Assembly (NCBI GenBank): GCA_018302705.1 | Contig: JAGVZI010000008.1 | Coordinates: forward strand, 1 to 39,816 | DNA: 39,816 bases | Origin: Candidatus Woesearchaeota archaeon | GTDB lineage: Archaea > Nanobdellota > Nanobdellia > SCGC-AAA011-G17 > ARS1403 | Reading direction: 5' to 3' | In this document: positions 1 to 39,816 of the stretch, one piece after another | Layout of the letters: each line of letters starts with the position of its first letter | How positions within the stretch are numbered: the first letter of the stretch is position 1 | Translations under genes and position numbers: made by a program | Notes under the pieces: generated by a model | What the model was told of the DNA's origin: nothing | Database searches by the model: none | Seen by the model: only the letters and a program-made list of their open reading frames with translations

Positions 1-537
1 TGGATAATTTTCTGAAGAGGATATCTCTCCAAGATTATGTGCTGTTTTTTCATCTGAATGCTCAAGCAATCTTGCCAGCCCTCCTTCTGTAAAGGTTCCG
101 CTTTCCTGAACTCCTCTTTTGAATGCTTCATAAGGTGCAAAACCAAAATCATTATCACCAAGGTAGATGCCATTAACTTTTCTGCAGCCATTCAAATATG
201 CTTTTAATTCAGCTTCATTAGTTATTGGATTTCCTTCTGCATCTCTTATTGGGTTAGCAAAAACCCCTTCTGAGGTTCTTACTATCCAACCAAGCTGTAG
301 CCAAGATGAATCAAGTATCTCTGGTTTAGCTAACTCCCTAAAATTATAAGCTGCTGCTGAAACTGATTCCGAGGTTGTTGCTGGCCTGAATCTTATTCTT
401 GGAAATTCATCTGAGTGATAGAAATCAGCTTGCATGCTTTCTATGTTATTTAAATAACTATTCCTCCCGAAAGAGGGATATCTTACAGTTAAATCATGTT
501 TTTTATGCGGAACTACAAGTAAATCTGTTACTGGCAA
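1..537 (-). CDS. Partial unknown protein running off the left edge (C-terminus outside window)
   Basis: Manual minus-strand reading gives an open frame from 537 (possible TTG start; first ATG at 435) to base 1: ...MQADFYHSDEFPRIRFRPATTSESVSAAAYNFRELAKPEILDSSWLQLGWIVRTSEGVFANPIRD... Not in the ORF track because it has no stop in the window. Confidence 0.6.
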   Translation of the reverse strand, partial: MPVTDLLVVPHKKHDLTVRYPSFGRNSYLNNIESMQADFYHSDEFPRIRFRPATTSESVSAAAYNFRELAKPEILDSSWLQLGWIVRTSEGVFANPIRDAEGNPITNEAELKAYLNGCRKVNGIYLGDNDFGFAPYEAFKRGVQESGTFTEGGLARLLEHSDEKTAHNLGEISSSENYP

Positions 538-578
538 ATTTGTTTTTGCCTTGATTATTCCATCCTTTTTAAATCTTT

Positions 579-1892
579 CTATTTGTTACCTTTTTTAAGT
601 AGTTTTCTTTTTGGTTTATTTCTTAGATGAGCAAAATATTTTCTCTTTGCAAAGTTAACAGGATTTTTGCATCTGCCACATACATCTTCTTGGCATTTAA
701 CTCCTAGCTCTTTGTAATAAGATGGGTTAGAGCAATTCGGAGGCAGGATTGCTTCTGATTGGCGGTTATGCCAGCTTAATTGAGATAGAAGATAATTTTC
801 AGGCAGTGGCTGATAATTCCTCTGATTCCATTTTTTTATTATGTTTTCAACTTCTTCCATTGAATAACCTAAACATTTTAAGAAATTAATTAATATGAAT
901 ACGGCCCTTTTCCTTCCATCCTCCCTTACCCCTTGCAATAACTTTTGTATGCATTCCGGGAAAAACTCGTCTGGAATTGAAGCTTTTAGCTCATCATAAT
1001 GCTGCTTTGGTCTTTGCTCTTCCGGGATAAGGTACGGCCTTTTATTTATTGCATCGAGTGCCTGCATCACTAACTGTGTTGCTTCTTTCTCCTTTACGTT
1101 CGGCAAAAATGCCATGGTTGATTTTATGTTTTCTATTCTTGCTTTTTTTAAATCAAAATTTTTTAATTCGTCTATTTTTATTGGCAGCGAGACCAATCCG
1201 CGTTTTTCATTTATTGAGTAAGGGCTGCGATACATGTGCCTACTCGAAATTAGAATTGTGTCTATCTCTATCACTGAAAACGGATTGAATTTATTTTTTT
1301 CCATCAACTCTTCTTTATTCTTTCCTGTTGCTTTTGAAATCTCCTGCAATGTGCTGATATCAAGAAGCTTTTCTGACAGCCTTGATTTTATCATCTCCTT
1401 CAAATACGCTGCAATTGCCCTCGGTGTTTCTGGAAATAATTTATTTATTGAGATATTATTTACATGGTCTGGAAGGGATTGAGATGGAATGCCTAGATGG
1501 AACCCACTATTGCCTGAAAATTTCAGCCCGATGTTTTTAATGTTATGAAATTTCAATGCCTCTATTAATAATTCTGCAGTTGCTTTTGCATATTCTATAA
1601 ATTTTGTATCGATGTCCAGGATTATATCGTAGCCTACCCTTAAATTGTCTAATTCATTTTTTGCCATGGCCGGCTTCAATAACAAGGGATTTTTCCAATG
1701 CTCTTCTGAAACATGGAATGATACAGCGCCTTGCTTTGCTAATTCAAATACATCCTGCTCAAAATTTAATGCATCAGGCCTTTTTCCAAAACTACCTGAG
1801 TGATATTTTACAGCGACTTCCCTATCTCTTGACGCCTCTAATATTGCTTTCTGGATGTCCTTCCTAGAGTAATAATCCAAAAAATCTGCCAT
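579..1892 (-). CDS. Single-chain DNA primase: PriS-like catalytic domain fused to PriL-like C-terminal Fe-S domain
   Basis: PriS-like motifs ILDID, SGNSGFH and EIDTILISSRHMYRSPYSINEKRGLVSLPI. C-terminal FPECIQKLLQGVREDGRKRAVFILINFL...PPNCSNPSYYKELGVKCQEDVCGRCKNPVNFAKRK resembles the PriL CTD with four Cys. Confidence 0.85.
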   Translation of the reverse strand: MADFLDYYSRKDIQKAILEASRDREVAVKYHSGSFGKRPDALNFEQDVFELAKQGAVSFHVSEEHWKNPLLLKPAMAKNELDNLRVGYDIILDIDTKFIEYAKATAELLIEALKFHNIKNIGLKFSGNSGFHLGIPSQSLPDHVNNISINKLFPETPRAIAAYLKEMIKSRLSEKLLDISTLQEISKATGKNKEELMEKNKFNPFSVIEIDTILISSRHMYRSPYSINEKRGLVSLPIKIDELKNFDLKKARIENIKSTMAFLPNVKEKEATQLVMQALDAINKRPYLIPEEQRPKQHYDELKASIPDEFFPECIQKLLQGVREDGRKRAVFILINFLKCLGYSMEEVENIIKKWNQRNYQPLPENYLLSQLSWHNRQSEAILPPNCSNPSYYKELGVKCQEDVCGRCKNPVNFAKRKYFAHLRNKPKRKLLKKGNK

Positions 1893-1962
1893 GAAGTAAA
1901 TATTTTTGAGAAAGTTTATAAGCGCTGTGGATAAGATTATGGATAAGTTATCTGATAATTGC

Positions 1963-2358
1963 TCATTCCTGCTGAAGAGAATAAACTGCCTGCACTAATT
2001 TTTCCGATTCAGACTTTAGCTGCGAGATTAATAAAATTATCTGCTTTTCCTGCTCTTTAATAGACAGCTCTGCTTCTTCTATCTTCTTTTTTACAATTAC
2101 GTTTGCACCCACTGCCATCAAGACCTTTCCAGGATCTTTTAATCCTGTCTTTACCAGAACGCCTGAGCTTAAAGGGCTTAGAAATTCATCTCCCTCTTTT
2201 AATTTTGAAACCTCTTCTAATGACAAGGAAAGATTAGCTAGATTCTGCCTCTGCTGATGGAGGTTGGCAAGCTGGATTTTGTACTGGTTCAGCTGCTCAT
2301 TCAAAATATGGAATTCCAACAGCTTTTTTTCATGCTCCTGCTCTTCTTTTGATGCCAT
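1963..2358 (-). CDS. pfdA: Prefoldin subunit alpha
   Basis: Coiled-coil ends around EFLSPLSSGVLVKTGLKDPGKVLMAVGANVIVKKKIEEA, typical of archaeal prefoldin alpha. Confidence 0.9.
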   Translation of the reverse strand: MASKEEQEHEKKLLEFHILNEQLNQYKIQLANLHQQRQNLANLSLSLEEVSKLKEGDEFLSPLSSGVLVKTGLKDPGKVLMAVGANVIVKKKIEEAELSIKEQEKQIILLISQLKSESEKLVQAVYSLQQE

Positions 2359-2394
2359 GCATAATATCCCAGAAATTTTGTTTATAAATGTTTT

Positions 2395-2403
2395 TGAATA
2401 CCT
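2395..2403. repeat. IS target-site duplication, left copy TGAATACCT
   Basis: Identical 9-mer at 3298-3306, each copy directly abutting a terminal inverted repeat. Confidence 0.9.
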
Positions 2404-2434
2404 GGCGCTGTCTTAAATCTTTATTAATGAATAA

Positions 2435-2478
2435 CCCCTTGCAGAGCAAGGGGGGTTAGACAGAAGAGGTGTCTAACC
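2435..2478 (+). promoter_or_regulatory. Tandem hairpins in IS leader, second one contains the transposase Shine-Dalgarno
   Basis: CCCCTTGC-AGA-GCAAGGGG (2435-2453) then GGTTAGACA-GAAGAGG-TGTCTAACC (2454-2478), both perfect stems; ATG begins at 2479. Confidence 0.75.
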
Positions 2479-3288
2479 ATGAAAAAAGAGGTAAAACTAA
2501 TTAAAAAGATTAAGCGTTTGCTAAGACGCCTTAAATGTCCAAGGCATTTGCATAGATACGGGCCGAAAACTTATGAATTCTACGAGCACTTGCAGGCTTT
2601 GCTAATCAAAGCTTATTGCAAACTTTCTTATAGAAGAATAGAATATTTATTTGATTTGCTTGGAATAAAATGTCCTAGTAAATCTGCTTTGCATTACACA
2701 ATGCAAAAAATATCTTCTGCATTTTGGCAGAAGATGCTTGAGTTAACTTCTGGAGGAATGCATTACTTAGTTGCATTAGACAGCACAGGATTTAGCAGAG
2801 TAAATCCGAGTTATCATTACTTAAGAAGAATCGACGGCAGAATCCCGAAGATTCCTGTCAAGATGAGCTGCACATTTGACACTAAAAAGAAGAAATTCTG
2901 TGCAGCAAAGATTAGGGTTTTGCCTGCACATGATATTAAGGATGCCATACCCCTAATATCAAAAAGCAACCCAAAGATTGCTGTTGCTGACAAATCATAT
3001 GATGCTAACTCGTTGCATGAATACTGCAATGAGAACAACATCCATGCACATATACCCCTTAGGGATTATGGCAAGGTTAGGCATAATAACTTCACTGCAA
3101 GAAGAAAAGCGGCCAAGTTATTTGATCTAAGAAAATATCATAGACGCGAGTTAATTGAATCTGGATATTTCGGATTGAAGCATAAATATGGAAGTAGCGT
3201 GAGCTCTGTAAATGCTAATATGATAAGGGCAGAGATTTATAGCAGATTAATCTGCTATAATTATTTTTTAAAAATTATTGAGACTTAG
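2479..3288 (+). CDS. DDE transposase (IS5/IS4-like)
   Basis: LVALDSTGFSR, IAVADKSYDAN, RRELIESGYFGLKHKYG supply D-D-E; flanked by TIRs and TSD. Confidence 0.9.
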   Translation: MKKEVKLIKKIKRLLRRLKCPRHLHRYGPKTYEFYEHLQALLIKAYCKLSYRRIEYLFDLLGIKCPSKSALHYTMQKISSAFWQKMLELTSGGMHYLVALDSTGFSRVNPSYHYLRRIDGRIPKIPVKMSCTFDTKKKKFCAAKIRVLPAHDIKDAIPLISKSNPKIAVADKSYDANSLHEYCNENNIHAHIPLRDYGKVRHNNFTARRKAAKLFDLRKYHRRELIESGYFGLKHKYGSSVSSVNANMIRAEIYSRLICYNYFLKIIET

Positions 3289-3962
3289 GACAGCGCCTGA
3301 ATACCTATAAAGCCCAGTGTTTCATCTATCCTTTGAGTTTCAGGGCCTGTTGTCTCTGCTCCTACAATGTAGCCATTGCAGTTTACTATCAAACCAGACC
3401 TTACATAGGGGCTTCCAAAGTTTACAGTGCCTATGTTTGCCGGGAGATTTAAAAAGGCAGAGATTTTTCTTGTGTTAGTTGCATCCCGATGTAATAAGCA
3501 GCCTTTATGATTTAATGCAGTACATGAACCTATTGTAGGATTCTCCGCTATTTCTAGTGGGCTGACTTTAAAACCAAGGCTTTCAAGCTTTTCCTTAACA
3601 CTCTGCTCAATCTGCGGGTTAACTAAGCAGTCTTTGTCTTTGATAACGATATTATTACCAAGAGCAGTGAATCTTGTATTTATTTGTATTATCTTCACTT
3701 CCTTAATCTTTTTCAGTTCTCTAAGCTCATGCTCTGGAATGAAATCTGGGATGAATAAATAATCCTCGTTGCCAACGCAAAAAACACCGATTAAATTGGT
3801 ATTATAGATAATTACTTGATATACTGGAACATTCAAAACTTCTTTTATGCTTTCAACTAGCTGTTTGCTTAAATTTTTCGGCAGCAAGCAATAAGAATCA
3901 GTAGCAAATCCATACAACCCTATATTTGGATTGTTATGAAACTTTGTTTTTAAAACATGCAT
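3285..3962 (-). CDS. Translation initiation factor aIF6
   Basis: NIGLYGFATDSYCLLP..., NPTIGSCTALNHKGCLLHRDAT, NFGSPYVRSGLIVNCNGYIVGAETTGPETQRIDETLGF typical of aIF6. Stop codon lies inside the IS right TIR. Confidence 0.93.
   Translation of the reverse strand: MHVLKTKFHNNPNIGLYGFATDSYCLLPKNLSKQLVESIKEVLNVPVYQVIIYNTNLIGVFCVGNEDYLFIPDFIPEHELRELKKIKEVKIIQINTRFTALGNNIVIKDKDCLVNPQIEQSVKEKLESLGFKVSPLEIAENPTIGSCTALNHKGCLLHRDATNTRKISAFLNLPANIGTVNFGSPYVRSGLIVNCNGYIVGAETTGPETQRIDETLGFIGIQALS
3298..3306. repeat. IS target-site duplication, right copy TGAATACCT
   Basis: Perfect match to 2395-2403. Confidence 0.9.
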
Positions 3963-3963
3963 A

Positions 3964-4311
3964 TTACTTTCTTTTTTCCCCCTTCTTGCTTTCTCCTTCA
4001 GAGGGCTTCTCAGCTTTTATTTCTTTTGCTTTTCTTTGTTTTCTTGGAGCTGGCTTGGCTTCCCGCTTTTTTCCCTTTACTATTGTTTTGATGCCGAGCT
4101 TATCCAATTCTTTTTTAACATCTTCTGTCGAGGGGTTTTTTTTGATTTTTACTACCTTGTCTAGAAGCTCCAGATGCTTGATGTTGCATTTCTTTCTGCG
4201 GACATTGCCGTCGATTAAAACATAAGTTGGGTCTATTACCTCGACGATGATGCAGATATTTCCGCTATCCCTTCCTGCTATCTTCACTGCCAACTGCCCG
4301 ATTTCCACCAT
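3964..4311 (-). CDS. rpl14e: Ribosomal protein eL14 (L14e)
   Basis: VEIGQLAVKIAGRDSGNICIIVEVIDPTYVLIDG-VRRKKCNIKHLELL; Lys-rich tail. Confidence 0.92.
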   Translation of the reverse strand: MVEIGQLAVKIAGRDSGNICIIVEVIDPTYVLIDGNVRRKKCNIKHLELLDKVVKIKKNPSTEDVKKELDKLGIKTIVKGKKREAKPAPRKQRKAKEIKAEKPSEGESKKGEKRK

Positions 4312-4312
4312 T

Positions 4313-4594
4313 TTACTCCTGCTCCCCTAATTTTATACCCCTAGCCATCTCGATTATTTTTTTCCTTGAGCATTGCGAGCAGATATTTGGGAACTTTCTT
4401 GAAGGTATTTTTTTTGTTTTTGAAACTGTTTTTAACTTCGTAGCCCTCAATCTTGTTGCTCCTCTAAGAACCTTGCCGCATTCAGGGCACTTTTGTTTTG
4501 CAGGCTTTCTCTTCCTGTAATGCAGCTTTATTCTAGAAGCTGTTCTGACAAAAACCCTTCTCATCCTTCTTGACCTGTGTTTTGGCGACGGCAT
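4313..4594 (-). CDS. rpl34e: Ribosomal protein eL34 (L34e)
   Basis: MPSPKHRSRRMRRVFVRT..., CPECGKVLRG, CSQC; spc-tail context. Confidence 0.93.
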   Translation of the reverse strand: MPSPKHRSRRMRRVFVRTASRIKLHYRKRKPAKQKCPECGKVLRGATRLRATKLKTVSKTKKIPSRKFPNICSQCSRKKIIEMARGIKLGEQE

Positions 4595-4595
4595 T

Positions 4596-5033
4596 TTAAT
4601 GCACCTTTAATAGTTTCCTTAATACTATATTGAAGATTATTGACAATACGAGATAATTACCGAACCATCCCATTCCAAGGAAAATCTTTCCATGGGGTAT
4701 AAAAGCATTTCTCAACCACGGGAGCAAGACGATAAAAGGAATGAATGTAATTAGCATTGGCTTGATTTGGTGCTTAAATGTCTCTATTGTTTTTTCAAAT
4801 GACCTTTTTTGGAGCTCCATAACTTTTTGGGTGTCATGCTTGAACTCCTTCATCTCGCTTTGAATTTCTTTTATCTCCTGCTTTATACTTTTTAAAGCCT
4901 CTTGATCTGTGAAATATTTGTAAATTAATGTTGTGAACAGCATTAATAAAAATGAGATAATTGCCAATGCCGCCGGGGGATTCCATGTTATCAGCCAACC
5001 AAAGATTGAATTGAAAAAACTGTCTAAAACCAT
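4596..5033 (-). CDS. DUF106 / EMC3-TMCO1-like membrane protein
   Basis: N-terminal TM, cytosolic coiled coil, two C-terminal TMs; located next to secY as in other archaea. Confidence 0.8.
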   Translation of the reverse strand: MVLDSFFNSIFGWLITWNPPAALAIISFLLMLFTTLIYKYFTDQEALKSIKQEIKEIQSEMKEFKHDTQKVMELQKRSFEKTIETFKHQIKPMLITFIPFIVLLPWLRNAFIPHGKIFLGMGWFGNYLVLSIIFNIVLRKLLKVH

Positions 5034-5035
5034 TT

Positions 5036-6481
5036 TTACTCCATCATTCTCCTTAAGGCAGGGTACATGTCCATCATGTGCTGTTGCGCAACCTGCTCAT
5101 ACAATCTATAAATGATCATAACCGTCAACAGGATGCCTGTGCCTGATGTTAATGCCCCGAGAATGTCGGCGAAAGCAGCTAACAAGCCTATGGCAATCCC
5201 TCCCATCACTGTTAGCGGGAGAATATAGCGTTTTAAAATTCTTTCCAATACCCTTTCATCTCTCCTAAAACCAGGAACTTGCAATCCAGAAGCCATTATA
5301 TTTTTTGCCTGGCTCCCTGCGTCCATGCCAGCTGTCTGCATCCAAAATACAGAGAATACAACTGCTCCGATAATAAGGAAGAGTGCATAAGTTAATGCCT
5401 GTCCAAATACCTGCCAATTAAATGAGCCTGATGAAAATGCTGCGAATACTTCATTCACTAAATTTGGCGCTGTGACCCATTTAACCAAACCAGAAACAGG
5501 GATGTTGCCTTGAAATTGCCCGAAAATATGCTGCGAGATCCATGATGAAACCCCTGAAGAGCCTTCAACCCACCCTTGCATTAATCTTGCCCATAACTGG
5601 AGATTTGCAATGAATGCAGCCACTAAAATAACAGGGATATTTGATGTGTATATAAAATTCAACGGCCACCTTATTCCATGCCCACGTATCCTGCCGAATG
5701 ATAATGGGATTTCAACCTTCATTGCTTGAATATAAACTGCCAACCCGAAAACAAAAATTGTGAAGAATATTGCAAGGAAAGCTAATAAAGCTCCCTGAGG
5801 ATTACCCGATGCCAATGACCTTAAAAACACCCAGACTTGACCTACCGGTGCCTGGCCTGTCCCGAATGCAAATATTCCTGCTTGTGTTAGAGGAGAGAAA
5901 GCCCTGACAAATATCTCTGCTGAGACTCCTGCTGCAATAAATAACGAAATGCCTGAGCCGAAGCCCCACTTGCTTACAACCTCATCCATAAACAAAACAA
6001 TTAACCCACCTAAGGCTAACTGGGAGACTAGCAAAAGCTGAGTGTTTCTGAATGCTGCCGGATGCAGAGATGCTGAAGGCGATAACCCCCCCATGAAAAC
6101 GAAGATTGAAGCTTCGAAGACTATGAAAAAAACTGCTAAGGATTTTTGCAGACCCTGAAAAAAAACCCTGCCCTCATGTGTATGAGTATCTATTTTTAAT
6201 ATGCCTGATCCTTGCAACAGCTGCAATACAATCGAGGCTGTAACTATTGGCCCGATTCCCAATGAGAGGACAGAGCCGAACGGGGCCGCCAATATTATTG
6301 AGAGAAACTGAAAATTGGCCAATGCATTTTCCCCCAATCCAATCAATGGGATAACAGATAAGATAAAGAATAAAACAAGAATTATTAGAGTCCACTTTAA
6401 CTTCTCTTTGAATGAAAGAGTTTTTTCTAATGGCCCCTTAATTTCAGGCAGGTTTGACAGAATATTTTTAAGGACTGACAA
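5036..6481 (-). CDS. secY: Preprotein translocase subunit SecY
   Basis: Multi-TM protein with PEIKGPLEKTLSFKEKLKWT, GSGISLF, YPALRRMM C-terminus; overlaps uL15 start. Confidence 0.95.
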   Translation of the reverse strand: MSVLKNILSNLPEIKGPLEKTLSFKEKLKWTLIILVLFFILSVIPLIGLGENALANFQFLSIILAAPFGSVLSLGIGPIVTASIVLQLLQGSGILKIDTHTHEGRVFFQGLQKSLAVFFIVFEASIFVFMGGLSPSASLHPAAFRNTQLLLVSQLALGGLIVLFMDEVVSKWGFGSGISLFIAAGVSAEIFVRAFSPLTQAGIFAFGTGQAPVGQVWVFLRSLASGNPQGALLAFLAIFFTIFVFGLAVYIQAMKVEIPLSFGRIRGHGIRWPLNFIYTSNIPVILVAAFIANLQLWARLMQGWVEGSSGVSSWISQHIFGQFQGNIPVSGLVKWVTAPNLVNEVFAAFSSGSFNWQVFGQALTYALFLIIGAVVFSVFWMQTAGMDAGSQAKNIMASGLQVPGFRRDERVLERILKRYILPLTVMGGIAIGLLAAFADILGALTSGTGILLTVMIIYRLYEQVAQQHMMDMYPALRRMME

Positions 6482-6911
6482 TCTTTCCTCCTAAAGCTTC
6501 TATTTTTTCCTTTGCCTTTTTTGAGAAATTTTTTACATGGATTAAATATTTTCTTGCTGGCTTACCCGAGGACAATAACTTGCTACAACCTATCTTATCC
6601 AAGCTGACCTCGAAGAATTCATCCTTTTTTGCAATTATCTTGCCCTGCAGAAACCTTTCGAAATTGTCCTCCAAGAAGGAGATGTTAACTGCTTTTGATT
6701 TTCCTCTCCGGCTATGAAACCCCTTCCTTCCAAAATAATCCTTGCCGTAGAGCTTGAATACTAATTGCTTATTATGATGGGCTCTTTTTCCTGACCCTGC
6801 CATCCCTCTTCCGCCCCTGTGACCTGCTCCTCTCCTTTTTTTCTTTGCCCCCCCTCCATGGGTGTGGCTACCACGATATTTTACAACTTTTTTTCTTCTT
6901 CTTGCTGGCAT
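6468..6911 (-). CDS. rpl15: Ribosomal protein uL15
   Basis: RGSHTHGGGAKKKRRGAGHRGGRGMAGSGKRAHHNK. Confidence 0.95.
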   Translation of the reverse strand: MPARRRKKVVKYRGSHTHGGGAKKKRRGAGHRGGRGMAGSGKRAHHNKQLVFKLYGKDYFGRKGFHSRRGKSKAVNISFLEDNFERFLQGKIIAKKDEFFEVSLDKIGCSKLLSSGKPARKYLIHVKNFSKKAKEKIEALGGKIVSP

Positions 6912-7388
6912 TTATATCATCCTCATTATCAAATCATTAATTTTTTCTTTCCTGTATCCTAGAACTCCCCCTTGACTAAAAGGAACCTTAATGCCCTTTG
7001 CTTCCAGGCCTTTTCTTGGAGGCGACAATCTGAAGAATAACTTCAGACCAGGAATGTCTTTCAAATTTTTCTTAAATTCGAAGAATTCTTTTGTGAAGGT
7101 GTCAAATTCAAGACCTAATTTTTGATTTAGATACTGCAAGGTTAAATTTTTTTTCATTGCCAGCTTCCCCCTTTTTTCAAGCAGCGCCTTGAATGTTTCT
7201 GGATTTATCTCGCCCCAAGTTGCATAATATTTAATTTTTTCCAGCATGCCTATATAGTACGGGGTATTTTCAATCACGATGCAGTAATTCTTTTTATAAA
7301 GCCTAAGCAGTTTAAATGTGTATACTATTTCCTTTTTCAGGCCGATAGATCCTCTTATCCTAATTACTGCTACTTTCTTCCTTTCCAT
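6912..7388 (-). CDS. rpl30: Ribosomal protein uL30
   Basis: KKVAVIRIRGSIGLKKEIVYTFKLLRLYKKNYCIVI; spc context. Confidence 0.92.
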   Translation of the reverse strand: MERKKVAVIRIRGSIGLKKEIVYTFKLLRLYKKNYCIVIENTPYYIGMLEKIKYYATWGEINPETFKALLEKRGKLAMKKNLTLQYLNQKLGLEFDTFTKEFFEFKKNLKDIPGLKLFFRLSPPRKGLEAKGIKVPFSQGGVLGYRKEKINDLIMRMI

Positions 7389-8148
7389 TTAAAGGCCCCT
7401 CCACATATCCCAATTTACTCATCTGATCTTGATCTATTTTCACTGAAGAAAGTTTTTTAAGAGCGCTGAAACACGCCTGCAATAAATTTATTTTTACTTT
7501 AGTCTGGCCGAAGGTTTTTGAATAGATATCCTTAATTCCTGCCAATGCAAGCATCTTCTTGCATTCATTTTCCACACAAAGCCCTGTGCCATTAGGGGCG
7601 GGCATTAATCTAATTCTGACTGAGCCGCATTTACCATCGACGGCAAACGGGATGGAATTGGGTGCTGGTTGCCCTTCCCATGAGCCGCATCCGCGAACAA
7701 TCTTAATTATATTCAGTTTTGCTTGCCTTAATGCCTTCTCCCTTGCAGGCATTGTTTCCTTTGCCTTTCCTCTCCCCAATCCGACGTAACCATCCTTATT
7801 CCCTACGACAATCATTGCTGAAAACTTTGGCTTGTTCCCCTCTTTTGTTTTCTTTTGCGTCTGCCTCCATATGTTTCTCTTGCCCCCTCCGAATTTCCCC
7901 TTTGATTGACCGATATTAATAAATTCTGACTCCAGATTTTGGAGCAGCGCGTCGATAATTTCGGACTCAAGAATCTTTTTCCCAGAACCTATTACCTCTT
8001 CCATCAACTTTATTTCCCCTGATTTTACTTTCCTTCCAAGTTCTGTCTTCGGCTTCCATGCTTCTTTATCAAAGCTTTTTTTTGCTATTCCTCTCGGAAG
8101 ATCTTCCTTTAGTTTTCCTTTTCTTAATTGTTTTTCTGCACCTACCAT
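7360..8148 (-). CDS. rps5: Ribosomal protein uS5
   Basis: FSAMIVVGNKDGYVGLGRGKAKE, RGCGSWE, SVRIRLMPAPNGTGL. Confidence 0.95.
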   Translation of the reverse strand: MVGAEKQLRKGKLKEDLPRGIAKKSFDKEAWKPKTELGRKVKSGEIKLMEEVIGSGKKILESEIIDALLQNLESEFINIGQSKGKFGGGKRNIWRQTQKKTKEGNKPKFSAMIVVGNKDGYVGLGRGKAKETMPAREKALRQAKLNIIKIVRGCGSWEGQPAPNSIPFAVDGKCGSVRIRLMPAPNGTGLCVENECKKMLALAGIKDIYSKTFGQTKVKINLLQACFSALKKLSSVKIDQDQMSKLGYVEGPLNGKEESSSN

Positions 8149-8627
8149 TTTTCCTTTAATATTTTCTCCTTTACTTCCTTAAACCCCTCTTTGCTTTCTA
8201 TTCTTTTTTCCACCGGGAGTATTTCCTTAGAATGCGGGATGCTTAAACCAGTTTCTGTTGCTGTTGCGCCTTTTAATGCGGCATATAAAACTGAGCCTTT
8301 AACAGCCCTGCTTAAGCCAAGATCTAAAACTGCTTCTTTTACATTCCTTGATTTCGCTTTTAAGCCGAATATTAAACCTGTGAGATAAGCAGAAGACAAG
8401 TTTCCATTGTGTTGCTTCCAACCAAACTTTTTGAGCTGATTTGAGTGCGAAGAAAATAAGATTTTATCCCCATTAGCTGCATAATTAACTAATTGCAATT
8501 GGACATTCCTTAGTGATTTTCTAATTACTAACCTTAGCTTTCTTGACTTCAATAATAATAAGCGTTTTTTATAATCTGTTTTCCCTTCGATTTTCCTTCT
8601 GTACAGCTTTATTTTATTTTTATCCAT
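8142..8627 (-). CDS. rpl18: Ribosomal protein uL18
   Basis: YRRKIEGKTDYKKRLLLLKSRKLRLVIRKSLRNVQLQLVNY. Confidence 0.95.
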   Translation of the reverse strand: MDKNKIKLYRRKIEGKTDYKKRLLLLKSRKLRLVIRKSLRNVQLQLVNYAANGDKILFSSHSNQLKKFGWKQHNGNLSSAYLTGLIFGLKAKSRNVKEAVLDLGLSRAVKGSVLYAALKGATATETGLSIPHSKEILPVEKRIESKEGFKEVKEKILKEKW

Positions 8628-9078
8628 TTTTCTTTTTTAAAACCTCGCTTTCCTGCAGATAAACCCTGATATGCCTTTTGTTCCTGAAGAACCCCCCTTT
8701 TGCTTTGGCCATCATATCCCTAAATGAATTATTGTCTATAAGATTTTTTTCTTTTAGCGACCTTAAAAATGCTCTTTGGGTTCTTATCTTAGCAATCCAA
8801 ACTTTTTTCCTTGGCATCCTTGCTGTCTTCTTCCCTTTTCTTGACCCCTGGCCGCTTCTTAAGCCCTTTCTTTTCTTCAGCTTTATTTTTCTAGCCCTTG
8901 CTTTTGATTGCTGCGGGAGCTTTTTCAGCTTTATTATTTTTAACCGTATCAACGACCTTATATCTGACTTCGTTATTGCCTCTTTTATCTCACCCAGCTT
9001 TTCCGGATCAAACCATATCTTTCCAGTTCCAACTTTCAAAATTTGTGCTGCAATCCTGCGCTGTGTTTTTAATTTCAT
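8620..9078 (-). CDS. rpl19e: Ribosomal protein eL19
   Basis: MKLKTQRRIAAQILKVGTGKIWFDPEKLGEIKEAITKSDIRSLI. Confidence 0.95.
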   Translation of the reverse strand: MKLKTQRRIAAQILKVGTGKIWFDPEKLGEIKEAITKSDIRSLIRLKIIKLKKLPQQSKARARKIKLKKRKGLRSGQGSRKGKKTARMPRKKVWIAKIRTQRAFLRSLKEKNLIDNNSFRDMMAKAKGGFFRNKRHIRVYLQESEVLKKKNG

Positions 9079-9581
9079 CCTTGCCTAGATTCTCCCTTAG
9101 ATTCTTCCTGATGTTTTTCAGGCTCTGACTTTTTTTCTTCCTGTTTTTTCTTTTCGGTTTCCTTCACGGCCTTTTCTTTTGATTTTTTCTTGTCTGTTCT
9201 CCTCTTTTTTTTCTCCTGCCGCTTCTTTTCCATGGATTCATTTGCCTTGCTGATAAACTCGTCGATGTTTTTAATGTTTAAAACATTTAATTTCAGCTCC
9301 CCTGCTCTTTTTAATATTTCGAGCTTCTTTTTTAATCCTAACTTCGACGACAATAATATGGACGGCTTTGCATTTACCAAATCCTTAATGCCCTCAATAA
9401 AAGTCGTGCTCGGTATTCTTTCTTTTCTTGGAGCCCTGAATCCCTGCGAGGGTTTTTTTATGTGGCCTGCCTTGTTTAACCTAAGCTTTGAATGAATGCC
9501 ACGCGGCCTTCTCCATTTTACTCTTAACCTTTTCCTGCTTATATTCTGCCTTACAAAGTTTGGTTTCATTTTTGATCCCAT
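9075..9581 (-). CDS. rpl32e: Ribosomal protein eL32 with Lys/Glu-rich C-terminal extension
   Basis: FVRQNISRKRLRVKWRRPRGIHSKLRL core; about 50-residue K/E tail. Confidence 0.93.
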   Translation of the reverse strand: MGSKMKPNFVRQNISRKRLRVKWRRPRGIHSKLRLNKAGHIKKPSQGFRAPRKERIPSTTFIEGIKDLVNAKPSILLSSKLGLKKKLEILKRAGELKLNVLNIKNIDEFISKANESMEKKRQEKKKRRTDKKKSKEKAVKETEKKKQEEKKSEPEKHQEESKGESRQG

Positions 9582-9582
9582 C

Positions 9583-10131
9583 TTATTCTATCTCTTTACC
9601 TGCTTTTGAAAATATATAACAGCCGTCTTGAAAGATACGCTTATCAAATCCGGTTCTGCGCGTTGCTAGCTCTATATTGGCTGCTGATTGCCCTACTTCT
9701 TCCTTATCATACCCTGAAACAATAATTATATCCCCTTCTACTTTCACTTCCACACCCTTAGAGATTTTAGCTTTTCTCGGCGTTTTCTCCCCCATAAAAT
9801 TGCTTATCATTACTTTATCTTTTTCAACTGTGACTTTCATCGGGAAATGCCCAGAGCATATTTTTAACTTGTAATCAAAACCACTTTTTACCCCCCTGAG
9901 CAGATTATTTATATGGGCGGAATATGTACCGAGCATAGTCTTTTCCCTTTTAGTGGCATTCTCAGCCAGCAAAATTATTTTATTACCCTCGCGAGCCAAT
10001 TTAAATTTTGGATATGAGAAAAGCCTTGAATTTTCTCCTCTTGGCCCCTTGACTATTACCCCTTTTCCATCTATTTTAACTTCCACATCTTCAGGGATCC
10101 CCACTTCCTTCTTTAGCTCCTTGATTTTCAT
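9583..10131 (-). CDS. rpl6: Ribosomal protein uL6
   Basis: VEVKIDGKGVIVKGPRGENSR, TMLGTYSAHINNLLRGV, DKRIFQDGCYIFSK. Confidence 0.95.
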   Translation of the reverse strand: MKIKELKKEVGIPEDVEVKIDGKGVIVKGPRGENSRLFSYPKFKLAREGNKIILLAENATKREKTMLGTYSAHINNLLRGVKSGFDYKLKICSGHFPMKVTVEKDKVMISNFMGEKTPRKAKISKGVEVKVEGDIIIVSGYDKEEVGQSAANIELATRRTGFDKRIFQDGCYIFSKAGKEIE

Positions 10132-10523
10132 TAGTAGATATAAGCCAGCAGCTTGCCTCCAACATTTTTTATTTTAGCTTCTTCATTCGTCATCATTCCT
10201 TTTGAAGTTGAAACTATGATCAGGCCGAAGCCTTTAGCAGGAAGATATCTCCTTTCAAATTTTTCAAACTCGTCTTTTTTTACATTAAACCTTGGCTTTA
10301 TAACGCCGCATTTGTTGATTCTCCCAAGCAGGTTTAGATTCAATAATTCACCCCTTGTTGTTTTTGTGATCTTGTACTCCCCAATATAATTATAATGATT
10401 CATGATATCAAGCACTTTCCTTATTATCTTTGATGAGGGATAAATGGAAACCTCTGTCTTACCCGCTATTTCATAGGACTGTATTTTTGATATTGCATTA
10501 GCTAAAGCATCATTGCTCGCCAT
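10131..10523 (-). CDS. rps8: Ribosomal protein uS8
   Basis: NDALANAISKIQSYEIAGKTE...RYLPAKGFGLIIVSTSKGMMTNEEAKIKNVGGKLLAYIY; start placed at internal MASND. Confidence 0.94.
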   Translation of the reverse strand: MASNDALANAISKIQSYEIAGKTEVSIYPSSKIIRKVLDIMNHYNYIGEYKITKTTRGELLNLNLLGRINKCGVIKPRFNVKKDEFEKFERRYLPAKGFGLIIVSTSKGMMTNEEAKIKNVGGKLLAYIY

Positions 10524-10524
10524 T

Positions 10525-10755
10525 TTAATAGTACCTCCTAAAGCCAATTTTTACTGCGATCTCCCTGAAGCACTGCCTGCACAAATTTAATTTATATTTG
10601 CTTATATGCGCGCCATATCTCCCGCAACGCTTGCACTTCCTGGACCCTGAACCAAAACCTTTCTTTTTTGGCTGGTTGTGCTTCTTGAATTTAGCTAATT
10701 TCACCGGCTTAGCTTTCAACTGCTTGAAAATTTTTGTATAACTTTTCGATGTCAT
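10525..10755 (-). CDS. rps14: Ribosomal protein uS14 (zinc-binding type)
   Basis: [38 protein letters not shown]; start placed at MTSK. Confidence 0.95.
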
Positions 10756-10756
10756 T

Positions 10757-11260
10757 TTAATCCGCAATTTTTGTATTGAACTTTGTTTTCAGAAACTCGA
10801 TTGTTTCTTCCTTTGATATTAGATGCCTTTGTGGGATTTTCATTTTTTTAACTGACCTTCTTTTTACTCTAAATCCTCGCCTTTCTAGGGTAACGGTCAC
10901 CCCCAACCCTATAATGCCTATGTCAAGATCGTATTTTGCACCCGGAATCTCGATATACTCCGGAATACCGAATGAAAACTCTCCATTTCCGATTTTTTTG
11001 ATACTTAATTTGTTTCCAACTGCCTGGAGCATTTTTTCAATAACTTTGTCTTGGTTCTTTCTCACAGTTACTTTTGCTCCTATTGTCATGCCAGGCCTTA
11101 CGCCCCATGTTGGAAGCCTTCTCTTTGCAATTGTTGCTACTGGTTTTTGAGCTGTTAAAGTCTGCAACAACTTCACTGCCTTATCCAGTTTGCTTCCTGC
11201 CTCTCCTGTACCTATATTGAATGTTATTTTCTCTATCCTTATTTCCTTCATAGCGTTCAT
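10757..11260 (-). CDS. rpl5: Ribosomal protein uL5
   Basis: [30 protein letters not shown]...[20 protein letters not shown]. Confidence 0.95.
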
Positions 11261-11952
11261 TTTTCAGATAATGTAATAATTGGCTTTGTTTTTCCGACCA
11301 AGAAAACACAATTCTTTGGAAGATTTATCCTCCTATCTTCTATGCTAACTGTAATGTGCTTGTTTAACGGAGGATTTTCATAAACCTCTTCTATGCAAGC
11401 GGTTTTTCCGATATTCTTTCCTTTTATTATATACACTGTATTGCCTTTTTCAAAACTTATTTTGTCTTTAACCTTATTATCTTCTATTAACAGCACATCA
11501 TTGGCTCTGCAATTATCTTTCTCAACCAGCAAATTAAACCCGTTATGGAAATTCAGCTGAAGCTTGTTGCCTTTAAGCCTTGTTTTTTTAATAACCTTGT
11601 ACAACAGGATGTTTGATTCTGCCTTGCTTACTTCTCTAAAAATTAACTTGCCACGCTTGTTCAATAAAATCCTGTAGCAATTATCTGCAAACTCTATGAC
11701 GTCAAACAGGCCTGCCTGAAACTTAATATCGGTAACTGGCTTTTTATTAACCAATATTTTCCTTTGATTTATGACCTGCTTTGCTTCCCTTGCAGTCCTT
11801 ACTTGAGAGAGAATTTTAAGAATCAATCCTATTGGCATGGAGTTTTCCAACTTGTGCGGACCAGGGTTCGACCTAATAATAAAAGTATGCTCCTTCCTTT
11901 TTATCGGCCATGATTTCGGAGCTGCAATGGACTTAAGATGACGCTTTGACAT
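11257..11952 (-). CDS. rps4e: Ribosomal protein eS4
   Basis: RHLKSIAAPKSWPIKRKEHTFIIRSNPGPHKLENSMPIGLIL. Confidence 0.95.
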   Translation of the reverse strand: MSKRHLKSIAAPKSWPIKRKEHTFIIRSNPGPHKLENSMPIGLILKILSQVRTAREAKQVINQRKILVNKKPVTDIKFQAGLFDVIEFADNCYRILLNKRGKLIFREVSKAESNILLYKVIKKTRLKGNKLQLNFHNGFNLLVEKDNCRANDVLLIEDNKVKDKISFEKGNTVYIIKGKNIGKTACIEEVYENPPLNKHITVSIEDRRINLPKNCVFLVGKTKPIITLSEK

Positions 11953-12340
11953 TTTTACCTTGTTTTCTTTGTATTACCCTCTGCCTCCTTTTGTCTTCTA
12001 AATTCAAACTGGTTATAATCAAATTAGATGGATGCAACGGGTAGAAAACTTTTGAACCACCCCTCTTAGTAATTTGGACGCCCTCTACATATACCCTGGT
12101 TTTTTTTAAAAATACTTTTTCTATTTTCCCTATATGGTTTTTAAAATTGCCTCGGACTACTTTTACTGTGTCCCCTTTTTTTAAAGGGATGCTTCTAGTA
12201 TTGTATTTTTTCATAAGATCTTTTGATAAATGAGCTGACATGAATCTGTGCTTAATATGAAGAGGAGCATTGTGCATATATTTTCTCTGCTTTCTTCTTT
12301 GCCTGCTTGATTTCCACTTAATTGAAAAATTTCTTTTCAT
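11933..12340 (-). CDS. rpl24: Ribosomal protein uL24
   Basis: SSRQRRKQRKYMHNAPLHIKHRFMSAHLSKDL...KKGDTVKVVRGNFKNHIGKIEKV; start at MKRN. Confidence 0.95.
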   Translation of the reverse strand: MKRNFSIKWKSSRQRRKQRKYMHNAPLHIKHRFMSAHLSKDLMKKYNTRSIPLKKGDTVKVVRGNFKNHIGKIEKVFLKKTRVYVEGVQITKRGGSKVFYPLHPSNLIITSLNLEDKRRQRVIQRKQGKNVKASS

Positions 12341-12341
12341 C

Positions 12342-12743
12342 TTACACCACAATGGAGGCAATTTTTGCTATGCCCGACCATCGTTCAACTGCCTCTTTTG
12401 CAACCGGCCCCTTGATAAACGTGCCTTTTGGATTGCCTTTTTCATCTTTCAACACAACAGCTGCATTGCTTTCAAATTTTACCCTCATGCCGTCGTGCCT
12501 CCTGTATTCTTTTTTTTGCCTGACTATGATCGCATACACTTTCTGCTTCCTCATTGACGGAATCCCGATTTTGACGACAGCAGTTACAAGGTCGCCTACG
12601 CCTGCAGCTGACCTGCGCCCTTTTCCTGTCTTGTGACCCCTTACAGCAATTATATGTAAAATCTTGGCTCCTGAGTTATCACAGGCTTCCAATTCTGTGT
12701 GTACCTGCAATGCCCTTGTTATGTTTGATTTACTTGCTTTCAT
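12342..12743 (-). CDS. rpl14: Ribosomal protein uL14
   Basis: LEACDNSGAKILHIIAVRGHKTGKGRRSAAGVGDLVTAVVKIG. Confidence 0.95.
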   Translation of the reverse strand: MKASKSNITRALQVHTELEACDNSGAKILHIIAVRGHKTGKGRRSAAGVGDLVTAVVKIGIPSMRKQKVYAIIVRQKKEYRRHDGMRVKFESNAAVVLKDEKGNPKGTFIKGPVAKEAVERWSGIAKIASIVV

Positions 12744-13002
12744 TTTTTATGATTATGAAGTGTTTTGTCTTGCTTATCGGCCTGCATTCCTGTATTATCA
12801 CTTTATCACCCTCCTCTAATTCTATGCCTTCTGGAATATGGGCCATGACGCTGCTCTTTCTCTTTTCATATCTTTCATATTTTTTCAGATAGAGCCTTCT
12901 TTCCCATGCAACTTTTGCAGTCTTTTGCATTCTTCTAGATATGACTATCCCTGAAAATGTTCTCCCGTGCGGGTTTATTCTCTTTCTTGATTTTTTTTTC
13001 AT
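12730..13002 (-). CDS. rps17: Ribosomal protein uS17
   Basis: NPHGRTFSGIVISRRMQKTAKVAWERRLYLKKYERYEKRKSSVMAHIPEGIELEEGDKVIIQECRPISKTKHFI. Confidence 0.95.
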   Translation of the reverse strand: MKKKSRKRINPHGRTFSGIVISRRMQKTAKVAWERRLYLKKYERYEKRKSSVMAHIPEGIELEEGDKVIIQECRPISKTKHFIIIKNESK

Positions 13003-13271
13003 TTTAACGCCCTTTTAATCCTGTCTTCCGGCCTGCCTACCAAGACGCTGCCGTTAATTTCAATATTCTCACTGTTGATTTTCATCTTGAATATGCATTG
13101 TGATTTGATGATTTTTTTTCCATCATCCAATATAAACATGTTTTTTGTTTCATCTGAAATTTTTCCCCTCACCCCTACGAGTGATTTGTTTTTTGAACCC
13201 ATTATCTCTATTTCTGACCCGATCAGTTCATATTTCACGAATTTCTTTTCATTCAATTTCTTTTCATTCAT
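12999..13271 (-). CDS. rnp1: RNase P protein component 1 (Rpp29/Pop4)
   Basis: LIGSEIEIMGSKNKSLVGVRGKISDETKNMFILDDGKKIIKSQCIFKM; position between aIF1 and uS17. Confidence 0.88.
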   Translation of the reverse strand: MNEKKLNEKKFVKYELIGSEIEIMGSKNKSLVGVRGKISDETKNMFILDDGKKIIKSQCIFKMKINSENIEINGSVLVGRPEDRIKRALK

Positions 13272-13585
13272 TGTATCTGGATTGAATCCGGATTGAACCC
13301 TAGTTTAATGAGCTCTCCTTTTACCTGGTGCGCATGATCTCCCTGCAGTTCTATTTTGTTGTTTTTCACTGTGCCTCCGCAGGCAAATTTCGATTTTAAT
13401 TTTTTGCCGAGATCTTTTATGTTGACTTCCTTTTTGTTTATCCCTTCAATCAATGTAGTGATTCTAACCCCTCTCCTAGACCCTTTCTTTACTCTCTTTA
13501 TTGTTATAATCTGCGTTTCTTTTGTGATGCTCTCCCAAACACCAAGCTCTTTGGGCAACCCAGTTATTGGATCTATCTCAGGCAT
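13268..13585 (-). CDS. Translation initiation factor aIF1 (SUI1)
   Basis: MPEIDPITGLPKELGVWE...GVRITTLIEGINKKEVNIKDLGKKLKSKFACGGTVKNNKIELQGDHAHQVKGELIKLGF. Confidence 0.94.
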   Translation of the reverse strand: MPEIDPITGLPKELGVWESITKETQIITIKRVKKGSRRGVRITTLIEGINKKEVNIKDLGKKLKSKFACGGTVKNNKIELQGDHAHQVKGELIKLGFNPDSIQIQ

Positions 13586-13592
13586 ATCTTTC

Positions 13593-13802
13593 TTATTTCC
13601 CTCCCTGTACTTGTGTTTCATACTTTTGCAATAGCATTTTTATCCTTGCAATTGTTTTTTTAACTGCCCTGATTTTTCCAGGGTTTTCCGAAGGCGTGCC
13701 TGTTGATACCTGCGAATTATACTTCATCAGCTCTTTCTTCAGCTCTTCAAGCATTTTTTTTAATTCAGTTATGTTTGTTTTTTTCAAATCTCTCTTCTTC
13801 AT
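13593..13802 (-). CDS. rpl29: Ribosomal protein uL29
   Basis: ELKKMLEELKKELMKYNSQVSTGTPSENPGKIRAVKKTIARIKMLL. Confidence 0.93.
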   Translation of the reverse strand: MKKRDLKKTNITELKKMLEELKKELMKYNSQVSTGTPSENPGKIRAVKKTIARIKMLLQKYETQVQGGK

Positions 13803-14503
13803 TTTGTTTCCTTCTTTATTCTTGCTTTTCTTATTATCTCAATTTCGTCTTCTGGTTTAGCTTCTTGTGTCTGTTGTATCTGCTTAACCTCTTGTAGCTG
13901 CTCCCCAGAAGTTTTGAAAATGATTCTATCGGGAAGACTAACTGTTTTCGGCATTATACTGACCGATATCCCGATGGCTCCTACTTTTAAATACGCAGTT
14001 GACTCTCCCCTTATTACCTGCGTATCTGAAACATGACCGCATTTTTTCAAATATCCCTCTACAAATCTCCATGATCTTGATCTTGCACTCGGTATTTTTC
14101 CTGAAAGGACTATCTCTGCTCCCATCGCTCCAGCATCCATTATTGACTGCAATGTTTTGTAGCCGATGGATTTAAAACTTTTAGAGCCAAACTTCTCCAA
14201 TGAGTATGCCATTTTTTCTGCGATTGACTGGGCATCCAAGAAAGGATTCTCAACCTCCCCAATTTCAATCTGCGGGTTTTCCAAGCTATATTTATTTTTT
14301 AACACGGTAGTTAGCTTCTTAATGTTTTCACCTTTTCTGCCGACGATCAACCCTGGACGGGTAGTGTATATTGTAATCTTATCTCCGAGCGGGGTTTTTT
14401 GTATTGTTGTATGGCTGTAACCTGTTTTCATAAATTTTTTAGCTATGAACTCGCGTATCTTGAACTCCTTCATTTTTTGAAGCAAAATATTTCTTTCCAT
14501 CAT
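13799..14503 (-). CDS. rps3: Ribosomal protein uS3
   Basis: YSHTTIQKTPLGDKITIYTTRPGLIVGRKGENIKKLT; KH domain. Confidence 0.95.
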   Translation of the reverse strand: MMERNILLQKMKEFKIREFIAKKFMKTGYSHTTIQKTPLGDKITIYTTRPGLIVGRKGENIKKLTTVLKNKYSLENPQIEIGEVENPFLDAQSIAEKMAYSLEKFGSKSFKSIGYKTLQSIMDAGAMGAEIVLSGKIPSARSRSWRFVEGYLKKCGHVSDTQVIRGESTAYLKVGAIGISVSIMPKTVSLPDRIIFKTSGEQLQEVKQIQQTQEAKPEDEIEIIRKARIKKETK

Positions 14504-14985
14504 TTTTGTTTTTTTCCTGCTGTTTTTTCGCCTGCTGATTTCATTGCTGATTTTATTTCTTCCAAGACAATTTTTACGTGGGTCCTTTTTGTTTTCACTC
14601 TTCTATGCCTGCCAAAGTGCCAGCTCCTCGACGCCTGGTTAGCGATCATCTCTCTTATTTTGAATGGTGCTGATAACCCATTGCTCTCTGCATTTGATTC
14701 TGCACTTTTTAGGACTGCTAAGATATATGACGAGGCTTTTTGAGGATACCTTCCTGATGCTATCCTTCCTGATTTGTGGCCGACGCCGTGCAAATACCTC
14801 TTGTAAGGAACAGGACATTTTTTATCTATAACTAGTTCAAGAATTTTTTTGCCTTTATCCGATGTTTTTCCCCTTAGCAGATTGCATATTTCCACAGAAT
14901 GCCTTGTTGATATCGGCAATGATTTTGCTGCTGCTATCGCCCTGATTGGGGTTGCTGTTGTTGCTGTTGTTTCTGGCTTATCCAT
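14500..14985 (-). CDS. rpl22: Ribosomal protein uL22
   Basis: HSVEICNLLRGKTSDKGKKILELVIDKKCPVPYKRY...HVKIVLEE. Confidence 0.94.
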   Translation of the reverse strand: MDKPETTATTATPIRAIAAAKSLPISTRHSVEICNLLRGKTSDKGKKILELVIDKKCPVPYKRYLHGVGHKSGRIASGRYPQKASSYILAVLKSAESNAESNGLSAPFKIREMIANQASRSWHFGRHRRVKTKRTHVKIVLEEIKSAMKSAGEKTAGKKQK

Positions 14986-14986
14986 T

Positions 14987-15367
14987 TTATCTCACTGAAA
15001 CCGCTGCACTTGATTTTGTTGCACCAATACCTGGTGCTGAGTGCTTAACACTTTTTCTCGTTAATACAAATTCGCCTATATAATGCCCCAGCATGTCTGC
15101 CTCTATTTTCAGAGGGAGGAATTCTTTCCCGCTATACACGAAAATGCTTTTGCCGACCATTTCCGGGATAATAATTGTGGTCCTTAAATGCGTCTTAACC
15201 GGTTTTGAAGAAATCTTTAGCTTGTGCAGGAATTTTTTCTGTTCTGGGTTTAAGCCGCGGATCAAGGATCTTCTTTGCCTTGATGGAAGCAATGAAGCGA
15301 ACTCTTTAATACTTAGATTTTTTAATTCGTCCATTGTTTTTCCCCTGTAAACAAAAGTTTGAATCAT
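14987..15367 (-). CDS. rps19: Ribosomal protein uS19
   Basis: [31 protein letters not shown]...[33 protein letters not shown]. Confidence 0.95.
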
Positions 15368-15371
15368 CTTC

Positions 15372-16106
15372 TTATTTCTTCCTGCCTGTTCGTCTTGGCC
15401 TTAACATTCCTACCTTTCTTCCTGGAGGAGCATTTTTCGGAGCTATGCTCGAGCTTCTCCCTCCATATGTTGGTCCTCCTCTTCCTGAACCAAATGGATG
15501 ATCTGTCGCATTCATTGCCCCTGCTGCCGTCCTTGGATATAATTTATTGCGGACCTTCATCTTGTAATACGAATTCCCTGCTTTAAATAACGGCTTCTCA
15601 ACCCTGCCTGAGCCCGCTATATTTCCCACTGTTGCCCTGCATTCCTGACTGAACTCCTTTCTTTTTTGCGACGGCAATTTGACTATAACCTTTCCTTTTC
15701 CCTTTGAAATTATCCTTGCAGATACCCCCGATGTTCTTACAAATTTCCCCCGATCACCAGGCTGGTTTTCTATGTTGTGAATTGAAACACCCTCGGGTAT
15801 ATTCTTCAATGGCAATGTATTCCCGGGGTTTGGTGTTGCTAATGATCCCGATAATATTTCCTGATTCAATTTCAATCCTTCTGGCGCGATTATATAACTT
15901 GTTTTATTATCCTCGTATAATATCTTCGCTAAAGGGGCATAATGCCCTGGGCATTTTATTATATCTTTTACTACCCCGCTAACAACGCCTTTTATTTCCT
16001 TTTCATCCAATGAGCGATGCATTGGCTTGGCAACAAACCTATGGCTAGGCGACCTGTATGTTAAACTTCCATGGCCCCGAGCCTGTTGTATTATTCTTTT
16101 TCCCAT
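15372..16106 (-). CDS. rpl2: Ribosomal protein uL2
   Basis: [24 protein letters not shown]...[30 protein letters not shown]...[14 protein letters not shown]. Confidence 0.96.
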
Positions 16107-16112
16107 TTTATT

Positions 16113-16463
16113 TTATCTAGATTTTTTATTTCTTCTAAAGATTATTAATTCTCGATCACTTTGCCCATTTTCTGGCAGAGGCATTCTAAATCCATATTCC
16201 GCATCTCCTTTGCCAACATCTAATCCCGCAGATCTTAATGCTTCTATATATCCATGAAATGGACTCACATCCCTCTCCCTTGCCTTTAAGTTATAAACTG
16301 GCAAATATTCATTAGGCGCAAGATGTTGAAGAATCCCCATTATAACACTTATATCCTCTCTGCTTCCTCTTGCTTCTAAATAATCAATTTGATCTTCGGG
16401 CCTTATTTCATGTTCCTTAAGAGGTTCCCATACATGATTTTCAATTGTTTGTTTTTGTTTCAT
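16113..16463 (-). CDS. Unknown 116-aa protein embedded between uL23 and uL2
   Basis: Open frame with 1-nt gap to uL23 and 6-nt gap to uL2; sequence matches no r-protein I recognise. Confidence 0.8.
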   Translation of the reverse strand: MKQKQTIENHVWEPLKEHEIRPEDQIDYLEARGSREDISVIMGILQHLAPNEYLPVYNLKARERDVSPFHGYIEALRSAGLDVGKGDAEYGFRMPLPENGQSDRELIIFRRNKKSR

Positions 16464-16464
16464 T

Positions 16465-16752
16465 TTACATCAGTCCTAGCTGAGTTGCAACATCGATTGC
16501 CGGGTTTTCTTTTGCTAATTTAACATAAGCTCTTTTTTCCCCTCTCGGAGTGTGGAATGTTGATACCTTCAACACCTTCACCTTGAATAATTCCTCGATG
16601 GCGTTTTTAATTTCAGGCTTCCTTGCCTTGAGATGAACCCTGAATAATAATTTATTTTCTGCTTCCATCAGCCTAACTGCCTTCTCTGTTGTTAAAGGAT
16701 TTCTAATTATTGAATAGCTATCGATTTCCTGCTTTTGCTTTTTACTCTTCAC
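16465..16752 (-). CDS. rpl23: Ribosomal protein uL23
   Basis: IIRNPLTTEKAVRLMEAENKLLFRVHLKARKPEIKNAIEELFKVKVLKVST. Confidence 0.94.
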   Translation of the reverse strand: MKSKKQKQEIDSYSIIRNPLTTEKAVRLMEAENKLLFRVHLKARKPEIKNAIEELFKVKVLKVSTFHTPRGEKRAYVKLAKENPAIDVATQLGLM

Positions 16753-17612
16753 TTTTTACTCCCTTCATTTTCGTTTCCTTTTTTAACTTGATTGTTTGTG
16801 AATAATTTTTCTTTTTCCATTTTTTGTATTGCATTCTCTGACCAGAGGGTTAACCTGCCAGGTACTGCACCAGGAGCAAGGAGCTCTGCATTAAGATTTT
16901 CAACTAGAGAGGTTTCTATTCCCTGCAGATTCCTCGAAGCTTTTTCTAATGAGCAAGGATTTGAGAATATTATTAACGGTCCTTTCTTTACCCTGTACTT
17001 TCTATTTCTCTTCTTCCCTTTACCTGCCCTGATCTTTTTCTTACCTATCCTTTCAAGCTCGTCTTTAAGACCGAGATTCAATAAAAGCTCCTTTACTTGT
17101 CTTGTTTTGTTTAGCGATTCAAATTTTGATTCGAGTATTATCGGAAGAGCAATTGATGCAGACTTCGGTATTTTATGACGAAGAGAAACAATATCTTTAA
17201 CTGCTGTTGCTGCTATTGCTGATCTTATTGCTTTTCTCCTTTCCTTTTTATTTATTTTAACTAAGAATGATTTCTCTGATTTCGGCGGATGAGCCCTCCT
17301 GCCTCCTCTTGTACCGGGGGCAAATGCACCTTCCATACCGAACTGGCTGCCGCGCTTCCACATAATCTTTCTTGAAACTCTTGAAATGGCTTTGCCATAA
17401 CTCCCCCTGTAGTTCCTTCTTCTTTTTGATAATTTTGCAGACGACCTTTTTCCTGCCTCCTTGAAAGCGCCATATCTTTGCCTTGAGTTTTGCTGTAAAA
17501 CCAAAACTGCTCTTCTAATAAGGTCCTGATTTACTTCTTCGTCAAACTGCTCTGGAAGAGAAATAGATTTAAGCTCGGTTCCATGCACATTGTATAATTT
17601 CGCTGTCGTCAT
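16749..17612 (-). CDS. rpl4: Ribosomal protein uL4
   Basis: QNSRQRYGAFKEAGKRSSAKLSKRRRNYRGSYGKAISRVSRKIMWKRGSQFGMEGAFAPGTRGGRRAHPPK. Confidence 0.95.
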   Translation of the reverse strand: MTTAKLYNVHGTELKSISLPEQFDEEVNQDLIRRAVLVLQQNSRQRYGAFKEAGKRSSAKLSKRRRNYRGSYGKAISRVSRKIMWKRGSQFGMEGAFAPGTRGGRRAHPPKSEKSFLVKINKKERRKAIRSAIAATAVKDIVSLRHKIPKSASIALPIILESKFESLNKTRQVKELLLNLGLKDELERIGKKKIRAGKGKKRNRKYRVKKGPLIIFSNPCSLEKASRNLQGIETSLVENLNAELLAPGAVPGRLTLWSENAIQKMEKEKLFTNNQVKKGNENEGSKK

Positions 17613-17616
17613 TTTT

Positions 17617-18564
17617 TCACTGCATCTCTATTGTAACTGGTTTTGATTTTGACCTTATTGGCTCCCTTAATCTTATCAGCCTTTTCTTAGGGCCTGAAAC
17701 AGAGCCTCTTAACAAGATATAGTCTGTTTTAACTAAACCGTATTTATTTAATCCTTGTTTGGGATTTATCTCCTCTGGTTTTGAAGAAATTTTTAATAAT
17801 AACTTGTTGTAGTCTGTCCTTGAATGAAGACCCATCTGCCCTGCATGAGCTACCCTATACATAATATGCTGCTGCGCCTTCCACCCGCCCAACGAACCTG
17901 GGCCACGTTTTGTTTTTTCTGATTTTTTCTTTCTTAGGGTTATGCCGAACCTTTTTACAGGGCCTTGAAAACCTTTCCCTGTTGTTACTGCCTGAACATC
18001 AATGAACTGACCCTCTGTAAAAACATCCCCTACCCTTATTTCCCTGCTTAAAATATCTTTCAGAAAACCCTCTGTTGGATTCGTGATTCCAATTTCAAAT
18101 ATTTCCGGCTTTTTCTTTAGTGACGTAAACTTTGGCTGGGTATAGACTTGGAGTGCTGCCCTATCGAAATTTTCTGGAATTGTCTTCCCATTGTTTTCCT
18201 TGCCCTCATTCTTCTTTGCAAGTCTTATTTTCCTGGATAATTCTTTTTCCAATTGCTGCGCTGTTGGAATCTCAGAAATAATTTTTAATCCATAATCATC
18301 TTGTTGGTAAAAACGGAGAGAAAGAGGCTTTAAAGGAGGGCATTCAATAATTGTTGCCGGGACGGAAATAATCTGGCCTTTTGTTATGGAATTTGTATTG
18401 TCACGAATACTTACTTGCGTCATGCCTGCTTTATAACCTGCAAACCCGAGCAATTTAGCCCCATCTAAGTCAGGCCATGATCTTGTACGAGGATAAATCC
18501 TTTTCGCTCGTTTTCTTGGCCAAAACTGCATGCTTCCGTGTCTTGAATGATGTTTTTTAGCCAT
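17617..18564 (-). CDS. rpl3: Ribosomal protein uL3
   Basis: KKHHSRHGSMQFWPRKRAKRIYPRTRSWP...GKGFQGPVKRFGI...GGWKAQQHIMYRVAHAGQMGLHSRTDYNK. Confidence 0.96.
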   Translation of the reverse strand: MAKKHHSRHGSMQFWPRKRAKRIYPRTRSWPDLDGAKLLGFAGYKAGMTQVSIRDNTNSITKGQIISVPATIIECPPLKPLSLRFYQQDDYGLKIISEIPTAQQLEKELSRKIRLAKKNEGKENNGKTIPENFDRAALQVYTQPKFTSLKKKPEIFEIGITNPTEGFLKDILSREIRVGDVFTEGQFIDVQAVTTGKGFQGPVKRFGITLRKKKSEKTKRGPGSLGGWKAQQHIMYRVAHAGQMGLHSRTDYNKLLLKISSKPEEINPKQGLNKYGLVKTDYILLRGSVSGPKKRLIRLREPIRSKSKPVTIEMQ

Positions 18565-18572
18565 TGCAATAC

Positions 18573-18618
18573 CGCATCCTTTTCAGGATATGCGATTTGT
18601 TTTGTAACTTCCCGTTAC
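18573..18618 (-). promoter_or_regulatory. Structured segment of the uL3/S10-operon 5' leader (two hairpins)
   Basis: GTAAC-GGGAA-GTTAC (18604-18618) and CGCATATCC-TGAAAA-GGATGCG (18573-18594, 2-nt bulge) between a TATA box CTTATAAAT (18708-18716) and the uL3 ATG. Confidence 0.5.
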
Positions 18619-18876
18619 CTCACTGCTAAGAATAAAGCGATAATTTTTTGCCCTTGAACCCCTGAGCAACGCCTATTCTTTTAGGGTAATAAAAATACCA
18701 AATATGGATTTATAAGACTTTTGGTGACGTTATTTTTTTGTGTTATCCTGAAATTATTTCCCAACGACAAATTATTTTGACTTTACCATTGCAAGAACGC
18801 AGTTGATTTCTTCGTAAGTAGTTGAGATGCTGCTTAATCTTTCTTTTATCTCTTTCAGCTTGTCCTCTTTACTTTT

Positions 18877-19629
18877 CTATTGCGGCAGATTTTCTTCTAT
18901 ATAACTCTTTGCCATTTGGAATGAAGGAATATCATCAAACACAAAAGGCCTAAGCTCTTTTTCCCATATACTACTAACAGCAGTTATTTTTTTAACTACA
19001 GCCTTTTTACTGTAATGAATATTGAAAATTTTTAATTTCTTTTCTGCTAATTCTTTATTAAACTTAGTAGTCCTCAATAAATAGAATAAATCAAATACGT
19101 GTCTTGCCTTTTCTTTTGTTAAGATAGCGTGTATTTTTTCAGCAATCATTTCCTCTTTGCTCAGCACCCTTAGTGAAAATGGATTTATGTCAATGTAATC
19201 TGGAGTGTAATTGTGAACTATAAATTTACTAAGAACCTTATTTTTTGTGTTTATGTCAATTCTTAATGCATTATTTGAGGTTATTATGCCTTTACATTCT
19301 AACTTAATCAGCACCGAATCTTTTGTTTCTTTTACCGATTTTATTTTGAAATAGCTATTATAAATGGATTTGCTTATTATTTGATTAATTTCATCCATAT
19401 CCATAGGCTTGAGAAGCGAAAAGTCCAGATCTTCTGAAAATCTCGGCAGCTTATGGATTTTATATAATGCTGTTCCTCCTTTAAATATAAAATTATTTGT
19501 GGTCCTGAATAGACTGGACAGCATAACCTCCTGAAAATAATCTTTTTCTATATACTCTTTATTTGAAAGATTTTTCTTTTTTCCTATCTCTAAAAGCGCT
19601 TCTTTTGTGATCATATTAATATTCTCCAC
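18877..19629 (-). CDS. AbiEii-like nucleotidyltransferase toxin
   Basis: FIFKGGTALYKIHKLPRFSEDLDFSL motif; RVLSKEEMIAEKIHAILTKEKARHVFDLFYLL; overlaps AbiEi-like gene. Confidence 0.85.
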   Translation of the reverse strand: MENINMITKEALLEIGKKKNLSNKEYIEKDYFQEVMLSSLFRTTNNFIFKGGTALYKIHKLPRFSEDLDFSLLKPMDMDEINQIISKSIYNSYFKIKSVKETKDSVLIKLECKGIITSNNALRIDINTKNKVLSKFIVHNYTPDYIDINPFSLRVLSKEEMIAEKIHAILTKEKARHVFDLFYLLRTTKFNKELAEKKLKIFNIHYSKKAVVKKITAVSSIWEKELRPFVFDDIPSFQMAKSYIEENLPQ

Positions 19630-20273
19630 TTTTTGTTTTTTTTGCCTCGCTTTTGCAATGGGTCTAGAGGGATGTATTTGTAGTTTATGTATTTCTTTAA
19701 GCTGTCATAGACGTCGTAACCGTATTTTTCCATTAAATAGCCTGTCCTTTTTATAATGCTACTTTTCTTTATTCTTTTTAAATAACCAACCATTCTTTCT
19801 TCGTTTATTGATTCAAAAGCTTCTTCGAAAACTGATACGGGGATTATACTGAATGAGTCAATTATCGCTTTTTCCGGGTCTGCTATCGGGATTTTAGACT
19901 TTTCATAATATGCTTCTCTGTAGCCGAAAAAATAGCTAGTGTGGAAGAAATTTATTCTTTCCATAAACTTGATTTCCGAAGATCTTTTTGAGGTCATGCA
20001 AAAAACTTCTTTTGGTATCTGGGTTATTAATCTGTAGTAATGCAATGCCGATGCGCTAGAAATATAACTAGGCTTTACTATGAATGTGGAAATTAAAAAT
20101 GGGTCTTTGTTTAATGTATAGAGATTTTTTTTAATCTTGAATATCCCTTTATCCTTTACCATCCTTTTTAAGAATCTTTTACTGTACTGCCTGTTATTAA
20201 TAATTTGATTTACATCAGACAGGGAAAATACGGGTGTTTTGGAGAAATGCTCTTTTATTCTTGTTTCATACAT
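19611..20273 (-). CDS. AbiEi-like antitoxin / transcriptional regulator
   Basis: N-terminal HTH, FKIKKNLYTLNKDPF, PSYISSASALHYYRLITQIP, IPIADPEKAIIDSF; directly upstream of AbiEii gene. Confidence 0.82.
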   Translation of the reverse strand: MYETRIKEHFSKTPVFSLSDVNQIINNRQYSKRFLKRMVKDKGIFKIKKNLYTLNKDPFLISTFIVKPSYISSASALHYYRLITQIPKEVFCMTSKRSSEIKFMERINFFHTSYFFGYREAYYEKSKIPIADPEKAIIDSFSIIPVSVFEEAFESINEERMVGYLKRIKKSSIIKRTGYLMEKYGYDVYDSLKKYINYKYIPLDPLQKRGKKNKKWRILI

Positions 20274-20316
20274 AACTAGGGTATAGATTAGCTTATATTT
20301 AAACCTTTTTGTTGTT

Positions 20317-20340
20317 AAAGTATACCTTTTTGTATACTTT
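20317..20340. promoter_or_regulatory. Palindromic operator upstream of abiEi-like gene
   Basis: AAAGTATAC-cttttt-GTATACTTT, perfect 9-bp arms with 6-nt spacer; minus-strand TATA-like TTTAAATATA just downstream. Confidence 0.65.
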
Positions 20341-20450
20341 CTATGTCAATAAGTTTTATTTAGAGAGATTACTTAGCAAGTTTTTGTACTATCCCTTAAA
20401 GAAAACTTTCACGGAAAGAACTTCCCAGTATATTTAAACCTTAATGAATA

Positions 20451-20828
20451 CTATTTAACTCTCTTGTATAAACTTATTAAAATCAGTGCCAAAACTGCCC
20501 CTAGAAAATCCATTCCTATGTCGAGGAAATCAAAAACTCTTCCTGGAACAAAATACTGATGTATCTCGTCTGTTAGCCCATAAAGCGTTGTAGAAAAAAT
20601 TACCCAAAAATTCGAATTGTTTCTTGAGTAATTTGCTGCCCTATGGATTGTTAATGCCAACCCCGCGTATATCATAATATGCTGCAGATAAGGTCTTATG
20701 TAAACTTTTTCTGAAAGCAATGCCGATGCCGGAATTATCGGCTGCGATGAAAAATAAAAAATCAGGATTAAATATAAATAAACAGGAAGCCAATATTTTA
20801 GCTGATATTTCAAAAATGCTTTTTTCAT
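20451..20828 (-). CDS. VanZ-like membrane protein
   Basis: FYFSSQP..., YGLTDEIHQYFVPGRVFDFLDIGMDFLGA signature. Confidence 0.85.
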   Translation of the reverse strand: MKKAFLKYQLKYWLPVYLYLILIFYFSSQPIIPASALLSEKVYIRPYLQHIMIYAGLALTIHRAANYSRNNSNFWVIFSTTLYGLTDEIHQYFVPGRVFDFLDIGMDFLGAVLALILISLYKRVK

Positions 20829-20859
20829 AAGATCTAGAGAAGGGGAAAAATTTAAATCC

Positions 20860-21276
20860 TTATTTCATCTTTTTTGTGAGATCAATATTCTGCTTGCACT
20901 TTTCGCATTGAAACCTGACAGCTTCCACGGTTTCTTTTTTCCCTGTTTCCTCGTTGAATCTTTGTATCTTTCTTCTTTTAAAAGATTGCTGTACTTCGCC
21001 TGAATGAGAGCAATGGGGGCAGGTATACCTGATATTAACCGTTAAAGAGTCTTCATATTCCTGCTTCTCTGCTGCATATAAGCATTCTGGACAGACATAT
21101 TTGCCTGCACGGATTTTTACTTTTCCTGTCTTTTCGTCTTTAGGCTTACCCATTAATCTCTTTCCGCATTTTGGGCAGATTTCCCTAAAAACCCAGGCTT
21201 TTATTTTCCCCGTGCCAATAGTGCGATTTGTGAAATATATACATTCGTCCATTGATGCAGGTTCTTTTAATTGCAT
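20860..21276 (-). CDS. Archaeal multi-zinc-ribbon protein
   Basis: Four CxxC knuckles: CPKC, CPEC, CPHC, CEKC. Confidence 0.65.
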   Translation of the reverse strand: MQLKEPASMDECIYFTNRTIGTGKIKAWVFREICPKCGKRLMGKPKDEKTGKVKIRAGKYVCPECLYAAEKQEYEDSLTVNIRYTCPHCSHSGEVQQSFKRRKIQRFNEETGKKETVEAVRFQCEKCKQNIDLTKKMK

Positions 21277-21319
21277 GTAAAAATCTTTAAGATATGGATT
21301 TATAAAACTTTTTCAGTAG

Positions 21320-21754
21320 TCAGTAGAAGCCGTACCAGTAGTTCATGATCCGCCTAATTGTCATATTACTTAGTATGGATGGATCTTCATAACGGTTTCT
21401 ACTTATTAATTTGCATATATCATAGGTCATAAATGTTAGATTGCGCTCGTCTTTGTATTCTAAAACTTTTTCTTTCAATGCCTTTAATTCCCTTTCATTG
21501 GAAACTAAATTCTCTTTATTAGCTTCGATAGCCTCGTTAATCCTCTGGAGACTTTTTTTAAGCCTTGGATAGGTGTCATATCCCGAATATGATGAAAATA
21601 TCCCGTCTCCATATAAAAGCCCTGCTATCTGCTCATAAACCCCTCTCTTTGTCTCTCCTACGCTTTTCTTTACAACTGGCTTTTCTAGTATAAACGGAGG
21701 CATTACCTCTTCTCTTGATTTTAATCCAAGTAATTTTTGAAACATGCTAAACAT
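21320..21754 (-). CDS. Hypothetical protein
   Basis: Open 144-aa frame with coiled-coil-like centre; no family recognised. Confidence 0.55.
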   Translation of the reverse strand: MFSMFQKLLGLKSREEVMPPFILEKPVVKKSVGETKRGVYEQIAGLLYGDGIFSSYSGYDTYPRLKKSLQRINEAIEANKENLVSNERELKALKEKVLEYKDERNLTFMTYDICKLISRNRYEDPSILSNMTIRRIMNYWYGFY

Positions 21755-21805
21755 TTCAAATAAATGAAGAGGTTGTACTTTAAATATTTTATTGGGAGGT
21801 AAAAT

Positions 21806-22036
21806 TCATTTTATTGTATCATTATCGTAGCTTTCCTTGGGCAACCATTCCTGTTTCGCTGCCTCCCCAGTTAGGTCCCGGATATTTTTTCCTACGTTAA
21901 ACAACCACCCTGAAAACTTTTTGGCAAATGAGATCCTGTCCCCGGAATCTTCTTTTACATCTAAATTATTCTGCTTTATTATTATAAATGCCCCTATCAC
22001 CAAGAAAAGGATTATCCCTATTGCTAATTTTTTCAT
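21806..22036 (-). CDS. Small single-TM hypothetical protein
   Basis: N-terminal KKLAIGIILFLVIGAFIII segment. Confidence 0.5.
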   Translation of the reverse strand: MKKLAIGIILFLVIGAFIIIKQNNLDVKEDSGDRISFAKKFSGWLFNVGKNIRDLTGEAAKQEWLPKESYDNDTIK

Positions 22037-22067
22037 ATAAACTTAAAATTAGTCAGTGTATTTAAAA

Positions 22068-23213
22068 TTAGTGTTTGTGCTTTGCTAATTTGAAGTATTC
22101 GTCCAGCATCTTTAGCGATTCTTTCAAGCTTTCCCCAACAATTTTGTAAGACAAACCAAGTATGGATAAGAGATTGTTTAATATTATCGTTGGCCTTGTT
22201 ATAATTTCCTCTGGCTTTGTTCTGTTTATCAACATCTTTGCTTGAAGTGGTATAATCTCTCTCCGCCTTCTTTCCAATTTGAAATGAAGTATTGATAAAA
22301 TAGACTCGCCTTTATTTATTATTGCATCCCTCCTTAAAGAAAATACAACCCCTGGATTTTTTGACTTTATTTTTAGCTCTTGGTTCTCTATTGGATTATA
22401 GATACTTGCTATTAACTGCCCTTTTTTAACAGCCTCTCCAAGTTCAACCTCGATATGCAAAATCCCATGTGTTGGAGCATGATAACCAATTCTTTCATCC
22501 AAAAAAAATTGCCTGACTGGAAGCTTTAAAATCCCGTTTAATAAACCGCTGTAGATTAATATATTTTTCAGCCCGTCCAAAACTTGAGAAATAAACTCTT
22601 CTCTTAAAACTAAAGCGCCACCCACTTCCACAGTTAGTACCGGCGTTTTGTAGGCGTTAAAGGACTCTATTGCCATCATCCCCCTTTCTCCTTCCCTTTG
22701 CAGAATGATCTCTGAGCCAAATGCGTGACTTAATTCTTTAAGATATTTGCACTTATCTTTCTTGAAAATGCGAGTATGCGGCAGGAGAAGATTGGTTCTT
22801 CCGTCGTGTAAATCAATTCCAAAATCGCATTTGCTCACTACACTTTTCATTAAAGTCCTTGCTATCTTATACGAGACAGACCTACCTTTTTTATTAAAGC
22901 AACGATTTAAGTCCTTGTTATCGAATGGGATGAAACGGGATTTTTGTTTAAAGCCCCAAGGATTCAGTATTGGCAAGAAAATAATTGTGCCTTTTAATTT
23001 TTCAGGGGATATCTGTTCTATAAAATGCCTTATCACCTCTATCCCATTAATCTCATCTCCATGCATTCCTGCTGAAATAAAAATTGTTTTTCCCGGCTCT
23101 TCTCCTCTTGCAATTAATACAGGGATTTTCAATCCTTTTTCATGGAAAGTTGCTACTGTTAAACTTCCTTTTTCTATTTTTCCAGAAACTGCCTTGCATG
23201 TTCCTACTCTCAT
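22068..23213 (-). CDS. Succinylglutamate desuccinylase/aspartoacylase-family (M14-like) hydrolase
   Basis: IFISAGMHGDEINGIEVIRHFIEQI, FLPILNPWGFKQKSRFIPFDNKDLNRCF, CDFGIDLHDG, TPVLTVEVGGAL. Confidence 0.88.
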   Translation of the reverse strand: MRVGTCKAVSGKIEKGSLTVATFHEKGLKIPVLIARGEEPGKTIFISAGMHGDEINGIEVIRHFIEQISPEKLKGTIIFLPILNPWGFKQKSRFIPFDNKDLNRCFNKKGRSVSYKIARTLMKSVVSKCDFGIDLHDGRTNLLLPHTRIFKKDKCKYLKELSHAFGSEIILQREGERGMMAIESFNAYKTPVLTVEVGGALVLREEFISQVLDGLKNILIYSGLLNGILKLPVRQFFLDERIGYHAPTHGILHIEVELGEAVKKGQLIASIYNPIENQELKIKSKNPGVVFSLRRDAIINKGESILSILHFKLERRRREIIPLQAKMLINRTKPEEIITRPTIILNNLLSILGLSYKIVGESLKESLKMLDEYFKLAKHKH

Positions 23214-23242
23214 AACCTGTTAGTCTTAAGCAGACATATATA

Positions 23243-23272
23243 AATTTTAGGTAGTTTTTTAAATTGAAATTT
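23243..23272. repeat. 30-bp direct repeat, copy 1
   Basis: AATTTTAGGTAGTTTTTTAAATTGAAATTT, 28/30 identical to 24011-24040. Confidence 0.85.
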
Positions 23273-23300
23273 CTAGAACCGTAGCGAAAGGTTTAAATAT

Positions 23301-23325
23301 AACCGTACATATAACTATACGGGTT
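23301..23325. promoter_or_regulatory. Imperfect dyad upstream of TA-like pair
   Basis: AACCGTA-n10-TACGGGTT immediately downstream of TATA-like GTTTAAATAT (23291-23300). Confidence 0.45.
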
Positions 23326-23329
23326 AAAA

Positions 23330-23596
23330 TTGATAGTAGAATCAATTAGATTAAGAAGAAAAATTAAAGAAAAGATTGAAACAAAACATTCGATAACTTT
23401 AATTGAAATTGAGAAAGTATTATTGGAGAATAACCCTAAATTTAGAAAAGCAAAGGATTGTTTCATTGGGATGGGGTTATGGAAGAGACATTTGACAATC
23501 TTTTTTAATTATAATGCTAAAGTAAAAGAAGCAGGGATAATAACTGCATACCCTTCATCAAAATGGCAAATAAAACTATACAAACAAATGAAATGA
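23330..23596 (+). CDS. Small basic putative toxin, BrnT-like (tentative); TTG start
   Basis: 88 aa; RHLTIFFNYN..KEAGIITAYPSSKWQIKLYKQM C-terminal pattern; overlaps a zinc-finger antitoxin-like gene by 34 nt. Confidence 0.55.
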   Translation: MIVESIRLRRKIKEKIETKHSITLIEIEKVLLENNPKFRKAKDCFIGMGLWKRHLTIFFNYNAKVKEAGIITAYPSSKWQIKLYKQMK

Positions 23597-24012
23597 ACTT
23601 TGAGGATATAAGAGAAGAGGATCTTGGAGGGGAAGTTAAGTTTACATTTTCCAAAGATGCTTTTGGGGATAAAGAGCTGAGTTGTTGGGAATGTAGAGGT
23701 AAAATGGCAAGGGTTAGGACATTAATAGACCTGCCTGATACTGACTTGAAAGCAACAATTGAAATATTTAGATGTGACAAGTGCAATGTGGAATATTTAA
23801 ATGGTGAACAGGCAAAAAAGTACGATAAAGTTTTGATGATTGCTAAAGCATTTTCCAAAAATGGCTTCATGTTTGAAAGATCTTTAAACAGTGACGGGGA
23901 TAATTATTTATTTAGGTTTCCAGCACAATTAACTAAGGGATGGAAGAAGCATCAAAAAGTCGATATTAACCCTTTGTCAGCAACAGATTTCTTTGTGAGT
24001 GTTAAAGAATAA
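23563..24012 (+). CDS. YgiT/MqsA-type zinc-finger antitoxin-like protein with AbrB-like C-terminus
   Basis: CWEC...CDKC with YLNGEQAKKYDKV; C-terminal FERSLNSDGDNYLFRFPAQLTKGWKKHQKVDINPLSATDFFVSVKE looks swapped-hairpin-like. Confidence 0.6.
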   Translation: MANKTIQTNEMNFEDIREEDLGGEVKFTFSKDAFGDKELSCWECRGKMARVRTLIDLPDTDLKATIEIFRCDKCNVEYLNGEQAKKYDKVLMIAKAFSKNGFMFERSLNSDGDNYLFRFPAQLTKGWKKHQKVDINPLSATDFFVSVKE

Positions 24013-24040
24013 TTTTAGGTAGGTTTTTAAGTTGAAATTT
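24011..24040. repeat. 30-bp direct repeat, copy 2
   Basis: AATTTTAGGTAGGTTTTTAAGTTGAAATTT; overlaps antitoxin stop codon and lies just upstream of tRNA-Gln. Confidence 0.85.
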
Positions 24041-24055
24041 TTTATTTTATATTAT

Positions 24056-24154
24056 AGCCCCGTGGTCCAGCGGTCAAATTAATCTTGCAAAGATTAAGAC
24101 CATAGATACGGCCCTCTGGAGGCTGTGACCCAGGTTCGAATCCTGGCGGGGCTA
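24056..24154 (+). tRNA. tRNA-Gln(CTG) with 26-nt D-loop intron (24078-24103)
   Basis: Mature AGCCCCG TG GTCC AGCGGTCAA AGAT A CGGCC CTCTGGA GGCTG TGAC CCAGG TTCGAAT CCTGG CGGGGCT A (73 nt). BHB: GGTC-AAA-TTAATCTT/AAGATTAA-GACC-ATA. Confidence 0.88.
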
Positions 24155-24156
24155 TC

Positions 24157-24243
24157 GGGCTCGTGGTCTAGTGGCTATGAGGAAAACTAGCAAACACTGC
24201 TCTCACTCAGCAGAGATCGGGAGTTCGAATCTCCTCGGGCCCA
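24157..24243 (+). tRNA. tRNA-Val(CAC) with 14-nt D-arm intron (24180-24193)
   Basis: Mature GGGCTCG TG GTCT AGTGGCTA TGAC A CTGCT CTCACTC AGCAG AGATC GGGAG TTCGAAT CTCCT CGGGCCC A (73 nt). AGTG/CACT outer helix, GCTA/TAGC central helix, bulges TGA and AAA. Confidence 0.88.
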
Positions 24244-24245
24244 TT

Positions 24246-24353
24246 GCGCCAATAGTACAGTGGTTAGTATAGGGCCTTCCCAATAAGCTTCTAAGAAAAG
24301 CTTGAGAAAAAAGGAAAGAGGCTCTGACCGGGGTTCAAATCCCCGTTGGCGCA
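24246..24353 (+). tRNA. tRNA-Gly(CCC) with 36-nt intron at canonical 37/38 (24283-24318)
   Basis: Mature GCGCCAA TA GTAC AGTGGTTA GTAT A GGGCC TTCCCAA GGCTC TGAC CGGGG TTCAAAT CCCCG TTGGCGC A (72 nt). BHB central helix TTCC/GGAA, bulges CAA and AGA. Confidence 0.9.
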
Positions 24354-24392
24354 TTCAAAAGTTTTTAAAAGTATAAAACTTAGCTATAATCA

Positions 24393-26387
24393 ATGGTAAA
24401 GAAAAAATTTTATATTACAACTCCCGTATACTATACTAATTCAAGCCCGCACGTGGGAAGTGCTTATACTACAATAGCGGCGGATGTACTGGCTCGTTGG
24501 CATAAATTAAAGAGTGAAAATGTTTTCTTTTTGACAGGAACAGATGAGCATGGACAGAAAATACAAGAGGTTGCTGAAGAGAAAAAGATTAAGCCAAAAG
24601 AATTTGTTGATAAAATCGCAAACGAGTTTAAAGATGTCTTTAGATTATTAAATATTTCCAATGATAATTTTATTAGAACTACAGATAAACAACATGAAAA
24701 AGAAGTTAAAAAGATTTTACAAGAATTATATAGGAAAAAATATATCTATAAAGGATACTATGAATCCTACTACTGCGTTGGTTGTGAGCAATATCTAACT
24801 GAAAGCGATCTTGTAGACGGTAAATGTGTGCTCCATAATAGAGAACCTGAGCTGAGAAAAGAAGAGGCATATTTGTTTAGGCTCTCAAAATTTCAAGATA
24901 GGCTTTTGAATTTGATTAAATCTGGAAAATATTCTATACTTCCAGAAAGGAAGAGGAAAGAGATTGTTTCTTTTATTGAAAGTGGATTGAAAGATATTTC
25001 CATTTCTAGAAGAAAGGAAAAAGTTTATTGGGGGATCGAACTGCCATTTGATAAAAATCACACTGCTTTTGTGTGGATTGATGCTTTTTGGAATTATATA
25101 ACTGGGTTAAAGATTAAAAAACAGTTTAATAAATTCTGGCCAGCTGATGTCCAATTGATGGCGAATGATATATTGAGAGTTCATGCTACAATTTGGCCGG
25201 CTCTACTCTTAGCAACTGGAAATAAACTTCCTAAAAAATTATTTGTTCATGGTTATTTTACCGTTAATGGGCAGAAAATGTCAAAATCGTTAGATAATGT
25301 TATCTCTCCAGAGTATCTTGTAAAAGAATACGGTGTTGATTCTCTTAGATACTTCCTTATGAGGCAGATTCCATTCGGCCAAGACGGAGATTTTTCAGAA
25401 GAGGCTTTAAGAGAAAGATTAAATAATGAGCTGGCCAATGAGCTTGGAAATTTTGTATCAAGAATTCTGGGATTATCTGAAAGAAATTTCAAATCTATTA
25501 AGAAATATGCTGTTGACCAAAGATTATCCTCCAAATTAAACGTCAATAAAATTTCTAAATTCATCGATAAATTTGAACTGCATAATGCCCTTAATGAGAT
25601 AATGAACTTTGTCAGAGAATGTAATCGACATATCAACCAAGAAAAATTATGGGATAAACGAGACGAGGATTTGGAAAAACACATGTATTCTTTATTAGAA
25701 TCTATAAGAATAATTTCAATCTTGCTGTATTCATTTATGCCTGAAACTTCTGAAAAGATTAATGCTCAACTAAAAATAAAGATGGGTAAATTAAAGGACT
25801 GTAAATTTGGAATAGTTAAGAAATATAAAATTAAGAAGGAAGGAATTCTATTTAAAAAAATTGATGTACAAAATCCGCCAACTGGAGAAGTTAGATTAAA
25901 AGATAAATTAACATTTGAGGACTTTGATTTCAGAGTTGCTGAGATAAAGGGAGTGAAGGATCATCCTAATGCCGACAAATTGTATGTTTTATTGCTAGAT
26001 TTGGGAAAAGAAACTGCTGATGATGTGCAGATTGTTTCTGGAATTAAAGAACACTATAAAAAAGAAGAGCTCATTGGTAAAAAAATTATTTTGCTTAAAA
26101 ATCTGAAAAAAGCGGTGATAAGGGGAGTCGAGAGCCAAGGAATGCTACTTGCTGTTTCCGACGGGAAAAGATTATCTTTGCTGACAGCTCCAAAAGGCAG
26201 GAATGGAGAGAGGATATTTATTGACTTAAGAGAAAAAGCTAGGGACGTAGTGGAGATAACAGATTTTGAAAAATTAAAACTACTTTCTAAAAATGGGAAA
26301 ATTATTTATAATAATGAATATTTGAGGACTGAAGAGGAAGAAGTTAAATTAGATAAGAAGATGAAAGATGGATTGAGGGTGAACTGA
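24393..26387 (+). CDS. metG: Methionyl-tRNA synthetase, bacterial-type, with C-terminal tRNA-binding (EMAP-like) domain
   Basis: ITTPVYYTNSSPHVGSAYTT, HGYFTVNGQKMSKSLDNVISPEYLVKEYGVDSLRYFLMRQIPFGQDGDFSEE; C-terminal FEDFDFRVAEIKGVKDHPNADKLYVLLLDLG. Confidence 0.95.
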   Translation: MVKKKFYITTPVYYTNSSPHVGSAYTTIAADVLARWHKLKSENVFFLTGTDEHGQKIQEVAEEKKIKPKEFVDKIANEFKDVFRLLNISNDNFIRTTDKQHEKEVKKILQELYRKKYIYKGYYESYYCVGCEQYLTESDLVDGKCVLHNREPELRKEEAYLFRLSKFQDRLLNLIKSGKYSILPERKRKEIVSFIESGLKDISISRRKEKVYWGIELPFDKNHTAFVWIDAFWNYITGLKIKKQFNKFWPADVQLMANDILRVHATIWPALLLATGNKLPKKLFVHGYFTVNGQKMSKSLDNVISPEYLVKEYGVDSLRYFLMRQIPFGQDGDFSEEALRERLNNELANELGNFVSRILGLSERNFKSIKKYAVDQRLSSKLNVNKISKFIDKFELHNALNEIMNFVRECNRHINQEKLWDKRDEDLEKHMYSLLESIRIISILLYSFMPETSEKINAQLKIKMGKLKDCKFGIVKKYKIKKEGILFKKIDVQNPPTGEVRLKDKLTFEDFDFRVAEIKGVKDHPNADKLYVLLLDLGKETADDVQIVSGIKEHYKKEELIGKKIILLKNLKKAVIRGVESQGMLLAVSDGKRLSLLTAPKGRNGERIFIDLREKARDVVEITDFEKLKLLSKNGKIIYNNEYLRTEEEEVKLDKKMKDGLRVN

Positions 26388-26569
26388 TGACTGAGGGCAA
26401 ATTACCTGGGAATTTAAGAGGATATAAACTTAAAAAAATCCATCGCGGTTTTTGGGGCAGATTAGTTCTATGGATAATGATTATACTAATTGTGCTGTGG
26501 TTTATTGACAGACAGATTATATTTGATTTATATGACTGGTTGAAAAACTCTATAGCAAGTTTTCTGTAG
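26387..26569 (+). CDS. Small single-TM protein, start overlaps metG stop
   Basis: Start ATG shares the A of the metG TGA; hydrophobic WGRLVLWIMIILIVLWFI. Confidence 0.6.
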   Translation: MTEGKLPGNLRGYKLKKIHRGFWGRLVLWIMIILIVLWFIDRQIIFDLYDWLKNSIASFL

Positions 26570-26935
26570 ATGAAAATTTTGATAAAATTGGGAGAGATTA
26601 AAGTTGAAGCTGAACTTAATGAATCTTATACTGCAAAGAGAATTTATGAGAAACTACCTTTCTCTTCTCTTGTTAAAACTTGGGGAGGGGAGATTTATTT
26701 TTCCATCCCTGTGCAGCTTGGAGAGGAAAAAGGAAAGGAGGAAGTTGAAATTGGTGACCTTGCCTATTGGCCTCCCGAGAATGCCTTTTGTATTTTCTTT
26801 GGAAGAACTTTCGCAAGCAGAAACAACAAGCCCAGGGCTGCAAGCAATGTAAATGTTTTTGGAAAAATTATTGGAGACCCATTAGTTTTTAAAAATGTTA
26901 AAGACGGAAGCAGGATTTTTGTTGAAAAAGTTTAA
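26570..26935 (+). CDS. Cyclophilin-like fold protein (TM1367 family)
   Basis: ILIKLGEIKVEAELNES-TAKRIYEKLPF...WGGEIYFSIPV...VEIGDLAYWPPENAFCIFFGRT. Confidence 0.8.
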   Translation: MKILIKLGEIKVEAELNESYTAKRIYEKLPFSSLVKTWGGEIYFSIPVQLGEEKGKEEVEIGDLAYWPPENAFCIFFGRTFASRNNKPRAASNVNVFGKIIGDPLVFKNVKDGSRIFVEKV

Positions 26936-26946
26936 TTTTAACAATA

Positions 26947-27087
26947 TGGGGCTGCCAGGATTTGAACCTGGGACTTCGAGTAAATTTTTTATCTCTCGAT
27001 CTATGAGTCTGGCTTGCTGATATAGACATATCAGTCGACAATGCTTAACATTGTTAATGTGCACCAGCCAAACTATGCTACAGCCCC
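26947..27087 (-). tRNA. tRNA-Ile(GAT) with three introns
   Basis: Mature GGGGCTG TA GCAT AGTTTGGCTG GTGC A CTCGA CTGATAA TCGAG AGGTC CCAGG TTCAAAT CCTGG CAGCCCC A (75 nt). Introns 27039-27058 (20 nt), 27001-27028 (28 nt, at 37/38), 26975-26992 (18 nt); 141-66=75. Confidence 0.87.
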
Positions 27088-27089
27088 AT

Positions 27090-27242
27090 CGCCCCCGGCA
27101 GGACTTGAACCTGCGACCAGAATCGCAAGCTTTAAGTTTGCTTGTCACGATATCGGCCTTAATAGGTAACAGTTTCACATTCATTTTAAGATGAAACGTG
27201 TGCTCTACCTATTGCTCCTTTATCTGTCTGAGCTACAGGGGC
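27090..27242 (-). tRNA. tRNA-Asn(GTT) with four introns
   Basis: Mature GCCCCTG TA GCTC AGTAGGTA GAGC A CACGA CTGTTAA TCGTG TGGTC GCAGG TTCAAGT CCTGC CGGGGGC G (73 nt). Introns 27212-27227 (16), 27174-27196 (23), 27152-27166 (15), 27120-27145 (26); 153-80=73. Confidence 0.87.
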
Positions 27243-27289
27243 ATAAAAATAAGGATATAGAAATTTCTCTTAAAAAGGTTTCTATCTTA

Positions 27290-27619
27290 CTAATTATATC
27301 TTGGGTCTATCAACCTAGTTAATTTCCTACAATTTCTTGGATCATTAAAAGCTCCCTGACTTTCCATGTATCTATGTTGTGCTTCTGTATGAGCAAACAT
27401 TGCATGATAGATTTCATGTAGCCCGATAACTACAGCTTCATCAATAGTTTCTAGAAGGACCCTAGATCTTGAACCCGCACTAAAATTATAGAAGCCTAGT
27501 AAATTTGGATCCCCCATTGCCTCTTTGTCTCCGAATTCCAAATAAACCAAAACTGGAGAACCATACAATCCAAAAAATAAATTTGGATCTTTCTCGATTA
27601 TCGCTGATAGGCTTGACAT
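27290..27619 (-). CDS. Small HExxH-containing protein downstream of topoisomerase VI
   Basis: VVIGLHEIYHAMFAHTEAQHRYM zincin-like motif; 2-nt gap to top6A stop. Confidence 0.6.
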   Translation of the reverse strand: MSSLSAIIEKDPNLFFGLYGSPVLVYLEFGDKEAMGDPNLLGFYNFSAGSRSRVLLETIDEAVVIGLHEIYHAMFAHTEAQHRYMESQGAFNDPRNCRKLTRLIDPRYN

Positions 27620-27621
27620 AA

Positions 27622-28713
27622 TTAATCTAAAAATTCCTTGTTTTTTATTTTTTCTGGCAGGTATTTCTCAGAGATGAAACTAATGCCCTTTGTAGCCAAA
27701 GCCTGGATTTCCACTTTACCATTTAATTCTTTCATCAGCTTGAACTGCCTTTGCCAATCCTTGTTATTTTTAAACCAGTCATATTGGGAAACTTGCTTTA
27801 TTCTCGCCAGGTCTTTGTCGTCTAATTTGATAATTTGCTTTTTCAGATCATATTTCACAACATCGTCCATTGTAATCCCAATGTATCTTACACTTGGAAT
27901 TGTCAACCTTTCAGCTGCATGGGCTAATGCAATAGAGCCGTATTTTACAACGGAATAAATGTATGCCCCATATATGTCAGCGTCGCAAAGAACGTATATT
28001 GGCAGTTTTTCCTCGTCTGCCAATCTTTGCAACAGCCTTCTTATCCCACGAGTGGTCTGGCCTTGTGAGGTAACTAATATACAATTGTTTTTCAGCCAGA
28101 ACTTATCCTCATTTAACCGCTCGAAGATTGCCGCCTTCTCCATATATAATACATATTTTGCATTTACTTTCTTGAAAGTCAGCTCATCTGTTATCGACGG
28201 TATTGAATAACCACCTTTACCTAGTCTTGAGCAGTCTATAGTATCTCCGCTATCTTTTAAGGTTACTTTCCCGACCATGCTTCCCATTTTATTGGCGGAG
28301 ACATGCAACTCTTCCCTAGACAACCCCGTGATAACCTCTAGATCTTCTATTATCTTATCAGATTCTACCTGATCATCTACTAAATTAACATCTGTCCCAG
28401 GGATTGTTCTTTTAGCAATGTAGAAAACACCCCTTAGATGCTCGTGCTTATCTGTATCAAGCAATTCTTTTTTTAAAATTGAAGCTATTTCCACTGTCTG
28501 CAGAAATTTTTTGGCATGCGCTACATTGAAGAAATATCTTTCTGCTGTTTTTTTTCCAAGTTCGAGAGTTTTTGTTTTTTCATTATAGATTACATTACTT
28601 AAAGCCCTAATAGGCACAACTATGTTAGGATTCTTTCCCTTGTTTATTTGCTGTAGGATATTATTTCCTAATTCTTTTAATTCAGAGTGTTGTTTGCTTT
28701 TCTTTTTTTTCAT
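27622..28713 (-). CDS. top6A: DNA topoisomerase VI subunit A (Spo11-like)
   Basis: LYMEKAAIFERL, TSQGQTTRGIRRLLQRL, IYVLCDADIYGAYIYSVVKYGS (Toprim). Confidence 0.96.
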   Translation of the reverse strand: MKKKKSKQHSELKELGNNILQQINKGKNPNIVVPIRALSNVIYNEKTKTLELGKKTAERYFFNVAHAKKFLQTVEIASILKKELLDTDKHEHLRGVFYIAKRTIPGTDVNLVDDQVESDKIIEDLEVITGLSREELHVSANKMGSMVGKVTLKDSGDTIDCSRLGKGGYSIPSITDELTFKKVNAKYVLYMEKAAIFERLNEDKFWLKNNCILVTSQGQTTRGIRRLLQRLADEEKLPIYVLCDADIYGAYIYSVVKYGSIALAHAAERLTIPSVRYIGITMDDVVKYDLKKQIIKLDDKDLARIKQVSQYDWFKNNKDWQRQFKLMKELNGKVEIQALATKGISFISEKYLPEKIKNKEFLD

Positions 28714-30334
28714 TTTTTATTTTTTTATTTTCTCTTTGCGCTTTTAGATCTTGCGCAGATTCATCTTCTTTTTTTAAATCATTTTCAGCCTCTAGACTTG
28801 GAAGCTCTTTTTTTAATATTCTTTGCAGCCTTTCCTGTATTGAATCTTTTTTATTATTTGTCAAGCTACTTAATGCAGCTACTAATTCAGGAATGTATTT
28901 TTCAAATAAACTAATTTTCTCACGCTGCTCAGCTGCCCTTATATGCCGGTGGATATAGATGCTAAGTTTCCTCCCGCATTCCTGCAATGCAAGTTTTATC
29001 TCTTTGATGATCTCATCATAATGCGCAATTGCCTCTTTTGCTTCATTTGTAAACGGAACCCAGACGCTTGCAATATGCACAAGAATAATTGCAGGTCCCG
29101 TCGGCATATTATTTCCTGACTGCTGTAACCCATATGGTTTCCAGTTAGTTTCTGTAACTGCTTCAGTAATTGCGCATGCGCCTTGCTGATAGAGAAGAGG
29201 GACACGGTTAGCAAACCTCATTAACCTAATTTGCGATTCCTTGTCTATCTCCCCGCCGTAAGCTATTCCGACTTCAACTTGGAAAGGCATGCCTCGATAA
29301 ACTGCTGGCGACCTTGTTGCAGTAATGTAAAAATCCGCATTAATCTCCTTTCTCAATCCTTTCTCCAACAATTCTGCTTTAATTGGGCTGAGGCAGTCGC
29401 CTGGAGGCGCCATTATCTTAGTTTCTTGTAATGATTTAAATAAAATTTCTATTTGTTTATGATCTAACTTCTTTGGCTTTTCTTCTGCTTTTAATCCTGC
29501 TTTATCGCATATTTCTTTTGCAGTTTGCTGCCCTATCCTTGAGAATTCTGACTGCAAGAAGCCTGCTAAAGTATTTGCCCTTGTATCCTGGAGCATTTTG
29601 ATTAAATGTCCGAGTTCTATCCCGTATGGATGCGGCTTTATTTCCTTAGTTTCTATCGGCAATTCTTCTGTAACCCTCTCGTAAACTAATTTTTGTTTTT
29701 CAGGATCGATGTAGATAAATGTGGCATGCGGGTTAACAATGGCTGTTTCTTTAACATACCCATCTACACTTTGCCTGCCCTTTAAATACCTCCCTTCAAT
29801 TTCTATCTCGATTTTAGTCCCGTGATCTTTCTCCCAATCAACCTCTTGATCCTTCAATACATTCGGCTCATTCTTTTTGGTGTCAATCTGCAATTCAAAA
29901 TAATGCGCTGCTTTTTTGGGGCCTACTATTGAATAAATCTTCGTAGACTTTCCCGTTGTTAATTGTGAATAGAGGACTGCTGCACTTATACCTAGCCCTT
30001 GCTGACCGCGATTCATTTTTAGAGTATGAAATTTACTTCCGTATAACAACTTCCCGAAGATATTTGGGATCTGTTGCTTTACAATCCCAGGCCCATTATC
30101 CTCTACAATAACTATAAACCTATTCTCATTTATCTGCTTGAGCTCAATCTTTATCTCTGGAAGGACTTTCATTTCAGTGCATGCATCCAATGAATTGTCA
30201 ACAGCCTCTTTAACAACCATCATTAAAGCACGAGTAGGATTATCAAAACCTAATAGATGCCGGTTTTTCAAGAAGAACTCCGAAATTGAAATCTCTCTCT
30301 GTTTCTTTGCAAGTTCTTCTGCTACAGTTACCAT
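28682..30334 (-). CDS. top6B: DNA topoisomerase VI subunit B
   Basis: GHKL motifs KEAVDNSLDAC, VEDNGPGI, SKFHTLKMNRGQQGLGISAAVLYSQ; overlaps top6A. Confidence 0.96.
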   Translation of the reverse strand: MVTVAEELAKKQREISISEFFLKNRHLLGFDNPTRALMMVVKEAVDNSLDACTEMKVLPEIKIELKQINENRFIVIVEDNGPGIVKQQIPNIFGKLLYGSKFHTLKMNRGQQGLGISAAVLYSQLTTGKSTKIYSIVGPKKAAHYFELQIDTKKNEPNVLKDQEVDWEKDHGTKIEIEIEGRYLKGRQSVDGYVKETAIVNPHATFIYIDPEKQKLVYERVTEELPIETKEIKPHPYGIELGHLIKMLQDTRANTLAGFLQSEFSRIGQQTAKEICDKAGLKAEEKPKKLDHKQIEILFKSLQETKIMAPPGDCLSPIKAELLEKGLRKEINADFYITATRSPAVYRGMPFQVEVGIAYGGEIDKESQIRLMRFANRVPLLYQQGACAITEAVTETNWKPYGLQQSGNNMPTGPAIILVHIASVWVPFTNEAKEAIAHYDEIIKEIKLALQECGRKLSIYIHRHIRAAEQREKISLFEKYIPELVAALSSLTNNKKDSIQERLQRILKKELPSLEAENDLKKEDESAQDLKAQRENKKIKNEKKEKQTTL

Positions 30335-30374
30335 TTTATTTTCTAAAAAAATTAATGATTAATAAAGATTTGTG

Positions 30375-30890
30375 TTATTTTTGTTCCAGTTTAGAAACCC
30401 TCTCTTCTAAATTCTTATAAACCGGGCCATGCGGGGCTCCATTTAAGATATCCAAAACTGCAATTCTTGCCAGATGCACATCTTCTATTTTTCCTATTAT
30501 GCCTACGGTCTTCCCATAAATTGACAATTTAACACCTGCAATCTGCTCTATTGTTTTCCTGCATTTTCCTTTTGCCCCGATTAATCTTGATTTCATCCTT
30601 GAAAATTTCTTTTTTGAATTCCCTGAATAATGCTTTATGTCGATCAATTCAAAGCAATTTTCTTCATACCCCAAACATAATGCTGTATCCGGATTGAAGC
30701 CACGAGCTATTGCTTTCAGTATCGGCTCTGCCTGATAAACCTCAAATGGCTCTCCTGAGATTTCAACCTCTCCTTCTTTGGAATTTATTTTCAGTTTTGT
30801 ATTCGTTATGATTTCAATTCTCCTCTTTGTTTTCCCTTTGACGCCAAGAAGGACAGCAACCCTTGCTTTTGGTATTTTTATTTCTGCCAT
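30375..30890 (-). CDS. KH-domain RNA-binding protein (Krr1/Pno1-like)
   Basis: RVAVLLGVKGKTKRRIEIITNTKLKINSKEGEVEI; SRLIGAKGKCRKTIEQIAGVKLSIYGKTVGIIG; next to aIF1A. Confidence 0.88.
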   Translation of the reverse strand: MAEIKIPKARVAVLLGVKGKTKRRIEIITNTKLKINSKEGEVEISGEPFEVYQAEPILKAIARGFNPDTALCLGYEENCFELIDIKHYSGNSKKKFSRMKSRLIGAKGKCRKTIEQIAGVKLSIYGKTVGIIGKIEDVHLARIAVLDILNGAPHGPVYKNLEERVSKLEQK

Positions 30891-30898
30891 TTAGCCGT

Positions 30899-31243
30899 TT
30901 AGAATTCTTCAATGTTTTCTAATTTTTTAAGATAGCCTTTCCTCTTCAGCCATTCTATTTGGCTAGGACGGTATTTGAAAATAATATCCCCTTTATCATC
31001 CCCACCCAATTCCCATGGCTCAACTAGGACTAGGTCGCCTTCCCTTACCCATAATTTTCTTTTTAATCTCCCAGGAATCCTACAAACTCTTGTCTTCTCG
31101 TCGAGGCAACGAACTTTCATCCTTGATGCACCTAATCTTTGATCTACAATTCCAAATGATTGATTATTGCGAGGCAGTTTTACTCTGCTAACTTCTGTTT
31201 CCAACTCTTCCTGCAATTTTTGCAGTTCTTTTTTCTTTGACAT
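30899..31243 (-). CDS. Translation initiation factor aIF1A
   Basis: [46 protein letters not shown]. Confidence 0.94.
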
Positions 31244-31274
31244 GATATTTTTTCGGAATACTCTTTATATAAAA

Positions 31275-32003
31275 CTATTCCTTTAATCTTAACAATGCAG
31301 TCGTTCTAAAAACATCTTCCCCGCCTTTCCTTCCATATAGCGTTCTTGAAATTTTCACATCGATGCTGAAATTTTTTTTAACCTCTGAAATTATTTTAGA
31401 GATGTCTTTTTTATTAGTCAGATATAGATCATATCCAAACTCCTTCTCCTCTTCTTTTGTAATGAGAGTTTTATTTTCTCTGCTTAGGTAGTCTTTGACT
31501 AATCTTAAAACCTTTTCATTCTTGGGCCTTAGCTGAATTTTAGCCTCGTAATAAGACGAACTTTTCTTTTTGCACAGATTACAAATAGACCTCTCCCTAA
31601 TTATTTCTAAAGGATATTTCTCTGTTGAATTTATATTGTAGATTGTTCCGCTGAGGGTTAACTGGATGCCTATATTCTTTTCATTTTTATTCTCGCTATT
31701 TTCGATGACGGCACTTACGCTGTTTATTCTTGCTCCCTGCTGCAATTTAAGTTTCTCAGGAAGTACCTTGCTAATTATTTTTTTTAGATTTATTTCATCA
31801 TTTGCAGAAAATTTAGGATGCCATTTATTCTGATGAAGATAAGAACTGCAACTTGGACATATCACCACTTTTAATTCTTTGTATCCTTCTAAAATCGGAT
31901 TATTTTTTAGGAAGCAGCTTCTGCAGAGCCCTTTAACTAGCGGCTGGCTTTTGGATTCGAGCTTTCCGCACTGCGGGCAAAATTTATTCATTTCTTTATT
32001 CAT
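31275..32003 (-). CDS. NMD3-like protein
   Basis: FCPQCGK, LCRSCF, VICPSC, CNLCKKKSSSYYEAKIQLRPKN; context with aIF2-beta. Confidence 0.85.
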   Translation of the reverse strand: MNKEMNKFCPQCGKLESKSQPLVKGLCRSCFLKNNPILEGYKELKVVICPSCSSYLHQNKWHPKFSANDEINLKKIISKVLPEKLKLQQGARINSVSAVIENSENKNEKNIGIQLTLSGTIYNINSTEKYPLEIIRERSICNLCKKKSSSYYEAKIQLRPKNEKVLRLVKDYLSRENKTLITKEEEKEFGYDLYLTNKKDISKIISEVKKNFSIDVKISRTLYGRKGGEDVFRTTALLRLKE

Positions 32004-32293
32004 TTCAGTATTGCTATTGCATGCGATATTTTTTTAATCTTGATAATATTCGGCTCATCAATTAATCTGTTTTTCAGCGCGAATCTGATAGAATCCTTGC
32101 CGACAATGTTTAATGAATCCGCATTTCTTACAACCCCTAATATTTCTTCTTCAGAGAGAGGCTGACCTTTGTAAAAAGATTCTGAGACATCAAGCTGAAA
32201 AGATTTATCTTCGAATTTTTTGCCGATCAAGTTTTCGTCGCAGATAGAGACAATATTCCTTTTTTCTCCTTTATGTACTTTAATTATTATCAT
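32000..32293 (-). CDS. DUF424 family protein
   Basis: MIIIKVHKGEKRNIVSICDENLIGKKFEDKSFQLDVSESFYKGQPLSEEEILGVVRNADSLNIVG; start set at internal MIII. Confidence 0.82.
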   Translation of the reverse strand: MIIIKVHKGEKRNIVSICDENLIGKKFEDKSFQLDVSESFYKGQPLSEEEILGVVRNADSLNIVGKDSIRFALKNRLIDEPNIIKIKKISHAIAILK

Positions 32294-32301
32294 CCTTCTC
32301 G

Positions 32302-32778
32302 TCACCCAGAATATTCTGCCTTCACTATCGGGCTTTCCTCCTTTTTCTTCCAAGCAAGTGTTGTTTTATCAAGGAGATTTATTTCTTCCCCTTTTATTTT
32401 AGGCCAGAGCTTCCAGACCTTTTTTATCTGTTGTGCTATCTCTCTTTCTGATTTCAGCTCCACTGCCAGATTTTCATGCAGCAACACAGAAATTTCCTTG
32501 TAGAATTCAAAGACCCTGCTCCTGTCCGCATCAGAGAGGTTTCTTACTTCAATAAGGGAATGGATATTTTGCGGGGGGGCTGTGATAATTGGCTCAAGAT
32601 AGCTCATAAAAATATTCAGCTTGTTTGTAATCCCGCGCAAGATTGCCTTTATTAAAATCCCTGACTTGTCGAGCTCAATCGCCCTTATCTCGAATTCTTC
32701 ATCCAGCTGCTCGAATTTTGGCAAGGAATATTTCTTACTGAGTTTCTCATATTCATCTTTTAATTCTTTTAATCCCAT
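32302..32778 (-). CDS. Conserved-context hypothetical protein between aIF2-beta and DUF424
   Basis: Start at MGLKELKDEYEKL, 2 nt after aIF2-beta stop; no family recognised. Confidence 0.65.
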   Translation of the reverse strand: MGLKELKDEYEKLSKKYSLPKFEQLDEEFEIRAIELDKSGILIKAILRGITNKLNIFMSYLEPIITAPPQNIHSLIEVRNLSDADRSRVFEFYKEISVLLHENLAVELKSEREIAQQIKKVWKLWPKIKGEEINLLDKTTLAWKKKEESPIVKAEYSG

Positions 32779-32780
32779 AT

Positions 32781-33182
32781 TTACCTTGCAGGATGCCTCG
32801 CTCCGCATACAGTACATTTTATCATTTGTATTGGACCCTCTTTAATTAATTGGGTGTCTGGTTTGCCGCATTCTCTGCATATCACGAAAATTTTCGCATA
32901 CTTTTCTACCTTCTCATTTATTTGCACCGAGCCTATTTTCCTACCCAGAGTTAACCTGCCTTCCTTCACAATACCTGGGGTTGCCAACTCTCTTTGCAGG
33001 AATTTTAATATGTGCTCTGGTTTCCTTCTTAGCTGGTCTGCGATCTGCAAAAAATTATTAATTATTGTCTTATTGCCTTCTATATGGCCTTGAACCTTAG
33101 GCATCTCAAATCTTCCTTTTTCAATAGAGGTATTAGGAAGGTTCTTCATTCCATGTTCCAACATCTTTTCATAGCTTTCCAT
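32781..33182 (-). CDS. Translation initiation factor aIF2 subunit beta
   Basis: HILKFLQRELATPGIVKEGRLTLGRK; CRECGKPDTQLIKEGPIQMIKCTVCGARHPAR. Confidence 0.95.
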   Translation of the reverse strand: MESYEKMLEHGMKNLPNTSIEKGRFEMPKVQGHIEGNKTIINNFLQIADQLRRKPEHILKFLQRELATPGIVKEGRLTLGRKIGSVQINEKVEKYAKIFVICRECGKPDTQLIKEGPIQMIKCTVCGARHPAR

Positions 33183-33228
33183 TTCAAAAGTTTATAACAA
33201 TTGAGGATAGAAATTCGGGTTTTTAAAA

Positions 33229-33876
33229 TTATCCAAGTATCTTAATTTTATTCGGCCTGGGCTCGTAGACCTCCCCCAACTTGATTAATTCCACTATTAT
33301 TTCCTGGGCCTCTCCCTCTTTTAGGCCTGAAAGGGAGATTATTTTATCTATATCCGCTCCACTTCCATCATCATTTTCTTTTATAAGTCCCAAAAACTTT
33401 TCATTATACTGATTTCGCTGCTTGAGATCTTGCGCTTGCTTAGTATCATTGTGCTGGTTATGCTGATCTGACGGCGCAGTTATATCAAATTTTTTTTGCA
33501 GCTCTAGTTTCCTGACCATTGTCCAAACCGGATTAACTTTTCTTGCGATCTCTATGGCGAGAAATTTCTGATCATTGAACACTCTTGGCCTGGCAATTAT
33601 CAATACTGTGTCGCCTATATTTATGCCTGCAACTTTTTTAACATCCTCGTTGAATAATCTTGCCTGTATTATGCCTGTAGAATCATCTAATACCAGGGTT
33701 GCTAAAGAGCCAGAGACTTGCTTGTCTATAACTATCGCAATTAAATTCACCCTTGAAACCTGCTTGTTATCTATTTGGAGGTAGTTTGGATTCCATCCCT
33801 CTTGCTCGACATACTGATTACTCAAGAGCGCATTGATTGGAAATTTATATGCAACTTGTCTTTGCTGGATTTCCAT
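33229..33876 (-). CDS. RPA-like OB-fold ssDNA-binding protein
   Basis: VNLIAIVIDKQVSGSLATLVLDDSTGIIQARLF...GDTVLIIARPRVFNDQKFLAIEIARKV; C-terminal winged-helix-like segment. Confidence 0.82.
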   Translation of the reverse strand: MEIQQRQVAYKFPINALLSNQYVEQEGWNPNYLQIDNKQVSRVNLIAIVIDKQVSGSLATLVLDDSTGIIQARLFNEDVKKVAGINIGDTVLIIARPRVFNDQKFLAIEIARKVNPVWTMVRKLELQKKFDITAPSDQHNQHNDTKQAQDLKQRNQYNEKFLGLIKENDDGSGADIDKIISLSGLKEGEAQEIIVELIKLGEVYEPRPNKIKILG

Positions 33877-33918
33877 TTTTTTCTTTTTACTTTTATTTTC
33901 TATTTTTATTCTTTACTT

Positions 33919-35931
33919 TTATATCTTCTCTATGATATTCGGCTGCGGTTGGTAGATTGTACCATCTCTTTTTAGCAATTCCAATGCTTCGTTAACCTGC
34001 TCTTCACTTATGCCCTGCTCTGATGCTTCCATTATAATATCGTCTATAGGAATCCTCTTTCCAACTTTTTTGGTCAGCTCGTTAATTAATGCCTGTATTT
34101 TTACAATTTTGCTGCGCTGCGAAGTGGGAATACCGGTTGAGATCCGGTCTATATCCAGCTGCCCTGACTCTGGATCGAAGCCAACTTGCATCAAGCATCT
34201 CTTTAGCGTTTCAATTGCCATTTGCGCATCTTTTTTTGCCACCTTTTTTGATAGTCTGACGCGGGCTGACCCCTCTGCTAATCTAACTAATGCTTCTAAC
34301 TGGCGGGCTGAGATTGGAATTGGCCTCAAACCCTCCTCGCTTAAAGACGGCATGTTCCTTAGATTTACATAAAAATCTTTTATCTCTTCTACTGCTTCTT
34401 TTGTCAGCATTGGCTTTATTTTCTGTCTTGCATAAGAGATGTATTTTTTTAAAAACTCAGGAGAAAATTCTGCTTTAAGATCCTCTGGTTTTTGCTGCAG
34501 CATTAAGACATGCGTAGCAACCTTTGTATCAAACTCTCTTGAAGGAATATCACGAATTGGAAAAATTAAATCAAACCTGTTTATTAAAGTTGAGGGCATA
34601 TTTATCTGGGATGCAATTGGCAAATATGGATCAAACCTCCCTAGCTTTGGATTTGCCGCTGCGAGCAGTGTTGTTTGGGCTTTTAATGTCGCTTGGATAT
34701 TTGCTTTTGCAATTGTAATTATCTGCTGCTCAAGTGCCTGATGCAGCGCAGACGTATCTTCTTGATTTATCTTATCCATCTCATCTATTATGGCAAAACC
34801 TCCATTTGCCAAAACAAAGGCTCCTGCTTCCAATGCCCACCCACGCAAGAACTCATCTTTCACTACAGTCGCAGTCAACCCTGCGGATGATGCTCCTTTC
34901 CCAGAAACTAATCTTGCTTTAGGCGCTATTTTTGAGATAAACTGCAATAGCTGAGACTTTGATACTCCTGGATCACCAATCAGTAAAACATGCATGTCCC
35001 CCCTTCTTTTAGTACCGTCCTCATGAATCTTTTGAACCCCTCCCATTAACTGCAGGATTAAAGCAGCTTTAATATCTTCATGGCCATATATTGAAGGGGC
35101 TACTGAAGCAACAAGCCTTTGATATATCCTCGGATCTTTTGATAATTCCAGGATTTCCTCTTCCTCCTTTTTTGTGATATTTATTTCTTCAAATGTCTCT
35201 TCTATCGGCTCGATGTAATTTGATTCCATTACCAGATCGTACCTTGTAGAATGGCCGCCTGTCCTTAGAGGCATTGCAACCTCTTTTACAACTCCGGTTA
35301 TCTTTACCCTTGTGCCTGGCGCAGTCCTTCTCTCCATCTTTGGCTCGACTAAATCCCCTTTCAGAAAAATAGCCAATCTTTTAGGCTGCTCTCCACCTTC
35401 CAATGTTTCCGGAGATTCTTCCAGAACAACCCTTTGGGCATCTATCAAGTCTTTGTGTATAAGACGGAATTTTCCCCTTCTTCCGCAAGAGCATCTAGAT
35501 GGCTCGCGGAATTGTGTATCTATCTGCAACAGCAACATAGTATTGCCGCAAGAAGGGCATTCAAATTTTGCCGAGGTTACTTGAGGACGGACATCTGAAG
35601 TCTGCCTTACTAATCCTTCGACAGCGATAAATTTATCAAGATGAACAGACCTTATATCCCTAATCCTTAATTTGTTTACTAAAGGGAGGTTATTAAAACG
35701 AACTTTCAAGATATCAGAAGGCAAATCTAAGTTATCCAATGAAATTTCTGCTGCCTTTAAGAGATTTTCCGGGTCTTCCAATAGCAGATCTGCAAGCTCT
35801 GGATCATGGGTTAAAAGCTCATTAAAATCAAACAACACTGACTTTCCTCCTTTAGCTATCTCTTCATGTATCCTCTCTTTATAAGATTCAAAAAAATCGC
35901 GAAACCTTTCTAGCTGGTCAGAAGTTTCCAA
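33919..35931 (-). CDS. mcm: Replicative helicase MCM
   Basis: GDPGVSKSQLLQFISKIAPKARLVSGKGASSAGLTATVV, AIIDEMDKINQED, AAANPKLGRFD, RFDLIF. No intein. Confidence 0.97.
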   Translation of the reverse strand: METSDQLERFRDFFESYKERIHEEIAKGGKSVLFDFNELLTHDPELADLLLEDPENLLKAAEISLDNLDLPSDILKVRFNNLPLVNKLRIRDIRSVHLDKFIAVEGLVRQTSDVRPQVTSAKFECPSCGNTMLLLQIDTQFREPSRCSCGRRGKFRLIHKDLIDAQRVVLEESPETLEGGEQPKRLAIFLKGDLVEPKMERRTAPGTRVKITGVVKEVAMPLRTGGHSTRYDLVMESNYIEPIEETFEEINITKKEEEEILELSKDPRIYQRLVASVAPSIYGHEDIKAALILQLMGGVQKIHEDGTKRRGDMHVLLIGDPGVSKSQLLQFISKIAPKARLVSGKGASSAGLTATVVKDEFLRGWALEAGAFVLANGGFAIIDEMDKINQEDTSALHQALEQQIITIAKANIQATLKAQTTLLAAANPKLGRFDPYLPIASQINMPSTLINRFDLIFPIRDIPSREFDTKVATHVLMLQQKPEDLKAEFSPEFLKKYISYARQKIKPMLTKEAVEEIKDFYVNLRNMPSLSEEGLRPIPISARQLEALVRLAEGSARVRLSKKVAKKDAQMAIETLKRCLMQVGFDPESGQLDIDRISTGIPTSQRSKIVKIQALINELTKKVGKRIPIDDIIMEASEQGISEEQVNEALELLKRDGTIYQPQPNIIEKI

Positions 35932-35984
35932 TTTACACCCCCTTAAATTCGAAATACAATATGTATATAAATCTTATAGTCTGT

Positions 35985-36533
35985 TTATTTTTTCAGCTTC
36001 TTTAAAACCTTGATTAATTTATCCACTGCTTCATTCAGCTTTGTTTCTGAGCGGGTTCCTGTGCATACAATCTTTCCGTTGCTGAACAATAAGAAAGTTG
36101 CTCTTGTCCCTGGCAGTTTATAAACCAACCCCGGGAATTGCTCTGGCTCATATTCTGTGTTTTCTAATTCCATTGCCAGCGAATTTAAATTTAAGTCCAT
36201 GCCAATCGAGCCTGCTGCAACCATGTTCTGCACATTTACTTTAGGCACTGCCTTTATTCTTATTTTTATTCTTGCCAGATTCTTAATTATTGCCCTTACA
36301 GATTCCTTTACTTTCTTCATTGATTTTGCGCCAGTAGAAACAATCTTTCCCGAGCTGAAAATTAAGGCTGAGGTTCTTGGCTCACGAATGCGCATTACTA
36401 ATCCTGGGAATTGCTCTGGATTGTATTCTGTATTTGGCAATGTTTCTGCAAGCTTTATCAACGGAATATCTTGGCCAAGAGAAGCAGAGCAGACAATGTT
36501 GACAATTTTGATCTCTTTTTTAGCTTTAGCCAT
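35985..36533 (-). CDS. tbp: TATA-box-binding protein
   Basis: Two repeats: YNPEQFPGLVMRIREPRTSALIFSSGKIVSTGAKS and YEPEQFPGLVYKLPGTRATFLLFSNGKIVCTGTRS. Confidence 0.97.
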   Translation of the reverse strand: MAKAKKEIKIVNIVCSASLGQDIPLIKLAETLPNTEYNPEQFPGLVMRIREPRTSALIFSSGKIVSTGAKSMKKVKESVRAIIKNLARIKIRIKAVPKVNVQNMVAAGSIGMDLNLNSLAMELENTEYEPEQFPGLVYKLPGTRATFLLFSNGKIVCTGTRSETKLNEAVDKLIKVLKKLKK

Positions 36534-36628
36534 TATTTCACTTCCAAATTTTATTTATAAAGGAAGAAAGGTTTATAAATGCTATGATTAAATTTTCGAG
36601 TGATTAATTTGGTATGTTGTAGGGCAAA

Positions 36629-36883
36629 ATGAATCTTTTAACAAAAGTTTTGGAAATTCATGGAGAAAAAAATAGATATGTTTACGACGGGGGAGGTGGC
36701 CGTTACCTCTATCCGAGCGGCACCACAAGAATAGTTAGGAAATATTTTTTATTCCCAAGGGACATTAACGGAACTTTGGTGAGGTGGGGTCATAAAATAG
36801 AGCAAGTTGCTAGCATAAGTACAATAAGCAGTGATGACCCCCTATACCATAATGAATGGAGAGACAATAGGATAATCGATTAA
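36629..36883 (+). CDS. Hypothetical protein
   Basis: 84-aa frame with upstream TATA-like GGTTTATAAAT; stop overlaps convergent ileS stop. Confidence 0.5.
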   Translation: MNLLTKVLEIHGEKNRYVYDGGGGRYLYPSGTTRIVRKYFLFPRDINGTLVRWGHKIEQVASISTISSDDPLYHNEWRDNRIID

Positions 36884-39675
36884 AAGCCTATCTCAAATTC
36901 TTCTTCTTTTATTTTTTCTTTTGAATAATATTTGTGCTTCTTTTCTAATTTGTTTTCAATTTGTATCGTAGCTGCATTAACCTTTTCCATCAACTCCTCT
37001 TTGAATTTTTTTAAGAAATCCCCTTTTGTTGCGACGTATAATCTTATCTTGTCTTCTTTTTTCAGCTTTGCCTTTTTTCTTAATTCCTGAATTCTTCTTG
37101 TTAATTCCCGGAAATATCCTTCCTCTTCAAGTTCCTCTGTCATTTTTGTATCGAGGTCAACAGAATTTTTTCCTGTTTTGAATGTTACTTGCTTTACATT
37201 AGTCTGCCTTTTTATAACATCCTTAAACTGCTCTAAAGGCTTTGGATTCTCGTTACTGATTAATACATTCGGTAATGGCCATCTTACTCCAATTTTCGCT
37301 TTGTCTCTCTGAGCTAAAACTTCCTGGACTATTTCTTTAACAGCTTTCATATAGACTTCTAAGTCCTTGTTTATTAGTTTTTTATTTGGTTCCGGCCAGT
37401 CTTCTAAAAATATAGACCCCTTTTTCCCGCCTAAGTTTTGATATAATTTTTCTGCAATGAATGGAAGGAAAGGCGCCAATAATTTTATCCCTTCCAAGAA
37501 TGAATTATGTAGAACTGCCTGAACCTTTTTATCTTCTAATTCCTCCCTGATTAATTGCCCGTAGGTCCTTGACAAATCATCTATTAGGAACTGCTTTATC
37601 TCCTGTATTGCCTGTTGTGGCTGTAATTTTTCCAGATACTTTGTTACATTTTCTTTTGCAGATTCCCTTTTTGAAATAATCCAAAGGGAGGCTACATCAT
37701 TTGCTTCTTCTTTTTGATGCTTTGAATAAAGTTTTACATAGTTTCCGAGATTCCAGATAACATCCAAATCTCTTTTAGCTTCCCTTGCTACCCCATATCC
37801 AAAATTCAGGTTGACAGAAGGATTTTGAAACGAATAAAGCCAGCGCATTACATCTGCCCCCATCTTTTCAACAGCATCATCAAACCAGATTGCGTTTCCA
37901 GCTGACTTGTGCATTGGCTTCCCTTTTTCATCATGAACTTTTTCATACAGGAAAACAGATTTGTATGGAGAGATATTTTTCAATGTGGTGGACATAAACA
38001 GCATGGAGTAAAACCACAACCTTATCTGCTCCCTCATCTCTGTTACGAAGTGCGCTGGAAACCATCTCCCCCAATATTTTTTATCTTGCAAATAGTTTAG
38101 CGTCGAGAATGGAACTATCCCAGCATCTAGCCAGCAATCACCAACGTCTAAAATTCTGGAAACCTCTCTTTTGCATTTTGGACAATTTATCTTGATTTCA
38201 TCTACCCAAGGCTTGTGTAATTCTGGAAGAGAATCAACCTTTTTGGGATCTGCTGAAAGTTTTTTTAACTCTTCTTTAGAGCCAATAATTTCTGTGTGAC
38301 CGCAACTACATTCGTAAAACGGCAAGGGCAGGCCCCAATACCTTCTTCTTGAAATATTCCAATCCTGCATATTATCCAGCCAGTCCTGCATTAATTTCCC
38401 TCCATGCTCGGGCTGCCAGAAGACTTCCTTTGCATTTCTCTTCATCGAGGACCTTATCTCATCCGAGGAAATGAACCATTCAGAAACCAAACGAAAAACC
38501 AATTCTTCTTTGCACCTCCAACAATGAGGATAGCGATGCCTATAATTTTCAGTCTTGTATAAAAAATTATTTTTCTCAAGATCTTCAACAACCAACTTGT
38601 GAATTTTCTTGACATTTTTTCCTGTGAGCCAATCGAAACCTTCCATATAGTCCCCATTTTCATCTATTGGAGAGATTTCTGGGAGGTTTTCTTTTTTTGC
38701 CAATTCATTATCTTCTGCTCCACACCCCGGAGCTATATGAACTATTCCTGTTCCCTCATCGTCGCCAACTTCTTTCCATGCAACCACTTTATGCTTTATA
38801 TTTTTTACAACAGGAAGGTAATCAAAAGGCCCTGTATATTCCAAGCCAATTAATTTATTTCCTTTTATTCTTTCCAGGATTTTGTAATTGCCACCAAGAA
38901 CTTTTTCCGCAACTTTTTCTGCGAGATAATAAATACTCCCGGATTGCTCTGCTTTCACATACATTAATCCTGGGTTGACAGCTGCTGCTACATTAGCACA
39001 AAAAGTCCAACTAGTTGTACTCCATATTAATAAGTATTGATTCTTTGTATTCTTTATCGGAACTTTAAAATAAACAGCCTCATGTGTTTTTTCTTCGTAA
39101 GTATCTACTAGTTCGTGCTGGGCTAGAGAAGTCCCGCAGCGCAAGCACCAAGGCATGACTTTTGTTCCCTTATACAACCAGCCTTTATTATGACACTCTT
39201 TCAAGAAATGCCAGATATGCTCTATATTGTAATCATCCATTGTGTAATAAGAATTATTCCAGTCCATCCACTGGCCTAGTTTTATTGATTGTTCTGTCTG
39301 AATTTTAGAATATTTTTCAACTCTTTTTCTGCATGCTTTCGAGAATTTTTCCAGGCCGTACTCTTCAATCTCTTTTTTGGAATTTAAACCCAGATCTTTT
39401 TCTACTTCAACTTCCACCCAGAGGCCTTGACAGTCAAAACCATTCTGATACCGCTGGTCAAAACCTTGCATTGCCTTGAATCTCTGGAATATATCCTTGT
39501 AAGTCCTGCCCCATGCATGATGCACTCCCATCGGATTATTTGCAGTTATTGGGCCGTCTATAAAGGAAAAGCGTTTATTGCCATTATTCTTCTTCCTGAG
39601 CTTCTCAAACACCTTGTGTTTTTCCCAGAAATTTAGTATCTCTTTTTCCACTTCTTGCGGGTTGTACATCATCAC
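36880..39675 (-). CDS. ileS: Isoleucyl-tRNA synthetase
   Basis: DGPITANNPMGVHHAWGRTYKDIFQRFKAMQGFDQRYQNGFDCQGLWVE; STTSWTFCANVAAAVNP editing motif; KPMHKSAGNAI. Confidence 0.96.
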   Translation of the reverse strand: MMMYNPQEVEKEILNFWEKHKVFEKLRKKNNGNKRFSFIDGPITANNPMGVHHAWGRTYKDIFQRFKAMQGFDQRYQNGFDCQGLWVEVEVEKDLGLNSKKEIEEYGLEKFSKACRKRVEKYSKIQTEQSIKLGQWMDWNNSYYTMDDYNIEHIWHFLKECHNKGWLYKGTKVMPWCLRCGTSLAQHELVDTYEEKTHEAVYFKVPIKNTKNQYLLIWSTTSWTFCANVAAAVNPGLMYVKAEQSGSIYYLAEKVAEKVLGGNYKILERIKGNKLIGLEYTGPFDYLPVVKNIKHKVVAWKEVGDDEGTGIVHIAPGCGAEDNELAKKENLPEISPIDENGDYMEGFDWLTGKNVKKIHKLVVEDLEKNNFLYKTENYRHRYPHCWRCKEELVFRLVSEWFISSDEIRSSMKRNAKEVFWQPEHGGKLMQDWLDNMQDWNISRRRYWGLPLPFYECSCGHTEIIGSKEELKKLSADPKKVDSLPELHKPWVDEIKINCPKCKREVSRILDVGDCWLDAGIVPFSTLNYLQDKKYWGRWFPAHFVTEMREQIRLWFYSMLFMSTTLKNISPYKSVFLYEKVHDEKGKPMHKSAGNAIWFDDAVEKMGADVMRWLYSFQNPSVNLNFGYGVAREAKRDLDVIWNLGNYVKLYSKHQKEEANDVASLWIISKRESAKENVTKYLEKLQPQQAIQEIKQFLIDDLSRTYGQLIREELEDKKVQAVLHNSFLEGIKLLAPFLPFIAEKLYQNLGGKKGSIFLEDWPEPNKKLINKDLEVYMKAVKEIVQEVLAQRDKAKIGVRWPLPNVLISNENPKPLEQFKDVIKRQTNVKQVTFKTGKNSVDLDTKMTEELEEEGYFRELTRRIQELRKKAKLKKEDKIRLYVATKGDFLKKFKEELMEKVNAATIQIENKLEKKHKYYSKEKIKEEEFEIGF

Positions 39676-39731
39676 TATCTGTTTAATGCAAATTTAAAAA
39701 GGTTTTCATGCAGAATATAATGTGTGATAAA

Positions 39732-39745
39732 GTGACATATGTCAC
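39732..39745. repeat. Perfect 14-bp palindrome GTGACATATGTCAC
   Basis: Self-complementary over 14 nt; possibly within the terminal region of the adjacent transposon. Confidence 0.7.
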
Positions 39746-39748
39746 CCC

Positions 39749-39816
39749 CTAAAATATTTCCTCAAAATATTTTTTAGCGGGGGTTAGTTCAGACAAACTA
39801 GTGTGGGGCCTGAAGT
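39749..39816 (-). CDS. C-terminal end of an integrase-type (rve) transposase, truncated by window edge
   Basis: Minus-frame reading FRPHTSLSELTPAKKYFEEIF* matches the RPHxSLxxLTPxxxY tail of IS3/IS481-type transposases. Confidence 0.65.
   Translation of the reverse strand, partial: FRPHTSLSELTPAKKYFEEIF

Follow-up and report, generated by a model that had tools for sequence, protein, structure and literature searches.

The window analysed here is a stretch of 39,816 nucleotides (contig JAGVZI010000008.1 of assembly GCA_018302705.1) from a Candidatus Woesearchaeota archaeon, whose order is taken to be the Woesearchaeales. The genome, designated G000, comprises 851 kb on 34 contigs and is 97.7% complete, and the window also codes for topoisomerase VI, MCM, and class I tRNA synthetases. 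A gene of 153 nt for tRNA-Asn(GTT), in which five exons for a mature tRNA of 73 nt are separated by four short introns, was identified on the minus strand (27242 to 27090); the strand had not been given in an earlier note on this DNA. Exon 1 (27228-27242, mature nucleotides 1-15) is followed by intron 1 in the D-loop at position 15/16 (27212-27227, 16 nt), with the 4-bp core GCTC/GAGC and the bulges AG/A and AA/T; its inner helix consists of 1 bp only, and an outer helix is absent. Behind exon 2 (27197-27211, nucleotides 16-30), intron 2 at position 30/31 (27174-27196, 23 nt) contains the 4-bp core CACA/TGTG, an inner helix of 5 bp, and the bulges CG/T and AA/A. Exon 3 (27167-27173, nucleotides 31-37) carries the GTT anticodon and is bordered by intron 3 at the canonical position 37/38 (27152-27166, 15 nt), whose core CTGT/GCCG has one mismatch, as the earlier note had it and as was found again on re-parsing. 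Exon 4 (27146-27151, nucleotides 38-43) comprises 6 nt only. Intron 4 at position 43/44 (27120-27145, 26 nt) has the 4-bp core ATCG/CGAT, an inner helix of 5 bp, and the bulges TG/A and TC/T, and exon 5 (27090-27119, nucleotides 44-73) provides the variable loop, the T-arm, the 3' strand of the acceptor stem, and G73.

Removal of the four introns gives the 73-nt product GCCCCTGTAGCTCAGTAGGTAGAGCACACGACTGTTAATCGTGTGGTCGCAGGTTCAAGTCCTGCCGGGGGCG, in which all four stems are free of mismatches, with GTT within the loop CTGTTAA and G as the discriminator. Introns 15, 30, and 43, named here after the preceding mature nucleotide, combine 3-nt bulges with a full 4-bp BHB core, whereas the core of intron 37 has the one mismatch. 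The earlier note had proposed this parse of four introns of 16, 23, 15, and 26 nt with the same loop and discriminator, and it was borne out both by re-parsing and by the ortholog of a sister genome. With ARAGORN, the window gave no tRNA; the tRNA-Asn gene was missed by Rfam even at E=10, the T-arm excepted. Catalogues of tRNAs from such genomes would miss essential genes.

Since short BHB motifs permit several parses, the locus might be a real interrupted tRNA gene with another set of introns or another identity. The four-intron parse was the top result of a generic intron-plus-cloverleaf parser, with alternative parses scoring close to it; one of 70 dinucleotide shuffles of the gene interior scored above the real parse, so that the cloverleaf score by itself is weak and not decisive. 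For the ortholog in the same-genus genome G001, a two-intron parse with a different anticodon came out first when the generic parser was run with a narrow beam. The four-intron Asn parse, however, is the only one whose products in G000 and G001 nearly coincide, and the only one that matches the intronless or less interrupted tRNA-Asn of many relatives, with introns at the same positions. The product is identical in 64 of 73 positions to the intronless tRNA-Asn of G006, a member of the same family, and the spliced alignment to this tRNA scored 82, a value that none of 200 shuffles reached (their scores being 70 or less). A different intron set or identity is thus very improbable.

Slightly less probable again is a decayed pseudogene or an assembly artefact, in which the insertions would be noise and a normal tRNA-Asn would be present elsewhere in the genome. 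The standard finders are blind to the gene and the genome is a draft, which would fit this explanation. However, in the independently obtained G001 genome four introns are present at identical positions, with lengths of 16, 21, 15, and 26 nt. The D-arm and anticodon-arm exons of the two genes are identical, and changes in the acceptor stem and T-stem are compensated on both strands; introns 15 and 30 have diverged, with their core helices kept. The earlier note had pointed to two findings that would indicate a pseudogene or an assembly error: a sister genome without the insertions and with degraded arms, and a second intact tRNA-Asn(GTT). In G001 all four introns were found, with intact and co-varying arms, and no second credible GTT tRNA was found among the parsable tRNAs of the 97.7%-complete G000, although in a draft of 34 contigs an unassembled second tRNA-Asn is possible. 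Two low-quality parses were rejected as unlike tRNA-Asn, namely, a generic parse of locus L022 as Asn (anticodon ATT) and the second-ranked parse of a stretch at C7:2070 (anticodon GTT). A promoter-like block with BRE/TATA-like sequence, TAGAAACCTTTTTAAGAGAAATTT (27261-27284, minus strand), is identical upstream of the G001 ortholog, and the remaining upstream DNA has diverged between the two genomes. Together, the compensated stems, the kept cores, and the conserved block appear as those of a gene under selection.

A tRNA-Ile(GAT) gene of 141 nt (26947-27087, minus strand) starts 2 nt downstream of tRNA-Asn and contains three introns (27058-27039, 27028-27001, and 26992-26975), the positions of which are the same in G001. 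If both genes are cotranscribed, seven introns would lie within one stretch of 296 nt. On the plus strand of the window (24056-24353), genes for tRNA-Gln(CTG), tRNA-Val(CAC), and tRNA-Gly(CCC) are clustered with one intron each, and the introns of the Gln and Val genes are located at non-canonical positions. On contig C18 of the same genome, the best parse of a tRNA-Leu(TAG) gene with its T-arm at 34724 (L050) contains three introns. A stretch of 166 nt with the T-arm at C7:2070 (L281, G000:C7:1700-2300) has the perfect tRNA ends AGCGCGG...CCGCGCT A without a convincing parse, and is probably another multi-intron tRNA.

In the order, a D-arm pattern gave tRNA-Asn candidates in 50 of 103 genomes, a count from which genes escaping the pattern are left out. 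Intron positions in the relatives were obtained by a BHB-aware spliced alignment, which replaced the over-permissive generic parser. The number of introns in tRNA-Asn was found to range from zero to five. No intron is present in G006, G007, G016, G018, G024, and G029, one in G002, G020, G061, and G080, two in G049, G055, and G082, and three in G047, G048, G053, G071, and G072. Four introns were identified in seven genomes, with G000, G001, and G056 sharing the positions 15, 30, 37, and 43, and with the sets 30, 37, 43, and 59 in G003, 15, 30, 37, and 70 in G023, 15, 30, 37, and 59 in G058, and 15, 37, 48, and 59 in G073. Two genomes contain five introns, G068 at positions 8, 30, 37, 48, and 70 with full cores in all five, and G027 at positions 15, 30, 37, 44, and 53. 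The boundaries of the fifth intron of G027 are uncertain, since the core at its 44 site is poor (2 of 4 pairs), and a comparable weakness is seen at the 43 site of G056. Within its order, tRNA-Asn of G000 is not exceptional. As the same positions are present or absent in close relatives, with counts from zero to five, gain and loss of introns would be directly traceable in this order.

The core GCTC/GAGC of intron 15 is identical in 13 genomes, and this D-loop intron was also found outside the order, in families f23 and f64. For the cores at position 30, 54 of 56 pairs form in 14 genomes, compared to a mean of 50.9 when the intron halves are re-dealt among the genomes; the real value was attained in 19 of 2000 such rounds, and both-sided changes occur in two columns. 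Because the alignment scheme rewards BHB pairing, such counts lean toward pairing and are supportive only. At positions 43, 48, and 59, genomes were too few for co-variation to exceed the re-dealt controls, and positions 15 and 37 are uninformative in this respect, since their exon cores are invariant.

In two further genomes, a group I intron (RF00028) was identified in the anticodon loop of tRNA-Asn, in G011 at L160:317-512 (84.8 bits) and in G012 at L163:345-559 (84.2 bits), showing that more than one type of intron entered tRNA-Asn in the order. The archaeal group I introns surveyed in PMC6125680 were all located in rRNA genes. These two examples give some ground for removal of segments by a mechanism other than EndA, such as self-splicing RNA, but for the gene described here this is scarcely credible, since a ribozyme would not fit into its segments of 15-26 nt, and these segments show a 4-bp core flanked by 3-nt bulges.

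The reading as tRNA-Asn(GTT) with four BHB-type introns, proposed in the earlier note, is therefore the best supported one. Very probably the gene is functional and apparently single-copy, its four introns being cut by EndA and its exons joined by RtcB in an order implied by the folding of the precursor. The precursor would probably be transcribed from a promoter just upstream, with tRNA-Ile following 2 nt downstream. The sole detected EndA would cut each intron in its two 3-nt bulges, and RtcB would then join the tRNA-Asn exons.

In the predicted folding of the unspliced precursor, the cores of introns 15 and 43 have pair probabilities of 0.95-1.0, with 0.95-0.99 for that of intron 43, and intron 15/16 would be removable at any time. 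The 43/44 core falls to 0.02 if intron 37/38 is removed first, because intron 43/44 uses bases of the anticodon stem that refold upon removal of 37/38. The anticodon stem itself rises from 0.0 to 0.93-0.99 only after removal of introns 30/31 and 43/44, so that the stem framing 37/38 forms only without them. Introns 43/44 and 30/31 would thus leave ahead of 37/38. The probability of the 30/31 core is 0.02 or less in every splicing state, and that of the 37/38 core is about 0 in the precursor. Since neither of these two folds prevails thermodynamically in the precursor, they would need to be selected or induced by the enzyme. For the 30/31 core, the low probability would mean that either the model used for folding or the simple BHB picture has a weakness.

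For the cleavage step, an endA gene was identified in G000 (G000:C18:29866-30444, E 1.8e-102). Of 31 genomes, 29 gave one match each for a single-domain EndA of about 170-190 amino acids, and in none of them was there a second. No further EndA copy or beta subunit was found at E<=10 in 11 genomes, a search that a divergent beta subunit like that of Pyrobaculum could escape. G006 and G010 showed no endA match despite completeness ratings of 92% and 100%, and tRNA-Asn of G006 is intronless. In sequence, the Woesearchaeal EndA is closest to the catalytic subunit of Nanoarchaeum equitans and to the alpha4 enzyme of M. jannaschii. In a profile alignment, the loop insert comprises 7 residues in ARMAN-2 and 11 residues in 2CV8 and is missing from M. 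jannaschii, and the Woesearchaeal EndA contains neither the ARMAN loop nor the crenarchaeal loop insertion. As a loop-less single subunit for which no beta subunit was found, it matches the alpha4-type architecture of the M. jannaschii enzyme, which has a narrow specificity. According to Hirata, efficient removal of relaxed introns is confined to enzymes of the (alpha-beta)2 and epsilon2 types (PMC6379350). Intron 15 is nearly devoid of flanking helices, and one core pair of intron 37 is mismatched; consequently, the EndA is broader in specificity than its class, or a beta subunit has been missed, or the folds suffice. A lysine that is invariant in ten EndA sequences (K56 in G000) aligns with K161 of ARMAN-2, a residue required for cleavage in that archaeon (PMC12397907); this correspondence is a lead at the sequence level only.

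A number of archaea are known in which several introns interrupt one tRNA gene. In a tRNAscan-SE 2.0 survey, archaeal tRNA genes contained up to three introns, and two reviews give two or three (PMC8450103, PMC4033280, PMC6379350), in agreement with the maximum given for the Thermoproteales in the earlier note. For four introns in one archaeal tRNA gene, no report was found in the open-access literature, and the count is therefore higher than any published count found. In the Thermoproteales, Pyrobaculum and its relatives likewise contain several short BHB introns per gene at canonical and non-canonical positions, with a maximum of three (PMC8450103, PMC4033280). In contrast, the genes described here belong to a DPANN lineage and contain four introns in seven genomes, G000 and G001 among them, or five in G027 and G068, with an endonuclease that has no crenarchaeal loop and for which no beta subunit was detected. 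For the Asgard Atabeyarchaeia and Freyarchaeia, PMC11291895 describes introns in 92-95% of the tRNA genes, often at non-canonical positions and in over half of them several; some of these genes may have four, the counts per gene being part of its supplement. ARMAN-2 (Micrarchaeum), which also belongs to DPANN, has non-canonical and multiple tRNA introns (PMC12397907, PMC6379350); its epsilon2 endonuclease is built of three units with a specific loop containing Y160 and K161, whereas the Woesearchaeal EndA is single-unit and without the insertion. EndA of N. equitans (NEQ205/NEQ261, PDB 3IEY) is, among solved sequences, the one most similar to the catalytic subunit of the Woesearchaeal enzyme; however, N. 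equitans has a beta subunit, and none was detected in the 11 genomes searched.

An RtcB-type ligase is also encoded in G000, and its frame is of full length only after removal of two BHB-like inserts. These inserts of 28 and 30 nt (L279, G000:C26:9000-11200, minus strand) have full 4-bp BHB cores, and their excision restores the frame at GHWG-YGFPIGG and GIGFDIN-CGMRS; they are candidate BHB introns in a protein-coding mRNA. Tentatively, with the chances somewhat against it, the Woesearchaeales might exceed all lineages described so far in introns per tRNA gene (five, in G027 and G068); splicing would follow an obligatory order and be carried out by a loop-less EndA of one subunit, which current models regard as narrow in specificity and which would also splice the rtcB mRNA. 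If this is true, the ligase would be needed for its own production, and the loop-less EndA would break the proposed rule restricting efficient removal of relaxed introns to (alpha-beta)2 and epsilon2 enzymes. In the published view, non-canonical introns go together with endonucleases that have special loops or additional subunits, whereas the genomes described here show a simple EndA only. In this DPANN order, tRNA-Asn genes with four or five introns occur in several families and would be natural test substrates with a predicted order of splicing.

The second insert site of rtcB is also occupied in other genomes of the set. In G001 (L280, G001:C1:53300-56700), it contains an intein within a frame of 966 amino acids (GIGFDIN/CVSPKTKI...VSHN/CGMRS). 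In G068 (L262, G068:C6), an insert of 29 nt with the BHB core TTCG/CGAA was identified, the removal of which gives GGIGFDINCGMRLI. Two kinds of intervening element are thus found at this site, an intein in G001 and a BHB insert in G000 and G068.
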